Shown here piece by piece: positions 1 to 30,598 of a DNA stretch of 30,598 nt. The notes beneath the pieces were generated by a model that was not told the DNA's origin, searched no databases, and saw nothing but the letters and a program-made list of their open reading frames with translations. The position numbers and the translations under genes were made by a program. How positions within the stretch are numbered: position 1 is the first letter of the stretch; each line of letters begins with the position of its first letter. This DNA comes from a virus, in IMG/VR virus record IMGVR_UViG_3300048011_000039, positions 1 to 30,598 of that record; one strand, written 5' to 3'.

Positions 1-180
1 GGTCAATTTGAAATCTGGTTACAGGATTAGCATCTGAATTATCTACTGTTTGTATTTGTAGCTTACCTGCGGCGTTTCTAATTCGAGTATTTACATCAGT
101 AGTGTCTGTTTCATTTAAGAAAATCTTTGGACTTAAACCAGATATTTCAAAATTACCAGTAAAAGAACCATCGCCGTCTA
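1..180. repeat. Tail-fibre direct repeat, copy A
   Basis: This segment matches 30181-30360 with 8 differences in 180 bases, and the first 103 bases are identical. Similarity ends abruptly after about base 190, then short similar patches return (about 368-414 against 30548-30594). It encodes the same fibre module, with the GNFEISG and NAAGKLQIQT patches, in both copies. The contig begins exactly inside the repeat, which suggests an assembly break there. Confidence 0.9.
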
Positions 181-577
181 CAGTCAAACCGTCGCTAACG
201 ACACTTCCCGTTACGTCGATGCCCGAACTTGTCGTCTCAAATTTTGCAGAGTTGTCGTATCTTAGCTGTACAGAGCCATCAGCAGTAAATACAGCGGCTG
301 TTTCTCCAGTGTACTTACCAATGTTTACTGCATTACTTCTTATGACAAGACTGCCAGTTCCTGCATCATCAATGTAGCTATTTGAGCCATTGTGATAAAT
401 CTGTAGGTCGTTACCCGTACCGAGGATAACTTTGTTGTTATCGCCGAATGACAAGTCACCCGTCATGCTGTCGCCAGACGCTTCTACCTTGTCGCTGTTC
501 AAGCCCGTGAAGTTAGCATCAACCTCGTCATTAGTTAGAGGCGAACCCTTCCCCGAACGTGTTGTAATCGTAGTCAT
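1..577 (-). CDS. Tail fibre protein, N-terminal part (cut by window edge)
   Basis: The reading frame starts at ATG 577-575 behind an AGAGGT ribosome site and stays open to position 1, giving 192 residues. It begins MTTITTRSGKGSPLTNDEVD, a start typical of marine phage tail fibres. It then carries a NDLQIYHNGSNSYID block and a GIDVTG...DGLTV repeat, and the same modules recur in the fibre part entering at 30598. The gene follows the appendage genes at the end of the tail module, so a virion fibre role is likely. No receptor-binding or enzymatic domain lies in this part. The C-terminal half is probably the ORF at 27941-30598 if the genome is circular. Confidence 0.8.
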   Translation of the reverse strand, partial: MTTITTRSGKGSPLTNDEVDANFTGLNSDKVEASGDSMTGDLSFGDNNKVILGTGNDLQIYHNGSNSYIDDAGTGSLVIRSNAVNIGKYTGETAAVFTADGSVQLRYDNSAKFETTSSGIDVTGSVVSDGLTVDGDGSFTGNFEISGLSPKIFLNETDTTDVNTRIRNAAGKLQIQTVDNSDANPVTRFQID

Positions 578-594
578 GGTTTACCTCTTTCTAA

Positions 595-1041
595 TTAGGA
601 TGCTGTGAGCGTGATTGTCCAGTTGATCGAAAGCACGTCGTCTGCGGCTTTATTCACAACTGAGAAGGTCACACGACAGAGCATAGTGCCACCTGATGCG
701 GCGTTAAATATACCGGCTTCACTGACAGCACCAGTCGAGTCACCGGCCTCAAAACTGCTGATGAAAACGATTTGATTGTTCGTCACTGTCGATGAGTCGA
801 GTGCTTCGCGTGAACCAAGCTGTGACTCTAGTGCTGTATTACCAGCCGCAGGTGCAGTTGTACCAGAGCCTAACGCCATGTGCGTCATAGCTGTCTCGTC
901 GTCCTTCATCCTGTCACAGATAAAGTTCAAGCCTGTATCAACAATCAGGTTGTTGATTTTGCGCTCCTCTTTGACGTTGCCGTTCTTGTCCCGTAAAACT
1001 ACAGCGACATCGCCCTTTAATTTTAAACCTTCGTTAATCAT
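595..1041 (-). CDS. Tail appendage / structural protein of the fibre region
   Basis: 148 residues. The start at 1041 has a GAGGA ribosome site, and its ATGA overlaps the stop of the preceding gene. The middle carries MTHMALGSGTTAPAAGNTALESQL, followed by an EAGIF patch and a hydrophobic beta-rich C-terminus ending INWTITLTAS. This pattern is familiar from small structural proteins beside marine phage tail fibres. I see no enzymatic motif. Its place between the 18-residue-repeat protein and the fibre suggests a part of the tail tip or a fibre attachment protein. The exact role is unknown. Confidence 0.6.
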   Translation of the reverse strand: MINEGLKLKGDVAVVLRDKNGNVKEERKINNLIVDTGLNFICDRMKDDETAMTHMALGSGTTAPAAGNTALESQLGSREALDSSTVTNNQIVFISSFEAGDSTGAVSEAGIFNAASGGTMLCRVTFSVVNKAADDVLSINWTITLTAS

Positions 1042-1982
1042 GTAAACGTCCTCGATGCGCCGACGTAATCTTCGGCAAAGTATGTGAAGTCACAATAGCC
1101 CTGACTGCGGAGACTTCCAGAGTCAGAGGTAACGCCAGAATCGGCGTGAACCTTAGTTGTCAATTTTACAGCAGACTCGTCTATCGTTCCATTTTCTGTA
1201 AATTCGCGGCTGTATGTGACCTCCCTCGTAAACAAGTCGGTAACACTAGCAATCTCTGTGCGCGTTTTTATAAAGTCGATTTCTTGATCGTCTTCGGCTG
1301 ACGCCTCGCCGTCGAGGTCATCAGTTGCAAAAGTCTGCTCGTTGATGAATTTCGTGAAGTCAATGACATTGCTATCAGTAATAAACGACCTATCAGTTCT
1401 TTGCCCCTCTACATAATCTTCGGCAAAGTAGGTGCTATCGCAATAGTCAAAGTCTGTGTCATCACCTGCAATCTTCGTAAAGCTCAGAATATTGCTATCA
1501 GTCGAGCTAGGAGCCTCTGTGATCGGCTTGGTTGAATTTAATGCCGAAAGATCTGTGATTGCACTAGTGTCTGCTATCGGTTTTGTAAGGGCGATTAAAT
1601 GAGCTTCTGCAACCGCAGGCGTTTCACTCAAACTTTTAATGATTGTTAAAACTTCGTCGTCAGTCAAAGCACCAGAGTCTGCGGCTATCTTCAATAAGGT
1701 GATAACGCTCTGATCTACAATAGCAGGTGATTCACTAAGGTTTTTGGTTACATCAAGCGTCTGATCGTCAGACACACTGGCCTGATCCGATGCGAAAAAT
1801 GTTTTGAGAAAGAACCCCAGAGTGATTTCTGCTTTGAGCGACAAGGCACTAACAACCGCACTAATTGCTAAGCCAGTTGCCTTCGCGTTAAGTGATAGGT
1901 CCGCAAGTGTTGCTTTGAGTGATCTGCCGGTTGCTTGAGCTAATAACCTTGCGGCAGTAACGGCGGCTTGAAGTTTACGCAT
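1038..1982 (-). CDS. Repeat-containing tail appendage protein (18-residue repeats)
   Basis: 314 residues. Residues 1-60 are alanine-rich and hydrophobic. Residues 71-178 form six consecutive 18-residue repeats of the pattern [ST]D-x-x-x-L-x-x-T-K-x-[IL]-x-[DE]-x-x-[AS]-[IV]; looser copies follow. A separate motif, YCDxTYFAEDYV, appears twice (residues 180-191 and 296-307), so the protein looks assembled from duplicated blocks. It lies between the BppU-like gene and the fibre genes and overlaps the next gene by 4 bases. A repetitive beta-structured virion spike or fibre is the likely role, inferred from position and repeats only. Confidence 0.6.
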   Translation of the reverse strand: MRKLQAAVTAARLLAQATGRSLKATLADLSLNAKATGLAISAVVSALSLKAEITLGFFLKTFFASDQASVSDDQTLDVTKNLSESPAIVDQSVITLLKIAADSGALTDDEVLTIIKSLSETPAVAEAHLIALTKPIADTSAITDLSALNSTKPITEAPSSTDSNILSFTKIAGDDTDFDYCDSTYFAEDYVEGQRTDRSFITDSNVIDFTKFINEQTFATDDLDGEASAEDDQEIDFIKTRTEIASVTDLFTREVTYSREFTENGTIDESAVKLTTKVHADSGVTSDSGSLRSQGYCDFTYFAEDYVGASRTFT

Positions 1983-1985
1983 TGA

Positions 1986-2306
1986 TTAGCCGAAATCTTC
2001 GCGAAGGAAAAACTCCACTAACTCGTAAATTGTCTCCCTGACACCAGAGTTAACAATCTCAATTTCGCCCTCATAGTACCCCTCATCGAGGTCCAATTGA
2101 CCAGAGCTAAAGGTAAAGTACAAATCGCCAGCCGCTAATTGGTCGCTGGTGCTGACACTGGTGAGGGTGAACAATACAGTTGTGGTTTTTTTCTTCCTAA
2201 AGCGCAAGACAGCAGTAGCACCCGTTAAGTCTTCCGCAGTGCCGTCGCGTGAAATAGCCGCCTTAATCTGGGGGCCAGTATCTCCTTGTACGAGATTGAT
2301 TGCCAT
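1986..2306 (-). CDS. BppU-like N-terminal domain protein (baseplate/tail-tip)
   Basis: 106 residues with an AGGAGG ribosome site. The sequence has QGDTGP near the start, a DLTGATAVLRFRKK patch (about residues 26-40), then beta-strand-rich sequence ending in EFFLREDFG. The QGD...DLTGA pattern resembles the immunoglobulin-like N-terminal domain of baseplate upper proteins that anchor receptor-binding proteins in other siphoviruses. Its position just downstream of the tail-tip gene fits this. The assignment is by eye from a short domain, so the family is probable rather than certain. Confidence 0.5.
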   Translation of the reverse strand: MAINLVQGDTGPQIKAAISRDGTAEDLTGATAVLRFRKKKTTTVLFTLTSVSTSDQLAAGDLYFTFSSGQLDLDEGYYEGEIEIVNSGVRETIYELVEFFLREDFG

Positions 2307-2331
2307 TATGTCCTCCTAAAACCCTATTATC

Positions 2332-2523
2332 TCATACATCGATTGTGCCTAAGACATCAGGCTCGTTAGTTTCTGGATTTATGCACGAAGCCACCCAATA
2401 CTCTTCGACTGATGTAGATTCGTCTGCGGCTATAGCATCTTCTGCGCCTTGCGCTGTTTCGTAGGTTCCAATGACCACATACGAGCCGTCAGTTTGACTT
2501 GTGTACCCTGCAAGAATTGTCAT
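2332..2523 (-). CDS. Small hypothetical protein of the tail module
   Basis: 63 residues, preceded by a GAGGAAGC ribosome site. It begins MTILAGYTSQTDGSYVVIG and continues with an alanine/acid-rich stretch and VEEYWVASCINPE. I do not recognise the family. It lies between the tail-tip gene and the BppU-like gene in the same operon with gaps under 30 bases, so it is probably co-expressed with virion genes. There is no signal peptide or membrane segment. Confidence 0.55.
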   Translation of the reverse strand: MTILAGYTSQTDGSYVVIGTYETAQGAEDAIAADESTSVEEYWVASCINPETNEPDVLGTIDV

Positions 2524-2529
2524 GCTTCC

Positions 2530-5500
2530 TCACGTGTTCAAGATGACTTGAGTTTGTAGTGCTGTAAGTTTGAGCGTGCCACTGGACACATTGAGGTGGT
2601 CAACCCTAAGCCTGTAATTTTCCTCTGTAGAGCTACTAGCCAGCGCCTGATTGATTGGCATTGTGTAGCTTGTAGCCAGACCGATAGCAGGTATCGGGTA
2701 AAACTGCTGACCGCTCGCATCAACCAACCAAGTGCCAGTGGAAAGCCATCTGTCTTCGTTGTAATAAATTGTTCCTGACGTAAATGAAGGCGTTCCAGAA
2801 GAGGCATTCCCGTAAATTATACGAGTCCGATCAGTAGTGCTTCGGTACTCTACGGCGGCAGGTGTCACTATGGTGCTTGGCGATGTCTGCGCATTTGCAA
2901 TTCCGCCAAACGTGTCAATAACTGTGCTTTTGTTACCGCTGACCTCTACATAATGGAAGTATGGTGCAATTGAGCCTGACCCCTGAACTGTACCAATGCT
3001 AGTGCCAGAGCTAGTGCCTGTGCTTTTTCTTTCAAATTGCAACCGCAATACGCAGTCGTTTAGATTTGCGCTTGGCGCATACTTGAATCGGCCAACTAGG
3101 CTGGCGTATTTCTTGATCGCACTATCAGGTGCTGGCACGGTAAACTCGCAGGCCGTTGTCTTTGAGCTTGTTACAGTGTGTTGTGGGTAGATAAACACGC
3201 CAAGGTTAAACACCTCAGAGATGTCACCCGATATCTTATTGGCCGTAATACTGTTGACTTGTATCTTGTCGGCGTTGACAGAATTCGCGGCAAGCTCATC
3301 AGTGTTGATCGCACCGGCAGAAATCTGTCCTGCGGTTATTGAGTTCGCGACAATCGCATTCGCTGGTAAAGTTCCAGAGGTTACGTCTGCACCATCGACC
3401 GCCAAAGTCCACGCACTGCCATCATACCTATACAACTTGTTATTAGTTGTCAGGTAGGCCATGTCGCCCTCAACCGCACTAACAGGCAAGCTAGAAACTA
3501 CCTGCACGGGGCTAAGGTTTGAAGCAAATGCCGCCAACTCAATGGCACCATCCTCTATCTGCTCAGAGCCAACCGCATCGTCTGCAATCTCATCCTGACC
3601 GACTGCATCATCAGCTATGTCACTCGATCCTGCCTGCTGAGAAGATGCTGAAAAGCTAGAAGTGGCGGCTGACTTGTTTCCAGAAAAGTCTACAGCCTTG
3701 AGCCAAAAGTAACGCGTCTGAACTCCGGTTAATCCGGTTACAACGTATTCCTCACCATCAACGATTGAGGTCGGGTTAGCAGGTATCGAGTTGCTAGTGT
3801 TTACATAGACCTCAACGTGCTTAAAGTCGATGTCGCTAGGGTTATTCCACTCTGCCGTAATTGTTTGTATGCCGCCCGTAGCACTTGCAGATGTCGGCAC
3901 GCCTGGTGCTGACGTGTCGCCATTGAGTGCTTGGTTGCTAAGGGTTGTCCCTGTACTACTGACACCAATAAGGTTTTCTGCCTGAACCCTAAAGTCATAA
4001 TTAGACGTTATATCTAAGCCTGATATGTACACACGAGGCTCACGAGTAGAAGCATAAAAATAGTTTGTAGTTCCTGTCTTGTTGTACCGGACCTTATAAA
4101 GCTCAACGAAGGCATCTGTGACCGGCGTCCATGTCAGGTCTACGGCGCTGATTAAATTGCCATCCGGCCCTTTGAATGCTGTTTCTGTCAACGCTAGATT
4201 AGTGACGTTAGCAACGGTTCGCCCGTCATACAGGTCTAACTCCCCACCGCTTAAAAAGTCCTCTTCGTCGCTAGTATTCCAATCGTAAATAGCGGCGGCT
4301 GTTTCAATACAAGCCAAGTTCACGGCAAGTGCGCCATCATCTGCAATGGCTAATGAGTAGTCGATAACTTGAAAGACCTTAGAGCTGTAGTTCAGCCGGT
4401 CGTTCGTCACATTGATCGTGTCGCCAATCTTAACCTGCAAACCTTTGAGGTTTACGGTCATGTTGATAACGACTTGCTGACGCGACTTCAGCAGTGCAAT
4501 CTTCGCGAGTCTTTGAGCCTGCGTGTTATTCGTAACAAACGGCAGGGCCATATCTAAATAGATTGGGTCGCCGTCCTCTGTGGCGTACGTAGAGCTGATC
4601 TGAGGCGGGTAATCTAATACCTTGTAGTTCTTCTCTTCTGAAACGAAGATGCCTTTAACGCCGTTATAGATGCCTCTGCGCGACTGCTTAGTCTGCGTCT
4701 GTATATCACTGACCACGTCAGCTTCTGTGAACGTCAGCGTAGGCGTTTTGTATTCAGCGCCGTCAATGAAATACTTGCCACCTGAGTAGGTCAGCATCCC
4801 GCCCATTGATGCCAGTAGCTGTTCAATGTTGGCTCTGATTTGGTTGCCGGTTTCTATCACACCATTACATCGGTAGCGGTCTTGAGTGCCACCGGCATCG
4901 AGTGTGACTTGCTCTTCGCAAAGGTTAGCGGCGGCGTTTAGTGATGTGCTATCAATATTGGCGACAACCTCGCCAAGACCGTATTTCTGATCAATCATAT
5001 AATCGCGTAAACATAGGGCTGGATTGTCGCTGTACGCGTACACGTTAGATCGCGGGTCGTATACTTTTTTGCCTCTTATTACCGCCGTAATGTTTGGGAC
5101 GCCTTGTGGAAACTTGTCTGTGTCCCACTCAAGCCTAAACGCAATATAGGCAATGCCGGACAGCTTGTGGTTAGTAGTCCAAAGGACGTTGGCGTTTACT
5201 AGGTCAGTCGATGCGGCCTGTCCGTCCGTGCCGAACTTGCGATCTATAGTGACGTAAGTACCCCAGTCGTCTTGAAAGCCACCGCTTGAGGTCCAGACCT
5301 GCTTATCGTTAAACCAAATTTCGTCGTAGCTTTGTATTTCGTGGCTGGCAAAAGCAATCGCCATGTGCAGGTATTTATTGTCATCGCCTGAGTTAGATAT
5401 GAAAACGACCTGACCACCGACACGCATCTTGCCGTAAACGATTTTGCGTGAGCCAGCAGGTTCGCGGCTGGTCTGCGTAATACCCCGCATCTGTGCACCA

Positions 5501-5652
5501 AGGTTTGGCTTCGGTGCAAGTGCACGAGAAACCATCGAAAGACCAGCGCCTAAAGCAAAAGCGCCAACTGCGGCCCATCCTGTTAAAAATGCTGTAGCGG
5601 CTAGTGATGCACCTAAATACGAGCCTATAGCCGCAATCGCCGAAATAGCCAT
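2530..5652 (-). CDS. Central tail-tip protein, lambda J-like (host specificity)
   Basis: 1040 residues, by far the largest complete gene. The N-terminus is hydrophobic and glycine/alanine-rich (residues about 1-50), and the next 400 residues resemble the phage tail component J family (KIVYGKMRVGGQVVF, EIWFNDKQVW). Two fibronectin type III-like domains follow at about 480-575 and 582-670. After them come ADDAVG and ANSITA.KI linker repeats (about 676-820) and a LYRYDGSAW patch near 735. The C-terminal 200 residues are probably the exposed host-contact part. In siphoviruses this protein closes the tail tube and helps recognise the host. It follows the tape measure and distal tail genes as expected. 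Confidence 0.88.
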   Translation of the reverse strand: MAISAIAAIGSYLGASLAATAFLTGWAAVGAFALGAGLSMVSRALAPKPNLGAQMRGITQTSREPAGSRKIVYGKMRVGGQVVFISNSGDDNKYLHMAIAFASHEIQSYDEIWFNDKQVWTSSGGFQDDWGTYVTIDRKFGTDGQAASTDLVNANVLWTTNHKLSGIAYIAFRLEWDTDKFPQGVPNITAVIRGKKVYDPRSNVYAYSDNPALCLRDYMIDQKYGLGEVVANIDSTSLNAAANLCEEQVTLDAGGTQDRYRCNGVIETGNQIRANIEQLLASMGGMLTYSGGKYFIDGAEYKTPTLTFTEADVVSDIQTQTKQSRRGIYNGVKGIFVSEEKNYKVLDYPPQISSTYATEDGDPIYLDMALPFVTNNTQAQRLAKIALLKSRQQVVINMTVNLKGLQVKIGDTINVTNDRLNYSSKVFQVIDYSLAIADDGALAVNLACIETAAAIYDWNTSDEEDFLSGGELDLYDGRTVANVTNLALTETAFKGPDGNLISAVDLTWTPVTDAFVELYKVRYNKTGTTNYFYASTREPRVYISGLDITSNYDFRVQAENLIGVSSTGTTLSNQALNGDTSAPGVPTSASATGGIQTITAEWNNPSDIDFKHVEVYVNTSNSIPANPTSIVDGEEYVVTGLTGVQTRYFWLKAVDFSGNKSAATSSFSASSQQAGSSDIADDAVGQDEIADDAVGSEQIEDGAIELAAFASNLSPVQVVSSLPVSAVEGDMAYLTTNNKLYRYDGSAWTLAVDGADVTSGTLPANAIVANSITAGQISAGAINTDELAANSVNADKIQVNSITANKISGDISEVFNLGVFIYPQHTVTSSKTTACEFTVPAPDSAIKKYASLVGRFKYAPSANLNDCVLRLQFERKSTGTSSGTSIGTVQGSGSIAPYFHYVEVSGNKSTVIDTFGGIANAQTSPSTIVTPAAVEYRSTTDRTRIIYGNASSGTPSFTSGTIYYNEDRWLSTGTWLVDASGQQFYPIPAIGLATSYTMPINQALASSSTEENYRLRVDHLNVSSGTLKLTALQTQVILNT

Positions 5653-5656
5653 GTTC

Positions 5657-6106
5657 TTACCTCAGAACTAAAGAGTAGACGCGTTCGATTTCTTCAAAGT
5701 TCAATCGTTCAAGGATTGCGTCGAAGGGCTGGTGTGCTTTTGTGTTTATGTGTAGCTTGGTAATGCCTTCAGCCGCTAGTGACTCGATGGCAAACTTAAT
5801 GAGTTTTACGCCGGTCAAACCTTTACGAGCTGGCTGAGTCAAAAAGATCACGTCGTTGTTAGCGAACAAGTGGTCGCGGTAGTGCAGTGACTTGCTGACG
5901 ATGACCACGAAGTAGCCCATCATTACGTCGTCTTTTCTAGCTGTGTAAATCCTGAGCGCGTTGACGTTATCAAGTCGTGCATAGCCTTCCCAATCAGGAT
6001 TCATCTTAATGATGTCTTTGTTCAAAGCTATTTCTTGCCAGTGCTGTTGAAGCAAAGGCTCAATCTCTCGCCTGACTTTTGCTAGGTTTTCAATCGCAAA
6101 TTCCAT
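5657..6106 (-). CDS. GNAT-like acetyltransferase-fold protein in tail module
   Basis: 149 residues with an AAGGGAC ribosome site. The order DDVMMGYFVVIVSKSL (beta strands), DVIFLTQPARKGLTGVKL (resembling GNAT motif A, the acetyl-CoA loop, about residues 90-107) and a final LERLNFEEIERVYSLVLR matches GNAT N-acetyltransferases. Similar GNAT-like proteins occur among virion genes of other phages, including T7 gp13-type internal proteins. Here it sits between a minor tail gene and the tail-tip gene. Whether it acetylates anything or is a structural relative is unknown. The motif A loop is only partly canonical. Confidence 0.6.
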   Translation of the reverse strand: MEFAIENLAKVRREIEPLLQQHWQEIALNKDIIKMNPDWEGYARLDNVNALRIYTARKDDVMMGYFVVIVSKSLHYRDHLFANNDVIFLTQPARKGLTGVKLIKFAIESLAAEGITKLHINTKAHQPFDAILERLNFEEIERVYSLVLR

Positions 6107-6123
6107 GACTAGTCCCTTAGTTA

Positions 6124-6756
6124 TTACGGAAGCTGTGGTGGGTTTGCCGGTGCATCTGGGTCTTGATTAGGACCGCCGCCGCCACCACTGACTACACCAC
6201 TGCGTCCCCAGACAATCTCTTTCTCAGCCATGTCAGCAACAAACTCTAAGCCCTTGTCATTAGGGAAGTCGATTAGTTGATCCTCTGCTGTGTACCTTCT
6301 GACACGAGTGCGCTCAAAACCAATTAAACGATTCTCGACGGCTATCTGTATCGTGGCGGTTTCCGATGAGTCATTAATAACCATCGTGTCCATGAAGCCA
6401 CTAAACACGTTTACGGGCGTGCTTATAACACCGTTGCTGGCATCCATAGCGCCAAGCAATACTTTAAGCTCACGGCCTTGGTAGTCCTCGTCACGCGCTT
6501 TAGCTAATAACGGGTCAGTAATTCCTGACAGGGTGACTGTGATGCCGTTGGCTTGTAGCTCTGACGTCTCTGCTATTTCACCGATGGCTAACAATGTGCC
6601 AGCACCTACGTAGTCAACACTGCTGACTGTAAGATTGCCCACGCCATTCCATAGGTTTAGATTGCCGGAATCAAACGCGCACTGCACTAATATGATCGGG
6701 CGTACTAAATCGGCAGTAACTGCCGACTGCATCGCTGATGTCAGTGACCTGCTCAT
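6124..6756 (-). CDS. Minor tail / baseplate hub-associated protein (DUF2163-like)
   Basis: 210 residues. Its ATG overlaps the stop of the preceding gene. It carries NGITVTLSGI (about residues 70-79) and a conserved-looking block RRYTAEDQLIDFPNDKGLEF...KEIVWGR (about 155-186), a pattern seen in minor tail proteins encoded between the tape measure and the J-like protein in many siphoviruses and gene transfer agents. The tail is glycine/proline-rich and low complexity. A role in the distal tail assembly is inferred from order and pattern. No enzymatic residues stand out. Confidence 0.65.
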   Translation of the reverse strand: MSRSLTSAMQSAVTADLVRPIILVQCAFDSGNLNLWNGVGNLTVSSVDYVGAGTLLAIGEIAETSELQANGITVTLSGITDPLLAKARDEDYQGRELKVLLGAMDASNGVISTPVNVFSGFMDTMVINDSSETATIQIAVENRLIGFERTRVRRYTAEDQLIDFPNDKGLEFVADMAEKEIVWGRSGVVSGGGGGPNQDPDAPANPPQLP

Positions 6757-7292
6757 ATAGCCTCAACGCAAGCAAAAGTGAAACCGTACAAACTAGCTTC
6801 GTTGATACTCCATCCAATGTCATTGCTTGCTAGTCGCCATGTGCCTTTCGGCAGTGTGAAGTCCATAGGGGTCGATGAGCTAATCGCTGATCGAAGTGGC
6901 GGCATTATATCAATTGAACTGCCCGAAATGTCGGTCACGATGTATAGCGCACTGCCTGTTTCAAAGTAATCACCAGCGACCACGCCTGACGTCGAACCGG
7001 TGACAGTCGTAGCACCTGCTGTACCGCTCGTGATTGCGCCTGTGGCGGTCGTATTGTGTATGGGGTTGCCCATCGTAAAGGTGCCAGCCTGACCGCGTAG
7101 AGCGGCAAAGAAAGCCTCTACCTGCTTTGCATCAGAACGCTTTAATGGTGGCAGTTGAATTTCTGCTTCCCATTGGACACCTTGATGCTGATAAGTCTGC
7201 TGGTCATAGGTGAACGGTGACTGACTGACAGCCGTTGCCGATCTGAGCCGCATCGTCATCGACGTAAAGCCTACATTTGGAAACGCCGCCAT
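6753..7292 (-). CDS. Distal tail protein
   Basis: 179 residues, starting next to the tape measure stop. A N-terminal patch LPPLKRSDAKQVEAFFAALR is followed by a small beta-rich domain with many threonines and glycines and a C-terminal block TLPKGTWRLASNDIGWS. This arrangement occurs in proteins just after the tape measure in several siphovirus groups, where they form part of the tail-tip ring. It overlaps its downstream neighbour by 4 bases. Assignment is by gene order plus the overall pattern; a precise family name is not claimed. Confidence 0.6.
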   Translation of the reverse strand: MAAFPNVGFTSMTMRLRSATAVSQSPFTYDQQTYQHQGVQWEAEIQLPPLKRSDAKQVEAFFAALRGQAGTFTMGNPIHNTTATGAITSGTAGATTVTGSTSGVVAGDYFETGSALYIVTDISGSSIDIMPPLRSAISSSTPMDFTLPKGTWRLASNDIGWSINEASLYGFTFACVEAI

Positions 7293-9130
7293 TATGCACC
7301 TACCATTGCTTTGCTGAAGCCACCGCCACGTAGTCTAGCATCTGCGACAGCAGACTTCGCCGCGTTACTGATCTGAGGCAGTAGGTTTGCTATTTCTGCA
7401 CGTACGGTTTGCTGTACGCCTGTGGTTACGTTGATGTTCTGCACTACTGTTACACCACCGCCGCCTAGCTGGTTATTAGGAACAATCGATCCATTGCCTG
7501 AGGGAATCATTAACTCTGGTCCGCGCTCACCGACTAGATAAGGTCTACCACCTGCGACCGCGCCACCCATTGCCTTTTTACCGCTCAATGGTACTGCTTG
7601 GTTGTATGCCTGAAAAACGCCGTTTTGTTTACTCAAACCACCCATGCCCGCAGTAATCGCACCGAATGCCGCGTCAACAATGTACTTCTGAACCAGCATT
7701 TTTATTAAGCTATCGACAACGCTTTTAGCCATATTGCGCATTGCATCGCTGAAATTCTTAGCGCCGGTGATTGCGCCAGTAAAGGCGTCACCTAACCCTG
7801 TGATTGCCTGATCGCCCAGCTTCTCAAGTTCTGGTATTAGATCGCCCGCCATCTCTCTAGTGTTTTTTAAGTTAGCGATGAATGTCTCAAAAGCAGTCGG
7901 CAAAAATGTGTCTACGCTAGTTCCTAACCCACTAACACTTTCTGCGGTAGTACCAATCGCATCTTTGACTTTGAAAAGGCTTGCAATAATTGCCGAGAAA
8001 TCAAAGTCAGTGAATCCTGTAAAAGTTCGGTCTGATTCTTCGCCTAACTCTTTGATTGCGGCGATTTGTGCTTTTATGCTATCTCTGAGCCGCTCTTGAT
8101 CTGCAACGATTGCGTCGTTAGTGTTGCTAAATGGCCCTGCGTTTTTGACGTAACCAGCAAGTCGCTCTTCTACTGCGGCCAAATCCTCTTCTAAGCCTTG
8201 CAGGCTTTTTGTTTCAATAGAAGAAAACGCGTCGTTTATTTGCCTTCTAAAATTAATAACAAAATTGCCCATGCTTACAAAAGCATTTAAAACTTCTTCT
8301 ATGCCTCTGATTGCGTCAGCCAGACCTTGTACAAAGTCGCCTGCCAACTCTTGTCCAAACTCTTCAACGCTATCGTTGGTTGCCTTTATGCCAAGTTGTA
8401 CTTTTTTTGTGAGCAAGTCAGATAGTGCGGCAAGTGCTGGAGCTAAACCCGCGACGATTTGTTTAACTACTCCATTAAACAAAGATTGCATACGGAACAA
8501 AGAGTCGTTGGCATCCTCGACACCTTTAGCGGCACTCGACGACATAACTACGCCAAGCGCCCTTGCCTCACCCAATAACTCAGTAAGGCCATCACGACCT
8601 AATGCAAGAGTGTTTACGAGCGCGGCACCTTCAGAGTCGAATAGCTTAAAGGCTATTTTTAGCGGGTTTACGCCTCTAGTTTTTGCTTCTTCAAACGCAT
8701 CGGCCAAAGTCAGCATTTGCTGATCTAAAGGCATTTTGGTCAGCTTTCTGGCGTCAATACGAAGCTCACGTAATGCACCTTTTGCCTCGCCTGTTCCGAC
8801 TGCGGCTTCTGCCGTTCTACGTGTAAACCTCTGTAGCGCCATATTCATGGTGTTTATTTCTACACCAGTAATGCCTCCAGCATACTGCAAAGCACTCAAC
8901 GCTTCTGTGGTTGTGCCTATTTTTTGAGCGGTTTTACTTAGTGTGTCTGTGGCCTTCAGCGAGTTAGCAATCAACAAGCCCATACCGCCTGCACCGACTG
9001 CGGCGACTAATGCGGTTTTGAAGTTAAAGAAGATTTTAGACAGGCCGGCGAACGCGCGCTTGATTCCGCGCAAGGCTTTCTGCGTCTGGTCAAACGCCTT
9101 GATGATAATGCTTACGGATTCAGTCGCCAT
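7292..9130 (-). CDS. Tape measure protein
   Basis: 612 residues. It follows the frameshifted tail chaperone, overlapping the end of the shifted frame by 11 bases. The N-terminus is basic, then comes a hydrophobic glycine-rich segment (LVAAVGAGGMGLLIA, about residues 37-51). Long alanine-rich helical stretches follow, including a KTAQKIGTTTEALSALQYA block typical of tail tape measures. The C-terminal region has GGAVAGGRPYLVGERGPELM, a motif common near the ends of tape measures. Using about 1.5 angstrom per residue (general rule for this family), the tail would be near 90 nm. I see no lytic enzyme domain inside it. Confidence 0.93.
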   Translation of the reverse strand: MATESVSIIIKAFDQTQKALRGIKRAFAGLSKIFFNFKTALVAAVGAGGMGLLIANSLKATDTLSKTAQKIGTTTEALSALQYAGGITGVEINTMNMALQRFTRRTAEAAVGTGEAKGALRELRIDARKLTKMPLDQQMLTLADAFEEAKTRGVNPLKIAFKLFDSEGAALVNTLALGRDGLTELLGEARALGVVMSSSAAKGVEDANDSLFRMQSLFNGVVKQIVAGLAPALAALSDLLTKKVQLGIKATNDSVEEFGQELAGDFVQGLADAIRGIEEVLNAFVSMGNFVINFRRQINDAFSSIETKSLQGLEEDLAAVEERLAGYVKNAGPFSNTNDAIVADQERLRDSIKAQIAAIKELGEESDRTFTGFTDFDFSAIIASLFKVKDAIGTTAESVSGLGTSVDTFLPTAFETFIANLKNTREMAGDLIPELEKLGDQAITGLGDAFTGAITGAKNFSDAMRNMAKSVVDSLIKMLVQKYIVDAAFGAITAGMGGLSKQNGVFQAYNQAVPLSGKKAMGGAVAGGRPYLVGERGPELMIPSGNGSIVPNNQLGGGGVTVVQNINVTTGVQQTVRAEIANLLPQISNAAKSAVADARLRGGGFSKAMVGA

Positions 9131-9613
9131 CTTTAGACTCGCTTGTTATCTTGAAGTAAGCAAGCCACTCTTGAAACTCATTGACTGATATCTGCTCGAC
9201 TTCTTCGATAGTCTTATGTAACCGATCAGCCAAGGCGATGAGATTCATCCGAGACTGATCGGCCTTCAGTTTTTTTCGACGTCCTCAAATGGGTCGATAG
9301 TGCTAAACATCTCGTTAGCAATACCAGACACCACCGTCGTTTCTTCACCCATCAAGTCGATCTTGTCTTCGCCAGAAGTAAACAGCTTTTCGCCATCCTT
9401 GCCCTCTGCCTTCATAACAATCAAATCGACCATTGCCGCAATGCTAGGGTTCTGCATTACCTGTGGATGTCGCTTCTGTAGCTCATTAAGGTCATAGCAG
9501 GTCAGTGGGCGACAATACAGGACAAACGCCCCGTTATCATCAGCCCACTCTGCGACCTCGATCTTACGGCGTGACTGCTTTCGTCGCGCTCGTAACTCTT
9601 TAGCCAGACCCAT
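9120..9613 (-). CDS. Tail assembly chaperone, -1 frameshift product (G-T type)
   Basis: Ribosomes slipping back one base at the A AAA AAC site would bypass the TGA at 9268-9266. They would add 49 codons, reading LKADQSRMNLIALADRLHKT...EWLAYFKITSESKDGD, and stop at 9122-9120. The extended protein is about 164 residues. This copies the lambda G/G-T arrangement, where a minor shifted form bridges the tape measure and tail tube protein. The extension has no plausible independent start and ribosome site of its own, and it ends just inside the tape measure start. The frame and stop positions were worked out by hand from the sequence. Confidence 0.85.
9266..9613 (-). CDS. Tail assembly chaperone, unshifted form (G type)
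   Basis: 115 residues, starting right at the stop of the tail tube gene (TAATG junction). The basic N-terminus (RARRKQSRRKIEVAEW) is followed by a compact helical domain and an acidic end, STIDPFEDVEKN. The place between the tube gene and tape measure and the slippery heptamer over the last two sense codons identify it as the tail chaperone despite a fast-evolving sequence. It is expected to coat the tape measure during tail assembly and not to remain in the virion. Confidence 0.88.
   Translation of the reverse strand: MGLAKELRARRKQSRRKIEVAEWADDNGAFVLYCRPLTCYDLNELQKRHPQVMQNPSIAAMVDLIVMKAEGKDGEKLFTSGEDKIDLMGEETTVVSGIANEMFSTIDPFEDVEKN
9269..9275 (-). promoter_or_regulatory. -1 programmed ribosomal frameshift site A AAA AAC
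   Basis: In the zero frame the codons are GTC GAA AAA AAC TGA, so the heptamer A AAA AAC (9275 down to 9269) is in exact X XXY YYZ phase one codon before the stop. Seven consecutive A residues precede the C. No long downstream pseudoknot was worked out. Confidence 0.88.
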
Positions 9614-10014
9614 TAGTTAGACGCTTCTGTGATTGCGCCTGATACCTGCACAGAAAACGACGCCTCGACCAGCCCGTCGTAAGACGCAGAGATACTCTTT
9701 GCAGTGACAACGCCAGCGCCAGCGTAATACTTCTCGCCAGTACCTGTTCCAGTTGGGTGGATTTCCCAATCAATAGCGGCACCAGAATCAAGCACTAACT
9801 GCTGTGCGTCTGCGTCATCCCAAAGTGCGTCGATAGTAAGCGTCGCGTCCTTAAGGCTGGAAAGGTATGACTTAACAGAGTCACCCATTACTGTATCTTC
9901 GATGGTGTCAGCAGTCTCGTCGATGCTGTAAGAACGAACCTCACCGACAACCGCCTCTGTTCCACCACTAGCGGCGACCTTAACTGATCCTGTTGAGCCT
10001 TTATGTGTAGCCAT
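9613..10014 (-). CDS. Major tail tube protein
   Basis: 133 residues with an AAGGGAG ribosome site. The pattern GSTGSVKVA...VGEVRSYSIDETADTIEDTVMGDS (first 50 residues) and a beta-rich rest ending SASYDGLVEASFSVQVSG is typical of small siphovirus tail tube proteins. It lies directly before the chaperone pair and after the tail terminator, the usual tube position. At 133 residues it has room for one tube domain and no added surface Ig-like domain. Confidence 0.85.
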   Translation of the reverse strand: MATHKGSTGSVKVAASGGTEAVVGEVRSYSIDETADTIEDTVMGDSVKSYLSSLKDATLTIDALWDDADAQQLVLDSGAAIDWEIHPTGTGTGEKYYAGAGVVTAKSISASYDGLVEASFSVQVSGAITEASN

Positions 10015-10026
10015 TTTGTTTCTCCC

Positions 10027-10458
10027 TTACGCGTCACCGCGTGTGTATGTATAAAGAATTTGAACGGTGACAATGACGCCGCCTACTGGGTCTATTGTAC
10101 CATCATCCACCTCAACGCTAATAACTTGCGTATCAATAGCGTGACCGCCACGCGTCCTATCCTCGTCGAGCTTTTCGTCGATAGCCTCTACAATCTGATT
10201 GCGGGCTGTGTCGATGTTCTTGTGCTTCACAAAGCAAATCAGTTCGTAGTCGATGGTGGCCTGTCTGCTAGACATACTTCCGCCGATGCTGGCGTCTTCG
10301 CGTGATTCGTTCGCTGTCCTAACTAAGATTGCGGGGTACTGAGCGTTCGACAGCTTGTCAAAGTCAAATGGCTCACGCGTCACCTTCTTTACGTTAGGCG
10401 TAGAAATGCCTTGCAGTGACGTGACAATGTTTGAGGCGATGTTTTCTCTGACGCTCAT
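10027..10458 (-). CDS. Tail terminator-like protein (lambda gpU position)
   Basis: 143 residues. It starts MSVRENIASNIVTSLQGIST, has QYPAILVRTANESRE (about residues 40-54) and finishes with an alternating hydrophobic stretch GVIVTVQILYTYTRGDA. Small proteins of this size and secondary-structure pattern just before the tail tube gene usually cap the tail and join it to the head. Overlap of 4 bases with its upstream neighbour suggests coupled translation. The assignment rests mainly on order and length. Confidence 0.65.
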   Translation of the reverse strand: MSVRENIASNIVTSLQGISTPNVKKVTREPFDFDKLSNAQYPAILVRTANESREDASIGGSMSSRQATIDYELICFVKHKNIDTARNQIVEAIDEKLDEDRTRGGHAIDTQVISVEVDDGTIDPVGGVIVTVQILYTYTRGDA

Positions 10459-10886
10459 ATCTTCAGCCCCTTGAAGTACACATCACGTATGGCTCGCGTG
10501 TCACTTTTGTTTAGCCCGAAGAACTGACGGCGTTTGTTGTTCATTGCCGCTTTCTTAGACTCTGCTCTGCTGTCGAAGTTGATTAGACCATCCTGACCAC
10601 GTAAACCTGACTGCATAGACTTACGCATTCTGCCGGTAAATATTAGCCTGACTTTATCGACGCCCCTACCTTTGCTTTCACGAAACCCTTTGTAGGCTTC
10701 TGAGTAGGGTCTGAATGGTTGCTCATGCACGTCTAGCCCAAGACTGGTCCGCTTCTGTATGCGGTTTAAGCCTTCTGCCGCCGCTCTACGCATCGCTCGC
10801 TTATGGTTCTTAGTGAACGTCTGGCCTATCTTATCGACCATCTTGCGCAGATCACGAGGCTTCGTGTCGATGCTTATTGTAATCAT
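10455..10886 (-). CDS. Head-tail joining protein (HK97 gp10 / Mu virion morphogenesis-like)
   Basis: 143 residues, strongly basic. Residues 15-50 form a helical region (KMVDKIGQTFTKNHKRAMRRAA), then FTGRMRKSM (about 82-90) and the C-terminal block NNKRRQFFGLNKSDTRAI (about 115-132). The last block matches the end pattern of Mu gpG-type virion morphogenesis and HK97 gp10-type tail completion proteins. The gene overlaps both neighbours by 4 bases. Role in head-tail connection is inferred from this family pattern and position. Confidence 0.75.
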   Translation of the reverse strand: MITISIDTKPRDLRKMVDKIGQTFTKNHKRAMRRAAAEGLNRIQKRTSLGLDVHEQPFRPYSEAYKGFRESKGRGVDKVRLIFTGRMRKSMQSGLRGQDGLINFDSRAESKKAAMNNKRRQFFGLNKSDTRAIRDVYFKGLKI

Positions 10887-11296
10887 CGGTTTAACCGATT
10901 GATCGGCACGATTTCTTTCTCTTTATCCGTAACCTGACCATCATTGTCAGCGTCATACTCAACGCCGTCCTGGAATACTGCGTCCATCTCTTCGCCATAA
11001 CGGGCTTTGTAGAAGTCGATCATCGCTAAAAAGCGGTCATCATCAACCCAGTTAGTTAACTGAGGCAATGCGTACTTCCACAACACAAGGTATGAGGTTG
11101 AACGAGTCCACTGTGACGCCGTCAAATAGCTTGAGTTCATTTCTCCAGCGATGCCCTTACGGTGCCACCATTGATTGCGAATCTCTCGCTCCACGTCAGC
11201 CTGAGCCTTCGCGTGTTCGGCAGTGAATGCTGGAATCCCAAACTCAAAAATGTCAGGGATGATTGCTTCTAAATCGCTGTCGTCACTAAATGCCAT
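10883..11296 (-). CDS. Head-tail connector / head completion protein with EF-hand-like loop
   Basis: 137 residues. The N-terminal half is acidic and helical (EFGIPAFTAEHAKAQADVEREI), followed by a basic WWHRK patch and helices with tryptophans, as in adaptor proteins that sit under the portal. Near the C-terminus, D115 to E126 reads DADNDGQVTDKE, an exact EF-hand-type calcium loop with Asp at 1, 3 and 5, Gly at 6 and Glu at 12. Calcium binding could stabilise the connector. The connector role is by order; the loop is directly visible. Confidence 0.65.
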   Translation of the reverse strand: MAFSDDSDLEAIIPDIFEFGIPAFTAEHAKAQADVEREIRNQWWHRKGIAGEMNSSYLTASQWTRSTSYLVLWKYALPQLTNWVDDDRFLAMIDFYKARYGEEMDAVFQDGVEYDADNDGQVTDKEKEIVPINRLNR

Positions 11297-11300
11297 GTCA

Positions 11301-11579
11301 TCACCACTTAATTTTTGCCGCCCAATAGATTTTATCTAGGGGCGTTGCGTTCTTTAGGGTATCCCCGTGTCGTGCATACCAAGCCGCTCGCATGGCCTTG
11401 TCGCGGGCCGACTCACCATCTCTAGGTGGATAAGTCTTCGCGCCTTGAGCGCCAAACCGTAGTAGCTTGATTGCACCTTTGTAGCGAGCTAGAACCGCGT
11501 GCGAGCTAGAGGGATGTCGTGGCGTTCGCTTTGCCACGTTGTAATCCTCAAATCGTTCACCGCGATAATTGACTGCCAT
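11301..11579 (-). CDS. Conserved small marine-phage protein beside capsid gene
   Basis: 92 residues, basic, with a GAGGA ribosome site just after the capsid terminator. It reads NYRGERFEDYNVAKRTPRHP, then LLRFGAQG, GESARDKAMRAAWYARHG and an end KIYWAAKIKW. I recognise this pattern (KRTPxHP, RFGxQG, WAxKIKW) from short uncharacterised proteins in many marine podo- and siphophages. Function is unknown. Its position between capsid and connector genes suggests a virion or head-maturation role. Confidence 0.65.
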   Translation of the reverse strand: MAVNYRGERFEDYNVAKRTPRHPSSSHAVLARYKGAIKLLRFGAQGAKTYPPRDGESARDKAMRAAWYARHGDTLKNATPLDKIYWAAKIKW

Positions 11580-11593
11580 ATAATCCTCAGAGT

Positions 11594-11614
11594 AAAACGC
11601 CCCCGAAGGGGCGT
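11594..11614 (-). terminator. Rho-independent-type hairpin after the capsid gene
   Basis: On the minus strand ACGCCCC TTCG GGGGCGT forms a 7-bp stem with a stable UUCG tetraloop, followed by TTTT then ACT. The short U-run suggests a partial terminator that keeps capsid mRNA high and lets some read-through into the connector genes. Confidence 0.75.
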
Positions 11615-11621
11615 GTACATC

Positions 11622-12455
11622 TTAGAGTGCCGCGTCGAAGAACATCTCTACACCGTAGCTGTCATCAAGCTCACCAACACCGTATACGGCGGTAGCATTA
11701 AGCTCGAAAGCACGCAGAGAGGCGTTGCGCTCTGTCTCAAGGTTGAAGTCACGCTTCATTGCGATACAAAGTGCTTCCGGTGCAAATACTGCGCCCTTAG
11801 CATCTCCGTTTCCATCAACTGAAATCAGAGCTGACTGGTACACGTCGATTCCACCGATAGAACCTACAAAGCCGTTGCGCATTGCTTCGTTCTGAAGGTC
11901 GCCACCGTTGGGGTTAGCAAACGTGTTAGTCAGGTTGGCTGACAATTGATAAGCGTGGAATGGGTGGACAACTGCCGCCATTGCGCCTGTTACCTTGTTT
12001 GATCGAAGAGTAGCCGCCGCTTTGAACAAGTCAGCAACTGTAATCTCTTGACCAGCCGCACCCAATGAACCAGAGAAACCATCAAATAAAGCGATGATGT
12101 CTGAGTCAATTTTCTCAGCGATTGCATTACCTAATACAGTGCCAAGCTCTTGAGCAGGGTTTCCTGCACCCATTGCCGCGATGTCAGTAAGCAATACTTG
12201 CGCACCAACTTCACCGACAGTAACAGTAACGCTTGAGGTTGTTACTGTGGTTGAAGACATATCAGTGCCTTCAGTCAGATCAGCCGCCGCGATTGATGGG
12301 TACTTAGGTACTTGAATCGTCTTACCAGCTACGTTTCCGATTTCGTAGTTAGTAATAAGCCCTTGGAGAAGGCTCGACTCGGCGGCCGTGTAACGAGCGG
12401 CCATGATTATATTAGCGAAAAGATCCGACAGAGTTGTTGAAGTAGTAGCCGCCAT
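11622..12455 (-). CDS. Major capsid protein
   Basis: 277 residues with an AAAGGAG ribosome site. It directly follows the scaffold gene. The sequence is rich in alanine, threonine and valine, with ITNYEIGNVAGKTIQVPKYPSI (about residues 34-55), then TSSVTVTVGEVGAQVLLTD (72-91) and a C-terminal ERNASLRAFELNATAVYGVGELDDSYGVEMFF. This matches small HK97-fold coat proteins of tailed phages. The upstream separate scaffold suggests scaffold-assisted assembly with no fused delta domain. No prohead protease gene is visible nearby. Confidence 0.9.
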   Translation of the reverse strand: MAATTSTTLSDLFANIIMAARYTAAESSLLQGLITNYEIGNVAGKTIQVPKYPSIAAADLTEGTDMSSTTVTTSSVTVTVGEVGAQVLLTDIAAMGAGNPAQELGTVLGNAIAEKIDSDIIALFDGFSGSLGAAGQEITVADLFKAAATLRSNKVTGAMAAVVHPFHAYQLSANLTNTFANPNGGDLQNEAMRNGFVGSIGGIDVYQSALISVDGNGDAKGAVFAPEALCIAMKRDFNLETERNASLRAFELNATAVYGVGELDDSYGVEMFFDAAL

Positions 12456-12479
12456 GATAAATCTCCTTTGATTAGCGGT

Positions 12480-13148
12480 TTATTTATTAGCTAACCTCAT
12501 TGCACGGTAGGCTTCTTTGCCACCGCTATTCCAGCTAGCTTCCATTTCGACCGCCGACATAGGTTTCGACGTGGAACCACCAACCGCTGTCTGCGATCCT
12601 GCGCCACCTGATGACGCTTTCACGAAGTGCGGGTTCGAGGTCAAGAAGTCACCGACTAACTGATCAACGGATAAAAGCTCGCCTTGGTCGTTATAGCGTG
12701 GTGTTCCGTTCGCATCGTAAACCTCTGCGGTGCCGTCGTCAGACAGCCGAACCGAGCCACGTAATAACTGACTGACTTGCTCTGCCGATACTGCATTGTT
12801 TCGGCTTGCCGCTGTCAGTAATGCCCCATCAACTAACTGCGTTTCGAGGCGTTGCTTGTAAGTCGATATTTCTTGATCTTTCTTCTCAACGGTCTGCCTC
12901 AGAATTGACTCGAACTCTCCGCGCTCTTTCTGCTTCTCGACTTCAGCTTCTTGCTGTCGTTGTAGAAGAGACTTTGCCTCATCGAGGTCGATACCATCTA
13001 GGCGCTTTTCATATTGTCGCTTAGTGCGAGCAACACGATCCGCTACTATCCGGTCCAACTCATCTTGCGTAAACGTCTTTGAATCCTGAACTTGCGGTGT
13101 TTCCACTGCGGCTTCAGTTACCGCGTCTGCCATGATTTCATCGCTCAT
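12480..13148 (-). CDS. Capsid scaffolding protein
   Basis: 222 residues. The N-terminal 30 residues are acidic, then a long coiled-coil stretch (about 25-105: DELDRIVADRVARTKRQYEK...) rich in Glu, Lys and Gln. A QLLRGSVRL segment follows, and a low-complexity Gly/Ser linker (about 178-195) leads to a final basic helix ending REAYRAMRLANK-like sequence. Length, coiled coil, and place directly before the capsid gene identify it as the scaffold, whose C-terminal basic helix usually contacts the coat protein. An AGAGGA ribosome site precedes the ATG at 13148. Confidence 0.88.
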   Translation of the reverse strand: MSDEIMADAVTEAAVETPQVQDSKTFTQDELDRIVADRVARTKRQYEKRLDGIDLDEAKSLLQRQQEAEVEKQKERGEFESILRQTVEKKDQEISTYKQRLETQLVDGALLTAASRNNAVSAEQVSQLLRGSVRLSDDGTAEVYDANGTPRYNDQGELLSVDQLVGDFLTSNPHFVKASSGGAGSQTAVGGSTSKPMSAVEMEASWNSGGKEAYRAMRLANK

Positions 13149-13176
13149 GTTACGAATCCTCTTTCGAGTGGGTTAA

Positions 13177-13185
13177 ATTATATCA
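13177..13185 (-). promoter_or_regulatory. Extended -10 promoter candidate for scaffold-capsid genes
   Basis: The minus strand reads TGATATAAT, an exact TGn-TATAAT extended -10 element. No good -35 is visible. Transcription would start near 13170, about 22 bases before the scaffold ATG. It overlaps the end of the 16-residue ORF. The same nonamer also occurs inside a coding region (6884-6893), so it needs testing. Confidence 0.5.
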
Positions 13186-13187
13186 AA

Positions 13188-13238
13188 TCAGCGCGATTTA
13201 CGCTTTTTCTTCTTTTTGTCTTTCTTGTGATACGGCAT
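13188..13238 (-). CDS. Tiny lysine-rich ORF between minor head and scaffold genes
   Basis: 16 residues, MPYHKKDKKKKKRKSR, with a strong AGGAGA ribosome site 5 bases before ATG 13238-13236 and stop TGA 13190-13188. It fills the gap between the minor head gene and the scaffold gene. Nine of 16 residues are lysine and two or three are arginine or histidine, so the peptide is extremely basic and could bind DNA or RNA. Short basic ORFs occur between head genes of other marine phages. I do not know the function, and a leader-peptide or attenuation role is also possible. Confidence 0.55.
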   Translation of the reverse strand: MPYHKKDKKKKKRKSR

Positions 13239-13247
13239 AGCTTTCTC

Positions 13248-13988
13248 CTATTCTGGGATTGGCACCCACCAGTGCCGACAGTTGTAGCCACCTCTTACAC
13301 GGAATGGATCGCCTGGACGCTTACCTGCCCAGCTGTCATTCCATATTTCGTATATCTCGTCAGTAGTGTATTCCTTGCCGACATGATTGCGACAAAAGGG
13401 CCGTGTGCTTTCTATCGTATCACCCTCGTATCTGAATTTGGTAATGCCAGCCTCTGCCGCGCTTGCGGATACTAAAGTTGCACTAAACTCGAAAAGTGCA
13501 TCGTGTAACATGGTTCCTGAGTAGCGTTGCAGGTCAGAAGTCAAAAGGCTGTTGAGTTCGTCAAGGCTTGCTGAGAATGGCGTGCCTGACAGCGTGTTGT
13601 TATACACCTGCTGATAAAGCGCCTCTACAAAGTCATCAGCTAATGCCTCGTGGCCTGTAAAGCTGAACTGCTGTAACTGGCCGATGACGCTCTGCGGAAC
13701 TCTAAAGGCCGCGAACTGCTCCATGAACTCTTGTGTCAATGCTACGGCGTCAGGGTACTCGCGTATGATGTCATCTATGACTGCGAGGTATTCGTCACGG
13801 ACAAGACCGTCGATCTGTGTCCGAAGTGCTAACGCCGCGTCGAGGTCAAACAGCTGACCGTCACGCAAAGGCAAGCCAGCCATCAAGTCAGTTAGACCAC
13901 GCCGTAACTGCTCCATAGCGCGCAAAAGGCGACGCTCATGGTTAGAGGTCGCCCCTGCGAGTGCTTTGGTTAGCTCTTCACTGTCCAT
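13248..13988 (-). CDS. Minor head protein / head morphogenesis (Mu gpF-like)
   Basis: 246 residues. It overlaps the portal stop by 11 bases. The N-terminal two thirds are helical, and the C-terminus has TRPFCRNHVGKEYTTDEI (about residues 200-217) and ends FRVRGGYNCRHWWVPIPE. The cysteine/histidine-containing end is the hallmark of the Mu gpF-like minor head protein family, with a Zn- or disulfide-like C...C..H pattern. Such proteins are ejected or attach inside the head near the portal and are needed for assembly. Position right after portal supports this. Confidence 0.88.
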   Translation of the reverse strand: MDSEELTKALAGATSNHERRLLRAMEQLRRGLTDLMAGLPLRDGQLFDLDAALALRTQIDGLVRDEYLAVIDDIIREYPDAVALTQEFMEQFAAFRVPQSVIGQLQQFSFTGHEALADDFVEALYQQVYNNTLSGTPFSASLDELNSLLTSDLQRYSGTMLHDALFEFSATLVSASAAEAGITKFRYEGDTIESTRPFCRNHVGKEYTTDEIYEIWNDSWAGKRPGDPFRVRGGYNCRHWWVPIPE

Positions 13989-15486
13989 CAGTTACCGTTT
14001 GGACGCGTTCAGTTAGCACGTCACCACCGGCAACATCCTCAAGCCCGATCTTCTCGCGCACCTCGTTAGGCGTCACCATTCCACTGTCGATGTGGTACTT
14101 GTAAATCTGCGTCTCTTTGGTGAAGTCACCGACCGCTGTGGTAGCTTCTTCAATCTCAGCGTGTGCCTGTGCAAGCACTTGGTCATCAAGCACAAGGTCT
14201 GCAATCTGCTTATCAATCTCACGCAACAACGTAACTGACTTGACACCACTAGCACGGGTCTTCTGTAGAAACTCAAGCTCTGTCCCGTAATCACGAATGT
14301 CAAAGCTGTCAGGATAGCTGACCTCTACCTCGTGCAGATTGTGACCCTGCCACCGACACCACAACTCCCACAGCTGTTCTTCAGCCAACTCAAGGATGTC
14401 GGCCTTCTCTGCTAGCTTGGCGTTTAGCATTTGGAACTCAGTCTGCATGGCAACGCCTGACTGCGTCATTGCCTCTGTACCACGCACTGCGCCCATGTGG
14501 GCCATCCTATTGATCGAGTCGATCTTGTCCTCTATAGAGGCCCTGATGGCGTCTAGGTTAGCCCCTGACGGTTGCATCTGGTACGGCTTTAATCCTGCGT
14601 CGATGTCATCGCTTATGTTGATGACTGCACCAGCACCAGCAGTCGCGTCAGTGTCAAAGGTCTTTACGAGCGTCGGGTGGTTAGAGATGCGGATAAGCTG
14701 TTCGATTTCCGATAGCTCTTGGTAAATGGCTTGTTGCATATAGCTGATGTCAGAGATGTCGCTGATACCAATGCCACGAACGATTGACCGGTTGGCCGGT
14801 ATGTTAACCGCCGGTATCTTGCCGATAGGGTTGTCGATAGTCTCGACGATGGTTGCCTCGTCACCGTGGTAACGGATGAGTTGAATCTGCTCTTTGGTCC
14901 AAATGCGGAAATACGTTTCTGTCGTCGTGCCGTCAATGCGGTTTACCGACTCGCGCACCTTCATGTAGGTCAGCTCATGGCGACCGCTTGGCATCCGCTC
15001 ATACTTCCAGTCATAGACATTCTCTGGCGTTATCAGCGTGACGTATGGCCGTATCTCTTGATCTAACTCTTCTGCTCTAGTGCCTGCCGTGGACTGTGGC
15101 TTGTCCATAAAAATCCACACGTGGCCGTACACGCTCGACCATATCTGAGATTCACGCATAAAACTGTTGAAGTTCTGGCCGTCAAGGTTAGCGTCCTTGA
15201 TGAATGCGATGAGGTCTGCACTGCCTTCCATCTGCTGAAAGTTACGAGTAGGCGGCTGACGCCATAGGAACGACGAATAAACGTGAACCACGTTGCGGCA
15301 ATGGTTGTCTAGCGGTGTAAGAGCCAAGCGGCGCGAATATGCGTTCTTGTCCTCATTGAGGTAGCTGGTCAGGTATGAGCCATCGCGGTAGTCTTGCCCA
15401 CCCATGTATGACCGGACATAAAACTCCCAGCGGTCCAGATTGTTTTCGTAGTCAGGATGCTGGTATTCAATATCTTCGTAATACAT
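13978..15486 (-). CDS. Portal protein
   Basis: 502 residues. It starts MYYEDIEYQHPDYENNLDRW. Blocks such as YSRRLALTPLDNHCRNVVHVYSSFLWRQPPTR, IGKIPAVNIPANRSIVRGIGISDISDISYMQQAIYQELSEIEQ and AHMGAVRGTEAMTQSGVAMQ are typical of SPP1/HK97-type portals, with the long stem and tunnel helices in the middle. It lies between TerL, which ends 1 base away, and the minor head gene. The length is normal for siphovirus portals. It forms the 12-fold DNA channel and binds the terminase. Confidence 0.93.
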   Translation of the reverse strand: MYYEDIEYQHPDYENNLDRWEFYVRSYMGGQDYRDGSYLTSYLNEDKNAYSRRLALTPLDNHCRNVVHVYSSFLWRQPPTRNFQQMEGSADLIAFIKDANLDGQNFNSFMRESQIWSSVYGHVWIFMDKPQSTAGTRAEELDQEIRPYVTLITPENVYDWKYERMPSGRHELTYMKVRESVNRIDGTTTETYFRIWTKEQIQLIRYHGDEATIVETIDNPIGKIPAVNIPANRSIVRGIGISDISDISYMQQAIYQELSEIEQLIRISNHPTLVKTFDTDATAGAGAVINISDDIDAGLKPYQMQPSGANLDAIRASIEDKIDSINRMAHMGAVRGTEAMTQSGVAMQTEFQMLNAKLAEKADILELAEEQLWELWCRWQGHNLHEVEVSYPDSFDIRDYGTELEFLQKTRASGVKSVTLLREIDKQIADLVLDDQVLAQAHAEIEEATTAVGDFTKETQIYKYHIDSGMVTPNEVREKIGLEDVAGGDVLTERVQTVTDGQ

Positions 15487-16698
15487 TTACGTCCACCTCT
15501 GCGGGGCTTGCGGCTTATTCGCCTTTCGTATGGGGAATAGATATTCAACGGCGTAGCCCAGTGCGTCATTCATGTGATCGAAGCCGTCCTTCTCTGGCTG
15601 GCTGGTGCCTTCCTTGTAGGTGTGGCGTTCCAATGATTCGATTACCTTCTTGCACTTAGGGTCTACAAACAAGCGCCGTTGCCCATCTTTAGACAGCAGA
15701 CGCGAGTTTACGCTGTTTATCCTATCTCTAACCGCCGCGTGTGATGACCTTACTTTCACATCAAATCCCGCGTTTTGTAGAATGGACAAATCCGTTCTAC
15801 CCCCTGCGCTCGTTTTCCGTTGACGCGAGGCAGGGTCAGGGTATATGACTATTGTACCATTTCCGTAGCGTGTGCGAATCTCTGCGACCATCTCATCGGT
15901 GTTTGAGCCAAACATAACAATCTCGTCGAATACGTGCAGTGTGTCGCCTCTGCGGGTCATCAGTACGGCAGACATCGGATCGAGGTTAAAGTCCATCCCG
16001 ACGTGGATGACAGGGTGTTCACCATCATGCCTGCTTACTGACTGCTCACGCTTGAATCCGTGATAAATAATGCCGCTGTATGACACGAACGCGGCTTCGT
16101 ATTCTTGCTGAAATGTCCTTTCGTCAAGGTCTGATTTGGCGCTCGTAATCTCATCTGGCGGCACATTACCGCCCTCAATGGTCGTGTACTGGTAAGACTG
16201 CCATCCCTCATCTTTGTCTACCCCTTTGCCGTACAAGTCATAGAAGTGATTCCTTCCTTTTGGTGTGCCTATGAACAAACAAGCGCCCTCGCGGTCACTC
16301 AAAGAAGGCCTCAGCACCTCATACCAAGCCTGCGGCCTCATATCAGCAAACTCATCAAGCACCACAAAGTCTAGTGACCGTCCGCGAAGGTTATCAGGCT
16401 TCTCTGCGCCTTTCAGTGCAATAGTAGAGCCGTTAAGTAAGCTGATGGTCAGCGATGTTTCGTTTTTGCTTGTTATGTATTCAGGCGGTATTTGTTCCGA
16501 CAGCATATCCCAAGCAATCTCTTTGGCCGCCTTATAGGTTGGAGCCACATACCAGACGTTCTGATTAGGCTTACTGAGGGCGCGGTTGAGTAGCTCTGCC
16601 GTGCTCAGAAAGGTTTTGCCGAAGCGCCGACCCGCTACGACTACACGGAAGCGCGTAAAATCCTCGAAGATCTTACTCTGTGGTATTGTCAGCTTCAT
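15487..16698 (-). CDS. terL: Terminase large subunit
   Basis: 403 residues. Walker A is GRRFGKT at residues 23-29, Walker B is VVLDE at 112-116 with Glu 116 as the catalytic carboxylate, and a FIGTPKG coupling motif follows near 145. The nuclease domain starts with VGMDFNLDP (about 235-243, first metal Asp) and has YPDPASRQRKTSAGG (about 285-300) and a C-terminal DHMNDALGYAVEYLF with the last acidic residue. ATPase and RNase H-like nuclease domains are complete. It sits between TerS and portal. It drives DNA packaging and cuts concatemers. The start overlaps the TerS end by 26 bases. Confidence 0.97.
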   Translation of the reverse strand: MKLTIPQSKIFEDFTRFRVVVAGRRFGKTFLSTAELLNRALSKPNQNVWYVAPTYKAAKEIAWDMLSEQIPPEYITSKNETSLTISLLNGSTIALKGAEKPDNLRGRSLDFVVLDEFADMRPQAWYEVLRPSLSDREGACLFIGTPKGRNHFYDLYGKGVDKDEGWQSYQYTTIEGGNVPPDEITSAKSDLDERTFQQEYEAAFVSYSGIIYHGFKREQSVSRHDGEHPVIHVGMDFNLDPMSAVLMTRRGDTLHVFDEIVMFGSNTDEMVAEIRTRYGNGTIVIYPDPASRQRKTSAGGRTDLSILQNAGFDVKVRSSHAAVRDRINSVNSRLLSKDGQRRLFVDPKCKKVIESLERHTYKEGTSQPEKDGFDHMNDALGYAVEYLFPIRKANKPQAPQRWT

Positions 16699-17035
16699 CG
16701 CGTGTTAGCTGTATGACCACTGGCGGTAAGTCTTGTGCCTCAGTCGGTGTTTCTTTCCAGCCCGCCTGTGTCTTTAGGTAGAAAATGGCCGCCGTTGTAT
16801 TGCCTGACTTGGCTTGGCTTATTAGGTTCGAGCCAATGCCTGCGATGGCTTTGGCCTTGCCTTTTTTATAGTGTTCGGAAACACGCTCATCACGCTTACG
16901 CAATTCGTGAAACGTCGTGCGACTGATGCCAAAGTAGTCAGCTATTTGATCTTGGTTTAATACCGACGACAGTGCCTCTAACTCAATGATTTGTGAGTCA
17001 GTCAATTCTACCGATGGCCTGCCGCCTTTACTCAT
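16673..17035 (-). CDS. terS: Terminase small subunit
   Basis: 120 residues. After a basic N-terminus, residues 12-55 hold a helix-turn-helix (LTDSQIIELEALSSVLNQDQIADYFGISRTTFHELRKRDE), followed by an assembly region (YKKGKAKAIAGIGSNLISQAKSGNTTAAIFYLKTQAGW) that is characteristic of small terminases. Its ATG lies within the last codons of the methyltransferase (GATGAGTAA) and its end overlaps TerL. It recognises the packaging start site and loads TerL. Confidence 0.88.
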   Translation of the reverse strand: MSKGGRPSVELTDSQIIELEALSSVLNQDQIADYFGISRTTFHELRKRDERVSEHYKKGKAKAIAGIGSNLISQAKSGNTTAAIFYLKTQAGWKETPTEAQDLPPVVIQLTRDEADNTTE

Positions 17036-18206
17036 CGAAGGCTTCCCCTGTGTCAGCGTGTACAGCCTTGTTGCCTGTGTAATCCTGCCAGCGTTTGATA
17101 ATTACGTCGCAGTACTCAGGCATTAGTTCCATTGTGTAACAGCTCAGATTTTTGTTTTCGCAAGCCAAAATGTTAAATCCAGAACCGCCAAACAAATCTA
17201 AAACTGTCGAAACATCTTTGTAGTAATCAATAACCCACTCGGCTAACGCAACTGGCTTTTGAGTTGCGTGGACTCTTTTTTCGCCGCGCTCAGAATCCTT
17301 AATCATTCCCTTCCAAACGTGTCTAAAAATCCTAACGCTTGCCCATTTAGACTTTACATAAGCTAGCTCACAATCAGATTGTGTGTCCTTATATTTATCA
17401 TCAACGCGCTTATCCCAAACAAACCAATTATTAGTCTGCGGGACTGAGTGCGCGTAATAATTAGCGCCCCACCAAACTTGACGCTTTATCTTTAAAGACT
17501 GACATAAATTAAAAGCATCAACTGCGTACTGTATCGAGTCATCTTTAAAGTCTGGCAGTTTAGAGTTCGTAGTTAAACCGCCCCTGTCATCTCGCATTCC
17601 TTTTTCGTTAATACCGTAAGGTGGATCAGTGTGTACTAAATCAATCGTAGCACCATCGATTAGCTTATCCACAGCGTTAACGCTTGTACTATCCCCACAC
17701 ATTAGCCGATGGTTGCCTAGTACCCAAATATCGCCCTCTACCGTTACAGGCGTCTCGGGTACGTCAGGCACGTCATCCACGTCGGTGAGTCCCTTTACCT
17801 GCTCAGGCTCTAGCAGTTGGGCAAGCTCATCAGAGTCAAAGCCGATTAGGTCGATGTCAAAGTCTAGCTCCTGTAAGCGTCTCAGCTCTGCCGTCAGTGC
17901 TTCGGTGTCCCAGCCCGCATTAAGTGCCAACTTGTTATCGGCAATTACGTAGGCTTTCTTTTGCGCCTCTGTAAGCCCCTCAAGGGTAATCGTCGGCACC
18001 TCGGTAAGGTTTAAACGCTTTGCCGCCATAAGACGACCATGCCCCGCAATGATGCCTGCGGCGTCGTCTATAAGTATGGGGTTGGTAAAGCCAAACTCTT
18101 TGATACTTGCGGCTATTTGCGCCACCTGATCGTCTGAGTGTGTGCGAGAGTTCATCGCATACGGAAGCAAGTCCGCTGTGGATATATAGTCAATTGATAA
18201 AGTCAT
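17028..18206 (-). CDS. ParB-domain fused DNA methyltransferase (N4/N6 type)
   Basis: 392 residues from ATG 18206-18204. A GTG 33 bases upstream is possible, but the ATG follows the preceding TAA directly. Residues about 1-95 are a ParB-like nuclease domain with IIAGHGRLMAAK. The methyltransferase part has DPPYG (about 192-197, motif IV, catalytic) before DLFGGSG (about 335-341, motif I, AdoMet binding), the beta-class order. The product would methylate cytosine N4 or adenine N6 in DNA. Fused ParB-methylases are common in phages and act either in protection from host restriction or in packaging control. It lies directly before TerS. Confidence 0.93.
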   Translation of the reverse strand: MTLSIDYISTADLLPYAMNSRTHSDDQVAQIAASIKEFGFTNPILIDDAAGIIAGHGRLMAAKRLNLTEVPTITLEGLTEAQKKAYVIADNKLALNAGWDTEALTAELRRLQELDFDIDLIGFDSDELAQLLEPEQVKGLTDVDDVPDVPETPVTVEGDIWVLGNHRLMCGDSTSVNAVDKLIDGATIDLVHTDPPYGINEKGMRDDRGGLTTNSKLPDFKDDSIQYAVDAFNLCQSLKIKRQVWWGANYYAHSVPQTNNWFVWDKRVDDKYKDTQSDCELAYVKSKWASVRIFRHVWKGMIKDSERGEKRVHATQKPVALAEWVIDYYKDVSTVLDLFGGSGFNILACENKNLSCYTMELMPEYCDVIIKRWQDYTGNKAVHADTGEAFDE

Positions 18207-18208
18207 AG

Positions 18209-18409
18209 TTATATAGGCGACGGTATACCTGCGGCCCACAGTAGGCCATGCGTTTGCCCGTCTCTTACCTCTCCGCGTTTGATGTCTTGGTCTGACATGG
18301 GGTACGTCTCTACCGCGCCGTCATCGAATGCGACGAGATAGCTACCTTCATTTCTTGGCATACTGCCTTGCTCTACAGGATGCCAGTCTATCGTTACGGT
18401 CTGCAACAT
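18209..18409 (-). CDS. Small hypothetical protein opening the late operon
   Basis: 66 residues from ATG 18409, with a GGGGGA ribosome site 7 bases upstream. An earlier ATG at 18427 overlaps the -10 promoter and is not credible as a start. Sequence MLQTVTIDWHPVEQGSMPRN continues to SYLVAFDDGAVETYPMSDQD and LLWAAGIPSPI. The pattern of a W-P..EG, YLV..DDG and WA..P resembles small uncharacterised DUF551-type phage proteins of about 70 residues. It is the first gene after the late promoter. I do not assign a function. Confidence 0.65.
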   Translation of the reverse strand: MLQTVTIDWHPVEQGSMPRNEGSYLVAFDDGAVETYPMSDQDIKRGEVRDGQTHGLLWAAGIPSPI

Positions 18410-18427
18410 ATAGTGTCCCCCGCTCAT

Positions 18428-18436
18428 ATTATACCA
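18428..18436 (-). promoter_or_regulatory. Extended -10 late promoter
   Basis: The minus strand reads TGGTATAAT, an exact TGn-TATAAT. No -35 is present at 16-18 bases. Transcription would begin near 18421, 12 bases before the first late gene ATG at 18409. It follows the strong early terminator (18501-18523), so this is the best candidate for the start of the late transcript of head and tail genes. Confidence 0.65.
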
Positions 18437-18500
18437 ATATATGCTAAAAAGATGCGGACAATAAATAACGCCTATTTAATATCCGGCATTTAACAGGCAT

Positions 18501-18523
18501 AAAAAAGCCCGCACGAAGCGGGC
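18501..18523 (-). terminator. Rho-independent terminator of the early operon
   Basis: On the minus strand GCCCGC TTCGT GCGGGC forms a 6-bp GC stem followed directly by TTTTTT. It lies 66 bases after the stop of the last early gene (18589) and before the late promoter, separating the two transcription units. Confidence 0.9.
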
Positions 18524-18588
18524 AAGGGGTTTCTCACGCCCAAGGAAACTACGGAGATTAGCAAGTTATTTCTAGTGGCGGCTGATCG

Positions 18589-18789
18589 TTATGAGTGTTC
18601 CGATGATCCTCCATGTTCTACCTCAGATGGATAGGGCGACCAGAATGACTTTCCGTACTTGTAATACGCGCGTAAGTATTTGCGCATAGTCCTGTCATGT
18701 ACATCGAAGATTTGCGCGAGCGCCCATACCTCGACACCCTCGCTTTCCATCTGAGCCGCGTCGCTTACCTGCTTATAAGTCAGCTTCAC
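18589..18789 (-). CDS. Small helix-turn-helix protein
   Basis: 66 residues, starting at GTG 18789 with a weak AAGG ribosome site. MKLTYKQVSDAAQMESEGVEVWALAQIFDVHDRTMRKYLRAYYKYG shows a helix-turn-helix (about residues 20-43) with a DVHDRTMRKYLR recognition helix. The rest is a short polar tail. It is the last gene before the early terminator, so it may control late transcription or the switch, but that is inference. I do not recognise a named family. Confidence 0.65.
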   Translation of the reverse strand: MKLTYKQVSDAAQMESEGVEVWALAQIFDVHDRTMRKYLRAYYKYGKSFWSPYPSEVEHGGSSEHS

Positions 18790-18837
18790 AATCTATGACC
18801 TTGTAATCAGAATGACCGTTGCGACCATTAAATCTGC

Positions 18838-19047
18838 TCATTGTTCAGCGAGACAAGTCTTTTCATAAATTCCTCGCCAGTCAGGATGCCCGTCTCTGCC
18901 ATTTGTTTCCTTCCACAATTCGACGAATTCACAGTAAATGTCTTGCTGGCTGACGGCCTCTTCGTAATCACCCTGACCAGCTATCCCGAATGCTATCACC
19001 ACTAACAGGAAAATCACCGCATATTTGATATTCGGATGTAAGTGCAT
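18838..19047 (-). CDS. Small membrane-anchored protein, conserved in phages
   Basis: 69 residues with an AAGGGG ribosome site at ATG 19047. Residues about 8-24 (YAVIFLLVVIAFGIAG) form a transmembrane or signal-anchor segment; it lacks the lipobox cysteine. The rest has DIYCEFVELWKETNGRDGHPDWRGIYEKTC, a two-cysteine pattern I know from small Pseudomonas phage proteins. The gene overlaps the sigma region 4-like ORF by 80 bases in a different frame. The C-terminal part is likely periplasmic. Function is unknown. Confidence 0.65.
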   Translation of the reverse strand: MHLHPNIKYAVIFLLVVIAFGIAGQGDYEEAVSQQDIYCEFVELWKETNGRDGHPDWRGIYEKTCLAEQ

Positions 19048-19192
19048 CGCAGTACCCCTTCATTTTTGGATTGTTTTTTAGTTTTTTTAACGCTCTGATT
19101 TCAATCGTTCTGATTGTTTGACGGCTTACACCCATGACATCCGCGATTTCTTGATGTGTCATATGGTATGGAAAGTCGATAGCTCGTGACAT
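18968..19192 (-). CDS. Sigma-70 region 4-like HTH protein
   Basis: 74 residues. Residues 11-39 read MTHQEIADVMGVSRQTIRTI then EIRALKKLK. This matches sigma-70 region 4.2, whose consensus carries an EIA..LGVSR...RQIE..AL.KLR pattern. The protein is only about one domain long and lacks region 2, so it cannot act as a whole sigma factor. It may bind -35 DNA or RNA polymerase as a regulator. Its last 26 codons overlap the next gene in another frame. It sits late in the early operon, where Q-like late activators are usually found. Confidence 0.7.
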   Translation of the reverse strand: MSRAIDFPYHMTHQEIADVMGVSRQTIRTIEIRALKKLKNNPKMKGYCDALTSEYQICGDFPVSGDSIRDSWSG

Positions 19193-19335
19193 TAATTTAC
19201 CTCGTACGGGTCATGGGTGCTGGGATACTTCATAAGCCAAGTACCTTGAACCTTGTCGATATACTTAGTGCTAATGTCATGGCCTTTACACCAGCGCAAA
19301 GCACTCTCTAAAGAATTAAAAACGATTGTTGTCAT
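19192..19335 (-). CDS. Small hypothetical protein
   Basis: 47 residues from ATG 19335 with an AGGGG ribosome site. A longer version would run through a terminator hairpin, so I reject it. The protein reads MTTIVFNSLESALRWCKGHD and ends THDPYEVN. No known family is recognised. Its start lies just 11 bases after the U-run of the terminator at 19346-19370. That suggests it depends on read-through. Its stop overlaps the ATG of the sigma-like gene. Confidence 0.5.
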   Translation of the reverse strand: MTTIVFNSLESALRWCKGHDISTKYIDKVQGTWLMKYPSTHDPYEVN

Positions 19336-19345
19336 GCTCGCCCCT

Positions 19346-19370
19346 AAAAGAAAAGGCCGCTTATGCGGCC
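19346..19370 (-). terminator. Strong hairpin terminator inside the early operon
   Basis: The minus strand has GGCCGC ATAA GCGGCC followed by TTTTCTTTT. The stop codon TAA of the upstream gene (19361-19363) lies in the 4-base loop. The downstream gene starts only 11 bases later, so read-through or antitermination would be needed. Confidence 0.85.
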
Positions 19371-19543
19371 ATAATGTATTCGGCTGTGCGGAAGCCGCGC
19401 AACACATCGTTAAGGTACAGGCGGCAAGGCTCACTCAATGATGCGTCCACAATGTGCCTACCTTGCATATCAAAAATGCGGATGAACCTCCCCTTCATTT
19501 TATAGGCTCGATATTGGCCGTAGATTTCCTGATAAAACTCCAT
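19361..19543 (-). CDS. Small hypothetical protein ending in a terminator loop
   Basis: 60 residues with a strong AGGGAGAAGCG ribosome site before ATG 19543. MEFYQEIYGQYRAYKMKGRF leads to IRIFDMQGRHIVDASLSEPCRLYLNDV and an AEYIMAA end. The last codons form the ascending arm of the terminator hairpin. A basic, beta-rich small protein; I do not recognise a family. Co-transcribed with the 19555 gene. Confidence 0.6.
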   Translation of the reverse strand: MEFYQEIYGQYRAYKMKGRFIRIFDMQGRHIVDASLSEPCRLYLNDVLRGFRTAEYIMAA

Positions 19544-19554
19544 ATCGCTTCTCC

Positions 19555-19707
19555 CTAGGCGAATAAATAGTCGGCATAATAAACGGCAACTAATGGGCGA
19601 TTATCAGCGTATGAGTTGAAATTGAATTCAGCGTCATCGTACCGATCCAACTCTTCTTGAACGCGATCTCGTGCATTTTCGATTGCTTCTTCGTAAGTTA
19701 ATAACAT
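19555..19707 (-). CDS. Small acidic hypothetical protein with shared leader
   Basis: 50 residues from ATG 19707, with AAGGGAGAA upstream. An in-frame codon at 19782 lies upstream of the leader and is less likely. MLLTYEEAIENARDRVQEEL is helical, followed by YADNRPLVAVYYADYLFA. No family is recognised. Its 5' leader is nearly identical to that of the plus-strand gene at 25496, so the two genes probably share control. Confidence 0.6.
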   Translation of the reverse strand: MLLTYEEAIENARDRVQEELDRYDDAEFNFNSYADNRPLVAVYYADYLFA

Positions 19708-19748
19708 TGTGTTTCTCCCTTGGTTGGTAGCTGTGTTCCCAGCCGATG
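19705..19748 (-). repeat. Shared 5' leader element, copy 1
   Basis: Reading the minus strand it starts CATCGGCTGGGAACACAGCT and runs through AACCAAGGGAGAA to the start codon. The first 36 bases match 25456-25491 with 2 differences. GGCTG and CAGCT in it can pair as a small stem around GGAACA-like bases. About 5 bases upstream lies a TAGATT that could be a -10 element, with TTGCAA 17 bases further. Confidence 0.85.
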
Positions 19749-19853
19749 TAAGTAATCTACTACCTGCAATTATCCTTTGCAAGCACTTTGTTATCTTTTT
19801 TTGATAATTATATGGGGAAGGGAAAGCGCAATGGTCTGGCGCAGTCAGATTAC

Positions 19854-20042
19854 TTACCCGTAATGGCGGGCAATCTCTGCGATGAAGTGGTCTTCGTTGG
19901 GATGACGTGACAGGCGCTTTAGGTATTCTTCCTCACCGATGCCCTTGTCTCTGCCCAATCGAGCCAGTAGCTCTGCGGTCTTGTCAGTAACGACGATGTG
20001 GTGCCGCTCTGCAAAAAACTGTCTTTGGCTTTGTACACACAT
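19854..20042 (-). CDS. Small hypothetical early protein
   Basis: 62 residues from ATG 20042, which has an ideal AGGAGG ribosome site. Starting farther upstream would run into the promoter palindrome, so I use the ATG. MCVQSQRQFFAERHHIVVTD is followed by KTAELLARLGRDKGIGEEEYLKRLSRHPNED, a mostly helical protein. No family is recognised. It is the first gene behind the 20063 promoter/operator. Confidence 0.65.
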   Translation of the reverse strand: MCVQSQRQFFAERHHIVVTDKTAELLARLGRDKGIGEEEYLKRLSRHPNEDHFIAEIARHYG

Positions 20043-20062
20043 AACAACATCCTCCTGTTTCG

Positions 20063-20077
20063 TTGTTATTATAACAA
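20063..20077 (-). promoter_or_regulatory. Extended -10 promoter inside a palindrome (operator candidate)
   Basis: TTGTTATAATAACAA is a perfect 7-1-7 palindrome. It contains TGTTATAAT, an extended -10. Transcription would begin near 20059, upstream of the AGGAGG and ATG 20042. A repressor binding the palindrome would block the promoter directly. The upstream -35 is poor, as usual for extended -10 promoters. Confidence 0.65.
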
Positions 20078-20087
20078 AAGCAAGCAA

Positions 20088-20471
20088 TCAGTTATAGGAA
20101 ATCATTACATGGTCGGGGTTCTGCTCTCTGAGCTTGATCTGCTCGCGGTAGTGCTTGGCAATCTCATCACGAACGGCTTTGTTTTCTTTCAGAATGCCAC
20201 GCGACTTCTCCCGCAATATCTCCATGTGGCCTTCACCTAGATGCTGATTGCAGAAGTCAGTGAACATGACGGGAGACTCGGTAAATAGGCGATGGCAGGT
20301 GTAACAGCCCGTGAGTAAATTATCGAGGCTATACCTCACGACTTTATTTCTGCGACCATATATGTGCATGGCCTGATTCGTCTCTGTGTTGCCACATCGC
20401 ACACAAGCGCCGTCACGTAGCCTCACAGCCTTGCTACACCAAATGTCGGCGTTCGTTCGTTTTATTGCCAT
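20088..20471 (-). CDS. NinG/Rap-like recombination endonuclease (HNH-type)
   Basis: 127 residues. A zinc-binding pair CVRCGN (about residues 24-29) is followed by QAMHIYGRRNKVVRYSLDNLLTGCYTCHRLFTESP, matching the lambda NinG (Rap) family core, with H, Y, N and the CYTCH second cysteine pair. Rap cuts Holliday-like branched DNA in lambda. It lies in a Nin-like gene cluster beside a zinc-ribbon ORF and a NinB-like gene. Its start overlaps the zinc-ribbon gene by 38 bases. Confidence 0.75.
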   Translation of the reverse strand: MAIKRTNADIWCSKAVRLRDGACVRCGNTETNQAMHIYGRRNKVVRYSLDNLLTGCYTCHRLFTESPVMFTDFCNQHLGEGHMEILREKSRGILKENKAVRDEIAKHYREQIKLREQNPDHVMISYN

Positions 20472-20610
20472 AGTACGTCTCTGTAGTGAATTGTCGTTCC
20501 CGTAGTATTGCTTTCTCTATATTGCCGCACTCACACGACCAGCCTTCTAGCTTGCCGCCCTTAGCTGTGAACATCGGCACCATCTCTTTACCGCACTTAG
20601 TGCATACCAT
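20434..20610 (-). CDS. Small zinc-ribbon protein
   Basis: 58 residues from ATG 20610. CTKCGKEM at the start and WSCECG about 20 residues later form a four-cysteine zinc ribbon. The rest is polar and basic. It overlaps the previous gene by 14 bases and the NinG-like gene by 38 bases, so translation is coupled. The function is unknown; such ribbons commonly bind nucleic acid or RNA polymerase. A GTG 9 bases upstream is also possible as the start. Confidence 0.6.
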   Translation of the reverse strand: MVCTKCGKEMVPMFTAKGGKLEGWSCECGNIEKAILRERQFTTETYYGNKTNERRHLV

Positions 20611-20839
20611 GATCTTCACGCATTTCTGACATCGGGGTAATTAGTGCCGCAAGCCAACTCTGAGTAAAAGAGTCGATGTCTACATCTATAGTAATGCCTT
20701 CAGGACACATGACCTCGACATACACATCGGTCAAATCTTGGTTACGGATGTTGCTGGTTGCTCCGATTATCGCCTCTACTCTGCAAACAACTGAACCGCC
20801 ATCAGGTAGCGGCATCGAGAGTATGGGGAGTGTAATCAT
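20597..20839 (-). CDS. Small hypothetical protein
   Basis: 80 residues from ATG 20839, whose ATGA overlaps the stop of the phosphoesterase. MITLPILSMPLPDGGSVVCR is followed by VEVMCPEGITIDVDIDSFTQSWLAALI. Beta strands then a helix; no family recognised. A longer frame to 20947 lies entirely within the phosphoesterase and is not needed. The overlap implies coupled expression. Confidence 0.6.
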   Translation of the reverse strand: MITLPILSMPLPDGGSVVCRVEAIIGATSNIRNQDLTDVYVEVMCPEGITIDVDIDSFTQSWLAALITPMSEMREDHGMH

Positions 20840-21996
20840 TGCAGTGCCTCTATACCGACTTTGAACCGACTGAACTCGCCGTGTTCTTTGTCTAATACTA
20901 CACAAGAAATTGAGCGTTGTGACCCGTAACCACTGGCTGAATGCCATGCGTCAGGCGGTGGCAGTACAGACCAGCTTTCCCAAGTAAGCCCACCCAATTC
21001 CTCAGCTTGCTTGTGATGAATGTGACCAGTCCATGCAAAGCGATACTTGGTGCGCCCCCACTCCTGCGCATAGTCTCGAGTGATTGCCTCGTACAGTTGC
21101 CGAGTGCGTATCTTGTCACCGTGATGCGTAATGACGAAGTTATTGCCCCACTCAAAATGGATGAACTTGTTAAAGTTGTCGAACACCTTAACGCGCTTTT
21201 CCTTCTCGTAGTACATACGAAGCATTTCGTTAAGCCAGAGAGAGGCGTCAGGGTCATGGTTGCCGCGAGCGTTAATCAGCCACACCTCGTCGTACTGCTG
21301 GAGCATTCTAGTGACAATGATTTGGAAAAGGTTGCCTGCGGCCCTAATGGTCTTGCCTGCTCTGCCATCAACGTCGAGAGGCGTCCCTGCGCCTGTCTCG
21401 CCCTTTAGGTTGTTAGCGTGGATCATGTCACCTACGTTGAGCAAAACGCCTACAGCGCAATCGCCGGTGCTTGCCAGAAGCTTATCAACGCCTTTAATTA
21501 GGGTGTCTTGTGCAATCTGCAAGTCCCAGGGGTCAGCCCTTGTCTCTGGTGTCCAAGCTAGCATCCCAAGGTGATGGTCGCCAACAATGGTGACGGCCAT
21601 GCGTTCTTTCTGCTTCTTGGCTTTGCTTTTTTTTACAGGCTTTGCCAAGCCTTTGAGGTCGTCTTTCAACCCTTCTTTGAAGCTATCGAGCGCAACTTGC
21701 AGGACGTGTTCTTTGTCAGACTGGCTCTTCACCCACTGGCCGATAGGCTTGCCTTCGTCGTTGTAGTAGGTCGATACACCCTTTACTGTGAAGCCGTCCG
21801 GTACAGGGTGCGTATAGTCATGCTCTGGACTGTAACCCTGTAAGCTGGCTTTCTTCTGCACCGCCTTTAAATGGTCACGGACAGTAGTTCTGCTAATACC
21901 AAGGTCCATTCCTATTTCACGGGCGCTCATGCCCTTGTCTACTCGGCTTGCTACTTCTCTCTGCCTTTCGGTCGTGCAAAACTGCAATAAGCTCAT
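20836..21996 (-). CDS. Calcineurin-like metallophosphoesterase with N-terminal HTH
   Basis: 386 residues with an AGGGGGAT ribosome site. The N-terminus (about residues 10-45) has a LuxR-like helix-turn-helix (GMSAREIGMDLGISRTTVRD). The phosphoesterase core has VGDHHLG (about 137-143), NVGDMIH (about 187-193), ARGNHD (about 243-248), THHGD near 290 and TGHIHH (about 323-328), in the correct order for a two-metal active site. It probably acts on nucleic acid or phosphoesters. Related phage proteins are often called DNA repair exonucleases, but the substrate is unclear here. The HTH fusion is noteworthy. Confidence 0.9.
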   Translation of the reverse strand: MSLLQFCTTERQREVASRVDKGMSAREIGMDLGISRTTVRDHLKAVQKKASLQGYSPEHDYTHPVPDGFTVKGVSTYYNDEGKPIGQWVKSQSDKEHVLQVALDSFKEGLKDDLKGLAKPVKKSKAKKQKERMAVTIVGDHHLGMLAWTPETRADPWDLQIAQDTLIKGVDKLLASTGDCAVGVLLNVGDMIHANNLKGETGAGTPLDVDGRAGKTIRAAGNLFQIIVTRMLQQYDEVWLINARGNHDPDASLWLNEMLRMYYEKEKRVKVFDNFNKFIHFEWGNNFVITHHGDKIRTRQLYEAITRDYAQEWGRTKYRFAWTGHIHHKQAEELGGLTWESWSVLPPPDAWHSASGYGSQRSISCVVLDKEHGEFSRFKVGIEALQ

Positions 21997-21998
21997 GC

Positions 21999-22436
21999 TT
22001 ATCCCCCTGCTAGTTTGGCGTACTCCGAACCGGTAGGTTTGGTGAGTTTGACACCCAGATCAATACACCATGCCTCTACTTGTTGCATGAAGTATAGCAT
22101 TTCCCCCCGATCTAGCGTCGATGTGCGCCGAACCTGCGCTGGTATGTTCGTACTGCCGACCTCGATATCCTCTGTGCCGAGGAACTTGTACTTCACCATT
22201 AGCTTCATTTCTTCTTCTGTGCCAGTAAAGCCACCCTTCTTTTTAAAATGCCTCAGCATATCCCTGACCCATACATGGAACAGGTCGTTCTGACTCATTG
22301 AGCGGCGTGGCTTGTACTCTTTAACCTGCCAAGACACTGGCTTGTCCCAGCACCATTCTTTTTCGAGAAACGTCTGAAACGCCTTGATGCGGTCTTTAAT
22401 TTGTATGGGGTCTTTTATAAGCCAGAATTCACCCAT
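21999..22436 (-). CDS. NinB-like recombination protein
   Basis: 145 residues from ATG 22436, which overlaps the preceding TGA. RRSMSQNDLFHVWVRDMLRHF (about residues 47-67) and a C-terminal GEMLYFMQQVEAWCIDLGVK match the overall pattern of the NinB/Orf family, which binds single-stranded DNA and helps recombination in lambda. The protein length agrees with the family. It sits between the possible helicase loader and the phosphoesterase in the recombination cluster. The match is by eye and moderately confident. Confidence 0.65.
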   Translation of the reverse strand: MGEFWLIKDPIQIKDRIKAFQTFLEKEWCWDKPVSWQVKEYKPRRSMSQNDLFHVWVRDMLRHFKKKGGFTGTEEEMKLMVKYKFLGTEDIEVGSTNIPAQVRRTSTLDRGEMLYFMQQVEAWCIDLGVKLTKPTGSEYAKLAGG

Positions 22437-22810
22437 CACCGCGTCACCCTCTCTCCGCTGTAGGTTACATACTGCCCGAACCGCTCAAGGCATAACTGCC
22501 GATAGCTTTCGCTTTGCATGAAGTCGTGTGTCTCCTCGTCGAGCCTCGTCCACTTGCGATAAGGGATGACGCCCGTCACATCTGCGGCTTTTTGCGCAAA
22601 GGGACTAATACCTTTCTCCATTTGTGCCGCTTTCTTTAGCCAGTTAACGACAAACGACTTGCAGTTTTTTTTGCGTCTAGCAGGGTTAGCATCAATCCAA
22701 CACTCTGCGGCGTCATACTCAGCAAAAACATCGACACTAGGATACGCGTGTTGCCACTTAATAAAATCCTCGTCAGCGGGATACCATTCCTCGCCATGAA
22801 AGTCTTTCAA
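22436..22810 (-). CDS. Possible replisome organiser / helicase-loader-like protein
   Basis: 124 residues with a strong AGGAGG ribosome site and an unusual TTG start at 22810. The block AECWIDANPARRKKNCKSFVVNWLKKAAQ (about residues 37-66) resembles the C-terminal region of phage replication initiators and helicase-loader-like proteins, where the W..ANP.RRK...FV.NWL pattern recurs. There is no ATP-binding site. It may recruit host replication enzymes, since the phage carries none of its own. The assignment is tentative. Confidence 0.45.
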   Translation of the reverse strand: MKDFHGEEWYPADEDFIKWQHAYPSVDVFAEYDAAECWIDANPARRKKNCKSFVVNWLKKAAQMEKGISPFAQKAADVTGVIPYRKWTRLDEETHDFMQSESYRQLCLERFGQYVTYSGERVTR

Positions 22811-23049
22811 TGGAAACCTCCTTCTGCGTTTTGTGCTTTAACTGCCTGATCGACAATGTGGTGAAACAAATGATTGGGTGGAAACGTGCCGTCAAATTCT
22901 CTTCCATCACTTTGCATTTCGAAAATACGCCAAAAGCTAGTTTCATATCTTTGTTCTAGAGTGTCGATTGCCTCTCGACAACCTTCGAAACTTTCATACA
23001 TCCCATCCATTAACCCAGTGCGCATATCAATCAATAGAAACTTACTCAT
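22807..23049 (-). CDS. Small hypothetical early protein
   Basis: 80 residues, start ATG 23049 with the ribosome site AAGGAGAAGGGA directly before it. MSKFLLIDMRTGLMDGMYES leads into EGCREAIDTLEQRYETSFWRIFEMQSDGREF. No family recognised. It is the first gene after the 386-base non-coding stretch. Its ribosome site contains GAAGGGA, complementary to the loop of the sRNA at 23354-23438. Confidence 0.6.
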   Translation of the reverse strand: MSKFLLIDMRTGLMDGMYESFEGCREAIDTLEQRYETSFWRIFEMQSDGREFDGTFPPNHLFHHIVDQAVKAQNAEGGFH

Positions 23050-23081
23050 TCCCTTCTCCTTTTTTTAGACAATAGAAATCA

Positions 23082-23217
23082 TTAGAGGCGGTTGTTGCCC
23101 TATACGAGATTCCAGCTAGTCCATCATTCATACAGTATCAGTGCAGATCATTAACGGCTCTGCCAGACCGCGCCCTTACTACTTGGCAACATAACCACTG
23201 TTCGTCCCCGCCTCTAA
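23082..23217. repeat. Long-range inverted repeat in the non-coding region
   Basis: TTAGAGGCGG at 23082-23091 pairs perfectly with CCGCCTCTAA at 23208-23217. Just inside, GGTT and GTTGCC (23090-23099) can pair with GGCAAC and AACC (23185-23196) around a two-base bulge; the arms share 2 bases. The enclosed 85 bases have no convincing ORF. It could be a structured RNA on either strand or a DNA-level signal. The 23050-23436 gap holds only this and the sRNA gene. Confidence 0.7.
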
Positions 23218-23319
23218 AGGTCGTAGGAATGATTCGGCTTTTGTGAGCGACTGCACCTGAGACAGCACTATTTGACTAGGCTCGACTAGGCGTACATTAA
23301 AAAGAGGATAGGTGATAGG

Positions 23320-23347
23320 TATACAGTCAGCTGTATTGCTGTATAAT
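23320..23347 (+). promoter_or_regulatory. Plus-strand sigma-70 promoter of the small RNA
   Basis: TATACA (23320-23325) is a 4 of 6 match to the -35 and TATAAT (23342-23347) is a perfect -10, spaced 16 bases. The expected start is the G at 23354. It points against the surrounding minus-strand genes. Confidence 0.75.
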
Positions 23348-23353
23348 TTTCCT

Positions 23354-23438
23354 GTCCTAAGTACGCAAGCTAAGGATGCCACGAGCGAATCCCTTCCGCA
23401 AGTGGCTATGGGCCAGTGATGAGCTGGCCCTTTTTTTT
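23354..23438 (+). ncRNA. Phage small RNA candidate, about 85 nt
   Basis: It is bounded by a sigma-70 promoter and a strong intrinsic terminator, with no ORF or ribosome site between. Visible stems: TCCT..AGGA near the 5' end, GCCAC-GA-GCG-loop-CGC-AA-GTGGC (23378-23406), and the terminator GGGCCAG/CTGGCCC. The 9-base loop AATCCCTTC (23388-23396) contains TCCCTTC, which complements GAAGGGA in the ribosome sites of the genes starting at 23049, 25301 and 25496. It lies convergent with the HTH gene at 23437. A regulatory sRNA is the simplest reading; no known family is recognised. Confidence 0.7.
23410..23438 (+). terminator. Strong intrinsic terminator of the small RNA
   Basis: GGGCCAG TGATGAG CTGGCCC (7-bp stem, 7-base loop) is followed by eight T residues. 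It is directional for the plus strand; on the minus strand no U-run follows. Its T-run reaches the stop of the HTH gene at 23437-23439. Confidence 0.93.
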
Positions 23439-23637
23439 AATCCTCTTTACTTAGCAAGTGATACATCGCATACCGCTTGCCATCCTTGTTTTTTATTTCT
23501 GTACGGATATCGTGACCGCCCATGCGAAGCTCATTGATCCGCGCCGCCAACCGAAAACAACCGTAGTCGTTCAAGGCATCCATGGCAGTGATCGGTTTGC
23601 TTTCTAAGTGATCAAGAATTTGCATTGTGTGGCTCAT
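23437..23637 (-). CDS. HTH_55-like small DNA-binding protein
   Basis: 66 residues with an AGGGAG ribosome site. MSHTMQILDHLESKPITAMD ALNDYGCFRLAARINELRMGGHDIRTEIK matches small winged-helix proteins (ALN.YG..RLAARI..LR..GHDI) common in phages. The last part, GKRYAMYHL, is the beta hairpin or wing. It probably binds DNA, perhaps as an excision- or transcription-type regulator. It follows the Cro-like gene with 3 bases between them. It ends convergently with the small RNA. Confidence 0.72.
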   Translation of the reverse strand: MSHTMQILDHLESKPITAMDALNDYGCFRLAARINELRMGGHDIRTEIKNKDGKRYAMYHLLSKED

Positions 23638-23640
23638 AGC

Positions 23641-23850
23641 TTATCTCCCTAATCTCTCAAACTCGTCTAATGACAAGTTGAACATTTGACACAACGTAAC
23701 CACCCGACTGAACTTCATGTCTTCGTGATGACGCCACCGACTAATCTGCACCGGTCTGACATTAAACTCTTGGGCGAGCTGGTGATTGCTGACGCCTGCC
23801 AGTGCTTGAGCCTTCTTGAGTGCGCGTCCCGTGCTAGAAAGGCAGGTCAT
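23641..23850 (-). CDS. Cro/CI-type HTH regulator
   Basis: 69 residues. The helix-turn-helix spans about residues 19-42 (GVSNHQLAQEFNVRPVQISRWR) and matches Cro/CI-type folds, followed by FSRVVTLCQMFNLSLDEF. The start at 23850 overlaps the SSB-like gene by 17 bases. It is the only lambda-repressor-like protein seen and may bind the palindromes at 25319 or 20063. No matching partner repressor or integrase is seen. Confidence 0.75.
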   Translation of the reverse strand: MTCLSSTGRALKKAQALAGVSNHQLAQEFNVRPVQISRWRHHEDMKFSRVVTLCQMFNLSLDEFERLGR

Positions 23851-24121
23851 CTTCTAGCTCCTGTGTCGGTTTTGCGGCTTGACGTGCATTAGCTATTCCT
23901 TGCTTTGCTACTTCGGCTTGATCTGGCTCAAAGGTATCCATCTTTACATACAACTTTCCAGCTTTTGAACGCATGATTTCCATGTTTGCCGAATCACCTT
24001 CAAGGGAATTCAAAAACGGAATAAACTCCGACTTTTTCACCCATAACTTACATATCGCATAGTCAGGTGCATTGTCGTTTCTTTTCGGTATCAATCCGTC
24101 TACAAATGTAATATCAGCCAT
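23834..24121 (-). CDS. Single-stranded DNA-binding-like protein
   Basis: 95 residues with AAGGAG upstream. The C-terminus is LEDDLPF, an acidic tip ending in DLPF that closely resembles the partner-binding tail of bacterial SSB proteins. The body, with APDYAICKLWVKKSEFIPFL and GKLYVKMD, could form an OB-like barrel, but it is short. It follows the Erf-like gene and would supply ssDNA cover for annealing and host replication partners. Another possibility is a small ssDNA-binding accessory protein without an OB fold. Confidence 0.65.
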   Translation of the reverse strand: MADITFVDGLIPKRNDNAPDYAICKLWVKKSEFIPFLNSLEGDSANMEIMRSKAGKLYVKMDTFEPDQAEVAKQGIANARQAAKPTQELEDDLPF

Positions 24122-24704
24122 TGTTTACTAACTCCTTTCTCGCTTGGTTAAATGCGTCGTTACCCTTACAGGCCGTGCGCTCTGTGGTTGTAAAAATGCC
24201 GCCCTTCGTCGGCGCGCGGAACAACTGAGCCATCGTGTCATGGTCGATGTCGCCCCAAATACCAGCGAGTGATTGCCAGTCCTCGTTTGCGATTGCTTCT
24301 TTTGCATACATAACCCAGTCGAAATGATCGCGAACAAGTGCCATGTACTCAAGAAACTCGCCGTCATTCTGCTGTGTGATAGCGTTTGCGACCTCATCGG
24401 CACTGGCTATCTCTGTGCCGCCTAGCCCAAAGAATGCTAAGGCTCTGCCTACCGCTGAACTCTCTGCTACTTCCATTGCCGCCTGGGAGTTAATCTTGCT
24501 TGCCGACCTGACCTCTTCAGCGTGACCAGTAGCGATGACCATACCGGCGGCTGAGATAGTGGCCTTCATAACCACCAACACGTCGTTAGCCTCTACAAGC
24601 TCAGTGAGGATTGTGTAATCAGGATGCTTGGCTCTGAACTCAGCCACACGCAATGCAACCGTCTTGTATTCCTTACCGTGGATTTTAACAATGCCATCAG
24701 ACAT
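24114..24704 (-). CDS. Erf-like single-strand annealing protein
   Basis: 196 residues with an AGGGGG ribosome site. KEYKTVALRVAEFRAKHPDY at the start, TGHAEEVRSASKINSQAAMEVAESSAVGRALAFFGLGGTEIASADEV in the middle: this pattern of charged helix then E(S/T)SAVGRALA.LG is typical of phage annealing proteins of the Erf/Rad52-like group and related ssDNA proteins. Its neighbour is the SSB-like gene, a usual pair in recombination-dependent phage replication. The rest of the protein is unassigned. Confidence 0.6.
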   Translation of the reverse strand: MSDGIVKIHGKEYKTVALRVAEFRAKHPDYTILTELVEANDVLVVMKATISAAGMVIATGHAEEVRSASKINSQAAMEVAESSAVGRALAFFGLGGTEIASADEVANAITQQNDGEFLEYMALVRDHFDWVMYAKEAIANEDWQSLAGIWGDIDHDTMAQLFRAPTKGGIFTTTERTACKGNDAFNQARKELVNNG

Positions 24705-24994
24705 TACTGGCCCCCTCTGTTTTCATACTCGTAACAGTCAGCGTAACCAGCGTTGTACGCCTCTGACTTGCCGGCACGATGCTCGATGCCTTCTTCGCAG
24801 TCAGTCCAGCCACGAATGAAGTCTTGCTCTGACAGCTCTAAGAAGTCAGCCATCCTCGCTTCCATTACCGCTTCTTGCACATGAAACGTCATTGGCTTAC
24901 GGATTGACAGGTTGTGCAGTTGGCTTACTAGCCCATCAAGCTCTTGGATCAGCTCTGCCTTGATTGGCTTCGGCTCTACAAATTTAATTGACAT
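24704..24994 (-). CDS. Small hypothetical early protein
   Basis: 96 residues. MSIKFVEPKPIKAELIQELD leads to a helical region, and the C-terminus FIRGWTDCEEGIEHRAGKSEAYNAGYADCYEYE has repeated GW/GY...Y patches seen in small uncharacterised phage proteins. No function is assigned. Its start overlaps the end of the previous ORF and its stop touches the Erf-like start, so it is translated in series with them. Confidence 0.6.
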   Translation of the reverse strand: MSIKFVEPKPIKAELIQELDGLVSQLHNLSIRKPMTFHVQEAVMEARMADFLELSEQDFIRGWTDCEEGIEHRAGKSEAYNAGYADCYEYENRGGQ

Positions 24995-25301
24995 AATCTA
25001 GCCCTTCTAGTTTTGCGCAGACTTCTTCTGCGTTAATGATGTTGTGGTCTTGCCATTTGCACGAATGGACACAGATACCGATTTCTTCAACAAACTCTGT
25101 ACGCCCCTCAGACTCGACGGGGTAACGACCGCCTACAGGGTGGTAGTGATCGTCAATTGATTTTTGATCCACAAGAAGTGTGACGACTTTGGCTTCTGCG
25201 TCGTAGTCATCAGCACTCGCCGTGCTATCAATCTTCTCAAGCTCATCGACCCACTTGTCCCAGTCATCGACCTGCTTGCTGATTTGTATTGCTATTTGCA
25301 T
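24984..25301 (-). CDS. First gene of the early operon, hypothetical
   Basis: 105 residues with a GGGAG ribosome site. MQIAIQISKQVDDWDKWVDE begins an acidic protein that continues with DYDAEAKVVTLLVDQ and a two-cysteine region HSCKWQDH. No family recognised. Its ribosome region (GAAGGGAGAAAGCGATG) is similar to that of the plus-strand gene at 25496, and both proteins start MQI. It lies directly downstream of the parS-like palindrome. Confidence 0.6.
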   Translation of the reverse strand: MQIAIQISKQVDDWDKWVDELEKIDSTASADDYDAEAKVVTLLVDQKSIDDHYHPVGGRYPVESEGRTEFVEEIGICVHSCKWQDHNIINAEEVCAKLEGLDYVN

Positions 25302-25318
25302 CGCTTTCTCCCTTCAAA

Positions 25319-25332
25319 GTTCCACATGGAAC
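25319..25332. promoter_or_regulatory. parS-like palindrome / operator at the early promoter
   Basis: GTTCCACATGGAAC is a perfect palindrome with six-base arms (GTTCCA/TGGAAC) around CA. It differs by one base from the core GTTCCACGTGGAAC found in Pseudomonas chromosomal parS sites. It overlaps the predicted start of early transcription on the minus strand. It could bind host ParB or a phage repressor. Confidence 0.65.
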
Positions 25333-25336
25333 ACTT

Positions 25337-25342
25337 ACTATA
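25337..25342 (-). promoter_or_regulatory. Early promoter -10 candidate
   Basis: The minus strand has TATAGT here, 5 of 6 to the consensus, and transcription would begin near 25330, inside the palindrome. The -35 is unclear; TTGCGC lies 20 bases upstream. AT-rich runs follow upstream (about 25377-25410). The same bases hold TATAAT on the plus strand (25339-25344), so either direction could be used. Confidence 0.5.
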
Positions 25343-25409
25343 ATTGCACCATTCAGGGCAAAGCGCAACCACTTTACGATAAATATTTTTCTTTTTTTGT
25401 TAATTTAAT

Positions 25410-25437
25410 TTGGTTACGGGGTTTACATGGTTATCAT
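25410..25437 (+). promoter_or_regulatory. Plus-strand promoter candidate for 25496-25910
   Basis: TTGGTT (25410-25415) and TATCAT (25432-25437) are spaced 16 bases. The -10 matches 5 of 6, the -35 only 3 of 6. Transcription would begin near 25444, just before the shared leader element. Confidence 0.4.
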
Positions 25438-25455
25438 TTAAGAGCAAACTGTATT

Positions 25456-25498
25456 CATCGGCTGGGTACACAGCTACTAACCAAGGGAGAAGGGAATG
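25456..25498 (+). repeat. Shared 5' leader element, copy 2
   Basis: It starts CATCGGCTGGGTACACAGCT and runs through AACCAAGGGAGAA to the ATG at 25496. It matches copy 1 (19748-19705, minus strand) at 34 of the first 36 bases, then differs slightly before the start codon. Its presence at two unrelated genes on opposite strands suggests a mobile or selected control element. Confidence 0.85.
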
Positions 25499-25756
25499 CA
25501 AATTAAACTTAATAAAAGAGAAGTAGAGCTGTTTTACGCGGGCTTGTTACTTGGGAAAATCTTAGATGTGGATCAAGAATACTCCACACATGACTGTGTC
25601 GGGTTTGGGGATTTTGAAGGGATGCTCATACAGCTGTGCAAAAAAACACTGACGCTTGACTTTGACCATACCGATGGTCGCGACAAGTATTTCGCAAGCA
25701 TAGGCATTATGTATGAAGCCCAAAAAGAAGTTAAAGAATGGCTCGGTGGAGATTAA
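25496..25756 (+). CDS. Plus-strand early hypothetical protein 1
   Basis: 86 residues with AAGGGAGAAGGGA directly before the ATG. MQIKLNKREVELFYAGLLLG leads to DQEYSTHDCVGFGDFEGMLIQLCKKTLTLDFDHTDGRD, then a helical end. No family recognised. It is divergent from the early operon and carries the shared leader. It may encode an early host-takeover protein, but this is inferred only from position and small size. Confidence 0.6.
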   Translation: MQIKLNKREVELFYAGLLLGKILDVDQEYSTHDCVGFGDFEGMLIQLCKKTLTLDFDHTDGRDKYFASIGIMYEAQKEVKEWLGGD

Positions 25757-25760
25757 TAAT

Positions 25761-25910
25761 ATGTTCGGTTACACAATCATAGGTAGAGACGGGGGCGAAG
25801 CGTATACCTCTGAGCCTGAGTATGAGACATACGAAGATGCTTACAAGGCTGGCGATCATACCTTGTGCGACATGAACGAGGGTTCGCTAGAGGTCTGGGA
25901 AGAAGACTAA
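25761..25910 (+). CDS. Plus-strand early hypothetical protein 2
   Basis: 49 residues from ATG 25761, with GGTGGAG about 10 bases upstream. A longer frame starting at 25713 overlaps gene 1 and is less likely. MFGYTIIGRDGGEAYTSEPE is followed by TYEDAYKAGDHTLCDMNEGSLEVWEED, an acidic small protein. Its stop TAA (25908-25910) overlaps the endolysin stop on the other strand. No terminator follows. Confidence 0.55.
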   Translation: MFGYTIIGRDGGEAYTSEPEYETYEDAYKAGDHTLCDMNEGSLEVWEED

Positions 25911-26254
25911 CCGTAGGTCCACATTACAGGTGTGGTTGCGCGCATATCAACATGGACGAATGTTCGTGCTACACCTATTCCACCAAATCCCATGCTCAGG
26001 GCTTCTTTAACAATCCGCATTCTATCAACGCCATTCGATACGGCGATGTCACAAGCGATTCCCTGCGTGTGTGTGCCTCCTTTTTCTTTGTTGCGCTCTG
26101 CTGTGTGTTCTTTCGAGCGATACCCTGACGTAATGACCATCGGCTGACCCACACGCTCACGTAGCTCATCGAGCATATGGATGAACTCAGGCTTCATGTC
26201 ACTCTCGCCAGTCTCACGACAGCGAAACTCGCTGATATCAAAATGCTTATACAT
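25907..26254 (-). CDS. Endolysin, peptidase M15 (L-alanyl-D-Glu / D-Ala-D-Ala type)
   Basis: 115 residues from ATG 26254, whose TGATG overlaps the holin stop. The M15 core has SGYRS at 43-47, H62 and D69 in THTQGIACDI, and H101 in FVHVDMR. These are the three zinc ligands of the family. It would cleave peptides of cell-wall peptidoglycan. It has no signal peptide, so it needs the holin to reach the wall. The gene is short but complete for this type. Confidence 0.92.
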   Translation of the reverse strand: MYKHFDISEFRCRETGESDMKPEFIHMLDELRERVGQPMVITSGYRSKEHTAERNKEKGGTHTQGIACDIAVSNGVDRMRIVKEALSMGFGGIGVARTFVHVDMRATTPVMWTYG

Positions 26255-26652
26255 CAATTTTCTCTCGATACACCTTTGGTTTTTTCGTAGCTACGCATTG
26301 CGCCCAATCCTAACATACCCATCAGTACCGGCATCATTGTCTCTAGGTCAATTAGTGGAATTGTCACCTCAATAGCCAGCAGAGCCAGAACAAAGTTGGT
26401 AAACGGTATTACCATAAAGTTGCCGGTCATACCTAGAACACAGCACCAACCTACAGCAGGACGCCATCCAGATACAAACAATGACTTATGTGCCGCCTCT
26501 ACCTTGTTGACTTCAAGCTGTGCCTTTGCGAGTTCCTGCGCGTGGCGCTCTGCCATCGTGCTTAACTCGTGAGCTATGCGAGCCTTCTGGTCTTTGTCCT
26601 CAATAAACTTATCAAGCAAGCCAGCGACTGGTCCTATCAATGATTCGATCAT
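26254..26652 (-). CDS. Holin (three transmembrane, GTA_holin_3TM-like)
   Basis: 132 residues. A charged N-terminal helix (about 1-52) precedes AAHKSLFVSGWRPAVGWCCVLG, a patch typical of the GTA holin family, and three hydrophobic segments at about 65-80, 84-102 and 106-122. The end is basic (KTKGVSREN). It sits between the XhlA-like gene and the endolysin, a standard lysis cassette order. It would form membrane pores that release the endolysin. Confidence 0.85.
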   Translation of the reverse strand: MIESLIGPVAGLLDKFIEDKDQKARIAHELSTMAERHAQELAKAQLEVNKVEAAHKSLFVSGWRPAVGWCCVLGMTGNFMVIPFTNFVLALLAIEVTIPLIDLETMMPVLMGMLGLGAMRSYEKTKGVSREN

Positions 26653-26654
26653 AT

Positions 26655-26843
26655 TTACTTAAAGTAATCGGCTAGGAAAACAGCACCAACAATAAAAGGA
26701 TACAAAGCAAAGACAGCGTTGCGGTTACTGGCGATGTCTTTATGTGCGGCATCAATCTTCTCATCGAGGCGGCGTAGGCGTTCTTCACACAACTTCTCAT
26801 GGTGTGCCAATTTCTCAAGAGCTTTTTCTGCAAGTTCCATCAT
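26655..26843 (-). CDS. XhlA-like small membrane protein of the lysis cassette
   Basis: 62 residues from ATG 26843, where AGGA lies 5 bases upstream; a GTG at 26876 is weaker. A charged coiled-coil (HHEKLCEERLRRLDEKIDAA, about residues 14-33) leads to a single C-terminal transmembrane segment (FALYPFIVGAVFLADYF). This matches haemolysin XhlA-type proteins, which help holins. The next gene, 3 bases away, is the holin. Confidence 0.68.
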   Translation of the reverse strand: MMELAEKALEKLAHHEKLCEERLRRLDEKIDAAHKDIASNRNAVFALYPFIVGAVFLADYFK

Positions 26844-26880
26844 CCTATTCCTATGTCCGATGACGTATTTTATCACACGG

Positions 26881-27336
26881 TCAAGAAAAGATGAGCATCA
26901 CAATTCCGCTGATTAATCCTAGGCACAAAAAAATGCCCACACTGAATAAAAGGTTTTCTCGCATTTCGATCTGCCGGTAAACAGCTTCCTCGCGCTCCTT
27001 GGCGACCTGCTTGCGTAACTCCCTAAACTCAGTCAGCCCTTGCGCGCCATACGCGTAGTTAATCATTTGGATAATTTCGGATTGCTGAGACTCGATTTTT
27101 TTGCGTAGGGCAAATAGGCGCACCGCTTCGGCCTCAACGGATTTAGAAAAGACTATTCGTTTAAAAGGGGAAACATTCTTAACTTTCTTATCAGCATACA
27201 GCACATCGGAGGCCGCGCCGTAGAAGTTAGCCACTTGACCCATAACATCGTGCGCTTCACGACCAGCCTCAACCAAGGCTTTCACCATCGCGTAGGCTTT
27301 AGTCGCGGTTGCCGCCGCCGTGATTGGATCAAGCAT
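26881..27336 (-). CDS. Conserved marine-phage protein with C-terminal TM
   Basis: 151 residues from ATG 27336; a GTG at 27348 lies within a hairpin and is less likely. MLDPITAAATATKAYAMVKA starts a helical body with several charged helices (KSVEAEAVRLFALRKKIESQ), and residues about 128-150 (LLFSVGIFLCLGLISGIVML) form a membrane segment. I know this pattern from small uncharacterised marine phage proteins near lysis genes. It may be a membrane component of lysis or assembly. Function unknown. Confidence 0.7.
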   Translation of the reverse strand: MLDPITAAATATKAYAMVKALVEAGREAHDVMGQVANFYGAASDVLYADKKVKNVSPFKRIVFSKSVEAEAVRLFALRKKIESQQSEIIQMINYAYGAQGLTEFRELRKQVAKEREEAVYRQIEMRENLLFSVGIFLCLGLISGIVMLIFS

Positions 27337-27361
27337 AAAAAAGCCCACCGTGTAGATGGGC
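27337..27361 (-). terminator. Terminator-like hairpin directly before an ATG
   Basis: The minus strand reads GCCCA then TGGGC around a 9-base loop, followed by TTTTTT and immediately ATG 27336. The stem is short (5 bp), so termination would be partial. It separates the fibre-accessory genes from the lysis cassette. Confidence 0.55.
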
Positions 27362-27381
27362 CTATTTTACCATGTGGCGGA

Positions 27382-27594
27382 TTATTCTTCCGCTGGCTCT
27401 TCTAATGATGTGGCTAGTGCGCTAACAAATGCCTCACGACCAAATGCTAGTTGATCGAGGTTAAACCTCATGCTTGCCATTTTACGGTCGAGGTCGGTGA
27501 TGTGGTTGACCATAGCTTGTTCTTGCTCAGTCATGTCGTCAACAAAATACTCTTTGTCGTTTACTGTGATTGGGGTCTTTTCATTTTTTCCCAT
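27382..27594 (-). CDS. DUF6447-like small conserved phage protein
   Basis: 70 residues with AGGAGAAAG upstream. MGKNEKTPITVNDKEYFVDD MTEQEQAMVNHITDLDRKMASMRFNLDQLAFGREAF is helical and resembles small proteins beside tail fibres of many marine phages (VNHI.DLDRK.....FNLDQL..GR..F). Possibly a fibre-assembly or virion component. No enzymatic motif. Family recognised by pattern only. Confidence 0.65.
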   Translation of the reverse strand: MGKNEKTPITVNDKEYFVDDMTEQEQAMVNHITDLDRKMASMRFNLDQLAFGREAFVSALATSLEEPAEE

Positions 27595-27623
27595 GTCACT
27601 TTCTCCTAGTTGTGGTTAAAATT

Positions 27624-27941
27624 TTACCAAGGCACGCCGTCAGCTGTGACAGGGTTCTTGTCTGCTTCGATCTTAGCAGTCAGTGCCGCTTCAACGGTGT
27701 CCTGACCTACAGACTCCCATACCCAACCTAAGACATCAGCCTCAGTCAAGCTGTCATAGGCAATGTAGTCAGGTGCTGTAGGGTCTGGTGTAAAACCGAC
27801 AGTACCGTAAGATGATGCAGAGTAAGTAACAGCGTCGTCGCCAGTACCTACGGTTTCTTCTTCAGTGCATCGCCAGTGTGCAACGGTTACACCGCCGTCT
27901 GCCAATTCACGCTCAAGTGTTGCAATAGTCCATGTAGTCAT
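27624..27941 (-). CDS. DUF7936-like conserved phage protein
   Basis: 105 residues, ATG directly following the fibre stop. MTTWTIATLERELADGGVTV AHWRC is followed by YSASSYGTVGF, TEADVLGWVWESVGQDTVEAALTAKIE and a GVPW end. This TIA.LERE...A.YG..G...VLGWV...GVPW pattern is widespread in small proteins beside cyano- and other marine phage fibres. Function is unknown. Confidence 0.68.
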   Translation of the reverse strand: MTTWTIATLERELADGGVTVAHWRCTEEETVGTGDDAVTYSASSYGTVGFTPDPTAPDYIAYDSLTEADVLGWVWESVGQDTVEAALTAKIEADKNPVTADGVPW

Positions 27942-30598
27942 TAGTTAGTCTCCAATTGTGCAACTCTGGCACGTAGTGATTGAATTTCTTTTACAAGCAT
28001 AGGTACTAGCTTTGAGTAGTCTACGCCCATCATTTCTTCTGAGTCTTCTGGTGTTGATACTGCTTCAGGTGCAACAGTGTTTAACTCTTGTGCAACCATG
28101 CCGTACTTCTGGTGTGACCCGTCAGCTTTCCAGTCAAACGAGCGTACTTGGATAGCGTCAATGTCGTCAGAAGCAGAAGGTGCGTCTACGATGTTGTCCT
28201 TGAGGCGTTGGTCTGAAGAGGTGTTGTAGGCTGTTGCTGTGTTAGTTGTAGATACAGAACCTATACCGCCTCCGCTAGTATCCCTAAAACTAAGAGGAAC
28301 CCCTGTTGTGTTACTATTTTGAATAATTACGCCACCCGTACCCGAAGCACATTTAATGCTCGCAATGTACCCCGCCGCAACTTCTGCTGTTAGGTTTAGA
28401 AATAATTGTCCTGCGGATGAGATGCGCATTCGTTCTGCGCCGCCTGTAGAAAAGCCCAGTGCATTCGTTGTGGCCCTATACATTCCTGAGTCAGAGTCTG
28501 CCGAAAAAGACACAGACGGCGTGGATGCACTTCCTGCACCTGCTCTTAACTGCGTATCTACAAAAGCACTGCCTGACAGGTAAAGGTCTTTGAAGCGTCT
28601 ATTAGTTCCGCCACTGCTATAGCCAATATCAATACTAGAGTCTACGTTTGCGCCAGTGGTGATGTTGTGCGGCATTACAGCGTTGTTATCTGCGTTAAAT
28701 TGAATGCCTGTATCGCCGGTTCCAATTGTCAAAGCAGAATTTAAAGTACCAATACTACCGACTGTGCCGCCGTCCGCAAAAAATGTAGCAATGGCACCAT
28801 CTGAACTTAAACGGTTTAATTGAAGCGTAGTGTCTCCGTCAACTGTTACGTTGTGTGTTCCTGAAGAGAGAATTGCAGTACCTGCTCCAGCGATAGCCGC
28901 AGACGTTTTACCAACAAGCAAATTGCCGCTTGAGTCAACAGACATCCTTGTTGAAGCCGCAGTGCTGTCATAAATACTAAACGTACTTCCAACCGACAAT
29001 GCCCAGTTTCTAGTGGCGTTATCTAAAGTAATAAAATTGTATGCACCTGTTGTTGCAAACTTTGCCACGTCAGTAGAGGCAGTAGCTACGTGAAGGGGAT
29101 TAGATGGACTGCTAGTTCCTAGACCCAATGACTCCGCAGAAGCATCCCAGAACAACTTCGCCGTTGTGCCTGTGTCTTCGTAGAAGCTGATGTCGCCGTT
29201 ACCTGAGATTCGCAAACGTTCTTTAGTAGAAAAATCGTTAGCTGTCCCTGTCTCTAAGCTTAAACGACTTGTTAACGCCGCACCTTCTCTGGCAGATACA
29301 ATTCTAGCGTTTACATCATATACAGGGTTAAAGACCAAGTTGGCTTCTACGTCAGAGGTAGTTCCAGTGCCTTCTAAAGTAGCAACATCGCCAGAAGCTT
29401 TACTAACAGTAAGCCCATCCATCGTGGCTGTACCCGTCACGTCGATGCCTGTGGAGGTTGCTGTAAGGACTGTAGTTCCAGATGGTTTTAGAAAAATACT
29501 GCCAGAAGCGCTTGATATGGATAAGTCGCCTGTCGGCTGATAAATCGTATTGCCTGTATCAGCCCCTCCGACTCTTAGCCCATTTAGGTAAGAGTTTGCG
29601 TTAGTAGTTACGCCGCCAGTAACGTCGATGCCTGTGGAATTAACAGACAAACGCTCTGAGCCGTTGGTATCTACGGTAAAATTATTACCTACTACGCCAA
29701 TATTAGGAACAACAGTGGTATCTCCGTCTGCAATCTCAATACGTGCTCTTGAATCGCCTGATTCAACACGGACAACATTATCTATAGTAGCGTGATATAC
29801 ATGTAGTGGTTTTTGTGGACTGCTAACCCCAAGACCCAACGACTCCGCAGAAGCATCCCAGAAGAACTTCGGAGTCGTGCCAGTGTCCTCGTAGAAGCTG
29901 ATATCGCCGCCACCGTCAACCTTAAATCTGTTAACGGGAGTAGTTGTGCCAGTAAGCATATAAATATCACGAGAAGCATTGCTTCTGGCTTGAATAATTA
30001 AATCGCCGCCGTTGTAATCAGCATGTCCACTAGCGGCTCTAAATATGTAGTTAGCACCATCATTTGTTGGGGTTGCTGTCAAGTCAGACTCAATTTTTAC
30101 ATTAGCAACATCTAAACCATCAACGGTCGCTGTGCCAGTTACGTCGATGCCTGCGTAGAAGCTAGTGTCGCCTGTAGCGTGGTCAATTTGAAATCTGGTT
30201 ACAGGATTAGCATCTGAATTATCTACTGTTTGTATTTGTAGCTTACCTGCGGCGTTTCTAATTCGAGTATTTACATCAGTAGTATCTGTTTCGCTTAAGA
30301 AAATCTTTGGGCTTGCACCAGATATTTCAAAATTACCAGTAAAAGAACCATTGCCGTCCACAGTCAAACCATCAGCAGTCGCTGTGCCAGTAACGTCGAT
30401 GCCTGTGGAGCTTGTGGCTAAACGGGCTGATCCGTTGTGAAATAAAGTTGACTCAGCATCACCTTTAAATATAGCGGCGATATTATCAGACGTATCTGTT
30501 AAACGGACTTGGTTGTGTCCTCTTATTCTAAGCGTTCCAGTGCCAACTTCATCAATGTAGCTATTTGACCCTGAGTGATAAATCTGTAAGTCGTTGTC
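27941..30598 (-). CDS. Tail fibre protein, C-terminal part with S74 self-cleaving domain
   Basis: 886 codons, open through 30598, with no reliable start inside. It has many GIDVTGTAT.DGLTV repeats and two copies of DISFYEDTGTT.K.FWDASAESLGLG...P.PLHV. The C-terminus is an intramolecular chaperone of the peptidase S74 type, starting at SSDQRLKDNI, followed by DAIQVRSFDWK, YGMVAQEL and a coiled-coil end VKEIQSLRARVAQLETN. This domain trimerises the fibre, then cuts itself off at the serine. It matches the N-terminal piece at 1-577 and is probably the same gene in a circular genome. Confidence 0.88.
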   Translation of the reverse strand, partial: DNDLQIYHSGSNSYIDEVGTGTLRIRGHNQVRLTDTSDNIAAIFKGDAESTLFHNGSARLATSSTGIDVTGTATADGLTVDGNGSFTGNFEISGASPKIFLSETDTTDVNTRIRNAAGKLQIQTVDNSDANPVTRFQIDHATGDTSFYAGIDVTGTATVDGLDVANVKIESDLTATPTNDGANYIFRAASGHADYNGGDLIIQARSNASRDIYMLTGTTTPVNRFKVDGGGDISFYEDTGTTPKFFWDASAESLGLGVSSPQKPLHVYHATIDNVVRVESGDSRARIEIADGDTTVVPNIGVVGNNFTVDTNGSERLSVNSTGIDVTGGVTTNANSYLNGLRVGGADTGNTIYQPTGDLSISSASGSIFLKPSGTTVLTATSTGIDVTGTATMDGLTVSKASGDVATLEGTGTTSDVEANLVFNPVYDVNARIVSAREGAALTSRLSLETGTANDFSTKERLRISGNGDISFYEDTGTTAKLFWDASAESLGLGTSSPSNPLHVATASTDVAKFATTGAYNFITLDNATRNWALSVGSTFSIYDSTAASTRMSVDSSGNLLVGKTSAAIAGAGTAILSSGTHNVTVDGDTTLQLNRLSSDGAIATFFADGGTVGSIGTLNSALTIGTGDTGIQFNADNNAVMPHNITTGANVDSSIDIGYSSGGTNRRFKDLYLSGSAFVDTQLRAGAGSASTPSVSFSADSDSGMYRATTNALGFSTGGAERMRISSAGQLFLNLTAEVAAGYIASIKCASGTGGVIIQNSNTTGVPLSFRDTSGGGIGSVSTTNTATAYNTSSDQRLKDNIVDAPSASDDIDAIQVRSFDWKADGSHQKYGMVAQELNTVAPEAVSTPEDSEEMMGVDYSKLVPMLVKEIQSLRARVAQLETN
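30181..30360. repeat. Tail-fibre direct repeat, copy B
   Basis: Counterpart of 1-180, identical over 103 bases and with 8 differences in 180. After it the sequence continues 238 bases to the edge, so it is not a simple terminal overlap of the contig. Confidence 0.9.

Follow-up and report, generated by a model that had tools for sequence, protein, structure and literature searches.

The window, a virus record of 30,598 bases, carries in an intergenic gap of 386 bases, next to an sRNA, a perfect 10-base inverted repeat that an earlier note had pointed out: TTAGAGGCGG at 23082–23091 and its exact reverse complement at 23208–23217, 126 bases away from start to start. This repeat is helix P1 of a pseudoknotted RNA read from the minus strand, which is the coding strand of the surrounding genes, and the core of the RNA measures ~190 bases. 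The stretch 23082–23217 is only the middle of it: the pseudoknot extends outside to 23233, and two more conserved hairpins lie beyond the pseudoknot, out to 23289. With these two upstream hairpins included, the RNA is ~215–240 bases long in window-type phages. The parts are given below in their order along the RNA, from the upstream hairpins to the gene that follows, with the evidence for each; the last line gives the neighbour on the other strand.

23276–23289, minus strand: P7 hairpin, hexaloop UCGAGC; stems CUAG/CUAG, AGAG/CUCU or UCAG/CUGA by family; in many families, not all
23251–23266, minus strand: P6 hairpin, upstream of the core; family-specific stems and a similar loop; in many families, not all
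23223–23233, minus strand: 5′ arm of the pseudoknot helix PK, upstream of P1; 10 of 11 pairs in the window; permutation test
23216–23221, minus strand: ACCUUU segment joining PK to P1; fixed by the search pattern
23208–23217, minus strand: 5′ arm of P1, the outer helix (right arm in the earlier note); exact complement of 23082–23091; covaries across families
23196–23210, minus strand: conserved segment CGGGGACGAACAGUG (CGGGRAYRAACAGYG); comparison of relatives, partly fixed by the search pattern
23196–23200, minus strand: 5′ arm of P5, CAGUG; pair counts in 32 sequences
23185–23191, minus strand: 5′ arm of P2, the inner helix; covariation
23155–23170, minus strand: P3 hairpin, CGG/CCG with a 10-base loop; arm covariation among families by eye
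23139–23143, minus strand: 3′ arm of P5, CACUG, inside a conserved CUGAU motif; pair counts in 32 sequences
23123–23133, minus strand: 3′ arm of PK, within the P2 loop; PK pair counts and permutation test
23093–23099, minus strand: 3′ arm of P2; covariation
23082–23091, minus strand: 3′ arm of P1 (left arm in the earlier note; TTAGAGGCGG); covariation
23064–23081, minus strand: conserved trailer after P1, CUAUUGUCU and then A-rich; comparison of relatives
23051–23062, minus strand: ribosome-binding site AAAGGAGAAGGG, conserved as far as the start codon; comparison of relatives
22807–23049, minus strand: first ORF after the leader (80 aa), which is the variable cargo in this phage; ORF list
23320–23438, plus strand: neighbouring sRNA with promoter TATACA-16-TATAAT and terminator; on the opposite strand, reads away from the leader and is not part of it

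The inner helix GTTGCC/GGCAAC, also proposed before, was present as P2 (TGTTGCC/GGCAACA on the plus strand; 23185–23191 with 23093–23099 on the minus strand) and covaries among relatives. A third helix, PK, absent from the earlier note, pairs 23223–23233, past P1, with 23123–23133 in the loop of P2. Because PK crosses P1 and P2, and P5 crosses P2, the covariation showed the predicted fold to be an interlocked pseudoknot.

Relatives were collected in several ways. Through two protein queries 89 viral loci were gathered, and the gap was conserved by blastn in 34 of them (most of the gap in 33, only 36 bases at a contig end in L007). Scanning of viral contigs with a conserved 18-mer pattern and with a trailer pattern gave 63 and 61 stretches, respectively, and the IUPAC pattern CTGTTYRTYCCCGN{5,6}AAAGGT gave 114, of which 80 were listed and loci up to L211 used. 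With the latter pattern 84 distinct elements were extracted among the matches listed, including the window and a chance match (L188). The later sets, without two chance pattern matches (L178 and L188) and without elements truncated at the end of a contig, comprised 82 elements and the window; the PK pair count was made on the 82 without the window. Because ACCUUU and CGGGRAYRAACAG (RNA strand) are prescribed by the search pattern, invariance of these two segments is not evidence. A covariance model, R1, recovered three loci without the search pattern (L154, L155 and L158), and in L154 ACCUUU reads ACCUAU.

The arms of the helices differ between phages and stay complementary, and on this comparative ground the structure was accepted as real. 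Among families the P1 arms read (plus strand) TTAGAGGCGG/CCGCCTCTAA, TTAGAGGGC/GCCCTCTAA, TTAGACACG/CGTGTCTAA, GACAACG/CGTTGTC and others, and the P2 arms GTTGCC/GGCAAC, GGTGAC/GTCACC, GGTAAC/GTTACC, GGTCCC/GGGACC and GTCATGG/CCATGAC. PK occurred as 44 distinct helices among the 82 elements, e.g. GTTAGATCAG/CTGATCTAAC in L167 and GTTAGTTCAG/CTGAACTAAC in L179. When arms were swapped among families at three redundancy levels (27, 18 and 13 family representatives), the energies of the true PK, P2 and P1 arms beat all 5,000 permutations, with z from -6.6 to -11.3 on the minus strand. In an alignment of 83 distinct rows made with the R1 model, changes on both sides were seen in 14 of 17 pairs and 77.4% of cells were paired, a pair count that was equalled in none of 500 shuffles and by none of the slid controls, every one of which was lower. 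P3 was weak in this alignment (44.9% of cells paired, partly through misalignment). Of 32 sequences, 29 had all five pairs of P5 (CAGYG with CRCUG) and the remaining three had four, with variants CAGUU/AACUG, CAGGG/UCCUG and CAGCG/CGCUG. The earlier note had held that arms varying without compensation in related phages would speak against a structure; the opposite was found for P1 and P2. Its suggestion of a second structured RNA was supported, on the minus strand. For the window and 20 near relatives RNAalifold did not choose P1; the MAFFT alignment used there puts the divergent row L034 in the wrong place.

Neither the repeat nor the folding energy was significant by itself. Perfect 10-mer inverted pairs at most 200 bases apart numbered six in the window versus 1–11 in 20 first-order Markov controls, which is within the range of chance, and at least one such pair was present in 36 of 1000 controls of 387 bases with the composition of the gap. 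Folding of both strands, a check advised before, gave unremarkable single-sequence energies: z-scores for 23078–23222 were weak (-0.61 on the plus and -1.44 on the minus strand), and that of the whole gap was ~-1.0 on either strand.

The strand was read from the non-canonical pairs. Taken as minus-strand RNA, the PK helices, 44 of them distinct, comprised 384 Watson-Crick, 20 G-U, 2 A-C and 17 mismatched positions; if the plus strand were the RNA, the 20 G-U positions would be A-C mismatches. The PK sequences are related, so that 20 to 2 does not stand for 22 independent events. P2 and PK also gained ~2 kcal/mol of stability when folded as minus-strand RNA. The asymmetry of G-U and A-C indicated an RNA on the minus strand, transcribed with the surrounding genes, and that the element is a structured minus-strand RNA is nearly certain.

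The RNA runs up to a gene. A start codon was located 13–64 bases beyond the extracted element, mostly 24–27, in 79 of the 83 elements, and no first ORF was found by script in the other four (L094, L179, L181 and L204). With the strand given by the G-U pairs, these 79 elements lie on the sense strand directly 5′ of a start codon, as a leader does. The 79 first-ORF proteins formed 29 clusters (blastp, E 1e-4), and 41 elements at least 80% like the leader of the window precede 10 different protein clusters. Matches of the first proteins include Mom, RecT, N6/N4 methyltransferase, Dam, HNH (in L038), helicase and head-tail adaptor, and many proteins had no match; the 80-aa ORF of the window matched nothing in Pfam or PHROGs. 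An exonuclease family, phrog_704, is encoded downstream of the element in the window and upstream of it in L186. Since nearly the same leader stands before different gene clusters, the leader is kept and the gene exchanged: the comparison showed that the trailer and the ribosome site belong to the conserved unit, and that the gene fused behind it is exchanged among relatives. The element is carried by many aquatic phages just before the slot of a repeatedly exchanged gene. The idea that the repeat might be a cis element of the gene at 22807, which is compatible with that of a structured RNA, was supported as to a cis element in front of the start codon, but not as to specificity for that gene, because unrelated genes replace it in relatives with nearly the same leader. 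A gene-specific riboswitch or autoregulatory leader was also considered and rejected, the 29 first-protein clusters not being one gene or pathway. At two loci the surroundings are unusual: in L206 the element (7641–7821) is inside a structural module, before a head-tail adaptor gene and with promoter-like sequence between, and in L175 a tRNA-Arg gene (13919–13995, minus strand) lies just upstream of the element on the same strand.

Promoters and terminators were then scored around the element. A sigma-70-like promoter on the RNA strand, the only type scored, was not consistent (2 of 27 representatives at a background fraction of ≤0.05), so that in most families the element may be read through from upstream genes. 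On the opposite strand a promoter was found at the same fraction in 15 of 27, and that of the window reads away into the sRNA. Strong terminator-like hairpins on the strand of the RNA lie at 19370–19355 and 18523–18507 in the window, between the leader and the terminase genes; others in the leftward gene array (minus strand) are at 11613–11598 and 27363–27341. In 28 representatives, the 117 kb downstream contained nine same-strand terminators, a density of 0.077 per kb, and the density for the other strand was 0.051 per kb; L164 and L193 had no same-strand terminator over 11.8 and 7.7 kb, respectively. Enrichment of terminators was therefore not general over these representatives, and an argument for antitermination from it was dropped.

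Known systems were searched for the same RNA. Covariance models of Rfam 15 gave no match at or above the gathering threshold in the window and only a tRNA in 10 relatives; at E up to 10, the window and three relatives gave only weak, unrelated names, with no ribozyme or intron. In the INPHARED phage collection, four element queries matched no DNA apart from 21 bases of a microvirus (E 0.9), judged to be chance, and five terminase-sharing isolates (Pelagibacter phages HTVC202P and HTVC111P, two Vibrio phages and DSL-LC06) gave no model match below E 0.29. In cellular genomes 23 pattern matches look like chance and none has the helices of the element; 6-base complements were flagged by script at four of the 23, where the rest of the element was missing by eye. 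As none was found in the phage collection, the isolates or the cellular genomes, the element may belong to uncultivated, perhaps lytic phages. No earlier description of this RNA was found in searches of open-licence PMC papers. Among the ornate RNAs, GOLLD and ROOL are large structured RNAs of phages and metagenomes whose function is unsettled; they are far larger than this element, which matches no Rfam model, and are not leaders of exchanged genes.

The RNA is probably part of an mRNA and acts in cis, and a cis-acting structured mRNA leader is the best explanation of the locus, which we favour somewhat beyond an even chance. Such a leader would fold as the transcript emerges and would then change expression of the following replication or DNA-modification module, independently of its first gene. 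As the gene behind it makes no difference, the leader would be expected to affect how the entire message is transcribed or translated or how stable it is, or else to be excised and to work elsewhere. A first, speculative guess for this step, by analogy with HK022 put, would be that the nascent RNA acts on the host transcription machinery in processive antitermination. Antitermination, control of translation or mRNA stability, and a processed trans-acting RNA carry about equal weight, each being conceivable rather than probable.

If the RNA acted in trans, it would be a noncoding RNA processed from a polycistronic transcript, which might for example inhibit a host factor or serve as its decoy, and its place before a gene would reflect the tight packing of phage genomes. 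Unrelated genes following the element and the lack of a consistent promoter of its own would agree with this, and the site in the structural module of L206, where an upstream ORF ends next to the core, and the same-strand tRNA-Arg beside the element in L175 suit an RNA with its own function and count against a cis leader. However, no RNA-strand terminator of its own adjoins the element, and the conserved unit includes the trailer and the ribosome site up to the start codon, which would be unneeded in trans. Action in trans is possible at a low level of confidence.

In Bacillus, the eps-associated RNA (EAR) is a structured antitermination leader that is thought to act on RNA polymerase. It is like the present element in being a structured leader and differs in belonging to a host operon and in sequence, the present element having no Rfam match. 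A strict processive antitermination RNA acting on RNA polymerase, in the manner of EAR or HK022 put, would be expected to look as the element does in that it is a structured sense-strand leader of a long co-directional array, indifferent to the gene behind. In the window, two strong terminators follow downstream on the same strand, which also fits because an antiterminator would need them; in other families terminators were not clearly enriched there. An HK022 put RNA stands downstream of an early promoter and suppresses termination in cis with no dedicated protein factor. The put RNA of HK022 (putL/putR) consists of two stem-loops and has a length of about 70 nt (PMC9378689). Like the present element it is a phage RNA working in cis within a leader, before a long gene array and indifferent to the genes behind, but the ~190-nt core with crossing helices, right at the start codon, is much larger and topologically unlike put, and falls outside its size and shape (PMC9378689). 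We would regard put, smaller and simpler, as the nearest working analogue and do not claim membership for the element. Strict antitermination is a guess of rather low probability.

A third reading, also tentative, is a leader for control of translation or mRNA stability, bound by a phage or host protein. It would account for a ribosome site that is in the conserved unit at near-constant spacing, and for conserved unpaired segments that resemble protein or tertiary contact sites; against it, the fold does not include the ribosome site. That ACCUUU might mask this site, a candidate mechanism for such control, was rejected as not universal, since masking fails by eye in L117, L160, L163 and L164. 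The leader of T4 gene 32 has a phage pseudoknot upstream of the ribosome site, tied to one gene and its product. A pseudoknot before the ribosome site is common to both, whereas the gene behind the present element is exchanged.

A self-cleaving or splicing ribozyme is improbable. HDV-like ribozymes have a nested double-pseudoknot arrangement of helices, which the nested crossing helices here recall, and an HNH gene lies behind the element in L038; however, the joining segments are different, conserved hairpins reach farther upstream than the position at which an HDV-like site would be cleaved, and no Rfam ribozyme or intron was matched at E up to 10 in the window and three relatives. A DNA signal, be it the replication origin that the earlier note had allowed for or a recombination site, is the least probable of all, since its intergenic place near recombination and replication genes, the gene exchange at the edge of the element and two GTGGATAA sites beside it in L164 (~100–200 bases past AAAGGT, away from the downstream gene), which we take to resemble DnaA boxes, are set against 20 G-U versus 2 A-C in PK on one strand, expected of RNA and not of DNA, and no origin-like skew turn at the gap; the origin thus found no direct support.

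With the cis-acting leader as the preferred explanation, we tentatively propose, as a suggestion that is still less than even in probability, a new class of phage RNA: a leader cassette of interlocked pseudoknots, with its own ribosome site at the end, that marks a slot for gene exchange in aquatic phages and would give the fused gene protection from termination or privileged expression. If so, the RNA module would stay fixed and accessory genes of DNA metabolism and modification would be exchanged behind it. Rfam lacks this complex RNA, which is present in ~100 stretches of contigs from aquatic phages; its covariation suffices to determine both fold and strand, and it lends itself readily to work on structure and function. 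Exchange exactly at the start codon makes the leader a handle for finding accessory phage genes, and control of phage gene modules by an RNA could be tested on it.

The sRNA on the other strand (23345–23437, plus strand) folds well by itself, with a z of -3.98 and no shuffle as stable. Its loop CCCUUCC (plus strand) can pair with the ribosome site of the leader, GGAGAAGGG; among 17 distinct combinations the base next to this pairing agrees in 10 (7 A/A and 3 T/T), disagrees in five and is undefined in two. By eye the promoter region of the sRNA (23320–23347) is near-palindromic (ATACAG...CTGTAT) and is perhaps an operator. In L165, L166, L167, L170 and L172 the sRNA is replaced by long, different, hairpin-terminated sequences on the opposite strand, beyond the element on its side facing away from the downstream gene; that of L165 reads GTGCCGGA...TCCGGCAC.

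Follow-up and report, generated by a model that had tools for sequence, protein, structure and literature searches.

Does a stretch of about 85 bases that runs against its neighbouring genes in an uncultured viral contig encode a small regulatory RNA, and if so, which genes could it act on? Only a small number of phage RNAs that act on phage genes have been described, and most of these come from enterobacterial phages in culture. The sample is a single uncultured viral contig, IMG/VR record IMGVR_UViG_3300048011_000039, of which positions 1-30,598 were analysed (the window, 30,598 nucleotides). A sequence-only reading had proposed a compact small RNA gene on the plus strand and, as a weaker idea, its pairing with ribosome sites. 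No DNA-similarity match to the window was found among annotated phages, and hence no cultured relative by DNA; the terminase is approximately 48-54% identical to that of Pelagibacter, Vibrio and other phages. Related loci were gathered from viral contigs through pattern and protein searches, and many were found. The protein encoded at 23834-24121 on the minus strand ends in DDLPF, which resembles the C-terminal tip of single-strand binding proteins, and has no Pfam match.

Signals and fold of the small RNA gene

Positions 23354-23438 (85 nt) are predicted to form three hairpins with a folding energy of -36.5 kcal/mol, and none of 200 shuffles was equally stable. The last hairpin is an intrinsic terminator with a stem of 8 pairs (23410-23430), 6 of them G-C, and T8 right after it. 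The perfect -10 box and the strong terminator with eight T residues that had been proposed are both in place and kept across relatives, the terminator with covarying pairs, and the flanking genes lie on the minus strand, as had been stated. The suggested -35, TATACA, is present at 23320-23325 with a 16-base spacer to TATAAT, but it forms one side of an inverted repeat and lacks conservation across types. Simple consensus scans of the window gave no excess of promoters (10 found versus 20.0 in shuffles) or terminators (13 versus 13.5), so the significance of the RNA gene rests on conservation. A covariance model of which the window copy is itself a part scored that copy at 94.6 bits (E 1.2e-22) and found nothing else convincing in the window, the next best hit reaching 13 bits. 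As a single sequence, the 281 nt upstream fold no better than shuffles on either strand; the signal there is comparative only. No tRNA or tmRNA was found.

The stretch had also been described as free of open reading frames. Mechanically, an ATG at 23376 on the plus strand opens a 53-aa frame that extends beyond the terminator, and a 67-aa GTG frame overlaps it on the minus strand (23179-23382). Neither looks coding, because indels in relatives shift the frame.

Features of the locus in the window, with the evidence for each
Feature	Position	Strand	Evidence
SD AGGAGAAGGGA of gene 22807-23049 (80 aa), candidate target	23050-23062	-	duplex -10.8 kcal/mol; GAAGGGA abuts ATG
Domain A (type I), conserved, putatively structured leader ahead of the next gene on the minus strand	23066-23289	-	RNAalifold -22.8 on minus versus -15.5 on plus
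Long hairpin of the putative leader (GCGTAC..GTACGC, GGATAGG..CCTGTCC)	23290-23366	-	covariation
Inverted repeat TATACAG-N12-CTGTATA, left arm containing the proposed -35	23320-23345		arms covary
-10 box TGTATAAT	23340-23347	+	TATAAT at 23342-23347; kept in relatives
Small RNA, inferred 5' end at about 23354	23354-23438	+	fold z = -4.5; covariance model match
Hairpin 1	23354-23377	+	fold; 85.7% of cells paired
Hairpin 2, C-rich seed AAUCCCUUC in a 9-nt loop (23388-23396)	23378-23406	+	98.7% of cells paired, nearly invariant
Intrinsic terminator, stem and T8	23410-23438	+	100% of cells paired; in relatives, 4/7 pairs with both sides changed
GAAGGGA in SD of gene 24984-25301 (105 aa), candidate target	25309-25315	-	duplex -10.6 kcal/mol
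GAAGGGA in SD of gene 25496-25756 (86 aa), candidate target	25489-25495	+	duplex -10.8 kcal/mol; abuts ATG

Conservation in uncultured phages

About 95 distinct small-RNA sequences were collected from many uncultured phage contigs, and at least three structural types can be told apart among them, with 36, 35 and 24 members. Because the scan that gave these sequences demanded a -10 box and a CCC stretch, the box was also checked in stretches for which domain A, the conserved segment upstream, was the sole criterion of choice. TGTA[TC]A[AC]T is present in 64/72 and 45/48 distinct stretches, versus 0 and 3 on the opposite strand of the same stretches, and nearly all exceptions have TACAAT or TAGAAT. 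All types carry the box 6-7 nt ahead of hairpin 1 and the terminator at the end of the RNA. The type 1 structure has 95% of its cells paired, with 49 cells changed on both sides (17.8 when shuffled) and a covariation score of 0.215 versus 0.085 shuffled, values that 0/500 shuffles reached; the best slid version of the structure scored 0.082. Most of this covariation comes from the terminator, since hairpin 2 hardly varies, and the type 1 model picks up the other types weakly. With constraint acting on both strands, wobble counts inside the small RNA cannot tell which one is transcribed, and the decision falls to the terminator and the -10 box.

The -10 box, a structured body and the terminator are all kept on one strand, as in intrinsically terminated bacterial-type sRNA genes, and a plus-strand small RNA gene is strongly supported by the comparison. 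Relatives lacking both the promoter/terminator pair and paired stem changes had been named as evidence against such a gene; the relatives collected here keep the -10 box, the three hairpins and a covarying terminator. Rfam gave 0 matches in the window and five relatives, and nothing relevant at E values up to 10. One pattern scan of bacterial genomes returned 7 matches, none of them homologous by nhmmer; they were taken as chance, and bacterial carriers were rejected.

Two further variations were observed. Loci L035, L036 and L060 form a further subtype with the loop TTCCCTTG or ATCCCTTG and TTATACT as its -10 region. Upstream of the -10 box of L229, L195 and L138 (type 3), tandem repeats of 10-11 bp (gtgtccaagg, gtaacgagtt) replace the -35 and are possibly activator sites.

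A C-rich seed in three structural contexts

A (U/A)CCC(U/G) stretch is exposed in a loop or linker in all types. In type 1 the hairpin 2 loop contains it as UCCCUUC or ACCCUUC, and the fold agrees with the seed AAUCCCUUC and the 9-nt loop proposed earlier. It reads CUCCCUU in a loop and runs on into UUGG in type 2, and reads CUCCC(U/G) in the linker ahead of the terminator in type 3. The same pattern is found in sequences picked by the second type of domain A alone. As far as the aligned relatives tell, the C-rich stretch is kept while the structure around it changes, in three structural contexts.

This stretch might instead merely mirror a minus-strand SD-like element (AAGGGAG or GAAGGG with a nearby RTG) that serves a leader peptide, the plus-strand RNA being incidental. 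Many members do have an RTG or TTG on the minus strand at 4-9 nt from the end of the SD-like run, and frames are called there, at 23179-23382 and in relatives. However, the start is lost in L032, L146 and L161, the frames vary widely in length and are shifted by indels, some stopping within about 10 codons, and it is the plus strand that has the conserved -10 box and the terminator with covarying pairs. This explanation is regarded as highly improbable.

A probable structured leader on the opposite strand

The sequence-only reading had missed that the small RNA belongs to a larger module. From the comparison of relatives, the small RNA is one half of a mosaic module of about 380 bp, the other half of which is a predicted structured leader on the minus strand. 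Domain A of this leader exists in two unrelated types, strongly conserved and at an equivalent position, which recombine with the small-RNA types. Type II, represented by L061 (just beyond 5155), has a multibranch fold closed by GAUUACUG/CAGUAAUC, with -40.4 on the minus strand versus -28.5 on the plus strand and GC/GU/AU exchanges on the minus strand. Because the minus fold is stronger and the G-C/G-U/A-U switches fall on that strand, domain A is best read as a structured leader that ends at the SD of the next gene. It has no Rfam match and looks like an unclassified cis-regulatory RNA. Coding sequence was rejected for domain A on account of single-base indels. Loci L046, L047, L131, L138 and L166 are mosaics of a type-I domain A and a type-2 or type-3 small RNA; wherever the SD that comes after domain A can be read in them, it differs from GAGAAGGG.

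The long hairpin of the leader cannot form together with the antisense of hairpin 1, and in every type it overlaps hairpin 1. Its outer helix has a wobble count of 13 on the minus strand versus 4 on the plus strand, and its arms read GCGTAC, GCACTCA, GCACAC or GCATAC in relatives, with matching partners. The inverted repeat is the apical part of this hairpin, a helix of 7 pairs with a Watson-Crick fraction of 1.00 across 42 sequences, in which the arms change together (TGTACAG/CTGTACA). Other types have unrelated arms and, in many cases, short tandem repeats at this site. A single long plus-strand RNA spanning 23065-23438, of which the -10 box would be a mere hairpin arm, was rejected on two grounds: types whose arms are unrelated still have the box, and wobble pairs assign domain A to the minus strand. 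Several relatives have a U-rich tract after the long hairpin on the minus strand (CCTATCCTCTTTTTAATG in the window, TCATCTACTTTTTTGTC in L061), which is a possible weak terminator. Alignments inspected by eye revealed no conserved minus-strand promoter in the module.

Two overlapping transcripts of this kind could form a cis-antisense attenuator, in which the RNA acts mainly by pairing at full length with the crossing leader and, as in RNAI/RNAII or pT181, prevents or forces the long hairpin and thereby sets read-through or translation of the next minus-strand genes. The complementarity is perfect by position, the minus-strand structure is selected, the covarying arms meet hairpin 1 in every type, and the U-rich tract is found in several types including that of the window. 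Yet some relatives lack this tract, the module itself has no recognised promoter on the minus strand, and both the CCC(U/G) seed in three contexts and the distant SDs that follow the seed are left unexplained. As the main mode of action, attenuation is considered rather unlikely.

Association between seeds and ribosome sites

As had been pointed out, three genes, with starts at 23049, 25301 and 25496, have GAAGGGA at their ribosome sites; at 23049 and 25496 the motif directly adjoins the ATG. The motif occurs 7 times in the window on both strands, one occurrence being the RNA's own complement, and matches of 7 bases to purine-rich SDs are cheap. The products of the three genes have no convincing Pfam or PHROG match. 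The family of gene 24984-25301 shows GAAGGGAG in 25 type-1 loci (motif-filtered sites). The SD of gene 25496 (25474-25495) contains CCAAGGGAG, which fits the type-2 seed, besides the GAAGGGA that fits its own type-1 seed.

Among SD windows, GAAGGG occurs in 48/460 (10.4%) with type 1, 4/364 (1.1%) with type 2 and 2/279 (0.7%) with type 3. Type-2 genomes use CCAAGGGAG, the complement of CUCCCUUGG, and one gene family has TGAAGGGAG together with a type-1 RNA (CCCUUC) and ACCAAGGGAG together with a type-2 RNA (CUCCCUUGG). Counted per combination of gene family and seed allele, the base preceding AAGGG is complementary to the one that follows CCCUU in the RNA of the same genome in 56/114 units, against a shuffle mean of 29.5 and a maximum of 46 in 20,000 shuffles (p < 5e-5), which ignore kinship and do not remove lineage effects. 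Leaving out the SDs carried by the module, 42/86 units match versus 23.0 shuffled, kinship again ignored. The trend is clear for three of four seed alleles and weak for the fourth, and is also seen inside gene families.

For the gene adjoining the leader, the SD base follows the loop base in 29/33 type-1 loci (loop U with SD A in 8, loop A with SD U in 21, and four exceptions). A tree built from the intervening sequence shows two changes of the loop base, with the SD agreeing in about 1.8 of 2 cases, and five changes of the SD base; since the loop changed only twice, this pair is not significant alone. Elsewhere in type-1 genomes, the 5' base of the seed and the SD base show no such agreement (loop A: SD U in 2, SD A in 10), and at 8 nt matches to type-2 seeds are as frequent in these genomes as matches to their own seeds (3.0% each).

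The seed alleles and their matched ribosome sites seem, from these comparisons, to evolve together, which lends the proposed pairing comparative support. Lineage effects are the main weakness of the association, as SD dialects could be common within lineages or spread by recombination. The RNA would then be real, the association would reflect a lineage-wide SD preference or recombining SD cassettes, and the targets would be host messages or others. The few loop changes on the tree, the lack of specificity of type 1 at 8 nt and the recombination of modules with their neighbours speak for this; against it, the varying base adjoins the SD core, the signal stays without the module SDs, and the trend recurs by allele, the weak fourth excepted, and within gene families. 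It is judged unlikely.

Proposed mode of action

We consider it probable, with considerable reservation, that the locus encodes a phage regulatory RNA of about 85 nt whose C-rich seed pairs with the SDs of selected phage genes and blocks ribosome binding. What the sequence comparison itself provides is a conserved RNA with its strand, -10 box and terminator, a seed in three contexts and a base association between seed and SD; from these we infer transcription, translational repression by pairing, and its timing. Transcription would begin about 6 nt past the conserved -10 box and stop at the intrinsic terminator, giving a stable RNA of three hairpins. The seed AAUCCCUUC would cover the SD, first of all that of the gene starting at 23049, directly downstream of the leader, and the genes starting at 25301 and 25496 are probably targets too. 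Blocked from ribosomes, the paired genes would be turned off. Being perfectly complementary over its full length to crossing minus transcripts, the RNA may also control the leader in cis, opening or closing it.

As seed alleles seem to evolve with matched ribosome sites, target choice and its evolution are testable by base swaps. By analogy, seed alleles and SD dialects might, quite speculatively and with low probability, define RNA-coded compatibility groups among related phages. The RNA of a resident or co-infecting phage would then shut off newcomers with the same seed and spare other seed types, a c4-like heteroimmunity spread across several genes at once. The paired leader would add a second, unclassified structured RNA.

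Comparison with known systems

In ColE1 RNAI/RNAII and the pT181-type systems, an antisense RNA of three hairpins is made from a promoter of its own and covers the beginning of a long, structured transcript. The RNA described here is likewise antisense to a predicted structured minus transcript, as wobble and covariation indicate, but the module has no recognised conserved minus promoter and the minus transcript seems to be a read-through mRNA ending at the SD. RsaE/RoxS and the cuckoo RNAs are trans-acting bacterial sRNAs that aim an unpaired C-rich motif at SDs. This likeness is shared, whereas the sequence is unrelated and the motif, CUCCCUU or CCCUUC, fits the phage's own SD dialect.

The sar RNA of P22 (68/69 nt) and the OOP RNA of lambda (77 nt) are short phage RNAs that pair with phage messages (PMC12197685), as is predicted here; no sequence or structural relation to them was found and no repressor circuit was recognised at this locus. 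OOP acts on cII in cis, whereas the seed described here also matches unlinked SDs.

The c4 RNA of phages P1 and P7, of about 77 nt, pairs through its loops around a ribosome-binding site and blocks translation (PMC12197685, PMC5320573), and a few changed bases common to c4 and its target separate the P1 and P7 pairs, giving heteroimmunity (PMC12197685, PMC5320573, citing Citron and Schuster 1990). Mature c4 arises from a longer precursor through RNase P processing (PMC5320573). No antirepressor, the type of gene that c4 targets, was recognised, because the candidate targets lack convincing Pfam or PHROG matches, and no match to C4 antisense RNA was found at the Rfam gathering threshold in the window and five relatives. 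The RNA described here differs in having its own -10 box and terminator on the opposite strand, which argue against c4-like processing from a longer same-strand transcript, and in its fold and its several candidate targets. It shares with c4 the phage origin, a similar length and a loop complementary to ribosome-binding sites (GAAGGGA at 23049, 25301 and 25496). Loop and target differences that may compensate each other, as in c4, are suggested by 29/33 adjoining-gene pairs in agreement and a family-level p < 5e-5, but the loop changed independently only twice on the tree. By this analogy, c4 of P1 and P7 would be the nearest parallel in mechanism, and the RNA, which is not a c4 member, forms a new, independent family with an apparently c4-like mode of action.
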